Source: Isoetes taiwanensis
Taxonomy: Eukaryota; Streptophyta; Lycopodiopsida; Isoetales; Isoetaceae
DNA: 64,000 nt
Direction: 5' to 3'
Assembly (NCBI GenBank): GCA_021234155.1
Contig: JAJEKV010000183.1
Coordinates: forward strand, 1 to 64,000
Shown one piece after another: positions 1-64,000 of the stretch. Below the pieces are notes generated by a model. The model was given only the letters and a program-made list of their open reading frames with translations, had not been told where the DNA came from and did not search any database. How positions within the stretch are numbered: position 1 is the first letter of the stretch; the number at the start of each line of letters is the position of its first letter. The translations under genes were made by a program, and so were the position numbers.

Positions 1-3000
1 GAGAGGGCCTCGGCGTAACCATGGGTTGCCGGGGCTCTAGAGGGTTTCGTTTGGGTAGAAGTCACAGTCTGTTGCGCAGGACACGGCCAAGAAGCGGCCA
101 GAATATGAACAGAGGCCCGGCCGGAGGCGGAGTTTGGGCACAATCCCTCTCCGATGTGGCAAGTAGAAGTGGCTTTTTACTGATGGCAAAGACATTGTAA
201 ATTAAGTAATTAATGCATTGCACGAAAATAAATTCGATTTTTTTTTGCAGTTTGGATCCCTAATTCATCTCAGCTGCAGGGCCAATTTTTGGAATTTTGA
301 GAAGGACTAGTCAAAGGGTTAGCATTAGAGCGATCGAGGCAGCCCGCCAGGAGAACCGAAGCCGGCACCCTTCCCAAAGTCAAACGAGGGGCGGGGACCT
401 GGGGGATCCTCACAAGGGGGAAACCAGGACCCCGGGGCGGGATCCAAAAACGTTCGAGGCAACCCTTCTTCCCGGCGCACCCTCAGCTAATGGACCACAT
501 TCTCCTGAGTCTCGGCTCTATCCCACCGCTGATCCTCCGCCTGGGGTCTCCTCTTCTGGAAGGCCCAAAGATTCAGATCGTCCGGAGAACTTGTCAAACC
601 TCACGGGGTCCCGATGTCGGCCTTGTAGAAACCGGGCAGACTGTTTTGTCGTTTCTATACGGGGAGGTTCCGGAATGGCAAATCGACCGCCAAATCTCGT
701 CCTAAGGAATGAAATTACCCTAGGGGCAAGTTACAGCCGGTTTTGCAAGAAGGAAACACTCCGCCCTCCGCGGCAAGATCCCTCGCATAAATCCATCCTA
801 GGCCAATTGGACCACGAGTGTGATGGAAGTGAGCTACTTTGGCACTTCTTGGAGTTCGGTGGTCTTACGCCCCGCGAACTTGGTCCCTGTGGCAATGTCG
901 GCGTTCGGAGTCCATTAAGCAGCTGCATCAGCGATTCGAGGAGGGGAGGTCGCCTGTCCGCCGAGGGTGGCCTCGGGAGAGGAAATTTGGGGCAAAAGCG
1001 CCTTGGGAGGATTTTTAAGTCTGGCGTCAACACCCCAACTCCACTTCAAGACACTGGTACTTAAAGGTCCCTAGAATCCCGACAAGGAGAGGGGCCTCAA
1101 AACGTAAACCCCGTGGGTTGCCGTGCCTCTAGAGGGTTTTGCGTTTTGGGGCGAGTCCTAATACTGTAACTTGGGACGGCGGAGCGAGAAGGCCAAAGAG
1201 AATCACGGAGCAAGGAAGGCCCGGAGGGAGAGTTTGGGCTGTCCCTCCCTCCCGATGTGGCAAGTAGAAGGGGGCTTTTAAAGATGTGAACATTAAGTAA
1301 GTCGTAATTAATGCATTGCCACGAAAATAAATTAGATTTTTTGCCGATGGATCCTAATTCATCTCGACACCTGCCAATTTTCGGAATTTTTGAGAAGGTC
1401 TAGGTCAAAGGGTTAGCATTAGAACGGTGGGCAGGCTGCGGATTGGCGAACCGAGCCGGCACCTTCCCAAGTCAACGAGCCGGGACCTTGCGGGGGATGC
1501 CTCACAAGAGGAAGAGTCCAGGACCAGGGAGGCGGGATCAAAAAAAGTTCGGAGGGCCCTTCGGCTCCCCCGGTCGCACGCTAATGACCACCCTCGGGCC
1601 CGGTTCCCCTATCCAGCAGTTGGATCCCTCAGATTCGGGGGCCCCTCCGGGGAAGGCCCAAAAGATTCAGTCGGTAGGAGAACTTGTCAAACGTGCGGGC
1701 CGATGTCGGCCTTGTAGAAACGCCACTGTTTTGTCGTTCGAGCACCGGGGAGGTTCAGGAATGGCAAATCGACCACCGCCAAATCGTCAGGAATGGCGAA
1801 ATTACCCTAGGGAGCAAGTTACCGCGGTCGGTTTTGCAAAGAAGGAAACACTCACGCCCTCCACGGCGGTCCCCGCATCCACATCCTAGGCCAATTATTT
1901 CACGAGTGTGATGGAAGTGAGCTACTTTGGCTTCTTGGAGTTGGGTGGTCTTCGGCCCGGAACTTGGTCCCCAGGGGCAATGTCGGCGTTACGAGTCCAT
2001 TGGCGAGCAGCATCGTGATTAGGAGAGGGGAGGTTGCCCGCCCCGGCCCGGGGGCCTTGGGGAGAGGAAATTTGGGCAAGCGGCTCAGGAGGGATTTTAG
2101 GGTCAGCTCTGGCGTCAACACCCCAACTCCACTTCAAGACACGCCAGCAAGGTCGGCGAATCGACAAGGAGAGGGCTCGAAACGCGTAAACCAGTGGGTT
2201 GCGGGGCTCTAGAAGGGTTTGCGTTTTGGGGTCGAAGTCCTGGTCTGTGCACTGGGACCTGGCCAAGAAGCGGCGGCAGGGAATCACGAACAAGGGGAAC
2301 CGGCGAGCGGAGTTTGGGCCCGCCCCCTCCCGATGTGGCAAGTAGAAGTCGGGGGCTTTGCGATGGCAAGATTCAGTAGAATTAAGTAATTAATGCATTA
2401 CCTTGCGAAAATAAATTCCGATTTTTTACATAGCTGGATCCCTAATTCATCTCCGGCACACGGGCCAATTTTGAATTTTGAGGAGAAGGACTAGGTCAAA
2501 GGGTTAGCATTAGAGCGATTAGGAACAGCGTTGCGGAGGCAACCCAGCTGGCACCCTTCCCAAGTCAAACGAGGGCGGGGACCTTGCGGGGATCCCTCAC
2601 AAGAGGGGAGAGTCCAGGACCCGGGGAGGCGGGATCAAAAACGTTCCCAGGCAGCCCTTCTGGCGGCGCTCCCGGCTGCGCTAATGACCACCCTCAGGGA
2701 GGTTCCCCTATCCGGCCCGATTGGATCCTCCGTTCGGGGGGCCCCTCTTCGGAAGGCCCAAAAGATTCAGATCGGTCCAGGAGAACTTGTCAAACCAAGG
2801 CGTCCCCGATGTAAACCTTGTAGAAACCCGCCTTTTTTGTCGTTCGGGCACAGGAGGCTCAGGAATGGCAAATCGACTGCCAAATCGTCAGGAATGGCGA
2901 AAATTACCCTAGGGAGCAAGTTACGGTGGGTTTTGCGAGAAAGAAGGAAACACTACGCCCTCCACGACGGTATCCGCATCCACATCCTAGGCCAATTGAC

Positions 3001-6000
3001 TACGAGTGTGTGATGGAAGTGAGCTACTTTGGCTTCTTGGAGTTCGGTGGTCTTCTGCCACGAACTTGGTCCCCTGTGGCAATGTCGACGTTCGGGAGTC
3101 CATTGGCGAGCCTTATCAGCGATTCTAGAAAGGGAGGTAACGCCGTCCGTCCCCCGTGGCCTTGGGAGAGGGAAATTTGGGGCAAGCAGCCCCCGGAGGA
3201 TTTTAGGGTCCCGGCTCAAGGCCAACACCCCAACTCCACTTCAAGACACGGCAAGGTCCCGCCGACCCGACAAGGAGAGGGCCTCCAAACGTAAACCCCG
3301 TGGGTTGCCGGCCTCTAGAAGGGTTCGTTTTTGGGGCCGAGTCCCCGGTTCATTGCACTTGGGACTCTGACCGGAAGCGCCAGAATAATGGAGCAAGGGG
3401 AACCGGACGGAGCGGAGTTTTGGCCCGTCCTCCTCCCGATGTGGCAAAGTAGAAGTCGGGGCTTTTGCAAAGGGTAAGACATTTCTCCAGAAATTCACAA
3501 TTAATGCATTGCACCTAAAATAAATTCGATTTTTGCCGGTGGATCCCTAATTCATCTCCAAAGACACGGGCCAATTTTCGGAATTTTCGGGAGAAGGTCT
3601 AGGTCAAAGGGTTAGCATTAGAACGGTCCGGGGTAGCCCGTTGCGGCAACCGCCGGCGGCACCCTTCCCAAGTCCAAGCGAGGCCGGGGACCTTGCGGGG
3701 ATCCCTCCCGAGGGGAAGAGTCCCAGGACCCCGGGAGGCGGGATCAAAAAAAAAAGGTTGACCCTTCCTCGCGGTAGCCGCTCTGGGCTGCACGCTTAAT
3801 GACCACCCCTCCCGGAGCCGGTTCCCCCCTATCCCACCGTTGGATCCTCCGTTTGAGGGGCCCCTCCGGGGAAGGCCCAAAAGATTCCAGATCGGTCCGG
3901 GAGAACTTGTCAAACCATGGGGGGCCCCGATGTCGGCCTTGTAGAAACCGCAGACTGCTTTTGTCGTTCGGGCACCAGGGAGGCTCCGGGAATGCTTAAA
4001 AATCGACCGGCCAAATCGTCCGGAATGGCGAAATTACCCTAGGGAGCAAGTTACACGGTCGGTTTTCGCGTAAAGAAGGAAACACTCACGCCCTCCACGA
4101 CAAGTATCCGCATCCACATCCTAGGCCAATTGACTACGAGGTGTGATGGAAGTGAGCTACTTTGGCTTCTTGGAGTTCGGGTGGTCTTCTGGCCACGGAA
4201 CTTGGTCCCCGGGGCAATGTCGGCGTTCAGTCCATTGGCGGGCCGGTCAGCGATTCCCTAGGAGGGGAGGTCGCCGTCCGGCCCCGGGGCCTTGGGGGAG
4301 AGGAATTTGGGGCATGCAGCTTCCGGGGGAGGGATTTTAGGGTCGGCGCTCAAGGCCAACACCCCAACTCCACTTCAAGACCGCAAGGTCGGGCGAATCG
4401 ACAAGGAGAGGGCCTCAAACGTAAACCCGTGGGTTGCCAAGCTCTAGAAGGGTTCGCGTTTTGGGGGGCGAGTCCCCGTCTCTGTTGCACTTTGGGACCT
4501 GGCGAAGCGCAGAGTCGAGAATACGGAGCAAGGGGAACCCAGCGGGCGGAGTTTGGGTCTATCCTCCTCCGATGTGGCAAAAAGTAGAAATTCGGGGCGC
4601 TTTTGCGGGTGGCAAGACATTATTAAATTCGTAATTAATGCACCACTAAAATAAATTCGATTTTGCGGCTGGATCCCCTAATTCATCTCCGAGACACAGG
4701 GCCAATTTCGGAATTTTAGGAGAAGGTCTAGGTCAAAGGGTTAGCATTAGAGCGGTCGAGGCAGCTGGGTTGCGGGGCAACCGTGGCACCCTTCCCAAGT
4801 CAAACGAGGCGGGGACCTTGCGGGGGGATCCCTCACAGAGGGGGAGAGTCCAGGACCCGTGAGGCGGGATCCAAAAAGTTCCCAGGCAGCCCCTTACGCG
4901 GCGCTCCCTGCCCAGACGCTAATGACCACCCTCCGGGAGGTTCCCCTATCGGCAGATTTGGATCCTCCGTTCAGGGCCCCTCTTGGGAAGGCCCAAAAGA
5001 TTCCGTGATCGGGTCCGGAGAACTTGTCAAACCATGAGGCGCCCGATGTAAGTCTACTTTGTAGAAACCGCGACTGTTTTGTCGTTTGAGACACGGGAGG
5101 CTCCGGAATGGCAAATGCGACCACCGCCAAATCGTCCAGGAATGGCTGAAATTACCCTAGGGAGCAAGTTACGCGGGGGTTTTGCGAAGAAAGAAACACT
5201 TCCACCCTCCCACGACAATTTATCCCGCGATCCACATCCTAGGCCAATTGACTACGAGTGTGATGGAAGTGAGATACTTTGGCGCTTCTTGGAGTTCGGT
5301 GGTCTTCTTGGCCACGGAACTTGGTCCCCGGGGCAATGTCGACGTTTCGAGTCCATTGGCGTAGCCGATCGCTGACCGAGAGAGGGAGGTTGCACGCCCG
5401 GGTCCCCGTGGCCTTGGGGAGAGGAAATTTGGGGCAGCCCGGGAGGGATTTTAGGTCCAAGCCTCAAGGCCAACACCCCAACTCCACTTCAAGACACGGG
5501 CGCAAGGTCCCGCCGACGGACAAGGAGAGGCCTCAAACGTGAAACCCCGGGTGGGCTGCCGTGCTCTAGAAGGGTTTGCGCTTTGGGGCCGTAATGCACT
5601 TGGGACCGGGCCGGGAAGCAGCATTGGTGAATACCTGAGCAAGGGGAACTGGACGGAGCGAGTTTGGGCCTGTCCTCCTCCGATGTGGCAAGTAGAAGTC
5701 GGGGGGCTTTTGGTGCTGGCAAGACATTCAGAATTAAGAATTAATGCATTGCACGAAAATAAATTCATTTTTTGCCAGTTGGATCCCTAATTCATCTCCA
5801 GCACAGACGCCAATTTTCGAATTTTTGGAGAAGGTCTAGGTCAAAGGGTTACATGATAGAACCTGGTCGGGGCAGCCCGCTGGGCAAACCGAGCCGGGCA
5901 CCCTTCCCAAGTCAAACGAGGCCAGGACCTTGCGGGGGATCCTCACAAGAGGGGAGAGTCCCACCCCGTGAGGCGGATCCAAAAGTCCCCGAGGAAGGCC

Positions 6001-7599
6001 TTCCCCGGCCGGGTCGGCCGCGACGCTAATGACCACCCTCCCGAGCCCGGTTCCCTCTATCCAGGCCGCTGGATCCTCCGCTCAGGCCCCCTTCTTAGGC
6101 CCAAAAGATTCCAGATCGGGTCCTGAGAACTTGTCAAACCAAGGGGCCCCGATGTCGACCTTGTAGAAACCAAGACTGTTTTGTCGCTCTGGGCACCGGG
6201 AGGTTCGAATGGCAAATCGATTCCTCGCCAATCGCTCGAATGGCTAAAATTACCTTGGGAGCAAGTTACACTGGCCGGTTTTATTAAAGAAGTGAAACAC
6301 TCCACGCCCTCCACGACAAGAGATCCCGCATCCACATCCTAGGCCAAATTGACGAAAGTGTGATGGAAGTGAGCTACTTTGGCGCTTCTTGGAGTTCGGG
6401 TGGTCTTCTGGCCTGGAACTTGGTCCCCTGTGGCAATGTCGACGCTTCGAGTCCATTGGCGAGCCAGATCACGGATTGGAGAGGGGAGGTCGCCTGGCCC
6501 GGCCCCTTTCGTGGCCTCGGGGAGAGGAAATTTGGGGCGCGCTCTGAGGGATTTTAGGGTCCGCCTCAAGGCCAACACCCCCAACTCCACTTCAAGACAT
6601 TTCCAAAGGTCCCTACCGAATGGACAAGGAGAGGGCTCTCCAAACGTAAACCCTGGGCTCTAGAAGGGTTTGGCGCTTTGGGGCCGAGTCCCCGTCTTCC
6701 GCCACCTTTAACTTGGTCCCCGTGGCAATGTCGGCGCTCTCGAGTCCATTCGGGCGTAGCCAAATCGGTTCCGTGAGGGGAGGTTGCCCGCCCTTCCCCG
6801 TGGCCTTGGGGAGGGAAATTGTGGCAAGCAGCCCGGAGGGATTTTTAGTGTTCACGCCTCAAGGCCAACACCCCAACCCAATTTCAAGACATGGCTAACG
6901 CCCTACCAATCGGGACAAGGGAGAGGGCCTCCAAACGAAAACCCCGGTGGGCTGCCGTGCTCTAGAAGGGTTTACGCTTTGGGGCCGAAGTCCGGGTCTT
7001 CCGCCACTAACCTGGTCCCCAGGCAATGTCAACGCTTCAGGTCCATTGGCGCAGCCAAACCGTGGTTCCGGAGAGGGGAGGTTGCCCCGCCCTTCCCCGT
7101 GGCCTTGGGGAGAGGAAATTGGGGCAAGCAGTTCTGGAGGGGATTTTTAGGGTCTCAAGGCCCAAGGCCAACACCCCAACTCCACTTCAAGACACGCCAC
7201 AAGGTCCCTACTAAATCGACAAGGAGAGGCTCCCAAACGCAAAACCCCGCGGGTTGCCGTGCTCTAGAAGGGTTTTTACGCTTTGGGAGGCCGAGTCCCC
7301 GGTTCGCTGGGCTGGAACGTCGGAGAAGTCGCACGGTGAACGATAGCAAGGGGAATCGACGGAACGGAGTTTGACCCGTCCTCCGCATGTGGCAATTAGA
7401 AGCCGGGGGGCTTTGCAAGGGCAACACACTCATAAATTGTAATTAATGCATTGCACTAAAATAAATTCTGATTTTTGCCGCCGGATCCCTAATTCATCTC
7501 CAAAGACACGTTCAATTTCGGAATTTCTGAGAAGGTCTAGGTCAAAGGGTTAGCATTAGAAATGTTTGGGGCAGCCCGCTATGCAGGCAAACCGAGCTG
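1..7599. repeat. Tandem array of a ~1.1 kb GC-rich satellite-like unit
   Basis: The anchor TCAAAGGGTTAGCATTAG (one copy diverged) recurs at 311, 1405, 2496, 3604, 4733, 5841 and 7542, giving spacings of 1094, 1091, 1108, 1129, 1108 and 1701 bases. Each unit also carries GGATCC sites, a GATGTGGCAAGTAGAAG block, a CTAATTCATCTC block and a CCAACTCCACTTCAAGACA block. Copies differ mainly by small indels, many in G or C runs, and substitutions. Open frames in the units do not keep one frame from copy to copy, so I read the array as non-coding. The array extends beyond the left edge of the window; similarity ends near 7599, where AT-richer unrelated sequence begins. I do not recognise the family. 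Confidence 0.93.
6412..7310. repeat. Nested ~297 bp sub-repeat triplication inside the last satellite unit
   Basis: The block beginning with a variant of AACTTGGTCCCC and ending past CTCTAGAAGGGTTT occurs at about 6418, 6712 and 7010, a period near 297. It accounts for the last unit being 1701 rather than ~1108 bases (about two extra blocks). Each extra junction joins the segment after GGGGCCGAGTCC directly to TTGGTCCCC, skipping most of the unit. The short match ACTTGG at both sites suggests microhomology-mediated or unequal exchange. This is an inference from the alignment by eye. Confidence 0.82.
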
Positions 7600-8640
7600 A
7601 TTTGGAAGATTTGGAAGATGCGCTGACTTCAAGCCACAAAGAAACATAAATTTAGTGGTCCGCTTCTATCGGGCCGTGTTGGAGAAAAAATCCAAGCCGA
7701 TCGGCCCATCACAAACTTCTAAGAATGTGCATTTGAAAGATTTAGAACATGGAAGTGTCCCATTTGTAAGAGCTACAGAGAGTCCAAACCACAAATAATC
7801 TCGGTTCTACCACCCAAGTCGGGGAAAAGCGTAGTTCCAAATGATAAGAATGCAAAATATCTTCAAGAATCCCTTCAGATCATGTTCATGCATGTATCAA
7901 TGCTAGATTGTACCCCAAGAGAAAATATAACAATGTACAAAACATAGGTTTATTGAACAAAAGATCACTTGAACAATTCAAAGATACCTCTCATGAGCTT
8001 GGTTTATGGTTTCCATCGTGAAGTCCTCCACTTGTCCATCCATCCTTTGAACCATAGCTCCATGTCAAGTAATAAAAGGCCAGCCATGTATTTTAGTATC
8101 ATGTTAATGTTGTTTTCCCGTGGTGCTTCCAAACCCCACCATCTTTTCAAGAAGCATCCCTATCATGCTAGGGTACTCACCGGGTTCCTAGCAATTTGGT
8201 CATTGCCTTTCACCAATCACATACATTTTTAACACCTTCATCCGATGGATCGTTGTTTCATAGTCCTCATCTTCGAAAGTGGAGGAGGGGTTCACTGAGG
8301 ATTCCCTTCCTTCTCATGCCCTCGACACGGCTCCTACACCAAGCTATAGATTAGAAAATAGAGAAAATACAATAAAGTGTATAAACTACGAGTGTGTAGC
8401 CTTACTTGTGAAGAAAGTTCCATATCTCTCTCGCCTTGAATCCTCATCTCCTCCCCGAACGGGTTCAAGCGTCAAGCATACCTTCCATGGCCATGTATCC
8501 CAAAAAGCAATAAAGAAAAACTCACAATAACTCGGAATGAAAAACTAGGATCCGAGGATCGCTCAAAGCAGTAGAAGCTTAATACTCAAATCATAAAAGA
8601 AATGGAAAAATTGAAAGCCTACCGATGACATTTAAAGGAA
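7600..8640. other. Unassigned AT-richer stretch between the satellite and CACTA-related sequence
   Basis: No convincing gene is visible. A short minus-strand stretch around 7960-8080 faintly recalls the retrotransposon gag helix (an AHERYL-like segment), but the frame breaks at once and I do not call it. No CACTA left terminus was found here. Confidence 0.5.
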
Positions 8641-8735
8641 CAGAGTCGTTAACGACGTCCGACGCCGTTAACGACGTCTAGACGCCGTTTAATGGCCGTT
8701 TATAACGACGTTCTTGGTATTTGGCGACGCCACGA
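8641..8735. repeat. GACGCCGTTAAC-type subterminal repeat block (left)
   Basis: About 95 bases contain repeated, partly inverted versions of GTTAACGACGTC and GACGCCGTT. The same motif family fills 15316-15470 and 16036-16632, so this block ties the left part to the same CACTA element. Confidence 0.7.
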
Positions 8736-8784
8736 CGAATTGAAATTTGTTTTGTTTTCGTGATATATATTGCCCTATTAGTCC

Positions 8785-9405
8785 TTGCCTTTCCCGCCCT
8801 CGTCCCGCCCCTCCCGGCTCCTCGAATCCCTCTCCTCTGGCTCCAGCTTTCCTCCTCCTCCTCCTTCGCCGAGCTCCTCACTGCATGATCGCCATGGCCG
8901 CTTCTCCCCGATGCATGCCCGCTTGATGCCGCACGCAGGGGGTGGCAAAGGCCAGCGCGAGCACCCGAATCAGCCTCCGGCCGAGTGGCTAGAGAACCCT
9001 AACCCAAGAAAGGCCAGAGTTCAAGCAAGCCATGACAAAGCTGCGTGATAGGGGGCAAGAAAGACCTCGCTCGCATTACTGGGAGGCCGGGACCTTCCCT
9101 CAATACAGGCTCAAATGCCTGAAGAAATGCATGGTGAGCTCGTTGTGCTTGGCCCGTATGCTAGAGGATAGGGTCCTTTGGGAAGGGAAACATTTGTGAA
9201 GCCCTACTTTCAAAAAGTTGCACCTGCACCAAACAGGGGCATGCGGGAAGTGCTCGTACATGAATTCCTTGGGGAAACAGACACCACGCCGGAGGGCTTG
9301 GATTCCATGCTTCGGGAGGCTTGTTCTGACGGGGTGGAGGAAATCACCGTCGAGCACCTTCGAGCCCGCGAGTGGATCACACTGGATGCTGATATATACC
9401 GCTAG
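8785..9405 (+). pseudogene. Host-like gene fragment carried in the CACTA region, unidentified
   Basis: The plus strand is GC-rich and coding-like here, unlike the AT-rich surroundings. A proline/serine-rich stretch (8785-9048) is followed by a clean frame at 9178-9405 that ends TLDADIYR and stop. That frame contains GRETFVKPYFQK and VEEITVEHLRAREWI. Frame changes lie between the two parts. I do not recognise the protein. It runs opposite to TNP2, so a captured host gene fragment is plausible, since CACTA elements are known to carry such pieces. That reading is inference. Confidence 0.5.
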
Positions 9406-9976
9406 ATGTGCACTGGCATCCACTTTGTTTTGTGTATTTGAATTGTGTATGGGTTTTTTATATGAATTTTGTATTTTGAAGGGAATACATATATGATTTT
9501 TGTATATGAATCTTGCATATTGAAGGGGAATCTTCACATTTTATGATTAATTAAACATAAAGCTGTAACTCAACCCGTATGTAGGACTGCCCCGGATCTA
9601 CTTTTGCAAGCCATAGGTCTATACTAGGATGCCAATTAACTTGGCATAAATGTCTATGATAACTTCGAAGTTGCAATACTAATGTTGCCTAATATGGTTT
9701 GTAGTATACACAAATTCGCATGCCAAAGTATTTTCTTATTCATATGTGGGAAGAAAATATAATCATAATAAAGTAATGAAGGTTCAATCGATGGTAGTCT
9801 TCTATCATGACAATAGTCTAGCCCCCCCCCAACCTCCCTATTCGACCGCCATCTCTTCTTCACCTTCAAATATGCGGCGGGAGCGAGCCTTACATGGAAC
9901 TACGAACCACCACTGATCTTGCAAAGGATCTGGAACGAAGGTGACCTACAAAACCTCTATTACATTAGTTCCTTTG

Positions 9977-10408
9977 TTAATGACATATATAAATTTTATT
10001 GCATCCAAGTAAACATATTTGTTCACATTGCTCAACCCTCACGAGTGTGTCTTGACCACGATACCGCACGACGAAGTTGAATCTAGTGAATACAAAAGCC
10101 ACTCGGATCTTTATGAGATCGTGGCATGAGCACCCATTACACACAAGATCAAACCATTGGGCATCAAACAACATTGTTTTGAATGCACTACCGACATCAA
10201 CCTCCATGATAGTCTTTATAGTACCAATCCATTCCAACATTGCCTCGATTGGGTTTGGGTCTGCACTACCAGTCTGGCAAACTGTACTAAACTTTGCTGA
10301 TATACCACAATCATAAGCGCTTGCCATGATCCACACTTTGTCGTCCGAAAGTGAGCACCGTAAGACCATATTGATGCATATGAATGATACTACAAAGTAA
10401 AGGAACAA
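9977..10408 (-). pseudogene. DUF4216-like C-terminal part of the CACTA transposase
   Basis: A 143-codon open stretch holds IGTIKTIMEVDVGSAFKTML followed by FDAQWFD. This matches the usual DUF4216 pattern of a beta-rich segment ending in a short W-[FY]-D-like motif. A later segment, RVEQCEQICLLGCNKIYI, corresponds to the family's glutamine/alanine-rich EPF..A.QAEQV.YV region. It lies downstream of the TNP2 core in the expected order. It is one piece of the pseudogene listed above. Confidence 0.65.
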
Positions 10409-12400
10409 ATGTTCAAAATAACGAACGAAACTCGTGAATTATATGCTATTAAGTTGCACTTACAAATAGTGACACGCCTTTAGCATATGCAAATTCTTCG
10501 CTAGAAACATGTTCGCCACGTTGCCTTGCCATCTCTAGTTGTTCGAGCAGCCATTTATTGTTTATCTCACTTGGCAGGACCCCTAGATGATCTGGAAGTG
10601 GTTGTTTGCGATTCTTTTGTCGATAGCGTCTTCTCTCCTCATCTCTCTTTATTTTTTCTTCCTCAGTATTTTTTTATCCATTTCTCCATGGGAGTGGGAG
10701 TTGTAGATGAGAAACTTATTGATTTTGCCCTTTCTTCTAGTGTGAACAATTTCTTCTCGTGGTCTTCCTTCTGAACTTCTCCAATTATAGTTGGAGTGTC
10801 TTCATCGGTCCATAATCGTGGAGCATTGGGGTGTAGATCGGCCAAGAACTTCGGTGACATAGAATAATGACTCTCGTGCTAAACCAACCCTGGCCATGCA
10901 ACCCTCCGCGCCTTGCCTTTCATCGCACGTAAGTCCTTGAGGACCTTCGGAAGCGCTCTATAAAAACATCCATCTAGGATTTGTTGTGCTCGCAAGCTCT
11001 ACTTCGGTCCCACTAAATGCACTAGTAAGTGAGTTTGTATGTCCGTAAAACTTGTTGGGAATTCTTTCTCTAGCATACAACATGCCTCAACGACCTTAGT
11101 TCGCATGTCCGCAATTTCATTTGTCTGCATCTCCTTCCTTGTAATCCATCTAAATATCATTTAAGAAAGAAAAAAGTTAAGTGAGAGTTCAAAGATCGAA
11201 AGTGTTTTCTAAACTGCATTTTAACCGAAAAACGATAGGAGACATATTGCACGTAGTGGACCGTCGGCGAGACGACCCTCGTAACAATAGGCATAACAAA
11301 CCGCGCAACATCTTATGCCAATCATGAGATTTCAACCCGCTTAACCCCTTCGTTAGAGAAACAATTACACAACGAATGCATATATCCCGTCGGAGTTTTT
11401 ATTGCCTTGATCGGCTCGAACGGGTTTCATACATTTTCTAGGCACGATCCAATCCACTTGTGGCCTTATTCCCTTCTTCGACATTTAACCATGCTTTTAG
11501 ATTTTGATCCGGCTTCTTGTAGATCTTCTCGCGGCCGCATTCGGTCCTTCCACGTCCAGGTGACATGCCTCCAAATAGACGCCAAACGCGTTTTAAAGAT
11601 GTGCATGGGATCAAGAAGACGATGGATCTTCAATTGTCCAATAGGGTAGAAGGAAGAAGGATGCTTTCCACTTCATTCCTTTAACCTTATTTCCTTTCAA
11701 GATCCCACATGTTACCCCAATCTCTCATTGTCAACCTTTTGGGAGGCTCTTCATTGCAATGTTTTTCTCTTGGACCTACGATCAAGTCGATTTTCCATTA
11801 GCGATATCTCTTGAAGTTTGCATAGACATTTTTGTGCAATGCCGCTTGACCGGGCGAGTTCAACTGCTCAAACCCACACAAGTGACATGCCGATATCCGC
11901 ATTAATTTGGAGTCCAGAGTTCATACAAACCAGCCAATCGCTCGTTGTCCACATTAAGATTGCTCTCAAGGTAAATCTTCATTCAAAGACGAAAGTTCTC
12001 TTGGAGACATCAGAACTTCAATACCTTCACTCCACAATGTCAAAAGCTCATCAATAACTATTTTCAGACACGGATCTAGACTTTGAAGCTTCTTCGGTCC
12101 CTCGAACTAATAGTACTACCATTAAATGGCTAGTCTTCATGAGTAACCACGGTGGTAAATTATAGTTGATCAACACCTATCGCCAAGTTGACCACGCCGC
12201 CGATTGGCGCCCATAAGGATTAACACCATCCGCTGCCAACCCTAATCTGAGATTTCGCGGGCTCTCTTCCAAATTCCGCCATGTTTCATCAATATGCTTC
12301 CATTGCTTGCGCCACTAACCACGGAGTACATTGTCACCGACGCATTAGCGGCACACCAACCCATGAGCTAAGCTAGAGATTCACATAAAAAACAATAGCC

Positions 12401-12691
12401 TTATGTAGGGATCAATGGAAAGTAGCGAACCACCTTCATCGGGGCCGGTCTTTCCTTGGCATCTGCGTTGTACCTAGAGGCACCACATTTAGGGCATGTT
12501 TCGTTCTTGTAGATGTCATTCTGATAATATACCATGCAATCATTTGGACAAGCGTGAATCTTATGGTAGCCTAAACCAAGAGTCGCCAATATATTTTTTT
12601 TTATTTCATTGCACTTTTGGGCATAGTGTTTCCTTTGTGGGAGTATTTTTCTTGTAATAACCTCAGTATAAAATGGACCTTTACGGTACAT
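12401..12691 (-). pseudogene. Transposase_21 (TNP2) core start, best-preserved piece
   Basis: This 96-residue frame is the strongest diagnostic of the element. The segment IHACPNDCMVYY is followed by a CPKCGASRYN zinc-knuckle-like pair of cysteines, then VVRYFPLIPT. These are family signature positions of plant TNP2 proteins. The conserved cysteines are present. The frame breaks right after FPLIPT. Upstream, the matching segment that precedes the family core (LPQRKHYAQKCNEIKK) is in frame. Confidence 0.9.
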
Positions 12692-13366
12692 TCAACTACA
12701 AATTCAATAAGTCAAGTGATTGCAATTGTACTTACTCTAACAAAGCGAATAACACCGGCATTGCTCCATTTGAATTTGGCTTGAAGGTTTAATATCAATA
12801 AAGATGTCGCCAATCTAGATATGCTTGCACCGGATATAATGCTTTATGCTCCTCCAATAAAACGGATCTTCATGACCATCGTTAGGAGTATTTATATCGC
12901 CATCTAGGTCATTGTTTAAGATTGGGCCAAATGCATCTAACATCGGCTATGGGTTCCTCAACTTCCATGAAGTCGCCCACAGGGGCATTTGTCGCCATCT
13001 TCATCATCGACATTCCCGTTCATCTTCATCATTGTACTCTTCATTAAGCAGCCCATGTTTGTACCATAATCGCTCAATGTATTCTAATTTCGCTATCCGC
13101 AATGACTTTTGATATCGCCAATTCAAGACGCTTTGATGTGGTCTCATATCCACTTGCCTACCCCAAGACGCCGATTAAACTAAATATATAATGTGATTGA
13201 TACATGCATTGAGAGCCCGTGTTTGTTAAATTTTAAGCATTTAATAACGAATCTAAATATAAAATTTTATGTCATAATCAAAGCATATATTGAAGATATA
13301 ATACACATTTATCTTCAATATGTGCAATCTCATTCCAAGAGAAGAAGAATTCAAGAATTCAAAAAA

Positions 13367-13408
13367 AGAAGAAGAAGAAGAAGAAGAAGAAGAAGAAGAA
13401 GAAGAAGG
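13367..13408. repeat. (AAG)n microsatellite
   Basis: About 14 uninterrupted GAA/AAG trinucleotides follow a short A run. It lies between the TNP2 start and the SET-like fragment. Confidence 0.97.
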
Positions 13409-13469
13409 GTGCATTCGACTAAAAATTATATGAGTAATTTGAGTACATCATCAAAGGACCTCCGTATTG

Positions 13470-13980
13470 GTCTACCGTATTCATATTCAATGAACAATTC
13501 ATCACCAATATATAAAGTTTTTATAGCATAAACCATGATATATCTCCCCACAATTTTACGCCTAAAAAATCTTCTTGGTCTTTGTTTGCCTCGACAAATT
13601 CACAATTGGTAGCTTCAGGATTCTCGATAGAGCTATTAATAAAAGTAGCAAGGTTTCCATGCAACCGAGGACCCACCATCAATATATGTGAAGCTTGCGT
13701 GTAGTCACCGGGCTTGGATATTGTTCGCATTTGAATTTAGGCCATAGATGAGCATGCGCCATCGATGTTTACTCAATTTATGCCAAGTGTCCGAAGTTAT
13801 ATTCAGACCTACATATGGCATTAAAGGAACAAATGTACCATCTTTTGACTTTTGTATTCGGCTATAATATATAATCCCGTGCCAAAGACCGGGGACCCGA
13901 CTATTTTTAATCATGTAACCGCCTACCCCAATATGTAAATTGCTCCCCATAAATAATTGGCTTGCCTCTAGGCCATGCAT
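13470..13980 (-). pseudogene. SET-domain-like fragment inside the CACTA element
   Basis: Two overlapping minus-strand frames (13980-13705 and 13730-13521) and a short third one give, in order: a YVGLNITSDTWHKL segment; GPRLHGNLATFINSS...TNCEFVEA, which resembles the SET pseudoknot motif GN.A.FINHS..PNCEF; then LGVKLWGDI and IGDELFIEYEYGRP, which resembles the closing SET strand (I..GEE...DYG). SET domains transfer methyl groups to lysines, classically on histones. Here the central HSC is replaced by SSI, and two frame changes and a stop break the domain, so activity is unlikely. A captured host methyltransferase piece or an accessory CACTA gene are both possible. The assignment rests on motif order only. 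Confidence 0.5.
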
Positions 13981-14539
13981 TGAATTTCTTACGATCTTTA
14001 TCTGTAGAAGGGTTGGACCAAATGGACTAGTGAAGGTGGAAGATTATTTTCTTCTACATGATCTAGTACATTCCAATTTTGATGAACATTGTCATTCCCT
14101 CCAATCTTGGCAACGGCCATTGCACGACGAAGTTCTATCAACGTAATGGGATACTCTTTGAGGAAGTTGATGACTTTCTTTTTGTAGGGTTTTCTATGAA
14201 CGCATTCATAGTATCAACATCATCTACTTCCAATGACAACATAACCCCAAAAATCTATATAACCGCTTTGAGCTCACTTCATTCTCAATTTCTTCCTAAC
14301 AAAATACAAGCAAACTAAGTTAAGACGCCGATACAAGTACATGAGAGTAGTTGATTCGAAGTTCATGAGATTCGTGTATTATACCTCGATTTGGAATACC
14401 CCACATGGCGTCAGAGCACTTGGATTTGTTTCCGCATTCACCATATTTGTCAACATGGTCGGGGACGGTCTTTTCATCCGCTTGATTTGTCCTTTGCACA
14501 TCGAACAATTGCAATATAACCGCTCACAAGTACAACCGC

Positions 14540-15050
14540 AAAAAAAAAAAGTAACATCAAGATATAAAAGTTAACTAATCATTCAAACATGTTTATGGTA
14601 CATACATGCGGCATTCATTTCATGCACACCACCAAAGCCTCTAGGAAGACTCGGTCCACCGGGTCTAATTGGACTATTTGTGGCAATTGTTGGGGTAACA
14701 TTCTTGCTAAAGTCGCCATGTAACTTTCTCAAAGCTTTTCTGCCTCACTTTACGCTCAAATTCCTTCCGACATTCGGTCCATGTTGTTTTTCTAGTAAAC
14801 AATAAAATATTAATAAAAACCATGTAATAATATAATAAATATAAATATCCATGTTTTTTTTTTTTTAGATTTTATCAAATGTTTATTCTTAAGATTCAGA
14901 TTCATACAACGTTTATGATATTTAGAAAGCATTTGATTGAAGGGTGCCTCGAACCCGATACATCTAGTCCCTCTCCATTTGAAATGGAGTGGACTCAGCA
15001 CCTTATTCACGCAACCTTTCAAATCTTTTGTAATCTATGAAGATTGAAAC
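14540..15050 (-). other. Minus-strand coding-like stretch upstream of TNP2
   Basis: Around 14780-14620 the minus strand reads a plausible peptide with VRQKSFEKLHGDF and IRPGGPSLPRGFGGVHE, then breaks. It sits upstream of the transposase start in the element's orientation. I do not recognise it. The remainder to 15300 shows no clear gene. Confidence 0.3.
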
Positions 15051-15315
15051 TTACGTTCGAGGTGCATAAACCCGATACATCTAGTCTTCTCCATTCTGGG
15101 ATGGAGCCACCCAAGACTTTGATCATGCATCCCTCAAGTTTTTAACATACTTTCAAGATTCAATCTTCTAATCTATTAGCATTTGGAGGTGTTTAACTCT
15201 AAAACCACAAAGATTAACAAATTAGCGGGATCTTACCTTATGAAGACCCACCGGGCAAAAAATCCAAACAAACGAGTCAAAATAACAAAGGAATGGTAAA
15301 TAACCCGGGGCGGCG

Positions 15316-16632
15316 GGTTCCCGCCATATTTAACGCCGTTTATCGACGCTCGAGTGACGCCGTTAAACGACGCTGCCGACGTGTCTGGCACCCGTGCAGC
15401 ACGCCAACTTGGGGCGTCTCATATGCCACGTCAGATGATCATAACGTCGTTTAACGACGTCAAATGATCATAACGTAAAACAAAACGTAAACATACAATA
15501 CAAATAACACAAATAAATAAAAAAACTGATTGTTCCCATTCATAAAACACAAATAGATAAAAAAACTTATTGTTTCCATTCATAAAAAAAGCTTATACAT
15601 TACTTATGTCCATCCTGAGGACGTGACAGTTTGATGCAACCATTTGCATCATTATCTGCACCATTAATGTCGTTTTCTCTTTGTTTGGCTCGGTGAGCCA
15701 TTCTACCAGTCGTTCCCCGCATGGAACGCCAGATGTTAGTGCAATTAGAAGCTCCTTTTCACTCATCTTTGCCCCGATGGTGAAGGGAGGGTTCTCAGCG
15801 GGAGAAGCAGGGGGGTTGCTGGAGTTGTCTTCCCTTGGAGGAGAAGGATTACTGCTAGAAGGAACATATCAGCGAAGGTGGTCTTCAACTCCGGACCATT
15901 ATAGCAAGATAGGGAAGAACACTCAAAACATAAGAATAACAAAGAATTTATCGATGGATCCACTTATAACGTGGATGTAGGGTTAGGTTAGGGTTAGGGT
16001 TTTATTTGGCAAAAAAAAAAATTTCCCTTCGCGGTGACGCCGCTTAACGACGCCGCGGCCGACGGTTCCTCGACGCAGTGCAGCCAGCCTTTTGGCACCA
16101 AAGACCATGCCAAGACGGTGTGGTGACGCGTCTTTGACACGTTGTGTCGCCAGTTTGGCAACAGCCCATTTAATGCCAGGACACACATCGCCGCTTCGGT
16201 GACACGCCGCTCAACGATCGTCAAAGGCGGACGTGTTTTGACATCGCTAAGGGAGCCCGCCTTTTGGCACCAAGCACCATGCAAGGCACGGAGGTGACAC
16301 ATCAGCTTTGTCTAACGTCGTTCAACGACGCACACCGGGCGGCGTCTCGACATCGCCAGGCCGCCACTAAGTAATGGCCATTTCCAGACGGGGCCTTGAC
16401 GTCCAGCTCTGGTGGAGACGCCGCTCAACGACGCCGAAAGCCGACGTGTTTTGACACGCAGGCCCGCCAATTGCGGCAGCAGTACCATGACACGCAGCTA
16501 ATCCGATCGTCAGCCCCGATAGACGCCGTTGAACGACGCCGAAAACGACTGTGTTGCCGCTGAACGACGATGTCGCCGATGTTCGACGACAACCCGTCGT
16601 TCGTCCACGTCTTGACGTCGTTGAAGGACGAC
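15316..16632. repeat. GACGCC/CGACG subterminal repeat region (right end of CACTA)
   Basis: Dense short direct and inverted copies of CGACGCCG(C/T)T(C/T)AACGACG fill 15316-15470 and 16036-16632. Repeats of this kind next to CACTA termini are the usual transposase-binding region. Between the two blocks (15480-15600) a short AT-rich segment is itself duplicated, with ACAAATA(A/G)ATAAAAAAACT and CATTCATAAAA in both copies. Confidence 0.75.
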
Positions 16633-16635
16633 TAT

Positions 16636-16646
16636 CCCTTGTAGTG
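16636..16646 (-). other. CACTA right terminal motif
   Basis: The sequence ends CCCTTGTAGTG, so the element terminus reads CACTACAAGGG inward. The three bases after it are CAT. A matching CAT before a left CACTA end was not found. Confidence 0.75.
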
Positions 16647-16649
16647 CAT

Positions 16650-17845
16650 GCCGCCATATCTATGTACTGGCATTGTGTGAATGCCTAAGAGCAAGCCAGT
16701 GCTATGCAAAGCAGTCCAGGCCATGCTTTATTAGGGCCACGAAACCCCGATTCTCTCGCAAATCATCTCTTGCACTCTCAAAAGCAAATATCTGCCGAAT
16801 TACATAGTAAAGATCCGCCAAAGATCAAATCCATGTATCCACCTAGATTTCTCAATAGACTAGTTCAGATCCGACAATTTCCTGTTAAGAGCTTTTGGAT
16901 GACGGTGAGATACTCAGTTACGATCCTTCTTTTCTTTAAAAAAATCATAGCTATTAAACAAACAATATTTGTGGCTTCAAAAAGTATTTGCCAATAGCTC
17001 GGCACAATGGGCGCCCCATCTTTTTGCGTGGAGCTCTATCTTTTTGCATGGAGCTCTAGAATATCGGAGACATCCACCATAGCTGTATTAAGAGCGGGAA
17101 ATGAAAACATGCTTTTGCCTGCTTTTATCTACTATGGTTTTACATGCCCAAAACCATTAAGAAAAATTCCTAAAGGGAAAACGGTTCCCAAAGTAGCCCA
17201 ACTTAAATATTTTTGGTCTATTTGGCCCAACAAAGCCGGCCAAATATTGCAACCGCCTCCCGTCATAAAGTCATAAATTTTGAGAATTAGTGTCAAAGGA
17301 GTTTAGTAAAATATAATGAAGGGGAAACTTCACCTACGAATGAAAACCTCAATGGTTTTTTCATGCTCACGATTTATAGAAAATGTCCAATTTTACATTA
17401 GTATTCCAGTCATTACCATCCAAAAACTAATAGGGCATCATGTAGGAAATGTCAATATACACCCTAAGAATAAGTATATGTCAATAAACCTCTAAGGATC
17501 AATTTAGGAGTCCAAGATATCCCTATGGTTAAGAAAGACAAACTGCATATTGAATATATCCATGCATAAATTGATGACTAATCGGATCCAAAGGCCAATC
17601 ATCCACAAGTGGAAACTTTTAAGAAAAGCCAACCCTTAGAAAAACCATGTCAACAATTTGGTTCCTGTCATATTGCCCCAAGGAAAGCGTTTGGTCCAAA
17701 GGTTTTCTCCATCAGAGGTGCAATTCAGTTACACTCTTGTAAATATGAGTAAGAAAAGCCAACAAGCAGCATGAAAAAAAAAAAAAAAAAAACCAATCAA
17801 CAGGGAATGGATTTCAATTTTGATATGTGTCGGTGCTCAAAGGTT
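16650..17845. other. No supported gene; decayed sequence upstream of a DDE_1 remnant
   Basis: A plus-strand stretch near 17060-17150 (TIAVLRAGNENMLLPAFIYY) faintly resembles the middle of a DDE_1 transposase. It could be the disrupted upstream part of the remnant at 17846, but the frames do not connect. A 20-base motif (TCTTTTTGCRTGGAGCTCTA) is repeated at about 17020 and 17040. A run of about 18 A lies near 17775. Confidence 0.4.
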
Positions 17846-18490
17846 GCCATTCCTAGTTTGTATGTTATCAAGGGCTTAGGATGTGGCATACTAATCTTAT
17901 AGCAAGATGTGAAGGGGGAGCCGTCATGAATTTTCAGAAGAAGGCATGGATAACTGATGCCCTTTTTGAAGCCTGCTTAGATCACTTCAAAAAACATGTT
18001 CCAGGAGGTGTATCACCCGACATGGTACATTTGATGATCTTTGATGGCCATGAAAGCCATCAATTAGAAAGGCCAAAGAATTTAGCCTCCATAAGCTGAT
18101 TATGCCTCCACACGCTCACCCAAATTTCAGCCATTGGACATGGCTTGCTTTGGACCCGGCTTACAATCACATGGTTTCTACGGTTTTTTGTGAGTGCACC
18201 CCTCCGACTTTGGACCATTCAAGCATGATTTCAAGATATTAAGCGCCAAGCATATATCATAAGACAGAAACAAGGAGATGAGTAAAGAGGATCTTGCTAC
18301 TTTGGCCTCCACTGCATTCAAACGAGATGTAACAACATGCAACATAAGGGCTAGATTTGAAGGTGTATGGCCATTCAACAATTCTGCCATCGATCCCAAC
18401 CCTACTGCAAACCAATGGAAGAAAGAGAAGCATGCTGCAATTCAAAATGTAGCCCGAAACAGAAGAGATAAGGGAAGGACATGCTAAAGT
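17846..18490 (+). pseudogene. pogo-type DDE_1 superfamily transposase, C-terminal half, decayed
   Basis: Plus-strand pieces follow the plant DDE_1 order. First comes a YVIKGLRMWHTNLIARC-like entry, then KKAWITDALFEACLDHF and KKHVPGGVSPDMVHLMIFDG with HESH, which carries the second catalytic aspartate in DGHESH. Next is MPPHAHPNFQPLDMACFGP, matching the family LP.H.SH.LQPLDV..F.P block. Last comes a tail with DLATLASTAFKRDV and RARFEGVWPFNNSAI, matching the Fr.tGI.Pfn end. Frame changes near 18060-18100 and 18180-18260 break it. Such proteins cut and join transposon ends; this copy looks dead. Confidence 0.8.
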
Positions 18491-19543
18491 AGATCCATTC
18501 TTAGTGAGCAACTTAGTTGCACATGATGGACTACACCATCTTGCAGCTGCAGCAGACGTTGCACAAGCAGAGTCTATTCCTCCTGGTGAGTTACTTCTTA
18601 CTAGCTTTCTTTTTTCTAGCATTAGATGTTATTATAGTGGGACATGGAAACTAAGTGATGGCTGTGTGGGAGGTCCTAGTCCTGCAAACCTAGAAATTTC
18701 CAGCCAACAACTAGGTTAGACATGCTGAAGTATCTTCTTAAACTTTCTTTAAGTTTTAGTGTTAGCATTGCTAGATGGTTTTTTGAATAGAGTAGCTTGA
18801 TTTCTGCCTAAAACACTGAGATATATATGTGCATCAAATACATGTTTGTTAGGTGGTTAGCTCATAAATGTCAATTAGTTAGTTACGTGTGACGTTCCCA
18901 TACCAGTCTGCATGGGTTAGAATTTGTTAATTTCAGAAGTAATGGTAGAATTTGTTAATCTCAGATTGAGATAATTAGATTTTTAGTAAGGTACTTTGAA
19001 CAGAGGACTAGCTGTGGTATTATATTATGAATGATTGCTAAGATATTAATCTATATTATGATAGATCGAAGTTAGTTACGGCCAGTCCATTGGATTCATG
19101 GTAGATGATAAGCATTGGTGTGTGTTTGGGATGTTAGCACCTATGCAGTGCCCCATGGCTTTCAGGTCATTGCTAGATTCCTGATTCATTGCATGTGCTT
19201 CCTGATTCATTGCATGTGCTTGGTCGACACTGCACCTTAGCTTAGCTAGTTGATGCTACGCAGGATCTATTTGTTGTAGATTGTTTATCGGCTTTACTGT
19301 GGTTATGAACATCTTCTGAATGTTATGTGCTAGGCAATCTGCATGGGTTGATAGAGATAGTTCACCTTGTATACGGTTAATCAGAGTTGGTTGTAAGTAA
19401 ATGAATTTAAGGCTTTATTTACACAAATATACAGTGTAGGTTGTCGTATAAAAGAAAGGTTTTGTGGTGAGGTAGAGCATATAATTATCCATGTTAATCC
19501 TGGAGCTGCTATGTTGCATGGCGCATTGTCCTTTCTGGAATAT
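18491..19543. other. AT-rich non-coding stretch
   Basis: No gene was seen. It includes a perfect 21-base tandem duplication (CCTGATTCATTGCATGTGCTT) at 19180-19221. Confidence 0.6.
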
Positions 19544-19999
19544 CTAAATCCTCATTATTATGTATATTATTGCATCTTCTAGACACTGGAACACTGCATA
19601 CAATTTTCCCAACAAACATGGGCCTTCATCACGACAAGAATTTCCTTGTTTCAAAATAAATCCTTTATACTTGTTGTTCTTTTCCACATCATATTGTTGT
19701 GGTTTGTCATTGATTTTTCTGTTCACATGAGCATGGCCTTCTCTCAGTTGCATCGATTTTTCATCTCCATCCTTTTGTACTCCTTCAAAGAAATTTAGCA
19801 ACATGTGGAAACCTGGTTCTTCTACAGGCCAAATCTTTTGTTCGACCTCCCTGTGATATGAAATAAGCTTTTGCTCTTCAACAAAACCTGTTTTGTCTGA
19901 GACGATTTTCTGTCTTGAATATCCTTTGACAGACCAAACTATTGGGCATTTGTTTTCCCTAATATAATATTCGATAGAGAACGACTCAGATATGGACAT
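19544..19999 (-). CDS. Unidentified open frame, lysine/glutamate-rich, possibly a 3' exon
   Basis: A 151-codon minus-strand frame runs from MSISESFSIEYY to DAIIYIIMRI. It has mixed charged composition with KGFILKQGNSCRDEGPCLLG near the end. The same frame is open a little upstream (ICADEFTSEGNTRESSTMS) before meeting a stop near 20080. I do not recognise the protein. It lies downstream of the coding pieces at 20191-21110 on the same strand and could belong to the same disrupted gene or non-autonomous LTR element. Confidence 0.4.
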   Translation of the reverse strand: MSISESFSIEYYIRENKCPIVWSVKGYSRQKIVSDKTGFVEEQKLISYHREVEQKIWPVEEPGFHMLLNFFEGVQKDGDEKSMQLREGHAHVNRKINDKPQQYDVEKNNKYKGFILKQGNSCRDEGPCLLGKLYAVFQCLEDAIIYIIMRI

Positions 20000-20190
20000 G
20001 GTGGAGCTTTCTCTGGTATTACCCTCTGATGTAAATTCATCTGCACATATAACTACTGCTGTTGCTTCCTTCTCGAGTAGACACTAGTCTCTAGAATACT
20101 CTCCTAAAGCATCACTTTCAAAAATTCTTGGGGCTTTAGACTATGGTCCTTCCTTTGGTTACCAATGCGGGCTCTTCCTGCAAGCGCCAG

Positions 20191-21110
20191 TCATTCTGCC
20201 TTTTGACTATCTGCATTCTGCCTTCGCACCTCGGCCCCAACTTCTTGTAAAATGTCCTTGTGACCTTTGGAAGCTAAGCTGTCTGGAAAACCATCTTCTT
20301 GAACAAAGATATCAAAACATTGTGGACTTTGAATCTGGACCTTATCTGCATTTTCTGTGGCTCCTTCAATAATGTCATCTGAGCACTGCCAGCAGCTCCC
20401 AAGAAGAGCTGCCTGGGCTTCAAGATCGTGCCCATTTTGATCTTCTTTGACAACTTGATTGTCTGTCAGATCTTCTTTGACAACTTGATTGTCTGTCAGG
20501 GCATCTTGCATGGAACTCTGTATATCTCAAGCGAGATATGGTTAATGTGGCCAAAAAATTTTGAGTTAATATGGCCAGGCCATATTACCCACTGGTTAAT
20601 GTGGCCATCCGATATCAGCCAGGTGGTTAACGTGGCCAAAGAAGTGGTTAATGTGGCCAAAAAACCAGGCTTCAAACTACGCGGCGGGGGCAAAAATTTC
20701 AATCGACTGGTTCTTTCTGCGCAGTTTGATTCGATCTAAAAACCATGCCAATCGCTTTGTCTACCCCTTTTACACTAGATTGGCAAAGAAAGGAAGAGAT
20801 TTGAGGCAAAATGGAGCCGGATCGACCAAAAAAATGCCAAAAACAGTTGGTTTTTAGGCTTCAAACTGCGATGTTCTTCATGGCTGATACAGGTGGCCGC
20901 ATTAACCACATCTTGCTTGAGATATACGGCGTTCCATCTTGCATTACGGCCCCATCAATGCAAGAAATTTCCTTCAAGGAGCCACTTTCTACAATATTGA
21001 ATTTGGCTCTAAATTGCCCTTCTGCTTTAGTAGCATCTGGAATGTCATCTACTGCAATCTGGGCAATTTGGGCTTCAAAACTGACTTTCTCTGGATCAGT
21101 TTAAGAAAAT
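20191..21110 (-). pseudogene. Unidentified acidic protein coding pieces, split by a MITE
   Basis: Reading the minus strand from about 21110, DPEKVSFEAQIAQIAVDDIP leads to a segment with SLKEISCIDGAVMQD. It is interrupted by a 424 bp MITE (20512-20935) and resumes in frame as ALTDNQVVKEDLTDNQVVKED, running on to CFDIFVQEDGFPDSLASKG and stop at 20191. Without the MITE and one copy of the 9 bp duplication the frame is continuous. The decapeptide LTDNQVVKED is a recent DNA-level tandem duplication. The protein is acidic and likely disordered. I do not recognise it. A tRNA-Met-type PBS lies just upstream, so it may be internal sequence of an LTR element rather than a host gene. Confidence 0.5.
20512..20935. 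mobile_element. Mutator-type MITE with 9 bp target duplication
   Basis: The element begins GGAACTCTGTATATCTCAAG and ends with its imperfect inverse CTTGAGATATACGGCGTTCC. The inverted repeats extend about 42 bases (20512-20553 and 20894-20935) with about six mismatches. ATCTTGCAT flanks both sides (20503-20511 and 20936-20944). A 9 bp duplication and long terminal inverted repeats are typical of Mutator-like elements. The interior has no coding capacity but carries several copies of GTTAA(T/C)(G/A)TGGCCA. Confidence 0.88.
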
Positions 21111-21115
21111 ACGCA

Positions 21116-21128
21116 GGCTCTGATACCA
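21116..21128 (-). other. Primer binding site for initiator tRNA-Met
   Basis: The minus strand reads TGGTATCAGAGCC next to the LTR-like block. This 13-base match is the standard plant retrotransposon PBS. Confidence 0.6.
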
Positions 21129-21352
21129 TCTTAAATAAATACAACAATGAAGATTATATTGATTGAGTTTATATCAGCCAAATGTGGTTTGTACATATAT
21201 AGGTAAGTACCTACAAGAGGACATGCATGTCTCTACACTAGAAGACATGTCTCCTCACATGACTAGGATTGCCACCTACTAGGCATGGTCACATGACACT
21301 TGTCATGTCATCAATCCTTGACTTATATGATCACCAATCCTATATTCTAACA
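21129..21352 (-). mobile_element. Short LTR with tRNA-Met primer site (LTR fragment)
   Basis: On the minus strand the sequence starts TGTTAGAATATAGG at 21352, a start often seen in plant copia LTRs. About 224 bases later it is followed by TGGTATCAGAGCC (21128-21116), the canonical initiator tRNA-Met binding site. The 3' end does not finish in CA and no second LTR or target duplication was found, so this may be a truncated element. Confidence 0.5.
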
Positions 21353-21490
21353 GCTTGCAGCCTTCTATGTTTAGAAACACCCTACACCTCAACTTGCCAT
21401 TATAAACAACAAAACATTAGGCAAACATGCTTAAATTTTTTATTGCTATAATAGTATCTGTGCTAAAATGCTTCCTCGTCTATCTCACTG

Positions 21491-21890
21491 TCATCCTCCG
21501 AGTGCAATGCTACAACCTTTGCTGGAACAGATTCCCTCTAGCTTGGGCGACTCTTTTCTTGATGCCATATCTTCTTGATTTCTCTTATAGAAAGCCGAAT
21601 GCAAGGGAGTGATTTGAGGCTCCTCCATGGCCTTAGTCTTTTCCTTCAAGTCCCTAGCTGCCATTACCAGTTCTTCATGGTCTGGCATGAATTCATCATC
21701 TGTGGATTTTGATCCTCCAGCCATGACCATTTCTTCACTATTTGTGCTACATTATCTATCTATGGACTTTTCATCCTCATCTCGGTCTAATTCCGCCAGA
21801 TTGTTGGTGTAGTCAAAGGAAGTGCTCTCCATCGGCTAAGAGTCAGTAGAAGGGGAGCTAGTCGCCATATCTATCATGTTTTAAGCTTCA
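21491..21890 (-). other. Unidentified acidic coding-like stretch upstream of the LTR
   Basis: The minus strand reads MESTSFDYTNNLAELDRDED and, after one stop, GGSKSTDDEFMPDHEELVMA and MEEPQITPLHSAFYKRNQED before stopping near 21491. Its acidic, disordered style resembles the pieces at 20191-21110 on the same strand. The LTR fragment lies between them. A single host gene interrupted by an LTR is one reading; unrelated pieces is the other. Confidence 0.35.
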
Positions 21891-24292
21891 CATCCATCCC
21901 GTTTTGACATAACACCAGAAAACCTTTTGTATGCAGTCCTGCATGCATAGTAGGAGAAAAACCCCTAGTATATGCCATTTTTTTTAACTAAAAACCCCTC
22001 TCATATTGTACTTGAATTTTACTATATGTGCAACCCCTCCCCTTTAAATGGGCCACCATCTAATATGTAGCATAATAACAGGGGGTTTTCTTTGTGTTTT
22101 TGTATGCTTTTCACTAAGGTTTTCCTATGATTTCGTGATGTATTCAAATGGATGTACTAATGCGTACATCTAGAGTGCACCATTTCTGAGCCATTGATTT
22201 TAGCCTTTTTTTCCAATGGTCAACAACCAATGGCTCACAACAAAAGCCCCTTTTTGGTGCGTGTAGTGCATAATGGTCAACAACCAATGGCTCACAACAA
22301 AATCCCTCTTTTTATGTGTGTGGTGCATAATGGGCACATGAAGGGCTTGAAGGTCGCATGTAGTGCAGTTTTCCCGCCGGCAATACATTTCTTATCATAA
22401 CTTTTGATCCAGAGCTCTGTTTGAGATGATTTTTATTGGTTGGAAAGCTCTCTCTGAGATCTTTTTGATAGTGTATGATATGGATATGTTTGGTTAAGTT
22501 ATCATCTATGCTAAAACAGCAAGTTTTTGGCCGGGTTTGGTAGGCTTTCACATCCTACCAACTGATTAATACAGGATTGCGCTATTGGATATTGTTTTAT
22601 GGCTCATTCCGAATGAAGCTTGCAAAAAATTACCATGCATTTTTAGATTTTGAGGCTTCTAGATCCTTGTGCTAACAAGCAGAAAAGTTTCCCACTTTGG
22701 TTTCTCACCACAAGAATCCATGGAGGCCAAAGGCTGCTGTTAAATTCCAGTTGAAAAATGTTTGTGTATGGGTGTTGCAAACTTTATGACTTTCAGAATA
22801 ATGGGATCAATCTGCTCTATCTTTATGGTAACTTTTACTTATGTTCTATTTGTTTTATCGTGATGAAATTCAAAAGCTACAGGTGATGAAAGCCTCAAAT
22901 GAATTCTAGTTTTTTTCTGGTTTGAATTCTAAAATTTGTGTCACATTGGGGGGGGGCATCCCTAAGGCCTCGAAGGGGCCAAAAAATTTTTTTTGCAACA
23001 CAAACAATTAACATCCAACATATAAAAATTAAATTCTTGCATATATCGCAGATGGACGCTCTAGTGAATTCCCGGCCATCAGATAGGGGAATATTCTGAG
23101 GGATATGCCCTCTAGTGCGATCCCATGCGTACACGTCATTGCGCAATGGGGTCAAACGCTGATGTGGCTCTATTTTCAAGGGCCCGTTGACATCCATTGC
23201 CAATAATTTGCATGTCATTTTGACCCCAACATAGCAGCTTCCACTACTGGCTGCACTAAACCAGGAGCGGATGAAGCTTCTAAAAAAGCCTTCAATGAGG
23301 CTTGTCCCACACGGTTCCCTGCAACAGCGGCGGCACATCCCAACAGTTTCAGCCTCCTGATCACTTGCAAAGAGCAAACTGCATATCCCAATGAAGACAG
23401 CTCTTGTAAACTTTTCAGAAGATATGGTTTGCAAATGAACCAATACAAACATTTACGCTTGCCTGGAATATCAGCACATTACAATAAGTTGCCCCACTTT
23501 TTGCCAAGAACACTTTCCTGTAAGTTGCTACATGTGTTCACATTCGAACCCCTTTCAATCAGGAAATGAAACTACCCAGCATCAGATAAGAATGTGAATG
23601 CAACAATTTAAAGAATTACAACCCAATCCACTGTCAATGTAATACATGCTCTTCCCACATTTTCCAACTTCTGCACAGCTAGGAACGAAAAGGAGTGGGC
23701 TTTGTCCCACAAGCTTCCCTGCTACAGTAGCCAAGCAGCCCAACAGCAAACCCGGGTGGGAAGATAATCCTCATGCCCTCATCTGCAACTCGGCCACACA
23801 GAGAACAATTCGGCAGGCCTCAATGCGAAGCCTTCTTGAGCACCTGCAAAGACAGTGGACAAAGAAACCGGGGGATTTGAACCCCCTGCCAATGCATTTT
23901 CCCATCCTTCTTTTTACTTTCATGCTTAATCATGCAGACAATGAGCAAATCTCTCTGGAGCAAAAAAGAGGGATTATTTGAGTTTCTTTCAGTTTCCATA
24001 CGAAATTAAAATCCATAACTTCAGATTACATACCCAACTCCGGGTTACCTAGCAATGCAAAGCAACAAGAAGCCAGGGCATCTAAATACGACACTGTATA
24101 GCAGTGAATAGAAAATTATGTAGCAGAACCTGTGGAGCACAGCCATACCATCCCTTTTTCAGCCCGCATTCCGCCACTGTCGCCTTTTCTTCCCGCCATC
24201 CATCCCTCCCGCCTCTACTAAATCTAACCTAAGACTCACCGCCCTAGTCGCTTTGGTCGTCGCCAGAGCTCACCGATGATGTACCCGACTTT
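21891..24292. other. Gene-poor stretch with local duplications
   Basis: A 57 bp tandem duplication (AATGGTCAACAACCAATGGC in both copies) lies at 22215-22330. On the minus strand, 23448-23215 reads LKLLGCAAAVAGNRVGQASL. A diverged version of the same DNA recurs near 23770-23690 (LGCLATVAGKLVGQ), suggesting an old exon-like duplication. I cannot name a family. No other gene was seen. Confidence 0.45.
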
Positions 24293-26211
24293 TTGCCCCT
24301 TTCTTCAGGGCTGATAACATACCCGTTATCAACCCTCCTTTCACTTTCTAAAACAAGTTCGCTTAGAACTCGGTGGTGGTGGTCGACCCTAAAAAGAAAA
24401 AAACCTTCCCTAAAAACAGGGGTCTTAAAGATTCCTTATTGCCCTATTTTCATACTCTTTTTTATACAATACAGCCCTTAAACCATGTAAACCTTATGTT
24501 ATAAAAATACGCTTTCATGAACTAGCAAACTATATCCCCCAACACATAACAACCATTGACATTAACAACCAACACATAACTACCATTGACATTAATTAAC
24601 ACAACCATTGGATCCAACACATTTAAATTAAAATCCCCCTTAAACCCCCTTTGGTTTGGGTGCATATTCACACGGGGGGTGACGTAGGGCAACGAGAGCT
24701 GTTGGATAGGCATATTCACCCCTTATTCCTTAATCTACACCGTACGTAAAGTTCCTCATTTGTGGGATATGCAAGTACAAAATTTGGTATACAGTAAGGC
24801 AGGTTTGGGGCAGGGGTCAGGAGAGAAAAAAAAGGTTGTGCGCATATGAGGAAGGTAAATGAATGTATCTCGGATTTATATATGTCGGAATGTGTAGTGA
24901 GAAGAAGAGGCGAATCCGTACAAAGAATGCACTAAAAAACTTAGCCGATCACAACCATTACAACAAACAAAGATGTAAAGGAAGACGTAAGCTCTTGTAG
25001 AGAATGTTGAATTCAATTAAAATGTTGAATTCAATTAAATCTAGCACAGTTGTATGGAATTGAACCAACCAAATATAAATTGTGTAGCCGCATGGTTGGT
25101 CACATTTGATAAAGATGACGGAGAGGAGGATCAAGCATAGAATTACAAAGAATAGAATAGAACATTGTAAGTGGAATAGCACCTTGCTTGTGTTACAAAA
25201 GTCCTAAAAAGGCAATATTGAAAACCAACAAGAATTGTTATTTCTCGGATTATGACATGCACAATGATAAGGCATCAGAAACTTTGTGTCTCTTGCAATT
25301 TTGAAAAGTAAAATTGAGTTTTTGTTGACCTTTTTTATAGAGCCACTAAAATCTTGTACTAGGAAATTGCCCACCTTTGGTGGAAATTCCATGTGCTTGT
25401 ATTTTAGAAAAGGGGCATAAATGGAGTGTTCTGGATATCTCAGGGCATGGAAAGAGTTTGCACCATTGTTTGCTTTTCTATCTGAAATGAAATATTTGTA
25501 ATGGTCATGTCTTTTGTTTTTAGCAAGTATTCTCATATGTATTACTTGCCATATGAAGACCTTTCTTATATACCTAGGTACTGAGTGTATGTTCTCCAAT
25601 CCTTGATATAGTATATGCCTAAGAATTTGTTGGGATCCAATGATCCCAACAAATTGATAAGAATGCACCATGCATTCCACTGCTATTCCTAAAAATAATG
25701 GAATACAACTCATTAGTTCCAAAATGCAAACATTGTATAATTCCAAGTGACAATCAAGCCACATCTTGATTAACTTGTAGAAAAGGCCCTGCTGTGATGA
25801 TTCAAAAGCTCAAAGCAAATTAGGATGGTAAATTTCTATCCCAACTAATATGATTCCCAAGACCAACTGAACCCTTCAAGCAGGAAGCATCGTGGCTTCA
25901 CTACCTAGAGTCTAAAACATATTAGCATCTATCATCACTCTTCATTTAATATTACAGTTTACATTCAGTAACAATCCTCCAATTTTCCTGGATGGCTAAT
26001 TTGCATAATTTTCTGCATTAAATCTTTAGAAACAAGGGTGTTAAATCTAAAATCTAGTTTCTAACATTCTATGCAAGGATTTCAGGTCTTCCATGCCAAT
26101 GAGTTCTTTTATGAACATCTCTCATGAATGTTTGGTGGTAATGCATGTTTCCTCTCGTGGTTTGGGGCAGCCATATGCTTGAGGACAAGCATCCTCTGGC
26201 AGTGGGAGGAT
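24293..26211. other. No recognised gene; one 186-codon minus-strand frame
   Basis: The minus strand is open from 25764 to 25204 (start MWLDCHLELYN, end SCWFSILPF), with a hydrophobic N-terminal third (about residues 14-45) and a basic middle. I find no family signature, and the composition could be chance in AT-rich DNA. A perfect 14 bp inverted repeat with a 4 base loop lies within it at 25624-25655. The motif CTTGAGGACAAGCA near 26179 is common just upstream of gypsy 3' LTRs and supports the LTR call that follows. Confidence 0.35.
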
Positions 26212-27240
26212 TGTAATATAGCAGGGCATGGGATAAAACCTTGAAGAGGTTAGGGCTCAATAAGAAGCTGCCCTTTTGGCTAGTGTTTAACATTGGTATT
26301 GAGTATTATCACTATCCGTGGACAATATTGCTTTTTTGAGTTGACTTATGTGGAATGGGGTGCACTCCTAATGCATTCATAAGATCTAACTCGACTCAAC
26401 CCTTCTTGAGTCTAGCATATCGGGGCATCTTTGACTAATGGTTTTTTAGATTCTTATCTTGTCACTAGTATCATATTATCCAATTGGGACCTTGTATCTA
26501 TTGTTCCATCAAGAACCTCAGATTCTTTATGATGCATTTACCAAGGAAGCCCAGCTTCTACCTTAGTTCACACTCAGTGCAACTAAGTGTCTGATACTAG
26601 TCAGGTGAATTCGTAAACTAATGCGAATTACATATTCTTTATTCTAGATCTAAGAATACCATACTATAGAAGACCGTGATTCTTTATGATTATAATCAAT
26701 TTAGTGGTAATTTTTTTTTTTTTGATGAACGTGGACCTTTATTACTCAAAAGAATACAAAGAGTACATGGGGGATCAATTTAGTGGTAATACCCATAGAT
26801 CATCCAAAACTTCCAACAACCGTACCACCTTAACTCACCCTTTTGATATTTCATAAGAGATCTTGTTGCAACATCAACCCTAGATTAACTCTTGCATTTC
26901 CAGAAGCCCTGCTCTATAAATAGACAATGCACCAATTATGACTAATCATGAATTCCAATTGGACTTTCTATCACAACTCTCAGAGTTGACTCTCTTACTC
27001 CAAGCATTATCAAGAATCCACCGTTAAGCACTATTGTGCTCTTGCATGTTAGGGTTTATTACTAAACCCAACACCCTTTACATCTTGTGATGTAAAGCCA
27101 CGTGCAATATTCAACACTATTGGATCTTGTGGTGAGATCAATCACTTCCTTATGCCACATGGGGGAGTGAAGTGTACGTGCAACAAAATTCTCACCTGAC
27201 TCATTATGAGGTCAGTTACCTAAAAGTAAAGAATTAGAGA
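26212..27240 (+). mobile_element. LTR-like block with PPT, TATA box (right end uncertain)
   Basis: A purine tract AGTGGGAGGA precedes TGTAATATAGCAGGGCATGG at 26212, as at the start of a 3' LTR. A consensus TATA box (TATAAATAG) lies at 26915-26923, about 700 bases in, as in LTR U3/R. I could not fix the right end, and no second LTR or internal pol is present. A solo or truncated LTR is likely. The element it came from is not identified. Confidence 0.42.
26712..26773 (-). mobile_element. 62 bp poly(A)-tailed retroinsertion (5'-truncated LINE or SINE end)
   Basis: ATCAATTTAGTGGTAAT occurs on both sides (26695-26711 and 26774-26790), a perfect 17 bp target duplication. Between the copies is a T run of about 13 followed by about 49 bases. 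On the minus strand this reads as a short 3' end containing the polyadenylation signal AATAAA and finishing in poly(A). Long duplications plus a poly(A) tail mark target-primed reverse transcription, as used by LINEs and the SINEs they mobilise. Confidence 0.85.
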
Positions 27241-29862
27241 CTTGCATCAGGTATGGCAAGTAGTGACCCAAGGAATGTGTTTCAAAATACACATACGCCC
27301 ATGATCCTCGGGGTCCAAGGGGGAGGTTTGCTATGTACATATGTTAGGCCTAGGTCATTTAGGTACGTTACATACATACTTTGGGCCCCAAGGTCATATA
27401 GGACCATTAGACTTAAGGATTATAGGTTTAAAAGATAAGTGGCATTAATGCATGCATGCATATGCGTGGCTGCATGCCACTAGAGTTGATATCCTATATA
27501 AGATATCATAGATCACAACGAAGGGATAGCATGTACAATCGTTTTGGGAATAATTGAGAACTACACTATATTGTAGTATGGATCCGAGGTATCAACGCAA
27601 GTTTGGCATGGGGAGTCTAAAGGGACTCAAGGAGTGGGGAACCTAGGGGGTTCACGGTAGCCAAACTAGACCTCTTTCATGTTTGTAACAAAAATGACAA
27701 AAACGCCATGGCATCACACTCTTGCCTTGTGTATATGGTGTGTGCAATTAACTGTATGTATCAATCAGAAAACATCCAACCAAAGAAAGGCGGATAATAA
27801 TGATTGACAAAACATAGAAGCGCATAAAACCTTCCTACGTGACACACGAATGATAGAGCCAATCTGCTCTGTAATATCACAATTTGCAATATGTAATCCA
27901 ATCTGCTTCAAATGTCCTGTAATATCTCAATTTGCAATATGTATTCCTCGGAGATATTCTGGTCTACATCATGCTATGTTTGGGTAAGATTGAGCTCATG
28001 TACACTGATCCAAACTCTAAATCAACTACATTTTTACACTTATTGTCACTTTGGAAGTGCATACAGACAGTAAAAGAGGATTCATAAAAGATATTTACAC
28101 CATACCAAAACAAAGCCATAGCCATGATGTGCGCTGTATTGAAGATATTTTGGACAAGCCAATCCAATTTTTTTCCATGTTCTGGTTCAATTGAGCATTA
28201 GCCAGCTGAAAATATGACTTTGTAAGTTAAAGTTCCAATAACTGCCATTCAGAAGGCATCTTCCTTATCTGATGCTACATGCAATCTTGTATGCAAAGGC
28301 ATCTTTATGGTAGGTGGTAGAACTTAATAAAGGTTGCCAAACCACTTTAATTCCATTAACCACACATAGGTGTAAGATTACGATGTAAAGCAGGAAGTCA
28401 CTCCATCGTTGGCTACTGTAACTCACAATAAACTAAAGGGTTTTGAAGGCTCTCTCTTACTTTTTTTCATAGCCACCATATTCAGGGCTCAATTTGAAGG
28501 ATTAAGCCCAAACTAACTGAATTCGCTAAAATATGTAGCTTCGTGCAAACACATTTTGCTGTCCTGTTTATCCTACCTGATGCGGCATCACGAGGGCGAC
28601 TGGAATGACAATTTCTCGTGAAAAACCGTGGAATGACTTTCTACCATATATTATCCTAGGATGATGAATAAAATTCAGGTCTAGCCACAAAGACCATAGA
28701 GATCGATTTGACCATTTATCATGTCTTACACATTCTTTTATACGCTTTTGGATCGCTCCCTGCCTGGTGGATTGACCCCTGCTTGCGTTTACTTGATTAA
28801 GAAGATGGCAGCTTAAACTCCTTCCGAAGTTCGGAGTCTGGATTCACAAAAATGCAAACAAATGATAAAATTCAAATCTTATAAATAAGATGGTGATATA
28901 ATCATCATAATGATTTCTCCCAGCACAGGCATTTTCAACGATGCAAAAAAGAAGATCATATCCATACTACTTTACAAACTGCAAGCCTTGAACGCTCATA
29001 TAATAGTACCAATTACTTGTTGAAGAGACAGCAGATAAAATTATAGGAGAGACCATGCAGCCTGCTCTTGGCATAGTTAATCCTTCTATCACATTGACTG
29101 ATCTCAGTTTATTGTGCTGTTCCTTCAACTACAACCATTAACATAATTAATATAAGAAGTACTTGAGCATCATAGATAATAGTGCAAGAAACAGAAGCTG
29201 CAGAAAATCGATAAGCAAACCTTCAGCAAAGACATAATTTTTAAGTCTTTCCTTGTTAAAAACATGATAAAGATAATTTGCTGTGCATAAAATATTGGAT
29301 ACGGTAGGTCTGAGCAAACGCTAGCACTCGGACTGAGCAAACACTAGCACTCTAGGAAAGCAAACACTAGCAACAGTCTCTACACAGCCTTTTAGATTTA
29401 TGAAGTTTAATCCAACAACATGGCGTTCTGCAACATTATAAATGTCCGAGATTCTGAAGAGGGAAAAAAAAAAAACAGTAATCGAAGAAAATAAGATGTC
29501 CTGAAGCATCAAAGGTGTAAAGATATTATGGCTCCAGCTGCTTTAATGGCCGCTTCAGAAAGCCCCCCCGTTTTTTTTATCATGGAAACCCTCTGGAACC
29601 TTCCCATCATGACCCATCTGCAATTGCTCCATTTCCACATAAAAATGTTTCATAGACAGGTTACGAGGTCAGCAGGACATGGGCCGGCAGGTTATGAAAC
29701 CTAGGACATGGGCCACAATAATAACACGATGAAACCAGACATTGAAGAACATGGATTATCCCTATGAATAGCATGATAATAAAATCATTACAACATGTAC
29801 AAGGACCTATACATATTGATTTGAGATAATGATTCTACACAAGGAGGATCTAAAACCGTCTT
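27241..29862. other. Intergenic stretch 3' of MSRA
   Basis: No supported gene was seen. A promoter-like CCTATATAAG motif lies near 27493. A short tandem array based on GAGCAAACACTAGCACTC (three diverged copies) is at 29306-29374. The last few hundred bases before 29863 are expected to hold the MSRA 3' untranslated region. Confidence 0.5.
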
Positions 29863-31028
29863 TCAACCATAACAACGAATTGGATCGTTGCATCCTTTCT
29901 CTGCAGATTGCCTAAACCCAAACCTTCCACCTTTTGCCAAATATTGCTGATGGTATTCCTCAGCACGATAAAACTTCTTAGCTGGGAGTATTTCAGTTAC
30001 AATCTTCTTTCCAATGATTTTCTGCCTCTGTTCCATCGACTCGCGTGCTGCTTTCTCTTGTTCAGGAGTGTAGTAATAAATTCCTGATCTGTACTGTGTA
30101 CCAACATCATTGCCCTAGCATAAAAATGAGCACATTCTTGTCATCAAAACCAGAAATACTTTGTTATGACCTAAACACAACCCAGTTTTCAAAGAAGAAT
30201 GCGTACGTCTTTCATAAGCAGTTGCAGGAGTAGAGACCAAAATCGAGAGCGCAAACAAGTAGAATCTACTGAAAGCAATATTTATTGGCAGCACCTTTAT
30301 TGTCTTGTTGGTCACTTAATTATTTTTATGTTCAATTTACATTGCAAAAGAGGACAGCAATCTAACTTGGACTACAGGATATAGTAATTTAGCTTGCAAA
30401 ATAATCTTAATTTGCCCAACTTAGTATTTTGCTCTTAAGAAACAAGTCCTCTATGCTTTGTCTGGAAACAATCATTTATGCAGACTAGAAAAGACACACA
30501 ATGCAACCATACCGAGCGGTTTGGTGTTGTTGGATCATGGTGACCCCAGAAGCACTCCAATAGCTTATCGTAATCAAGTTCTTTTGGATCATAGTGAACT
30601 CTGACAACCTCAGAATGGTTTGTAGTTCCGTCACAGACATCACCGTAAGTAGGGTTATGCTTGAGTCCCTGAGTATACCCAACTTCTGTTTTAACGACAC
30701 CAGGAATACGTTGAAAAGCTAATTCCACACCCCAAAAACAACCAGCACCAAATTGGGCAAAATGCAGGCCAGGGCCAGGAGTATCATCATCGGGACCTTG
30801 GGCAATACTAGAACCAAATTCTTCAGCCTTGGTTGCACCTGCTGAAGGCACCAAATTTCCTGCAAACCCTAATTTTTGAAACCATCCGAACAATCCTGCC
30901 ATAGCCAAAGTTTTTGATCGAATGCGCACAGTTGCTCTGCAAGTTTTAGGAATTCGCCATGGAGATACAAGACATGGCTCCAAGGATGGAGCTATGGCTA
31001 TGGCGATACGAGCGCTGGCACTCTGCAT
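29863..31028 (-). CDS. MSRA: Peptide methionine sulfoxide reductase A, two exons
   Basis: The enzyme reduces methionine-S-sulfoxide in proteins, using thioredoxin-type electron donors. Exon 1 is 31028-30513 and exon 2 is 30114-29863, separated by a 398 bp intron with GT donor (TCG|GTATGG) and TAG acceptor. The joined frame (…[15 protein letters not shown]…) gives 255 residues. The catalytic cysteine is Cys97 in [20 protein letters not shown] and [13 protein letters not shown] are conserved substrate-pocket segments. The C-terminus ends [10 protein letters not shown] with two cysteines (247, 253), the plant resolving pair. The first ~42 residues are rich in Ser, Ala and Arg with almost no acids, as in a plastid or mitochondrial transit peptide. 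A second Met at 43 (MAGLFGWF) could start a cytosolic form. No frame errors are visible; this is the only clearly intact host gene here. Confidence 0.93.
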
Positions 31029-34000
31029 CTGGAAGTACCCGGTTAACCGGATAAATCAGCCTCTTCCACCAAATCTGACTACTAAAGATACACGTAGGCC
31101 TATATTGCCAATAAAAAATGCAGGATAAGGGTAGTGCTATGCTACAAATAAGTAGACAGATGCCTTAATTCTGTCCGTTCAAAACTCCCTGGAAAATTAT
31201 TGTCAGAGAACAATCTAGAATCCGCCGCTGTTGCATGCACTGACAATTCGCTGCGAAGGCAAGCTCTGTCTGTTGTTCTTTATTACTTCTTTTTTAAACA
31301 AAACATTCCTTCGATTTGTTTTCAAATCTGTGCTTAAGTTGTCATTATCTAGATTGTGGATCAACAAACCAACCTAACTTGATTTGGGCAAGCCTAACCT
31401 AGTTAAAAATTAAAAAAAAAAAGGAATTGCTTGCTTGGATTAACGATAGAGTTAATAATGTGTGCACGATCAACTTTCGTATGTTTATAACTTAAGATTC
31501 TTAGTTGTTTTTAGTGTATATTCAGATCTAGAAAAGTAGAAAGTCGACCGGCATGTGAGTTAGGGCAAGGAACCCAGATTCACAACGCCGTTGAGAAGGT
31601 TGAATTGGGGATAGGAGGTTAGAGGCTTGGTACCGACGGATGATGGTGGTCGGGCATTTGTTTGCCAATTTCGGCCCTGCGGTGTGGCCTGAGGATGAAC
31701 CGATCCGGCCGGAGGTGGTTGGTCGATTTTTTTTTTGCCCTAAGGTGCTTCATGGACGGTCAAGGCAGGCGCCTCGGCATTTGGCATACCGAGCCGTGCC
31801 CATTCTAAATGGGTTATGTGCGGTGTCGGGGCCGCTCATGTGCCGATAAACCTACCAAGGATCGGCCACTTTGATTTCGGCTCAGATCTTTGAGGTTTCT
31901 TGCGGTGGCACCATAGCCAAAAGGGCAAGGAGAAAAATCTTAGGAAGAAAATGGCGATGGCGGATTTAAGGCGTCAAAAAATGAGGCCAAGAGGGTTTGG
32001 TTTGCCCTAAGCCGCCTCTTTCTTGTGTGAATCGGGTGGTTGTAGGCAAGGTTATCACAGCTTTGAAATCACAACTTCAAATCAGCCTTTGGTTATCACT
32101 TTCAAATCACACTTCAAATCAGCCTGGGTTAGCAAGTACTGAATCGCTTTGGGCTTGAATTTGAGATTCACTGGTGCATCTTATCGACCTTAGCATTCAA
32201 ACCGCCACGGTTGATCCCGTTTGTTTCTATTTTCCATCTTCTTGCTTTATTTATATTGAGCAGAGCACCTAACAACTCAATCGGGCTTTGTTCTTCGTTA
32301 TTTCGTGAATTTAGCTCGAATTTGTAAGGCAAGAGCATTGGTTATCTTGTTGGGGTTTGATTCCCGCTCATTCCGTTGGAAGTCGTGGTTGTATCGTAAG
32401 TCGTGTTGTGTTGGAAGCTCGACGGGCAGACAACTAGCTTCTTCGCTCATGTTCATCGCCTCCTCTTTTGTGCTTATGCTTTTCTTCTCTATCATTGCTA
32501 GCCGGGCTATCAAGCCACTTCTCAGACTTTTATGACTCCATCAATGTATATCTTCATGTTTCATTTGTAAAATGAATCGTCAATTTGGTTGTTCTTTGGT
32601 ATTTCTTGGTTCTACTGTATTTTTAAATTTGTAAGCAATGGTGTGGGCTTCAAAAACGCCCCTATTAAATGGGGTCAATTTGACCCCATGCTGACCCAAA
32701 CTGGGAGGCCTGGATCTGCCCGACCGGCATATTCCACAGAAAATGCCGTCATCTGACGGCTCACAAAAAATAATACACCCACGAAACAATAATACTACAA
32801 TAAAACTCATACCTGTAGCAATCCAAAGCTTGTAGGGCAGCTCCAATTCAAACCGTGGCATTCTGTGCAAGTTCCTTTCTGATGCCTTCTTCAACTATTT
32901 GGGCAATTAGATTTGATATTTGGCGGATTTGACGAAAGGATAGACAAATGTCATATTTGTCTTTTAACGTGATTGCGTTTTTTTTCCCCTCGTTAAATTT
33001 TGCTTCTCCAACTAGGCACATTTGTAATTCCATTCAGGAACACATACCTTGGTTATTTTTCTTACTACATAAAGGTAAAGGGGGCCACATTTCGGCTGTT
33101 TGCAGCTCATTTTATATCCAGTAATAGTTAAAGGCAAGCGTCCATGCCAAAACAGAGATCACCATAGCTATGTGCACGGCTATGGCGACGGAAGCATCGC
33201 CGGAAGAAAGGAGGAAAGAAAAAGACGTGGCAGGCCAAAATCTGGTCCTCTTTACCTTTATGTAAGGTAAGCGAGCCTCGCCGCCGCCAGGCCTTTTCCG
33301 CCAGAATAATGGCCTCAACGGCCTTTACCTATTACAAAAGTCCTACAGATTCTTTGGTGTCCCCTATTTCTAGAGGTCTTCTCCAAAGAAATCGTCGGCC
33401 GATGAGAGACCTTCTGGCTCCTCCGAAGGTAAAATTTTCCTGCATTTATTTTCTCTGTTTCAATCTATGGAAATAGTATATTTATTTCCTGTTTTGTGAT
33501 TATAGGTTTTAGAGAGCTCTTTCCAGCACATTGGGAATGAATTGCCTGCAGCAAAGTAGTAGCTAGGTACACAAGAAGTACCGATATCCTTGGCATAATA
33601 TGTAAAGGCTGAATACTATTAAGAGATCAGTTTTAGGAAAAGAATGTATAGTTGTCCTGTCAGCAGACGAATCTCTGTTGTAAATCAGGCATTGAAGATG
33701 TTTTAATTTCTGCATGATAAACATGCATTTTGTAGATTGATCCAAAGGTAATATCATGTATCTATTGACGCATTTGGAAAATTTATCAACTTTGATCTGG
33801 ATGTTGTATACTAGACTTGCAAATGATCTTAGAAGGTTGGATTCTGAATTATATTAGACTGGCATAGAGGGTGTGTACTAGATATGATCTTAGAAGGTTG
33901 GATCTGAAGTTCAAAATTATATTATTAACTAATATTCAATCATACTAGGCTTTTGCATATGATCGTAAGAGGTTGGATTCTGAATACTCATTTTTTATAA

Positions 34001-34032
34001 AGGATGTTTCAATCTTTCAATACATACATATA
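31029..34032. other. Intergenic stretch, MSRA upstream side
   Basis: The first few hundred bases should hold the MSRA promoter; no single motif stands out. From 32050 to 32130 an ~35 bp segment (TTCAAATCAGCCT) is duplicated. A 13 bp inverted repeat (CATAAAGGTAAAG at 33067 and its complement at 33248) flanks about 170 bases. Diverged copies of GATCTTAGAAGGTTGGAT recur near 33822, 33888 and 33962. Small open frames here (for example 31640-31849, 32298-32535, 32580-33033) show no family signature. Confidence 0.45.
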
Positions 34033-34228
34033 CACTAGTACAAAAATAGGTAGAAATGGCACAAAAGTGACATTTATCCTCCGCCTTTTTACCGGGCATA
34101 AATGTCACTTTTGTGCCATTTATCACGTTTGTGCTCCTCAAATGGCACAAAAGTGACGTTTATGCCCGGTAAAAAGGCGGAGGATAAATGTCACTTTTGT
34201 GCCATTTCTACCTATTTTTGTAGTAGTG
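34033..34228. mobile_element. CACTA-type MITE forming a double hairpin, TSD ATA
   Basis: The 196 bp element starts CACTAGTACAAAAATAGG and ends with the inverse of CACTACTACAAAAATAGG. It is flanked by ATA on both sides (34030-34032 and 34229-34231), the 3 bp duplication expected for CACTA. The two arms match over about 90 bases. Each arm is also a hairpin of its own: a 24 base stretch beginning AAATGGCACAAAAGTGAC is followed about 18 bases later by its complement. It carries no coding sequence, so it would depend on a full CACTA transposase. Confidence 0.93.
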
Positions 34229-34831
34229 ATATAAGGCAGTCTCAATTTTCGTTTGAGGCTAATATTTCTGCCCCGGGAAAAACCATGAGCACGACACGTG
34301 TACTTAAGAAATAACTAAAAATTATTAAAAAAAGAATGATATCCTGATAGCTCACGGATCAAACAGTCGAAATGTGGGCTGCATGCCATCGATTCTCCTT
34401 CTTCAAACCTAGCAGAGGTCCCTGACCAGCAAATCGGCCCTTCTGGCCCCGATTTCGACCTCTTCAGGTCGTTATTTCTTCGTGGCAGTGTCAGTTTGAA
34501 GCTCTGGCTCCGGCAGTTATGTCTCCAGGCCAAGATCTCTTTGGACGTTTGGGGCGATTATCCCCTTTCTATTTTGTGTTTTTTTTTTAAATTCTTGCTT
34601 CGATTTTGTGTTGGAGGCTATTATCCCCTTCTGATGTGTTTTGTTTCCATAGATAATCCCTGTGTTGTCACAGAGCTTAGCAGGGTTGGGTGAGCCCAGA
34701 TTATGCCTACATGTTTATTTCTTCCCTTAGCTCGGATATGGATTATTATTATGTTTTTGATGCAGATTGGAATCGCTTCAAGCTTAACATTTATGCGGTA
34801 AAAACTCTGTAATTCTGAGAATAGAGCCTAT

Positions 34832-35485
34832 TCTCTATGGGATGACTATGTAGAAAGAAGAGTCAGCGCGGGATGGAAAGCCCTGTATGCAATGCAGAAT
34901 AGTTGTTACAGAATAGATCTCTGCGATTGGGCACGCAAAGCACACCTGTTCCGAGCACTCGTTGAACCAGTATTGCTGTATGGGGTGGAGGTCTGGGGGC
35001 CAGCGATTAGCAAGGGCACTTGGGATAAGCTAGAGAGGGTACAGAAGGCTTTCCTGACATACAGCCTAGGCGTCAAGGACACGGTGCCTTATCCGATTTT
35101 GCTGTATGAGACTGGCTTTTGGCCCCTGCAGCATTCTGCTATGCGCAGGCACCTTGCGTATTTCCATAAGGTTGACAGAATGGATGCACAACGTCTCCCT
35201 TCCCGGGCTCCGTTATTGGCACAAGGGCCGCAACGTCTAAAGAGAGTGTGGCAGGAGCATTGTAGGGGGTGGTTCGCAAGATGGTCCATAGACTATCAAC
35301 AGATTATGGATATGCCGGATATCGCGGAACATGAGCTGCATTTGAATGAGCACTTTGCTGCCTCTCTATGGGATGCGCCCACTCTTACAAAGCCCAAAAC
35401 AGAGCACTACCACATGCAGGTTAATCCGTCGCTTGAACATGGCCCCCATCAGTATTTGAAAAAATTAATGCAAGAGTTCTTTTAA
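34832..35485 (+). pseudogene. Non-LTR (LINE) reverse transcriptase C-terminal region
   Basis: The frame reads SWDS-like SLWDDYVERRVSAGWKALYA, then HLFRALVEPVLLYGVEVWGP, KLERVQKAFLTYSLGVKDTV and PYPILLYETGFWPLQ. These match the segment after the RT core in plant L1-type ORF2 proteins: the LVEPVLLYG.EVWG block, then the KIQK-like and PYPILL.E.G blocks. The RT catalytic YADD part and endonuclease are not present. The frame is open and ends at 35485 without a poly(A) tail. The piece is truncated on both sides and is abutted exactly by the Helitron fragment on the opposite strand. Confidence 0.82.
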
Positions 35486-36990
35486 TCAATGTAACCTTCC
35501 ATGAAAGCAGCGTACAACAATTATAGGATTATCAGATGCATTTTGGCCAGGCTTAAGGGCGGCCCTTATTTCTAGCCAATCCGTATTCGTCGTCATCGTA
35601 ACAAACAAAGGTGGACGACCCTTTGCCCTAGAAAGTGCTAACGCATCAGCTACTTGTACGGAACACCATGTTTGGCAGCCCAAGAATGATGAAGGCAAGA
35701 TAATATCATTATGGCTGTCATTGTCTTGCTCAGAATAATCTTCATCATATTGAGCCCTTCTATTTTGGAAGGCATGTCCTAAAATAGTTTAGGCGTGCAT
35801 CATCAACTCTTAAATACAGGTCAACCAAGTACTCCCCATACAAACGACCAAGCCGAATGAATCTATCCTTGTGCAACAACCTTGCCCTATACCATTGTAG
35901 CTGTGTAAGATCATGTTGATTTCGGGGACCCCATCTCAGCGTACCATGTGGAAATAGCAGTGGATATTGCAAAGGTTCATACATGGGATCGAGAGTATTT
36001 ATGAAGGCCGGTTCACCCTCATCTCGAGCCCAAAACCCTGCAACCCTGGATGCAATGTTGTTGTCATTAAGATCTGCAATTGCTGCCATTTCATCATTCT
36101 CGATTACTCCTTTGATTGTAATGTATGCCGAAGGCATATATACTCTCCCCATCGTTCGAAGATGGGTAATGAATGGATTCACTTGATCAAGGATTGACTC
36201 AATGGTTGCAACCCACTGGAAAATGGCAACCTCTGGAGTCTCGCTTGCGCATAACGTTGCAAGTCATCATATATGTACCAATGTATGGGATTTCCTATCT
36301 CCCTCATTGGAAGCATGCGATGATACATACGGCCCATGATCATCACGGACGAAGAAAAGTCCAAGTTGACAAACTCTCCATCGACTCCAAGAATACTAAA
36401 ATAAAAGAGTTTATTTATCCTTCTACACACGTTATTGAAGTTAGGCGCATTGTATAGGCTAGCCAATGCAGTCGGCAGAGGAGGTAATTGTGGTAGTAAC
36501 CATCTACTCTTATTACAACAGAACCCATTGTGCTCGATGTTTAGCAATGGGATTTGGCAGTACGTGCATTGCTTGTTCCATGTGCACATCGTAAATGTTC
36601 GGTTGATTGTTGTTCTCATGTGCAGTGCACGAGCCTGCCAGTGTGCATGCATACTTGACATTGAGTCGTCATCTGGGATGCCTGCTTGCATGTCGGCATA
36701 GCTGGATGATGTACCTGCAGCACTGACATTTGCGTGGCTTTCTCTGGTTGTTAGACGTATATGATCTCTATGAGGATAAGTTTGCATAAGGTTCCCTCTA
36801 TATATGGCACACTTTCTCCCAATATTCCTCGCCGAGTCTTGCATACCACCCCGCTCTGTACGCAGGGTGCTCGCCTGCAGCTGCTGGTGGCCCGTCAAGT
36901 AACTCACTCCCACTAGTCGACAACATAGTTGGACTTCCATCGATTCCAATTTCATCCAATCCAACTCCATCTAACCCAACTCCAGATGTA
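35486..36990 (-). pseudogene. Helitron RepHel fragment (Helitron_like_N domain)
   Basis: Helitrons are rolling-circle DNA transposons. On the minus strand the frames at 36970-36179, 36182-35760 and 35698-35486 follow one another. They carry a cysteine-rich entry (CTWNKQCTYC...GFCCNK) and LPPLPTALASLYN, then NPFITHLRTMGRVYMPSAYI, PMYEPLQYPLLFPHG, LTQLQWYRARLL, GRLYGEYLVDLYLRVDDARL and last LPSSFLGCQTW with GRPPLFVTMTTNTDWLEI. These are successive Helitron_like_N signatures. The Rep HUH nuclease and helicase parts that should follow are missing, because the copy stops at 35486. Small frame changes separate the three pieces. Confidence 0.88.
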
Positions 36991-39471
36991 TTCATCATCA
37001 CCGAAGCTGTCTTGATCGTTGCCTCGCTCTCTCATGCTCCAGCTCTCGAGCACCCTGACTTAGGTTTGCATATCACTCTTTTGCTCTTCGTCGGTGCGTC
37101 TCGCTATAATCTACGTCTGGCATAACACGATGGGTCGCTCCTATCCGTTGAGATAGGTGTTGTCTAGCATGTTCTTTTACCCCGACCCTCTCGTATCTAG
37201 ACTACTTTCGGGTGGGTTCGACATGTTATCATCCATATATATTTGATACGAACTTGAACACACAAGCTCAGATGAATAAGTCAGCATAGAAGAATACCTC
37301 ACATGTTATACTCTTATCCAGAAGCGTAATCTAGCATATGATTTGAAGCGGCCTTGAGCATAGGTATCTGTGTTTGGAATTGGAGAAATTGCAACATTAG
37401 CACAATTTATTCATAAAACCACATCGATGGCATGTTTTATTTTAAGACATAATTAGCACAATTCATTATTCGTTCACAAATCCACATCAACGATATGCAT
37501 TTACTCTTAAGCCATGAAAGTTATGGCATAGATCATAGTTCATTCCACGCACGTATTTTGTGATAAGTTCATTGTAACGAGGTTGTAGAGGCAACATGTC
37601 TCTCACCCAAACATATGCAGCTTATAAGATGACCATAGGGAAAACATAATTATCTAACTACAAAATAGACATTTGTATATAGACGTTCAGAGTGATAAAG
37701 CATCCACAACTTGCCTCCTATATCGCAAACATATGTGTCATAATGTGTCCATAGTTTGCATAGTTATATAACTACAAAAGCAGGCATCAATATGTAGAAG
37801 TTGAGAGTGACGAGCCATCTACAATTCTCCTCATAGAACTGCCTCCATGATAGCATCTTTAGCCTTGACAACTTGTAGTAGTCGACGAAGTTGGATTAAT
37901 TGAGCAGCGAGCCTTTTAATACTGATTGAAAGGATGGTATGATCCTTAGACATTTTTTCCAATTCGTCAGAGAGTCTATCCAATTGCTCGTTGTCATCGC
38001 CACAGGAGCACGCATTGTGTATGATGCTATATGCAAGGCGATTTGGTTTCGCATATACTTTCAAAAGTTTCCCTTTCTGCCAACAATCAGCCTAGAGCCT
38101 TTATGGCATTTCTGCTCAGTGCTCAAATGCACACCTATATCACGAATGCCCGAGGATTCACCAACCCCATTGCCTACTTTGGCAATAGCCTCACTTGTCT
38201 CTTCAAACAATGTCGCCATCTACTATAATGCAAGAGATAAACACCATTAATTAATTTCAAGCACATACATAACCAACCCCATTATCTACTTTTGCAATAG
38301 CCAAACTTTTCTCTTCAATCAATTTCGCCATTTGCTATAATGCAAGAGGCAAACACCAAATTAAATAGTTTCAAGCACACATATCTAGCCCCATTTTTTA
38401 TCCCAACAGTGGTTATAATGGTTATAACTTAGTATTAAAGTAAACAAAGGTACATTTGATGAGCCAACCTCGATCAACGATTAACCAGGGATTTAAGTGT
38501 CACTAAATATCCCAACTTCAATTCTATCATCAACCATTTCAGCCTCCACGATGAAAATACCCACAGGGCCAAGGGAGCCACAACCCATGTACTTCTCAAG
38601 GAAGTAGGATATCATGCCTGATGGGTAGTTTGCCTCCATTAATTCTAGTTTATTGAGGAGAGACCTAGGGAGAAAACGCTCGACAGCTAACATGTCAAAA
38701 AGAATCTCTTCAACGTGGTGCAATTCATTCCCATGCCCTTTAATCGTAATATATAGGAATCGGTTCACATTAGAAGTCACCATGACAATGGACTTGGCAA
38801 TGGCATGCCCATCTGAAACGAGGGGATATCATCAACCCACAAAGTATTATCTATAAAACAAATCGAGGAAACAAAGCTCATCGTAGACCAACAATTGGCC
38901 ATCATAAAAATCCATTCTAAGAAACTTCCATTCAATAAAATAGATGGATGGACAATGCAATAGCATGAACAGATATATGGTGAAAGAGAAACCTAGTAGT
39001 GCACTGAATGGATTATGAATAAGAGTAGAAGGATAAGGGTGCAATGGATACTTTAAGACTTAGGGAAGGGCTAAGAAAAAGTTGAGTGCCCACAAGAGTC
39101 GTCTGAACTGTGCTTGGAGCATACAAAGGCCTCCCTATTTATATGCATGTATATTGGGCATGTTTTGGAATTTTCAATCCATGTGACAATATAACCTGAA
39201 TCGATTCCAAATCATATGCAAGATTTGAAATCTAAATCCTAGATATGAGATGGGGCAATATAGAAGGATCTACATTTGAGAAAACGAACGATGAATGACG
39301 CTAAATATTAATGCTCCAGCTGGTGCTAGTTGCATACGCCACTATGGATGAACCATAGCCACAGGTAGGGGATGAGGCAGAAGACTGTGATTCTGTAGTC
39401 ATGGCCATTGAAAAATTCAGATCATTCTTATTTTTCTGGTAAGACACCATTTTTAAATCTAGAGTATTGGT
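36991..39471. other. AT-rich stretch with unidentified minus-strand frames
   Basis: The minus strand is open at 38064-37831, with a coiled-coil-like stretch LDRLSDELEKMSKDHTILSI, and at 38783-38493, with a segment NRFLYITIKGHGNELHHVEE. Both are coding-like but match nothing I know. They lie upstream of the Helitron N-domain in the same orientation and could be element cargo. Two diverged copies of an ~80 base segment (CATACATA and TACTTT(T/G)GCAATAGCC) occur near 38150-38230 and 38270-38350. Confidence 0.35.
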
Positions 39472-39660
39472 CTTGTAGCTCAATTCAATGGGCTTGTATA
39501 TGCTGTATACATATCACTACAATTTTTTAGACAAATGGTTGCAGATCAGATATCTCCTGACATATTCACTTGTTCTATGTTGATTGATGGTTTTATCAAG
39601 GAGGGCAGTGAGTAGGCTTATGAGTTGCTTCAAGAAATGAAAGTGCATAAACACCATCCT
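39472..39660 (+). pseudogene. PPR protein fragment, 5' part (split by retroelement)
   Basis: The plus frame reads NGLVYAVYISLQFFRQMVAD, then QISPDIFTCSMLIDGFIKEG, then AYELLQEMKVHKHHP. This matches plant PPR motifs (the SPDVFTYS.LI.GFCK.G pattern). A TAG stop sits between SE and AYELL. The frame reaches ATCCT at 39656-39660 and continues at 52832 beyond the retroelement as EIVTCRNFIEAL. PPR proteins bind RNA in organelles. The upstream part of the gene is not recognisable in this window, and the internal stop suggests decay or a read error. Confidence 0.8.
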
Positions 39661-41284
39661 TGTGACATTCCCTGAATATATACGACCCCCGGCCGTATAC
39701 ATACGGGGACTTTCCCCTCCCATGGCGACCATCTCGCCATGAGCAGGGCCCTCCGTCTGACCCGGGCCATCTACGTAGAGATGCTCGAGTGAAGGGCACG
39801 GAGGTGTCATTCGGCCCACGCCTTCGATGGGCTCCTACGTCGCGGAAGCATGAATACAAGGGTTAGCACACAGCATAAATCATATATATAAATATCCACC
39901 ACGAAGGGTGGTGCGTCCATCCAAATACCAACGGCAAAGAATGTGCATCTAAACTAAGAAAACACCCCAAACCTCAGGTTCTACCCCGGCTCAGACTCCA
40001 GTGAGGATCGACTAACGACTGGGCCTTAAGAGATCAGCAGACCGAGTCTTGGCATGGCGTTGGCTGGCATAGAACATCGGCTAGGGTTGTCCACTCCATC
40101 CGCCCCTCCTGTGCACACTTTGCAGATGGGTCGATTCACGCTATGGCTTCGCTATAGCCTTCCGGATATGCAGACTCAAGGTATCACCCTTTTTGAGTCT
40201 ACTCCAGGGTTCATGACGCCCCGGTCCGATGAGGCAGGTCAGGGAAGCGTCCCCTTCCAGGATCACAGTGGTTCCATGGGTGAGCTAGAGAATACGTGCC
40301 GCATCAGCGACCCCCGCATCCGTACCCAACTTACTCACCCTAAGTCTACTCAAAGTGCAAGATGCTCCATACGGATCACATCTCTACACCCAGGGAGTGT
40401 CAGACCCATACCCGGCCCTCTACGTGACCGGCTATCAGGCCTAGCCCACTGTAGGAGTCTCAGGAGCCTTTTATGTTCGTGCAAGATCCCACCCCCACTT
40501 CACCACTGTGTCCCTTTTCTAGTGCTAAGCCAGACCATAGCGTCTACGACCCGGTGGTCTCTTGCACACAGGCCGCATCTAATGGGAATATTACAGGGCT
40601 CTATCTAGGAGCATATTATCATACATGAGCTCAGAGGTCTCTACCCCCCCTTTAAGCCCCTGTTTAATGGAAGCTACCGAAATACTTCATAGATACATCA
40701 ACCAATTCCTTAACAGAGCACCATTCATAATTGAAATGTAATCCTACTTACCAAAGAAGGGTTATTCTCAACAAAAGCGATCAGCAAAGAGAGTACTGAA
40801 GTACTATCCTACAATTCACAAGCTAATCTACTACTAACCCATGTTTCGGCTGGAACCGTTATCATGGGGTGCTTCCATGGTGCTGTAGGTAGGGCGGCAG
40901 CAACAGCTAGTGGTTGTTCAGTGATTTTGGTGAGGTCAGCAACAGTGCTTGGGTGCTCAACTGCTCCTTGGGCGCTCAACTGGTTCGATTTTGGCTGATA
41001 CGGGGGTGGTGATCCACCTAATTGGATCCAAATAGTAGTCACCATGCTGGCCAATCGAGTTTGGCCAGGTGGCGCCTTCCCAAACCATAATTGGCTTAAT
41101 TATCCTTCTTAATTATTAATTTCCTTAATCATAGGTTATTATCCTTAATGGTTTAATTAACATAGCTAATTAAATCCCTTTTAGGTCAACCCCCTAGGTT
41201 ACCATACCCCATGGTGGCGTATCTGTACTGGGTGACGTGTCAATGTATTTATACATATACCGTATAAATACTTGGAACGTCACA
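39661..41284 (-). repeat. LTR (3' LTR in element orientation)
   Basis: It is 1624 bp, highly similar to the LTR at 51194-52826, with perfect TGTGAC/GTCACA ends. The main differences cluster at about 40380-40470, where short blocks are replaced or shifted. It is followed on the right by the polypurine tract. Confidence 0.95.
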
Positions 41285-41297
41285 TTCTCCCCTCCTT
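41285..41297 (-). other. Polypurine tract
   Basis: On the minus strand AAGGAGGGGAGAA lies directly before TGTGAC of the 3' LTR, the expected plus-strand primer position. Confidence 0.85.
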
Positions 41298-41863
41298 AGA
41301 ATTAATGCTGTCCTCAGCATTAGGGTTAGATAGACTTATAGGATATGACATTAAAGGAGGAAGGTAATCTCTTATTTCCGAAAGTAATATATATTAAAAC
41401 TTTAAAGTTGAAACAGTTTAGGCACCAAGGTGCATTTTCACATGATTATCATAATCAAAAAGCTCAAGGCCCTAAGTCCAATATCAAAATCCGAGTCACA
41501 AGAAACAAAACATGTAGACAAAATAAAACTGAAGAGTTCGGGCCTCTAACATGGGCAGGTCACGTACTGCTCACTGGCCTGCACATGTCAGTATATCAGT
41601 ATATATAATTAGATTGTGGTTGAAGGGACCACCCCCTTATAATGAAAGAAAACTCTATCTACCAGGAAACCTATCATGTGTAAGGTTTGCAATTCACTGC
41701 AGCATAGGGAATGGTCAAGTTCCCATTGTAGCCGAAATGAACGCGGCCTATCAACTATATGCTCTCCAAGCAAGTCGTGGTCGTGTCAACATTGACAGTA
41801 CACCACGTCCTAGAGAACACAAAGTGATCTCATCATCGGTAACTATTATTATTTACGATGCAT

Positions 41864-43753
41864 CTACCCCTCTAGAGCACTACTCTTGGCAATCAAGCTT
41901 CCAAGCTTACCGCCGGCTGCGGGGTTGATAGCATCGTTGATGGTGCGGCCTTGAGATTCCCGCATGAAGTCCGGATAATGCTTGTCAAGGTCTATCTTCA
42001 TCACCCAAGTAGCATCCTTAACTGGTAAGTGCTTCCACTTAACCAAGTATTGCAACATTTGAGTCCTTCTGGTTTGTTTATATGCTCGATCAAGAAGAGC
42101 TTCAGGCACTATCTCCAGCTGCTCCTCTGTCATTTCGAGGAGGGTAGGGGTATCCAAAACCTCCTCTGGATCAGGGGTGTGTTGTTTCAGAAGACTTACG
42201 TGAAAGACCTTGTGGATCTTCAAGCGGGGCGGCAGATCCAAGCGATATGCCTGCTCTCCAACACGCTCAATAATTTTGAATGGTCCAGCCCATCTGGGTG
42301 CCAACTTCTTGTAGTTGCCAATCTTAAGCTTGGCTTGTTTCACCTTAATCTTAAGCCAAACTGATTCGCCTACCTGAAAAACGCGTGGGGTTCTGTGCTT
42401 GTCGGCTACACTCTTCTGACGACTGCGTGCAGCTAATAAGTAGCCACGAACTTCTTCGACCAGAGCTTGCATCTCCAGGAGGAGTTTTTGAGAAACCTCG
42501 ACTTTAGAAACAGGGTTATGCCATGTGTCTAGAGTAAGACATTGATAACTATAATTTATCATAAAGGGAGACATTCTGGAAGACTCCTGTTTCATGTTGT
42601 TGTAGGCAAACTCGACCAGATAAATATAGTCAGCCCATTGTGATTGCTTACTCCATACATAACGTCTTAGCATATCCTCTATAATGCGATTGGTACGCTC
42701 TGTCTGACCATCTGTTTGAGGATGATATGCCGTACTCATAGCAAGCTTGGTCTGGATGGTGGCAAAGAAATCCTTCCAGAATGCACTTACGAATTTGGGA
42801 TCCCTGTCGGATATAATAACTCGTGGCATTCCGTGTAATCTGAAGATCTCTTTGGCAAATAGCAGAGCAGTATCGAAGGCGGTATCCGTGGTACGACATG
42901 GCACGAAATGAGCCATTTTCGACAATTTGTCGACCACTACCATTAACGCGTCATATCCATGGAGAGTACGTGGAAGACCCACTATGAAATCCATGGTTAT
43001 CACTTCCCATTTAGCGTTGGGCACATCCAGAAGTTGCAACTCGCCTGGAATCCTTAACTGCTCAGCTTTGGTTTGCTGACATACCTGACACTGCTTAATG
43101 TATCTGGCAATATCCTTTTTCATAGAAGGCCAGAAATAACTGGAGCGAATCTTAAAGTAGGTCTTCATAAAACCTGCGTGTCCAGCTATAGGGCTGTTGT
43201 GTGTGTCATGGAGGATTAGCTTATGCACTCCCGAAGTCTCAGGCACACACAGCTTATCTTTGTAATATAACAAGTGGCCCTCTTTCTTATATGCACCAAA
43301 GACTTCCCGCTCCTTATCCGTGCGAGCTTCCTTAGCCAAACTATCCCAAACCTCACAGAACTCAGGATCCGTGGCCAAGGTCTGCTCTATGTACTTCCCA
43401 AACTCACTGGTGAGTGTAGAAATTGCATTAGAATGGGTTCGGGTTACCAAGGGATGGCGTGACAACGCATCCGCAACCACATTGTGCTTGCCAGGCTTGT
43501 ACATAATCTCAAAATCATATTTCTCCAGAAATTCCATCCATCTTCTCTGACGGAGATTGAGATTTGGCTGGGTGGATAAATAACGGAGACTTTGATGGTC
43601 CGTATCCAACTGGAATCTTCTACCAAGAAGGTAGTGTCTCCATATCCGCAGGCCACGGACAACGGCTAGCAATTCCTGATCATGGGTAGGGTATCGCTGC
43701 TCTGTCTCGTTCATTTTCTTTGAATCATAGGCAATAACCCTCCCCTCCTGCAT
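41864..43753 (-). CDS. Pol: RNase H end, integrase and chromodomain
   Basis: This 629-codon frame begins within RNase H ([39 protein letters not shown]). The integrase zinc finger has His182/His185, His192 and Cys222/Cys225. The core carries the DDE triad Asp255 (TMDFIV), Asp316 (IISDRDPKF) and Glu352 (DGQTERTNR), with the standard 35-residue D-E spacing. A GPF-like segment (APRWAGPFKIIERVG) follows. The C-terminus has a chromodomain at about 546-596 (LLDRAYKQ, QYLVKWKHLP, ATWVMK, HYPDF). Known chromodomains of this class can steer integration to methylated-H3 chromatin. The core is intact in this copy. A one-base shift near 43765 separates it from the RT frame. Confidence 0.95.
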   Translation of the reverse strand: MQEGRVIAYDSKKMNETEQRYPTHDQELLAVVRGLRIWRHYLLGRRFQLDTDHQSLRYLSTQPNLNLRQRRWMEFLEKYDFEIMYKPGKHNVVADALSRHPLVTRTHSNAISTLTSEFGKYIEQTLATDPEFCEVWDSLAKEARTDKEREVFGAYKKEGHLLYYKDKLCVPETSGVHKLILHDTHNSPIAGHAGFMKTYFKIRSSYFWPSMKKDIARYIKQCQVCQQTKAEQLRIPGELQLLDVPNAKWEVITMDFIVGLPRTLHGYDALMVVVDKLSKMAHFVPCRTTDTAFDTALLFAKEIFRLHGMPRVIISDRDPKFVSAFWKDFFATIQTKLAMSTAYHPQTDGQTERTNRIIEDMLRRYVWSKQSQWADYIYLVEFAYNNMKQESSRMSPFMINYSYQCLTLDTWHNPVSKVEVSQKLLLEMQALVEEVRGYLLAARSRQKSVADKHRTPRVFQVGESVWLKIKVKQAKLKIGNYKKLAPRWAGPFKIIERVGEQAYRLDLPPRLKIHKVFHVSLLKQHTPDPEEVLDTPTLLEMTEEQLEIVPEALLDRAYKQTRRTQMLQYLVKWKHLPVKDATWVMKIDLDKHYPDFMRESQGRTINDAINPAAGGKLGSLIAKSSALEG

Positions 43754-44604
43754 TAGGACTCCCCGGTGGCAATCTTACTGGCATTCGTTGCCACTAGTTT
43801 ATCCTTTTCCGGATCGGGCAATGTGAGAACTGGTGCTGACGTTAAGGCATCTTTAAGCTGCTGGAAACTCCCCTGAACTTTTGCCTTCCAATGTTCCATC
43901 CAATCCTTCACTTTCTCATGCTTTGTAAGGTTTGTAAGAGGTGCTGCAATCTTTGCAAAATCCTTTACAAATTTCCGATAATATCCTGCTAATCCCAAGA
44001 AACTTCGAACCTCGGAAACATTTCCTGGAATAGGCCATTCCCCTACGGCCTCTATTTTTGCTGGATCTGTAGCAATTCCCTCTGCCGAAATGACATGGCC
44101 CAAATAATCGAACTTCGGAGTGGCAAACTTGCATTTAGAGAACTTGGCAAAGAGCTGATGGCGTCTGAGCTTTTCTAGGGCCAATCGAAGATGTTTCTCA
44201 TGCTCCTGCAGGGTCTTACTATAGATGAAAATGTCGTCAAAGAAAATAACAACAAAGTCATCCAAGTATTGTCGGAAGACATCATTCATTAACCGCATAA
44301 ACGTTGCGGGGGCATTAGTTAATCCAAAAGGCATAACGGTAAACTCATAATGCCCATATCTAGTGCGAAAGGCAAATTTATGAATGTCCTCCTCCTTAAT
44401 CCTTATTTGATGATATCCGGAGCGTAAATCGATCTTTGAGAAAAACTTGGCTCCTTGCAATTGGTCCATTAGATCATCTGCTCTTGGCAAAGCATAGCGA
44501 TTCTTGATGGTATGCTTGTTGAGTTGCCGATAATCAATACACATCCTCAAGGAGCCATCCATTTTCTTAACAAAAGAATAGGGGCCAAAAAAGGCTAAAA
44601 ACAC
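43753..44604 (-). CDS. Pol: reverse transcriptase and start of RNase H
   Basis: The 283-codon frame carries the usual gypsy RT blocks: [44 protein letters not shown], the catalytic box [11 protein letters not shown] (121-131), LGHVIS, and the connection segment [18 protein letters not shown]. The box has Phe in place of the usual Tyr (YxDD to FFDD). The RNase H start has TNAS where the family has a catalytic DAS. These two changes plus the frameshifts at both ends suggest a dead copy or sequence errors. It should be continuous with the protease frame upstream; the join near 44605-44627 is broken. Confidence 0.93.
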
Positions 44605-44626
44605 TAGGACCTAATGAAACCTAGGT

Positions 44627-45652
44627 TTAGTAACTCCTCGGTTGCTTCTTAAGCTCGCCAACTCGAGGACTCATACAGTCATGGGGGCCTTCTTTGGTAG
44701 GCTTAGTACCTGGCTCTAAAGCTATCTCATATTCTACCCCTCTAAAAGGAGGAAGCTTCTGGATCTCATCCGGAAAAAGATCACCAAATTCTCGGAGAAG
44801 ATTAGCAATCCCCTCTGGCAGGGTGTCGATTACTTGCTTCTGCTTAGCATCTGACTCAATGGAGGCAAGTCTAATGACGCAAAGGAGCTTTTCCTTGCGT
44901 ATAGCTTTATCTAACTGCCTGATGGACATAGACTGCATAATAGGGTTGAATGGTTCACCTTTTATAGTTACGTGGGCTCCATTAGCTGCGTTGAAGGTAA
45001 TTTCCCGTTTCCCGCAGTCTATGTTGGCCTTTGCAGATGCCAAGAATTCCATACCGACAATAAGGTCGTATTTGCCAATATCCATCAACTCGCACCCAAA
45101 GCAACCGGTGCACTGCGCAGTACGATCTTGAGATTGATCACGATGGCCATGAGTATGTCTGACTTTACCACTGGCTAGAGTGACAGGCCTCGATCGGGAC
45201 CTCAATGTTTCAAGCTGTAAGACTTGGGCCATTCTAGGAGAAGCAAAATTATGTGTACTTCCCATATCCATAAGAATTATAAAAGGCTTACTATCTACTT
45301 GACCTATGGTGGAAATGACAACAGTGACTTTCGGCATTGCCCGGTTTCTATAGCCGCAAGGATATGAGATGCACCGTGAATGTACTTTCGGGAGCCTCCT
45401 CCTCGGCAAGGTTGTGTTGACTCGAGATCGCCCCCAATCGAGGTCGGCAATGGCCAGCTGGGCAGTCTGCGTGACATAAGGACAATTGTGCATGAAGTGT
45501 CCGGGCCGCATACACCTGTAGCATGCCTTATCTCGACGGAGCTGTTCTCGGGCCTCTTTAGGAATAGACCGTAAGAGGTTAGAACTTCCTTTCTGGACAT
45601 TGTTACGTTTTATCGGGCCGCTTTGAAGGTGACTTTCTTTTCCGGGCGCCAT
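44627..45652 (-). CDS. Gag zinc knuckle and aspartic protease
   Basis: Residues 44-57 form a CCHC knuckle (CYRCMRPGHFMHNC), the nucleic-acid-binding end of gag. An aspartic protease follows with ILMDMGSTHNFAS (129-131 read D-M-G where D-S-G or D-T-G is standard) and a later YDLIVGMEFLAS flap/second-half motif. Near residue 285 the linker to RT starts (REFGDLFPDEIQKLPPFRGV). The frame ends just before RT by a frameshift. A DMG active site would be unusual and may be decay. Confidence 0.9.
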   Translation of the reverse strand: MAPGKESHLQSGPIKRNNVQKGSSNLLRSIPKEAREQLRRDKACYRCMRPGHFMHNCPYVTQTAQLAIADLDWGRSRVNTTLPRRRLPKVHSRCISYPCGYRNRAMPKVTVVISTIGQVDSKPFIILMDMGSTHNFASPRMAQVLQLETLRSRSRPVTLASGKVRHTHGHRDQSQDRTAQCTGCFGCELMDIGKYDLIVGMEFLASAKANIDCGKREITFNAANGAHVTIKGEPFNPIMQSMSIRQLDKAIRKEKLLCVIRLASIESDAKQKQVIDTLPEGIANLLREFGDLFPDEIQKLPPFRGVEYEIALEPGTKPTKEGPHDCMSPRVGELKKQPRSY

Positions 45653-46600
45653 AAGAGTTCTCCGAGAGGGCCCCGGACTTGGCGAAGCCGGGGTTTGTAA
45701 GGTGTGGTGGGCCGTGGTAGGCAGTAAGGAGCAGGGAGCGGATAATCGGGTTCCTTGGTGTGTCCTCCTCGAGGCTCAATGCCTTAGCCTCACCTTCATG
45801 AACCGATTTTGGTCTATGGCCTTAACCATTCGTTTAATTGATGGGGCCAACCCTTCAATGTAGCCTTCCATCGCCCTCTTTTTCATTCATACCGGTACAT
45901 ACGACCTCAAAGCATAAATTCATCGGTGTAGGCACGACCGACATACCCTTCTGCTCTAACCCGTAGAAGGTCTGAATTTGTTGGCATTTTGCGCATCGAG
46001 GCACATAATGCGACTTAAAAAGCTTTTGCAAACTTTTTGAACTTGCACCGCTTCTATCCGGATGCTTGGCTCTAGCATAGCCCTTCCACCAAATACAGGC
46101 TCCCCGAAGGTTTGTGGTAGCAACCTTTCTCAGATCCTTTTTCGTCATGCCATAGGACTTCCCAAACTCCTTCATTTAGGTCCAACCAGGACTCGTGATT
46201 CAGGTCGCTCTAGATTTCCCATCAAACCGGGCGGTTTCCTATTCTTTCATATACTAGTTATGGTTGTATCAACCGTCTTGTGGTATTCCTTATCCCGGGG
46301 CTTTGCATGGTCACCCGGTGCATCTAATTTTAAGATAGGAAGTGGCTGATTGTGAGGAGGTGGTGCTATTCCTAGAGGAACTGCGACGACGTTTAGAACG
46401 GGACCTTCTTTGTGTAATGTGGTCGGTTTGGTTTCAGTGGAGATGGTCGCCGCATGGTGCAGCGAACTTGGCGATTCTTGAGGCGAAGGTAACTCCGGTC
46501 CGATTTTTCGGTGTATCTTTGTGGTGGGTTGGAATGCAACACATAAGCCTGTAACTCGCCTAATTGTCTTTTCATTAACATCAGTTCCTGTTCAGGTGTT
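45640..46600 (-). pseudogene. Gag (Retrotrans_gag domain), frameshifted
   Basis: Minus-strand pieces give an entry ASRLTPEQELMLMKRQLGEL, then the capsid-like core with DLRKVATTNLRGACIWWKGY, LQKLFKSHYVP and FYGLEQKGMSVV, and last the approach to the zinc knuckle at 45652. The WW and FY.L.QG.MSV positions match the gag family. At least four frame changes are needed to read through. The start codon is not certain. Confidence 0.75.
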
Positions 46601-46924
46601 AGCCTACTGGCATTCGAGGGCGTCTGCCAGGCGGCGTTGCGTGCACCGTCTATATCGAGCACACATGAAAGTATAAGCAGAATTATAGTAACATAAAGTC
46701 TCACAGAAATATCATTTCGGATAGGGTAGAGAGAGATTACAAGAAAAAGTACGATGGTAAAGATTCTTATTACAAGTGAAAACTGCCATTCCATTAAAGT
46801 TCCGTACATTGATGGTAACACAAGTTGATACAAAGATACAATACAAGGACAAACATTTATACATTGGAGATTGAAAGTTCAACTCACATATAGCATAAAC
46901 AAAACCAAACTAAAGAGACCGGCC

Positions 46925-47413
46925 CTAGGGGTTCGCAAATGGGTAGAGGATTGAGTAGCGAACACTTTCACGTACAGCCCTAACGAGCTTGTAACGTGCC
47001 CAGGCCTGAACGATAACAGGTTGGTAATCGAGCGTTGGGCTAATAATAAGGAGATTGAAAAGCCTCCTTAAAGCATAGAAGATTTGCCACAGGTGGTCGT
47101 TGGCATCCTCGAAAGCTTCGTGCCTGGACATATCCCAATAGTCCCATGTGTGGCGAAGAGTTTGCTTCAGGTCCTCGTAGGCTCGTTCCCTGAGAATGCT
47201 AACTATCTCCATCCCCTTGGCTGGATCATAGGACTCCCCTGGTGGTGCAGGTTCTATCTCATAACCTTCGTCCCATTCCGGGTACTCCCCATATCTTTGG
47301 CCATAATCCTGTTCTGGCGGCCCTGGATCATCTCTCCTTATCAGATCGGTAATCATCTCCTCATATTCTTCGAGTGTTTCTTCTGTAAGACGATAAAAAT
47401 GAATATAGAACAT
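46925..47413 (-). CDS. Accessory ORF of the gypsy element, unidentified acidic protein
   Basis: The open frame of up to 162 codons reads LTEETLEEYEEMITDLIRRD, then a Pro/Glu/Tyr-rich segment (PEWDEGYEIEPAPPGES), then a likely helical half (LKQTLRHTWDYWDMSRHEAF; DHLWQIFYALRRLFNLLI; YKLVRAVRESVRYSILYPF). A good splice acceptor (TTTATCGTCTTACAG) sits right before the LTEE...segment, so it could be an exon. It lies between the H3-like ORF and gag on the same strand. I know no related family. Confidence 0.55.
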   Translation of the reverse strand: MFYIHFYRLTEETLEEYEEMITDLIRRDDPGPPEQDYGQRYGEYPEWDEGYEIEPAPPGESYDPAKGMEIVSILRERAYEDLKQTLRHTWDYWDMSRHEAFEDANDHLWQIFYALRRLFNLLIISPTLDYQPVIVQAWARYKLVRAVRESVRYSILYPFANP

Positions 47414-47764
47414 TGAACAATTTCGTTATGCCCTAAACTCTAACAGATAGAAGAACACATCATGGAAGAGAACAATCTTAATTGTATTCATTGAGACAAT
47501 AGTCACAATTGATAAAAAGATGGTATATCATAACTATAGAATGGCTAGAAATTGCCACCAAAATCCTACATCCATACGCAATACAAAATGCGTAATACAA
47601 TTATTTAAGAGCTAGGTCCTCCCTCTTCATTCGTAGACCGAGGAGGTAGTGGCGCTGGGCCGGGTGTCGAAAGCAGAGTCACCCCTGGGTCTCTTGGGCG
47701 TACCGCAATGGAAGCAACCTCTGGCGGATAAGCAACAGCCAATGGGGCTGCCGTAAGGAGCTTC

Positions 47765-48112
47765 ATGCTCATCCTCATGGATCAATACGTTGAGGATGAA
47801 ACTTTGCCTGTAGAGAAAGGCAAACTCCCTGAATCTTCCGAGGAGGGAGAAGATGAGCATATAGGTATGGGCGACTTCGCCCGTTGGAAGCAGTTAGCAG
47901 AGGAGATGCCACTCACGGGGAACAAGCCAGACGCTTGTCGGGCTGGGCGCCCTTCGGTTGTGTATCACCAAGGGCAAGAATATCTTCTCTTGGATGATAT
48001 CATCTGGACCTATCATATGGTGGCCGTGTTTAAGCGCCGGCGTAAGGACCATGTGCTCTATGAGCTAGCGGAGTATTGTATGGACGATTTCATCGACTTC
48101 GGCTCCTATTGA
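47765..48112 (+). CDS. Antisense accessory ORF in the gypsy element, unidentified
   Basis: On the strand opposite to pol, a 115-codon frame reads MLILMDQYVEDETLPVEKGK, then an acidic SSEEGEDEHIG part, then a folded-looking part (YHQGQEYLLLDDIIWTYHMV; FKRRRKDHVLYELAEYCMDD). The composition is more protein-like than the minus strand here, which has stops. Further plus-strand coding-like pieces follow to about 48860, for example an acidic stretch near 48280-48420 (LKEEQQELKEEEVPMDLDKE). Antisense ORFs are known in some other large plant gypsy lineages, but I see no similarity to those. Confidence 0.45.
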   Translation: MLILMDQYVEDETLPVEKGKLPESSEEGEDEHIGMGDFARWKQLAEEMPLTGNKPDACRAGRPSVVYHQGQEYLLLDDIIWTYHMVAVFKRRRKDHVLYELAEYCMDDFIDFGSY

Positions 48113-49204
48113 GCTTCCAGGAGGTGCAAGAGATTACTCCGATTCCGACAGACACCATAGAGCCGGTGAAACTTTGCTCACGGCTTGAACCGGTGATGCA
48201 GGATCCGCCCCTCACCATCATGGATGCCTTTACACGCCTATGGGACCTCATGTTCCCAACATTAATATGGTTGAGGTTCCCTCCTATTAGGATGAGGAAG
48301 GAGAGGATCTATACCATAATCATGCTCATCTGAAGGAAGAGCAGCAAGAACTCAAGGAAGAAGAAGTCCCTATGGACTTAGACAAGGAGGTGGCCACGTC
48401 AGAGACCCCGCAAGGGAAGGTATTGGGAAACCACCTTACCCAGCTTCTTCTTATCAGCCTTCGACAGGGCAGGGGCAAGTTCTTTTTATAGCCCGAGATT
48501 TAGGGCCGAGGTGAAGCTTCATGGTGGACCTCCGCGGCTCTCTCCACATTGGTCGGGGCACAAGAAGCTTCCCTATCGTACGTTCACTTATGTACTCGTA
48601 CGACGGGATCTTGCCCTGACGGCCTTGGGGCAAGACATTGCACCCTGGATGGCTAGGGCGAAGGCAACCTCAAGATATTGTCGCCCTCGATCCGCACAAC
48701 GGCGTGTGTTTGCCCCATCTCGAGCTTTCCTTTCAAAGACATCATACTCATGGGTGTAAGCCCCCTAACATATCGGGGACTACCTCCCGTTCTAGATACA
48801 ATTGGGAGGATCCCCAAGAGGGATACACAAAGGAAGCATCTCCTCCATGTAAAGTCTAAAACCGGCATAACTGGGTGCCATTTGCATATTAGTGATGAGG
48901 TCTAGGCAGCGGCATAGCAAAAGGGGCATAACAGTCGAAGGGCACTTGCGGATCCCAATGCTCTCCGATCTTGATACCATGCAAGAAGGTCGATGGTCGC
49001 CATGGGCTTAGAAGGAGGAGGAAGCAAGAAAAACAGATATGACAAATGAAATGAAACTTTAAAGATCCTTTTTAACCCTTTTTATTATGCCGACGTCCGG
49101 CATTTTCAGATTTAACACAAAATAAAAGGTTCTTAATACAAAACAAAAAGTTTTTATTAAATCTCAAAAAAAATATTTACAATGCGGAAACTCAGCAAAA
49201 TATG
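48113..49204. other. Internal spacer of the gypsy element
   Basis: Plus-strand coding-like pieces run to about 48860 in shifting frames (GLGARHCTLDG; LDPHNGVCLPHLELSF). The last 300 bases before the H3-like stop are AT-rich and show no gene. Confidence 0.4.
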
Positions 49205-50424
49205 CTAAGGATGCTCCCCCCGAATCCTGCGGGCGAGGGCTAAATCCTTAGGCATGATGGTGACCCTCTTTGCGTGGATTGCGCAAAGATTGGCATCACC
49301 AAAAAGTGCCACTAGATAGGCCTCCGCAGCCTCTTGGAGTGCCAAAATGGCAAAAGTCTGGAAGCGGAGGTCGGTCTTGAACTCCTGGGCAATCTCAACT
49401 TCTGAAACTTACGGATCTCCCGTAAGGCGACAGTGCCGGGTCGGTACTGATGGGGTTTCCTCTGTGGAGCAGGGTTAGGAGGCGGCCCCCTTTGTGCAGG
49501 CACAGTCTTGGCCCCAACATGGGGTCGGGACGCATCCACCCGCTCCTGCCTCCGACTGGAGCTCGCGTTCTTGCCAAAAGCGCCGACAGTCCTTAACTTT
49601 TTCTTGTATTGACTGCCGGACTTCCGGGCGACGGCCTTCCTCCGGTGCTTCACCGTCGTATGCTCTGTTGGGGTTGGGCCCTGCCCACTCCCAGATGCCC
49701 CTTCCCCCTGTGGGTTCGGCTGGTCTTGCCGAGCCTTCTCCTCCTTCTCCCGTTGGATCCTCTCCTGCTCTTCCCGGAACTCCTGGGCTCTCCTAAGGTC
49801 TTCTTCAACCTGAGCATAATGTTGTGCTACGCTCCGGCGAAGAAGTTCAGCGTGGTACCAGTTGGGCCGCTGACTCATATCAATCTGGATGGTTATTAAA
49901 TAATCAATGCTGATATCAGGGATCTTCCCCCATATGAAGCTGCGGGAATCCTCATCCCATCGGTATGGGGGAATCTCGATGGCCCTGCCATCTATAACGG
50001 CAACGCCATCCCCCAGGTACCGATATTCCCTACCCCGAGCCGCCGTATCGGCTCGTTCTATCTCACGACGATCATCCTCCCTGGCCAAGTTTCTGATGCG
50101 GTCGGCCTCGTCCCTTATGTCCCCCTCCTCGGTGTGTCCTTCACATTCGGGAGGGTAGAATTTAATCAGCATCATGACCAAGTCAGGTTGCTCGGCCATG
50201 GTGTAAGGGAGCCGGCGGAGGTTCAGTCGGATCAAGAATGGCTCCGAGAAGTGGTAAATGGGATAGGGGATCCTATCATTGTTCTCAAATCTGTTTACTA
50301 GCTCGTCTAGGAGTATGTCAATCAAAGTAGGGTCGGTAGCCATATTCTGAGTGATCAAAGCGTAGATCTGGGCTATAGTAAGGGTAGTGGGGTCCGGAGC
50401 ACTTTTGGTGTTGGCCATGGCCAT
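49205..50424 (-). CDS. Accessory ORF: novel N-domain fused to a histone H3-like domain
   Basis: Start ATG ([14 protein letters not shown]) is at 50424; the stop (TAG) is at 49207-49205. Residues 1-200 are an unrecognised domain ([60 protein letters not shown]). Residues 200-232 are a charged coiled coil, then a Gly/Pro linker. From 258 a basic tail has [17 protein letters not shown], keeping the ARKS motif of the H3 tail. Residues 323-342 read [20 protein letters not shown], the start of the H3 fold. Here about 46 nt are missing (the STELLIRKLPFQRLVR part) with a frame change at 49397. The other frame continues [44 protein letters not shown] and ARRIRGEHP. Loop 1 is canonical-H3-like, not CENH3-like. 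The ORF lies between PBS and gag. The deletion makes this copy non-functional as a histone fold. Confidence 0.85.
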
Positions 50425-51179
50425 GGCGCTAGGGTCTAGGAGGACAGGCGGTAAGGCGCTTGCGGCTAGGGAAGTGGTAACGAAGGCGCTAGCTATAGGG
50501 TTAGCGAGGCACAAGGGCGAAGAAGCAGGGTCAGATCTGGCGGCGATGGCGGGAGTCGGTTCCGGCGGGCAAAGGCGCTGAAGGCAAGGCGGAAAGGAAA
50601 AACTATAACGGCCAGTTAACTTTTGAATTTTTTAAAATTTTTCTTATTAACTTTTTATTTTTATTTTTTTTTATTATAAAATCCTTATATGGCGGAAATA
50701 GCGCCGAGGGCATTCTACGCGCTCCCACCGCGACTGGGGGTCGTCGAAAAGCAAGCGGCGCCCGGGTTGACTTTCGGGCCCGCGTTGACTCACGACGGTA
50801 CGGTCGGGCGCCGAGTGCATTTTTGGCTCTCCCACCTCGACTGCAAGGCGACAAAAATCAAGCGGCGCCCGAGTTGACTTTCGGGCCTTCCCTTGACCAT
50901 TTTTCCGCCAGCGACGACTGTCCTAGGGTATTTGGGGTACGCCCGATCCAATGGAACCACTTTCTCCTTCATTTAAACTACCTACAAAAATTTATAACCC
51001 CTCCAAACTTGGGGCCTCCAGTCGCCCTAACTTCTTTAAACCTACAATTTCTTACTTTAACCTAACACAAAGCCAAGCATCAAAGAGGACTAAGCAACAC
51101 TCTAGATTAGCCTCCTCCTAACTAACGAACTACGAGTTAGGGTTTGGCCAGTGCTATGATTTCGAGCAACCGAAATCAC
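50425..51179 (-). other. Leader between PBS and accessory ORF
   Basis: The stretch is about 750 bases with no ORF of note. It holds a ~107 bp tandem duplication (AAGCGGCGCCC(G/A)GGTTGACT in both copies, 50727-50887) and an AT-rich tract at 50620-50690. Confidence 0.6.
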
Positions 51180-51192
51180 GGCTCTGATACCA
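51180..51192 (-). other. Primer binding site for initiator tRNA-Met
   Basis: One base inside the 5' LTR end, the minus strand reads TGGTATCAGAGCC, the standard plant PBS. This fixes the element's orientation. Confidence 0.95.
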
Positions 51193-51193
51193 C

Positions 51194-52826
51194 TGTGACG
51201 TTCCCTGAATATATACGACCCCCGGCCGTATACATACGGGGACTTTCCCCTCCCATGGCGACCATCTCGCCATGAGTAGGGCCCTCCGTCTGACCCGGGC
51301 CATCTACGTAGAGATGCTCGAGTGAAGGGCATGGAGGTGTCATTCGGCCCATGCCTTCGATGGGCTCCTACGTCGCGGAAGCATGAATACAAGGGTTAGC
51401 ACACAGCATAAATCATATATATAAATATCCACCACGAAGGGTGGCGCGTCCATCCAAATACCAACGGCAAAGAATGTGCATCTAAAATAAGAAAACACCC
51501 CAAACCTCAGGTTCTACCACGGCTCAGACTCCAGTGGGGATCGACTGACGGCTGGGCCTCAAGAGATCAGCAGACCGAGTCTTGGCATGGCGTTGGCTGG
51601 CATAGAACATCGGCTAGGGTTGTCCACTCCATCCCCTCTCCCCGTGCACACTTTGCGGATGGGTCGATTCACGCTATGGCTTCGCTATAGCCTTCCGGAC
51701 ACGCAGACTCAAGGTATCACCCTTTTCAGTCTATTCCGGGGTTCATGACGCCCCGGTCCGATGAGGCAGTCGGGGAAGCGCCCCTTCCAGGATCCGCGAT
51801 GGTTCCATGGGTGAGCTAGAGAATACGTGCCGCATCAGCGACCCCCGCATCCGTACCCAACTTACTCACCCTAAATCTACTCAAAGTGCAAGATGCTCCA
51901 TACGGATCACATCTCTACACCTAGGGAGTGTCGGACCCATACCCGCCCTCACGCGGACCCAGGGCCATCGTGCCTAGCCCAGCCTTGTAGGAGTCTCGGG
52001 AGCCTTTTATGTTCGTGCAAGACCCCACCCCCACTTCACCTTTGTGTCCCTTTTCCGGTGCTAAGCCGGACCATAGCGTATCGACCTCTAAGTGGTCTCT
52101 TGCACACAGCCGCGATCTAATGGGAATATTACTGGGGCTCTATCTAGGAGCATATTATCATACATGAGCTCAGAGGTCTCAACCCCCCCTTTAAGCCCCT
52201 GTTTAATGGAAGCTACCGAAATACTTCATAGATACATCAACCAATTCCTTAACAGAGCACCATTCATAATTGAAATGTAATCCTACTTACCAGAGAAGGG
52301 TTATTCTCAACAAAAGCGATCAGCAAAGAGAGTACTGAAGTACTATCCTACAATTCACAAGCTAATCTACTACTAACCCGTGTTTCGGCTGGAACCGTTA
52401 TCATGGGGTGCTTCCATGTCTTTGTAGGTAGGGCGGCAAAGAAAATGACTAGTGGTTGTTCAGTGATTTTGGTGAGGTCAGCAACAGTGCTTGGGCGCTC
52501 AACTGCTCCTTGGGCGCTCAACTGGTTCGATTTTGGCTGATACGGGGGTGGTGATCCACCTAATTGGATCCAAATAGTAGTCACTATGCTGGCCAATCGA
52601 GTTTGGCCAGGTGGCGCCTTCCCAAACCATAATTGGCTTAATTATCCTTCTTAATTATTAATTTCCTTAATCATAGGTTATTATCCTTAATGGTTTAATT
52701 AACATAGCTAATTAAATCCCTTTTAGGTCAACCCCCTAGGTTACCATACCCCATGGTGGTGTATCTGTACTGGGTGACGTGTCAATGTATTTATACATAT
52801 ACCGTATAAATACTTGGAACGTCACA
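51194..52826 (-). repeat. LTR (5' LTR in element orientation)
   Basis: It is 1633 bp, with ends TGTGACGTTCC and GGAACGTCACA. It pairs with the LTR at 39661-41284. In the minus orientation it would hold the element's promoter. Confidence 0.95.
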
Positions 52827-52831
52827 ATCCT

Positions 52832-53176
52832 GAGATTGTTACTTGCAGAAACTTTATTGAAGCTCTTTATGATAAAGACCGTATTCAAAATGCAGTCGAG
52901 GTAATGGAAGGTATGTTGAGACATCATATTATTCCAGAAGTAAATATATGGATCAAACTTAGTGGTAGGCTCTGCAAAATCGGGCAAACTAAGGAAACTG
53001 TGGCTTTGATTGAATTGTTGATAAAAGTGGAGGCCAAGAACTATAATGATATTTCTAAATTGGTAAATGAGTCCTGCAAGAAAAACGTGGCTATTAATAT
53101 GCATTTGTTATTGCCCAAGATGGCTGAACAGGAAGGTAACGCATCTGAAGCAACATGTAATGCATTAGTTACATAA
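52832..53176 (+). pseudogene. PPR protein fragment, 3' part with stop
   Basis: The frame continues the fragment that ends at 39660: EIVTCRNFIEALYDKDRIQN, AVEVMEGMLRHHIIPEVNIW, then KLSGRLCKIGQTKETVALIE, matching two further PPR motifs (P...T...LI..LC...R...A..V...M). A non-PPR C-terminal tail ends SEATCNALVT and stop. The reading frame across the insertion is restored exactly if the retroelement and one ATCCT copy are ignored, showing that the gene was whole here before insertion. The gene with the insert cannot encode its normal product. Confidence 0.82.
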
Positions 53177-53604
53177 GGTCCAGTCTCCAATTGGTATAAG
53201 AGATGATTTGTAGTTGAAGTTTTAAAAAACCGTGTATGTAACATAAATTGTTTGAAATATGTAACTTGTTTTGTATGCATACTTAGTGTTTATTGGCAAA
53301 CCTTTTTGAAATGGTTTTGAAACTCAGAAGCCATGGAATATATCGAGTTGTCTTATAAGCAATATAGGCAAATCGGCATCTATCAGTTACCATCTATGCA
53401 TCATGAACACATGCAATCTGTTGATCATCTTCTGGCTAACATTATATTATCTCATTAATCCCTCATGCTCAAAGTTTGTGCAATTGTCTTTTGGTAATGT
53501 CACGAATGAATGCCAATGAATTTTGTTTTGCATCTGCCCATAAGGACCAGCCTCCAGTTGGTATAAGAGATGATTTGTGGTCGAATTTTTAAAAAATCGT
53601 GTTG
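53174..53604. repeat. Duplicated ~60 bp segment in the PPR 3' flank
   Basis: A segment with CCA(G/A)TTGGTATAAGAGATG and a TTTAAAAAA(C/T)CGTG end occurs at 53174-53233 and again at 53541-53604, with about 90% identity by eye. Confidence 0.8.
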
Positions 53605-54078
53605 GTCATGACTAAGGTTCAGAGCTACTATCTTGCATAAATTACTCTTTGCTATTGCAGAATATTTCCCATGCTCAGAGGCCTTTTTTATAACTGTTCA
53701 AACAGTATATCAAAATGCTACATCCGAGAGTTGCCTTGGTCGAAGGCCTTTTTACAAATGCCGATAAAATACACCACTAAGTAATTGTCTATGTTTAGAA
53801 GCCGCCTTTTGATTATGCACATAGGTCATCATGGCCTCAGTGTAGTCACATGTTGCTCTCCCATCACTGTACTCACAATATTTATAGTGGAAACACAAAA
53901 ACAGAGGCACAAATAGGCCCTACACTAATGAAAAATGCCCACTGGTAGGGGAAAGCGTAAACATGAAGCCAAGATGTGGTCATCTGCACATTAAAGTCCA
54001 GTTTTAGAGGCTACAAGCATGTATGTCAATCAATTACACCTCCAACTACAGTCATATAATTTATGAAGTCACAAACCT
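53605..54078. other. No supported gene
   Basis: AT-rich sequence with no motif I can name. Confidence 0.5.
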
Positions 54079-54730
54079 TCATTCTATAAACCAGGGTAAG
54101 CTTGCATCCACTGATTTCTTGATACAAGACTCACACTGCCCGAACATATTGACCTCCCCCTCAAGCACAAAATAAAGGCAGCTCTTGCAAACAAAGGTGT
54201 TATCATACCCAAAAAGATATGGCAGTACACCAAACTCAGGATCTTCTTTTACCAAAGTACCAGTTAGTTCAAATGATAAACCAAGTTTAGCATTTCCTTC
54301 TAGAGTTTCGGCTAAGCCAAAAAAACTATCCAAATCAAAGTAAGCATCTTGCACAGGCAAAGAATTATCAAATTTAGGCAAATTCGAGCCATCATAGGGG
54401 CCTTCCCTTGCATCAGGACCATCGACCATAGGTATCAAAACCATGACCAATTTTAGCAGTGTTAGCTCCTTCCATACTGCCATTATTTCAACTCCCCTGC
54501 TCATCCTCATACATAATCCAGCTATCAACCACAACTACTACATCGATCCTAATTCTTTTAGGCAGTGGAAGATCGTCCTCCAGAGAACCAGATATGCACT
54601 TAAGAAACTTTCGTTTCCTGGAAGCTATAACAAAGGGACTGACTACATCTTCTTCTGGGATTCAATCTGGCTTTTATAGGAGGTCGCCCATTCATAAACC
54701 AGGCAGCATTTGGCGATGAAGCTCATATAA
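54079..54730 (-). pseudogene. Unidentified minus-strand gene with a C4 cysteine motif
   Basis: The 3' frame (54534-54079) runs through SLPVQDAYFDLDSFFGLAET, LGLSFELTGTLVKEDPEFGV, to TFVCKSCLYFVLEGEVN, CESCIKKSVDASLPWFIE and stop. Cysteine pairs CKSC and CESC are about 14 residues apart, as in a small zinc ribbon. Upstream, in another frame (54690-54500), a basic segment SRKRKFLKCISGSLEDDLPL and KRIRID looks like coding sequence, so one frame change lies near 54480-54500. I recognise no family. A host gene with an error, or a decayed element gene, are both open. Confidence 0.45.
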
Positions 54731-56036
54731 GTCGTATTTAATTAAAGTGGGTCTCATTCCATTCCCATTTTTTTTCGGAACCCTGTCATTTTACACAAAA
54801 AGGACGTGGGAAAATTACTTCGACTCGAAAACTGTCCATAATTTGAATTTTTGTCTGTCAGTGCATGTTGCATGTTTCTGTCTGTTTTCTCGGATCGCGA
54901 GCCGAGAACAAGAAGAATACAACTGAAACAAAGGAATTTCATTACACATTGAAACCAAAGTTGTTGTTGAAAAATAATTTTTATTTATAAATTGAATAGC
55001 TACATTAATAAATTGAATAGCTACAACGTATTTTACATCGGACGCAGAGACCATGGCGGTCTTGCTGTCACTACAGTTACATCATCATGGTAGGTCGTCC
55101 ACCTTACAGGAAGAACATCTGTCCAACTAATTTCACCACTCTCGTCTCGTCTCCTTTCGTCAATAAGCGGGTCTTTCTATTGCTTCTGAGCATTTAATCT
55201 AGTCGGCTAAGGACTGCAACATACATAATTAAGTTGGTCAAGAAAGATAGCTCAAAATGAGAAACGCGGGTCTGAGGTCCTCGTGAAAGGCATCTCAGAG
55301 TGAAAAACATAATTCTGAGCCCTTCAAAGTGAAAGATGCAGGTGGGTAAAAGCACGTTAGGGTGTCATACATTAGGGGGCAATTCATGTAAACTTTTGAA
55401 CGGGTTGATGAATTTTAAATGTACTTATTTCATGTATAAATTTTGTCTTATATATTTAAAAAGGGGCAAAATTCCCGTTTGTTTGTAATTATGACGAGTA
55501 GAGGCCGGCGGTTGATGCGAAACTCCTGGAGGAAATTCCTCCCTCCAATTTCCTCCAGGAAAGTTCCCTCCAGAAAAATTTCCTTCCAAGAAAATTCCCA
55601 GATCGAACCAAGAAAGTAGAACACAATTTGAATTTTTTTCCAGGATGAGGAAACATGCAATCGGGTGATTTTGAAACTGAATGTGGCGATCAGAAAAAAC
55701 ATGCAATCCGGGTGATTTTGAAACCGAATGTGGCGATCGAGGAGAACATGCAATCCGGGTGATTTTGAAACCGAATGTGGCAAACATCGATGGCATCCGT
55801 GAATTCAAAATTGTGAAGAGTAAACAACGGTGGCATGCAAGTAATTTCGAAAGTGGGAGAGATGAGAAAGGGAAAAAGAAGATGCAGGAGAGCATGATAG
55901 TTTAAATTGAAAAGGGTAGTACATCCTCAAGGTATGTTACCAAAAAAATAAGGACCAATTGTGCAAAATGTCTTTATCTTGTTATGAGAAAAGAAGTGAC
56001 GACTGGCTCCTAATCAAAGGTACTTATTTGCTTCTA
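54731..56036. other. Non-coding stretch with a tandem repeat
   Basis: A ~46 bp unit (CATGCAATCCGGGTGATTTT) is repeated three times at 55654-55790. A purine/pyrimidine-biased patch with repeated TTTCCTCCA and its complement lies at 55525-55600. No gene was seen. Confidence 0.55.
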
Positions 56037-58900
56037 GATTCTTGCAAGATCACGGGATATTGTAGCTTTTGAACCCGTGATTGGGTTGCCTTCACAAGCG
56101 ATGGTCAAGCATGCAATTTTAGAAAACCTTAAAGATGGATTGGAAGAGGTAAAATGCTCTAATAGTGGTGATAAATTGGCCGCCAAGCACTCGGTTTATC
56201 AATGGTTGTTGGGAAAAATGGTGATTTGAAGCAAAAGGGAATTGCTTGCAAGATGCTCAAATGCCATCCCCGAAATCTTTCATATGCTGCTAGCAGAAGA
56301 AAGAGAATGGCAATTGCTGGTTCAAACATTTGGGCATTAGCAGGCAGGAAGGCTAGATCTGATCGTTTGGATGAAGAAACCAAGCTAAAAGTCATCCAGT
56401 TCTGGCTTAACAACACCAAGGTTTCACCAAAGTACAGGGATGTGAGGAAAAAAAGAAGCGAGGCAATCCAGTATCTTGACATTCCTCAGGTATTAAAGCT
56501 TTTGTCAAAGAAACTATTACATTTCAGTTTCTTTGTTGTTTTCATGTACATTTTCATGCACATATGTGAACTCCTCTACTAATCTTAGTTTACTTGCTTT
56601 GATGTAACCTTTTCGGTCTGTTTTGCTTACTGTATTATACATGTAAATGAGGTTTATGGGGTCATCTACTTGCCCTTGGAAGTATTTCATGTATATTATG
56701 TGATATATATGTACATAGTGTAAGGATGTAAGATTAAATGTGCCGAAGTGAACTCCTTTGCCAATCTTAGTTTACTTGCTTTGATGTAGCCTTTTCGGTC
56801 TGTTTTACTTAATGTATTATACATGTAAATGAGGTTTATGGGGTCATCTACTTGCTCTTGGAAGTATTTCATGTATAATATGTGATATATATGTACATAG
56901 TGTAAGGATGTAGGATTAAATGTGCTATAAATTGATACTATACATAATCTACTGTACATATGTCTTGAATATGTCTTGATTCAATCAAATCTTTTACATG
57001 TACAACCGATATGTAACTTGGTATACATAGTATTTCTTACTTATGTCTTCGGATATGTAAGGTATTCAATGCACGATCTTCTCCAACTTACCTATTTTCT
57101 TTTTGCAATGTGCAGGCCGAAATTTGTATGAGCGGTTTGTGGAGGAGAATCCAGATGCGAGATGTTGGTATTAGAATGTTGAATACCGAAACCAAGTTGC
57201 ATAAGGAAATTGAAGGAGAGAAACACTTGTTGTTGTGTCAAGCATGAACAAGCAAGAGAATTTCGAGAAAAGCTTTCAACTCTATGAGGAAAGTTTCACA
57301 TAAATTGCAGTTGCAATTGTGATGTATGTCTTTGTTGGTACACATGATGGGGTTTGTCGGGCACAAAAGCTTACATTTTGTAATGTTAGCACTCTTTGGA
57401 GAGAAATGGTTTGCCAAAAGAGGAAAGGGAAGAGTGGCACAATCTAAAAGTGCATAAGGGGGATTGTGAAAAATGTGGTAAGCAAAAGATTCCCTTATGT
57501 CCAAAAGAGACCGATCGAGAATAATGAAGATGATGTTAAATGGCGGGCTTCATTGTTATATGGACGAGAAGTCAAGGAAGGGCACTTCTAGAAGACTAAG
57601 ATTGGTGGAGAAGCAAACAGATGCTCCTTTCATGTTATCCGCCATGTTTGATCACATGAAAAAGTTTGTGCATCACAACTTTGCAACTCATTGGCGTGAG
57701 CAAGGAATTTAGGAGAAGCATTGAGTCTAAGAGATGATTCGCGTGATATCAGTAGTAGACTTTGCAGAAAATTACACATTGTAGCCCTTCAAAGAAGTGC
57801 AAATCGAACATTGGAATGAGACGGATCACTATTTTGGTACACATCACTCTCTTCAAGGTAAATGGTAAGATTCTGCGTAAGACTGTTCACTTATATGTTT
57901 TCGATGATAGAAGTCATGACACACATTTTGTACAACATGCATTTCAACTTCATCTTCGGTGGTAGGATCTCACATCGCGGTATCATCTCGTGGTCGGATG
58001 GTTTGTCTTTGCTCAATTCAAATCGAGGTAAGATCATTCTATTTCATATATCAGGTACCATTGTCGCGATGGCATTCGTGTACAATGGAATTTCTTTGGA
58101 TCGGGGCATGGGAAGGGGAACATGATGGAGAATTTTGCCAAGGCCAAGCAACTCTTGGCCGATGAGCAAAGAAGAGAGAGCATGGGATTGAAATAAAGGG
58201 TGCTCATGATGCCCGTGTTGTTTTGAGAAACAAGAAATCTCAAGTTAAGAGGAGTGTATTGGGAAGTGAAGGAGAATTTGAGATTGATGTGTCAAAGCCA
58301 TTTGATGTGCAACCCCTTCCTAGTGTCCAAAGCGGGTTTGTGTATCTTCCATAAGTCCAGGAGGACCCAACCTTCTTGATGGTTAGACCACTATCTTGTT
58401 TTTGCAAAGGTGCTGCATAAACTTTGAATATGTGCATGTGAGTCTATTCAACATTGTGGAAAGTGGACATTGAAGAAGCTAGTCCCATGTGCACATCTTT
58501 GAAGGTATGTAATTGGAATCTAAACCGCAATGTTTGCAAATGAGGTAGAGGAGTTACATGATGTGATCTGGTTTGGTGATAATTTTGCTTCTTTTGCTCT
58601 TCCCGGTAATGAGGAAGATATGTCATACTATGTTCTTGCTTGCACTAGAGAAAAGCATGTATTGGATCAAACAGTCATTGATGATTACAAGAATGAGCAT
58701 CATGCGGTGACGTGATCATATCGGCTTTACTATCATCAGAAATTGCCAAGTTGCCATAACAAATATAAGCTATTGGATGATAGAGAAGTATTGGTGCCGA
58801 TGAGAGTCCTGTTATTGGAGCTAAATTTCCCATGAAGAAGATAAATCACCGGGGTTAAAGGTGCTAGTGCGGCTTTTGCATTGTCGATGATGTGCATGAG
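56037..58900 (+). pseudogene. Transposase-like gene with SDG and GHGKG signatures, intron-containing, decayed
   Basis: Exon 1 ends at 56488 (...AIQYLDIPQ|GTATTA). It carries KQKGIACKMLKCHPRNLSYA, WALAGRKARSDRLDEETKLK and VIQFWLNNTKVSPKYRDV. The intron ends at 57115 (TGCAG). Exon 2 begins with NLYERFVEENPDAR, then cysteine-rich pieces (CSCNCDVCLCW; CEKCGKQKIPLCPKE), then YVFDDRSHDTHFVQHAFQLH, WSDG with FAQFKS, and FFGSGHGKGEHDG. Later comes HDVIWFGDNF-like sequence near 58560. I associate this order of DD(R)..D, WSDG..QFK and GHGKG..DG with a widespread, poorly named plant transposase-like family. Exon 2 has many frame changes. The intron holds a 182 bp tandem duplication. Cut-and-paste transposition is the likely ancestral role; the exact superfamily is not known to me. 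Confidence 0.62.
56568..56931. repeat. 182 bp tandem duplication within the intron
   Basis: Copies start at 56568 and 56750 (GAACTCCT; CTTAGTTTACTTGCTTTGAT; GGGGTCATCTACTTGC) and are about 95% identical by eye, so the duplication is fairly recent. Confidence 0.92.
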
Positions 58901-60929
58901 ATGTTGCTAGGAAGTCTTCGAAATGGTGGATGCCTTGGATTAGGTGAAGGCTTTGAATTTGCAAAGGCTTTGTATTGTGTTACTTTTTGAATTGAATTGA
59001 ATTTGCAAATTGGTTTGTCTTTGTGTGAACTACTGGTTTGTAAAATATAGCATGGAACATGTTGAAGTTCAAATTGTAGACAAGTGCAAAAGGTACACAT
59101 AATTATATTTCGGAGCAAATAGTACGGTGTACAATAACTTAAGAAGCGAGGCCTAATCACTATGTCATTTGGAACATAATATCTCATTACTATTGCATCA
59201 TGCGCCTTTCTTCCAACGGTTTTCGGGATTTACATGTGCTAAACAGAGCACTTTGTTTGTTGGGCATTCTCACGGCTATTGGAAGGCCGGTCCACCCTAT
59301 TGGTGATCAACTACTTACGCAAAGGATGGTCTCCCCCAAGGATTATGTAGTAAACCTTGGACTGCAAGTAGATTTAGCAAATTGCTTGAGTATCCGAATC
59401 ATCGATTCTCTCAACCATTTCCCAAAGCTCGGGAAGCATGGTATTCGACCTTGGATTAGTCCCCCGGCAAACATATTGGGAACTTAGATTTGTTTCTTCT
59501 ATATCGGTTGGTTGAAGATCTACTTCATTTGGTTGAAGAATTTGACACTTGTTTTGTAGATCATTCCTTACACCTACAATGCATACAAAATTATTAGTAT
59601 ATCATGTGAAAGCTTAAGCTGTATTACCTAAGTTATGTACATACATTTTGTATTGCAAAAGCTCTACAACATACAACATCTAAGCATAATTGTATTACCT
59701 AAGTTAGATACATACTGCGAAGATGTGCCCGTGTCCTCGACTTGTTTGCTATCGATGTACCGGCACACTCATCTTGTACCCCACCTTCATCATCTTCACT
59801 AGATTCTTCTATTATTGTGAATCTCTTCAACCGTGATGCTAGGCTTCTTAATTAGCAAGCAACCTCTATTGCAAAAGCTCCATAAACTATCAATGTTTTC
59901 ACCATATTGAGATTTTATGCATTTCACTCTTGTGTCATTGTATGCACGAGAAGTATCAAATTGATGCTCTTGGACATAAGTGGTAAAGTCATTTGCATTC
60001 TTCAAGCCTACAAACCAGTCAAATAGCCAACACAAATCTTTGTCTTCACTAGGTTAGCTTTGGGATGCCATCTTGGTATGCAAAGAAGAGCAACCCTCAT
60101 TGAAGATACATTTGAAAGGAAGGTCATTAATCATAACACATCTATTTCCGTATTCTCGGATACTTGAGGAGTGGAATATCCAAAGGGAAAAGAAATATAT
60201 ACGTCTCCATCATTGACCTCTAAGAAGAGGGTCCAACATCTATTGCCACCATAAATGAATTTAAATCTTGGTATGCCTTGCTCATACAACTTGTCTACAA
60301 TGGTCGCCGAGAACATCCAAGGGAAGATCGACCAAAGCGATAAATCCCAATGGTTGGAACACCAAGACAACAATGATTTTCGACAATGGGCGACAAAAGA
60401 AGACTCCATCAGGTAATTGGATTGACACTTGAGTGCCATTATAGTCCGGGTGCTGATTTACAATAGTAACCCAAAATGCCTTGGAGATCAAATATAATAA
60501 GCCCCGTAAGTAATCCAGGCGCGTTAGGTTAGCCATACATCTAACGACCAAGCCTAAGGATAAGACAGAAAAGTCTAAACTAATTCTAGTTTTTAACCCT
60601 TGATAGAAATTAAAGCGTTGCAAACAATTTCTTATTCAAATAAATTTCAAAGTACAATAGTCAATTAGCTTTAAATTCCATAAGTTGGAATGAGTTTAAC
60701 TACCACTCTTACGCCTGAGGCCGGTGACAACTTGTTTTGTCTCATCTCTTCTTCTCAAACCATATTCAATCATGGCTTTTATTAATACATTTCTTACGCT
60801 AAGTGCAAAATCCTTGTCGAACCATGTTGATAAAAACGCAACAAACACAAGAATTAAGATGCGCTATAATAAAACATCCCAAAAGATTTATGTGAAATAT
60901 AAGAACAACTCACCATGCTTTTAGAATTC
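58901..60929. other. Unidentified minus-strand coding-like pieces downstream of Ulp1-like domain
   Basis: The minus strand has several open stretches. At 60035-59799 it reads CWLFDWFVGLKNANDFTTYV. At 60439-60131 it reads FPWMFSATIVDKLYEQGIPR, then NRCWTLFLEVNDGDVYISFP, which has a B3-domain-like cadence, but not enough to call. They could be further exons or cargo of the element that carries the Ulp1-like domain. Confidence 0.35.
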
Positions 60930-61360
60930 ACTTGGGCATCCACAAAAGCTTGCATAAAGGCCATCACATAAAGACCGCAGACTTACATTATCTCGGTTGT
61001 TGTGGAACCCTGCGGAATAGTTTCCTTCTTTCTTTGCATTCTTCACATATAATTCAACTCGTGAGCTAGAGTTGGTTAGATATGTGATGACATCCTTATG
61101 AAGCCCTGCACACACAAATGAGAACATGCAACTAAGATTTAAGCAAGCGGCGGTGGTACATATATCGATAGAAAATGCTCACATATTTAGGAGTTTGTTT
61201 GTCCTTTGTTATACCGGTCATGGAGTTCAACACAATAATTGCGGGAGAAGCCATTGAGGTGGTGCGCAATTTTTGCTTGAACTCTAAAACAAAAATCACC
61301 AAAACATGATGGGCAGGGTCCTCAACTTGGCTGGAACCATAATATCTTGGCATTTACTAA
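60930..61360 (-). pseudogene. Ulp1-type (C48) cysteine protease domain, decayed
   Basis: Ulp1 proteases remove SUMO-like modifiers. On the minus strand the order is PRYYGSSQVEDPAHHVLVIF (catalytic His in HHVLVIF), then ASPAIIVLNSMTG (the family D-S-M/L with Asp changed to Asn), then after a frame change HNNRDN and CGLYVMAFMQAFVDAQVN (catalytic Cys in xCGLYVM). Plant CACTA and Mutator elements often carry such domains. The Asp to Asn change and the frame breaks argue against activity. Confidence 0.6.
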
Positions 61361-63906
61361 CAACAATGCCTTGTAGCCCTTTCTCAATGCAGCATACACC
61401 GACCGTCCCATACTATTAGCATCCGGGGCTAATCTTTTAAATGCTTGCCCGATAAGTCAAAAGTTTTCTCGAAGGGAAGAAAAAGAAGACATCTCGCCAT
61501 TTGGATGTCAATGTCTTTGCTCACATACCTTCCGAATATGTCTAAATGTCTACGTTAGACATGTGCCTATCTTTAAACAATGTCTCCACACAATATTTTG
61601 TGACCTTAATCGAGAGGTTCGGCTTTGGAGCGGATAGAATGGAACCATTGTCCAAGGTTATCCATGTCTTCGCAAAACCAAGCATCAATGGTAACTAGCA
61701 TAAAACACATATTTACTAATCCAATTACACTTACGGTTGCTCAACCGATGTCGACTTCTAGTTCTCTTAGTGGGCGCGACACCTTTGTATCTTTTCTTTT
61801 TCTTGACTCTTTCTCGTTCACACCACTATCCTCAGATCCGTTTCTATCCCTCAGATTCCTCCTTCTCTTGCTTCACCACAACCACCGCTTCATATCCGTA
61901 GCCACATTCTCCACTAAAATTTCTTCAATTACCGGTTGTATATGTTCTGTCTTTACATGATTCTTCAATCTTTTTTCGATTGTAGTTCCAACTAAGGCCA
62001 TAGATCCACTAGTTTCCCTGTTTTTCGCGAATAATAAAATGTATGAACATGCAATAACTAAATGCAATAAGTAGTTTTTGACTTACCACTTGAAAACAAA
62101 AGCATTTCAAGTTTTGGTCCGATGATGTGGCATTGGCTTTAGAATTGGTACCCCTCGCACCTTGTGCAGAATTGTTTTCTTTGGAGTGTCAAGACCTCTA
62201 CAATAATATATTTTTTTCTTTAGAGTGTCGAGGCGGCTTCATTGTTCTCCTATTTCATTTGGTTCCAATACTACAAGATAACTCATTGTCAACAACAAGC
62301 ATAAACATCAAGAAAATGTAGAAATTAAACTAATATGGACACACACTGTGTTGCCACATTCACTCTTTGCTTCAGGGAGCTCAATTTGTTGTGCATATGA
62401 AGCTACAATTGTAGCTTTGCTTGTGACAACTGTATACATTATTAAAAAATGAGCTCAATTTGCTTCCTTATAAAATCCAAAGAAATTCATTTAAAACTAA
62501 TTACTTACTTGATGTTCCTTTTCCTCCTCTCTCATGCTCTCGCTACAAATGTGTTCAATGTGTTGAGAGGTGACCTAGATGTGGGCCGGGGTTGACTTAT
62601 CATGCTTCCCTCCATAATAATCATCTACACAACTTGAAAAATCAAGTGTCTTTGTTTTTGGGAGGATCTACTACTGTTTCTTGCAGGCATGCATACGAGG
62701 TGAAATTGAAATACATATGAAAATACCATAACCACATATCACATACCTTTCTCGGCTTCTTTATACTACCCATGTCACCTGCAAGAATGAAAGCATTACC
62801 AATAATAACTAGATGGTCAGAAAAGAAATGTACAATCGTAAAAGCAATGTACAATCCAATTCCAAATGTACTCCACTCCATGTATATTATTGCTTGCGGA
62901 AACTATATGCATTTTATGTACCCACATCCAAATGTATCATAAATGCATTCCATGTAGTTTGTATTAGATATATTAGATATATGTATTTGGAGCCAAGTGT
63001 AGAAAAGCTTCTTTGGAAAATTGTAATTGCATTAAAATGTATCATAGAGTACAAAGATGTATTAAAATGTCCCCAAGATGAAGACCACATGTTATACAAA
63101 TGTACACACAGTGGGTTACCTACTTATCCTATTTTCTTAGTACATAAAAGTAACTCCTCAATAATATCGGCAACATTTGTACATCATGCACATTAATAAT
63201 ATGCATGTACTAACATGATGTTTACACAAACCTAGAAAAGCAAAACGATCCAACCCTACAAATCTTCACTTCAACCTACATTTTAAAACCCAAATGTAAT
63301 TAATATACTACGAGAACAATTAATGCACAACCAATGCACAACTTCTAACTAATATCCATCTACCAATCTTACACCTGAACTAATAAAGAAAGACATGAAA
63401 GAAATCGATTATGCATGCTTACCTTTTCCAATCAGCCCCAATGCACGAGGTAGATTCACATCCCATGTGCTGACTGGTACCGCCTTGCTTGTTCCTCGTG
63501 CTAGCAAGATAGGAGATACATAATAGGCTGATGGGATGTCCGCAAGATGCCAATACCATGGGGAGGAACCAAAACACCGCCGCATAATTTGTGCGGGATG
63601 AAAATCAACATTTGGTCGCTCTGCAAACTGAAACCAAAGAAAGAGGAGGAGGCTGCAAGCTAAGGACCGAGGAGTGATCTTTGTGTCCCCCTCCTCAATT
63701 ACTCTCTTTTTTGAAGACCTTAAATTGAGTTCAGAATCTAGCTGCCTCAACTCGGATGCTTTTGCTTCCACTTCCTTGCTAAGCTCGCCTAGATCCCCGC
63801 CCCACTTGCTCTTCAAGGCAATTGCATCCTCCACCTTCCATTTTATGTGCTCAAGCTTCATAGCACTACCGTCACTTCCATCCATCTGTTGTTGAAATGC
63901 CTCCAA
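61361..63906 (-). pseudogene. Upstream coding pieces of the Ulp1-like gene, unidentified
   Basis: The minus strand at 63906-63409 reads a coiled coil (MEAFQQQMDGSDGSAMKLEH; LGELSKEVEAKASELRQLDS), followed by LFLWFQFAERPNVDFHPAQI. At about 62070-61740 it has a Lys/Arg/Glu-rich disordered stretch (IEKRLKNHVKTEHIQPVIEE; SRKRKDTKVSRPLRELEVDI). These precede the protease domain on the same strand, matching a long N-terminal extension. Introns or decay separate them. The assignment to one gene is inference. Confidence 0.4.
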
Positions 63907-64000
63907 CTCGACATCGATTCAAGTAATTAGTCTCTACCTCATGGACTAGCTTAGAATATCTTGCCCTTTCCCTTCCCTATGCTTCAAAGTCTCGTGATAG

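Follow-up and report, generated by a model that had tools for sequence, protein, structure and literature searches.

The genome of Isoetes taiwanensis contains a family of Ty3/gypsy chromoviruses in which an extra open reading frame upstream of gag, ORF1, joins an orphan N-terminal domain (N-domain) to a histone H3 fold. The family is present in many copies, its H3 domains form a group apart from those of the host, the fold is under purifying selection, and ORF1 has moved between element backbones. The reading that we favour, held tentatively at a probability of about 0.42, is that the ORF1 protein, with its H3 fold under purifying selection, enters host nucleosomes and likely helps the chromodomain-bearing element to resist silencing. 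Plants silence retrotransposons partly through marks on histone H3, and a retrotransposon family that encodes its own selected H3, in an element also bearing a chromodomain, would counter silencing of this kind directly at the molecular level.

The window, that is, the whole stretch of 64,000 nucleotides that was analysed, holds one copy of the element (Table 1). Its LTRs are 5.1% divergent (83 of 1622 sites), and the primer binding site, TGGTATCAGAGC, is presumably of the initiator Met tRNA type. A hAT-type DNA transposon is ruled out, the element having LTRs, a primer binding site and a reverse transcriptase (RT) instead. The pol domains follow the order RVP_2, RVT_1, RT_RNaseH, H2C2/rve (PR-RT-RNaseH-integrase) and are spread over several frames; the integrase match (rve) scores 32.3 bits, slightly below the cut-off of 32.6. 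The C-terminal chromodomain lies above its curated cut-off (33.3 against 25.1 bits) and therefore identifies the element as a chromovirus. Chromoviruses carry a chromodomain in the integrase (PMC9289625). This domain reads histone marks. The Isoetes element has the same backbone, and its family additionally encodes a histone.

Table 1. Features of the element, in window coordinates except for the last row
Feature	Position	Strand	Basis or remark
Whole LTR retrotransposon, Ty3/gypsy chromovirus, 13.2 kb	39661..52826	-	LTR pair and flanks, Pfam matches of pol
Target duplication ATCCT, 5 bp, perfect	39656-39660 and 52827-52831		directly outside both LTRs
5' LTR	51194..52826	-	direct repeat
Primer binding site TGGTATCAGAGC	51181..51192	-	one base from 5' LTR; read from sequence
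Degenerate direct repeat in leader, step about 107 bp	50701..50887	-	
ORF1 (N-domain, linker, basic tail, H3 fold)	49205..50424	-	broken at about 49396
Orphan N-domain of ORF1, about 205 residues	49800..50424, boundary approximate	-	alignment A1
Charged linker and basic tail (VARKSG in window)	49471..49799, boundary approximate	-	
H3 fold, first piece	49399..49470	-	
H3 fold, second piece, up to stop codon	49205..49399	-	different frame, 64 residues
Remnant of ORF2, second orphan extra ORF	47630..49003, ends approximate	-	
166-aa frame between ORF2 and gag	46925..47425	-	similar frames in L050-L053, L057
gag remnants, zinc knuckle, aspartic protease RVP_2	44627..46700	-	Pfam
Reverse transcriptase RVT_1	43753..44610	-	Pfam
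RNase H and integrase	41864..43774	-	Pfam
C-terminal chromodomain PF00385	41963..42109	-	E=4.5e-8
3' LTR	39661..41284	-	direct repeat
ORF2 in L050	L050:5117-6502	+	462 aa from its Met, between H3 ORF and gag

The original prediction, made from this DNA alone, placed an open frame ending in an H3 fold between the primer binding site and gag, and matches to Pfam and the PDB confirm this. The 64-residue second piece of the fold matches the Pfam family Histone (PF00125) at E=2.5e-23, and its best PDB matches are H3 chains at about 1e-29. A single open frame of 370 codons occupies 50424-49312 on the minus strand; its last 29 or so codons are out of frame past a deletion. This deletion had also been predicted, at about 46 nt: an alignment with the uninterrupted relative L026 shows 46 nt missing from the window copy at about 49396. 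The remaining gaps between the two have lengths divisible by three (3, 6 and 21 nt), and the window ORF1 is 82% identical to L026 over 1193 aligned sites. The histone fold of L026 scores 142.2 bits against a Pfam cut-off of 26.4. A further claim, that the basic tail keeps ARKS, holds for the window copy and not for the family as a whole, since ARKS is missing from one class of copies (class a, below) and RKSG is found in only some copies of another (class b); K9-like motifs persist in some copies. In all 21 uninterrupted ORF1s the tail sits behind the N-domain and the linker, and the free N-terminal tail ARTKQTARKS is absent.

What is the N-domain? The whole window ORF1 and the N-domain of L010 had no relative in the protein database at E<=0.01. 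A profile of alignment A1 gave 5261 matches among the 7927 public candidates scored; coverage of the first query is 23-52% in the 120 matches listed, and the six that were read prove to be gene models of canonical H3, either in tandem or merged. Apart from histones, a full-length ORF1 model, which includes the N-domain, had no supported match, either in the PDB or viral.

In the window copy, gag is decayed (weak Pfam match, E 0.073) and the zinc knuckle match is weak; gag of L052, a copy of the window's class, matches Ty3_capsid (1.1e-15). A conserved frame, about 165 aa long, lies directly before gag (L050:6650-7183 and its counterpart in the window); it ends in ILYPFANP or similar and, in the window, matched no Pfam family. 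No obvious ATG lies close to the start of the gag frame, and gag may be spliced or reinitiated. A histone fold with a basic tail, encoded ahead of gag, would suit a role in packaging, in which the H3 fusion would cover the RNA or cDNA of the element, or form chromatin with it, inside particles or on unintegrated DNA. Some giant viruses, according to the accessible part of the literature on them, organise their genomes with their histones in a comparable way. We regard packaging as improbable: a nucleosome also requires H4, H2A and H2B and the H3 fold alone was recognised, while a gag capsid domain (in L052) and a weak zinc knuckle (in the window) are already there.

Is the H3 fusion peculiar to the window? 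It had been suggested in advance that other copies of the element be searched for the H3 ORF, that an H3 tree be built and that dN/dS be estimated across copies. The assembly searched comprises 1,658,258,908 bases in 1110 contigs, and all counts from it are lower bounds, 150 of 8705 first-look candidates having been scored in the Pfam Histone search, 136 of 33028 in the RT search and 92 of 6781 in the ORF2 search. Among the 150 scored histone matches, 15 are full-length and of canonical type, and the ten of these that were translated are canonical H3. At least 135 are non-canonical; 38 of them were read, 20 chosen for long frames and 18 of mixed frame length, and every one (38/38) is an element-type H3. 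The 20 chosen for long frames each keep ORF1 open over a single frame of 444-494 residues and, together with L043, bring the uninterrupted ORF1s to 21; these aligned copies thus come from the best matches and were mostly selected for long frames. A primer binding site, with up to one mismatch, lies upstream of ORF1 in 14 of 20 other copies.

A sample blind to H3 was drawn from the RT matches (10 of at least 136, spaced along the second half of the list). Seven of these ten copies have an H3 domain upstream of RT, and in none of the seven is ORF1 intact, owing to frameshifts, stops or a partial ORF; L051 has both ORF1 parts in one frame, with one stop. In L055 and L058, gag only was found, and LTR, primer binding site, ORF1 and ORF2 were not found within the stretch read; in L054, that stretch ends within ORF2, leaving the H3 region outside. 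The presence of H3 in other copies of the element rules out a one-off insertion or a misassembly. The fusion in these copies supports the original proposal, in which an H3-type gene was taken up by an LTR element and is now joined there to a novel N-domain. LTR pairs diverge by 4.9% in L010 (79 of 1596 aligned sites) and by 3.3% in L013 (52 of 1588); L026 had no LTR match within the stretch read.

The 21 ORF1s fall into class a (13 copies), class b (7) and class c (L026, the class of the window copy), so that at least three classes of ORF1 exist. L026 is 44-47% identical to the other ORF1s overall, and the H3 fold differs between classes with a pN of 0.08-0.11. The leader repeat of the window has similar counterparts in all three class b and c leaders read (L013, L015, L026); the 11 class a leaders lack it.

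Have these H3 domains been captured more than once? In the H3 tree, one branch with support of 98/98 separates the 21 element H3s from 10 host and 13 public H3s. The element H3s thus form a single group, and a single capture by the element lineage is likely. The donor was probably an H3 gene of the host, taken up within the lineage of Isoetes taiwanensis, as suggested by E77, which occurs in 10/10 host H3s and 17/21 element H3s, the 13 public H3 units all having D77. A source of the H3.3 type is possible, as judged from one residue: H87 of class b is shared, among the ten host H3s, only with the H3.3-type copy L030. Class a has F87, with F41 in 10 of its 13 copies; Y41 and L90, being common to all ten host H3s, are no guide to an H3.3-type source. 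Among the host copies themselves (L001-L008, L029 and L030), the canonical ones displayed have A31 together with Y41 and L90, and T31 and H87 are seen in L030.

Capture of a centromeric H3 was also considered. CENH3 has a divergent core with a longer loop 1, and it was set apart here by this feature and by comparing the core with host H3. The 95-residue core of the element H3 aligns to host H3 without gaps, at a pN of about 0.1 and with no loop insertion, and CENH3 was rejected as the source.

Purifying selection acts on the H3 fold across the family. Its dN/dS is 0.042 (0.024-0.070) over 78 pairs within class a and 0.013 (0.003-0.029) over 21 pairs within class b, where pairs are non-independent and intervals are codon bootstraps. 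The constraint is about equal to that on RT (0.034 over six pairs in class a, 0.046 over three in class b and 0.086 over three in class c), and the N-domain has within-class values of 0.094 (a) and 0.152 (b). Captured host gene fragments may have no function, as in many transduced genes, and the decay of ORF1 in all seven RT-sampled copies with H3 would fit a mere passenger. This very improbable reading is contradicted by the dN/dS of 0.013-0.042 in the fold by the existence of three diverged classes with uninterrupted members, and by indels that keep the frame.

In the core, 66 of 95 positions are invariant in the 21 copies, and 65 of these agree with a host H3; at positions 86, 105 and 107 the element H3s are unlike every host H3 read. 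C110, H113, R116, D123, R69, R72, R83, K115 and T118, which we take to be H3-H3', H4 and DNA contact sites, are unchanged in 21/21 element H3s. Other positions that are presumably contact sites vary (T107A in 21/21, F104L in 11, K64R in 12, R42K in 7 and R63C in 1), and position 36 is R in 20/21. The H3 part modelled without H4 folds poorly (pLDDT mostly <50). Most of the presumed H3-H3' and H4 surfaces are kept and the tail marks are altered, as would be expected of a decoy. Such a free ORF1 protein would stay out of nucleosomes and weaken silencing across the genome by sequestering H4, H3 chaperones or H3 methyltransferases. However, most of the presumed DNA-contact residues are invariant too, and a decoy would not need them; we think this explanation quite unlikely.

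The H3 fold and the backbone do not share one history. RT dS is 0.59-0.62 between classes as against 0.42-0.55 within them, and in ORF1 the synonymous sites are almost saturated from class to class (pS 0.71-0.85). Over its main part, the window LTR is 82-86% identical to class a and b LTRs and 83% to that of the class c copy L052, that is, no closer to its own class. Class a is a single group in the H3 tree, whereas an RT tree of ten copies splits it, placing L009 and L010 with class c, and L022 and L050 with class b. Forcing class a to be a clade in the RT tree costs 59.8 log-likelihood units and is rejected (p-AU 5e-55), in a test run after an initial RT tree had been viewed; the corresponding tests for class b (p 0.024) and class c (0.075) led to no rejection. 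The RT of L022 lies just 2.3 kb from its H3, which indicates that this copy is rearranged. The conflict between the two trees shows that ORF1 has changed backbones.

ORF1 has probably not travelled alone. The class of ORF2 is that of ORF1 in 4/4 non-query copies (L049, L051, L056 and L057), which suggests that ORF1 and ORF2 were exchanged as one block between leader and gag. ORF2 has at least 93 matches in the genome at 76-100% identity; for at least 35 of these, a scored H3 match is located 251-2065 bases upstream on the same strand, neighbours having been picked by eye against the 150 scored H3 matches and the distances then checked. Its sequence (in L050) has an acidic stretch near residues 295-330. 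No Pfam family was found in the members scanned at E<=0.1, the PDB gave no match below E 0.7, and the structure model is poor (mean pLDDT 41). A resemblance of the ORF2 C-terminus to the end of H3 was dropped (hhalign E 0.41, probability 0.1%). In the window copy, an 880-bp part (47770-48651) is inverted relative to L052 and L057, and ORF2 letters consequently turn up on the plus strand (47732-48112).

The main rival to a role in silencing is an integration tether: the H3 fusion would enter nucleosomes or bind H4, recruit the integration complex and choose the target chromatin together with the integrase chromodomain. The element does have a C-terminal chromodomain that scores above its cut-off, and the constraint on the H3 core resembles that on RT. 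By contrast, the N-domain and ORF2 vary strongly by class while RT is shared among classes, and co-variation would be expected of a tether that works in a shared complex. We consider the tether doubtful. Purifying selection suits a tether or a packaging role equally well, which weakens the anti-silencing reading.

How might the ORF1 protein act against silencing? An H3 that stays nearly unchanged under selection suggests that the element uses it on host chromatin. In the reading that we favour, host H3 chaperones would deposit the ORF1 protein, its H3 part pairing with host H4; once in the nucleosome, the H3 part would hold the N-domain on chromatin. Because the H3 N-terminus is not free in this protein and position 36 is R in 20/21 copies, nucleosomes containing it may carry silencing marks poorly. 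The faster-changing N-domain could then block or redirect the silencing machinery, so that H3 would be a constant delivery module, and the N-domain and ORF2 a variable effector. Entry into nucleosomes and each step beyond selection on the fold are thus predictions from sequence, and the anti-silencing step is proposed by analogy. A more far-reaching version is possible though less probable; here, a private H3 variant would replace host H3 in nucleosomes, escape the normal silencing marks and display exchangeable effector domains of an arms race. As uninterrupted copies of ORF1 exist, a role in chromatin is testable with the protein alone.

How does this family compare with known systems? The chromovirus backbone and gene capture by transposons are known already; a retroelement that keeps a selected histone fused to an orphan domain, and in which this fusion has moved between lineages, appears to be new. 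No retroelement-borne histone was found among the top-ranked titles of the literature on histones in mobile elements, a search covering few subscription journals, and the word histone is absent from the main text of a review that covers additional ORFs of plant LTR elements (PMC7264820). The nearest precedent in the accessible literature is a group of hAT DNA transposons with a captured histone H3 in Dothideomycete fungi, present in tens to hundreds of copies; the H3 copies of P. fijiensis are inactivated by RIP, and the 26 of Pyrenophora, many of them potentially active, are described as a recent event (PMC6710886, available part). These are likewise mobile elements that captured and amplified an H3 coding sequence. 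They are, however, DNA transposons, for which the available part mentions no fused domain, whereas the H3 of the Isoetes retroelement is fused and has been selected across diverged classes.

Plant gypsy lineages that fixed a host-derived extra ORF are known from Phalaenopsis, where Ty3/gypsy elements carry an AlkB-type m6A demethylase that the authors proposed to counter host surveillance (PMC9289625). There, the extra ORF is an RNA demethylase, and in Isoetes it is a histone. The same report, in the part available, describes a screen of 121 angiosperm genomes that found 15 extra domains; histone is not among the nine named, and lycophytes lie outside the screen (PMC9289625).

A parasite histone is also found in bracoviruses. 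CpBV-H4, an H4 that bears an N-terminal tail, becomes part of host nucleosomes and through the tail alters the expression of host genes (PMC5423620, in the accessible part); for the Isoetes H3, nucleosome entry is predicted. CpBV-H4 is an H4 of a polydnavirus in insects, whereas the Isoetes protein is an H3 in an LTR retrotransposon with a far longer N-terminal domain. VANDAL elements are DNA transposons. Those of Arabidopsis encode VANC, which removes silent marks, diversifies fast and binds noncoding tandem repeats in a sequence-specific manner (PMC10398659, available part). As an extra element-encoded protein, VANC may be a functional parallel to ORF1, by analogy; unlike ORF1, it has no histone fold mentioned in that part of the source. 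Histone sequence in a mobile element is likewise seen in a Culex Helentron, whose eight copies contain H4 and H15 superfamily fragments that carry a premature stop, a frameshift and indels (PMC4067079, in part); these are broken H4/H15 fragments and not H3.

Two minor features of the window lie at or beyond the edge of the element. A plus-strand frame (52778-53176) overlaps the edge and resembles, by eye, a pentatricopeptide repeat protein, and a 182-bp unit is present as a tandem pair, 90% identical, at 56544-56907.
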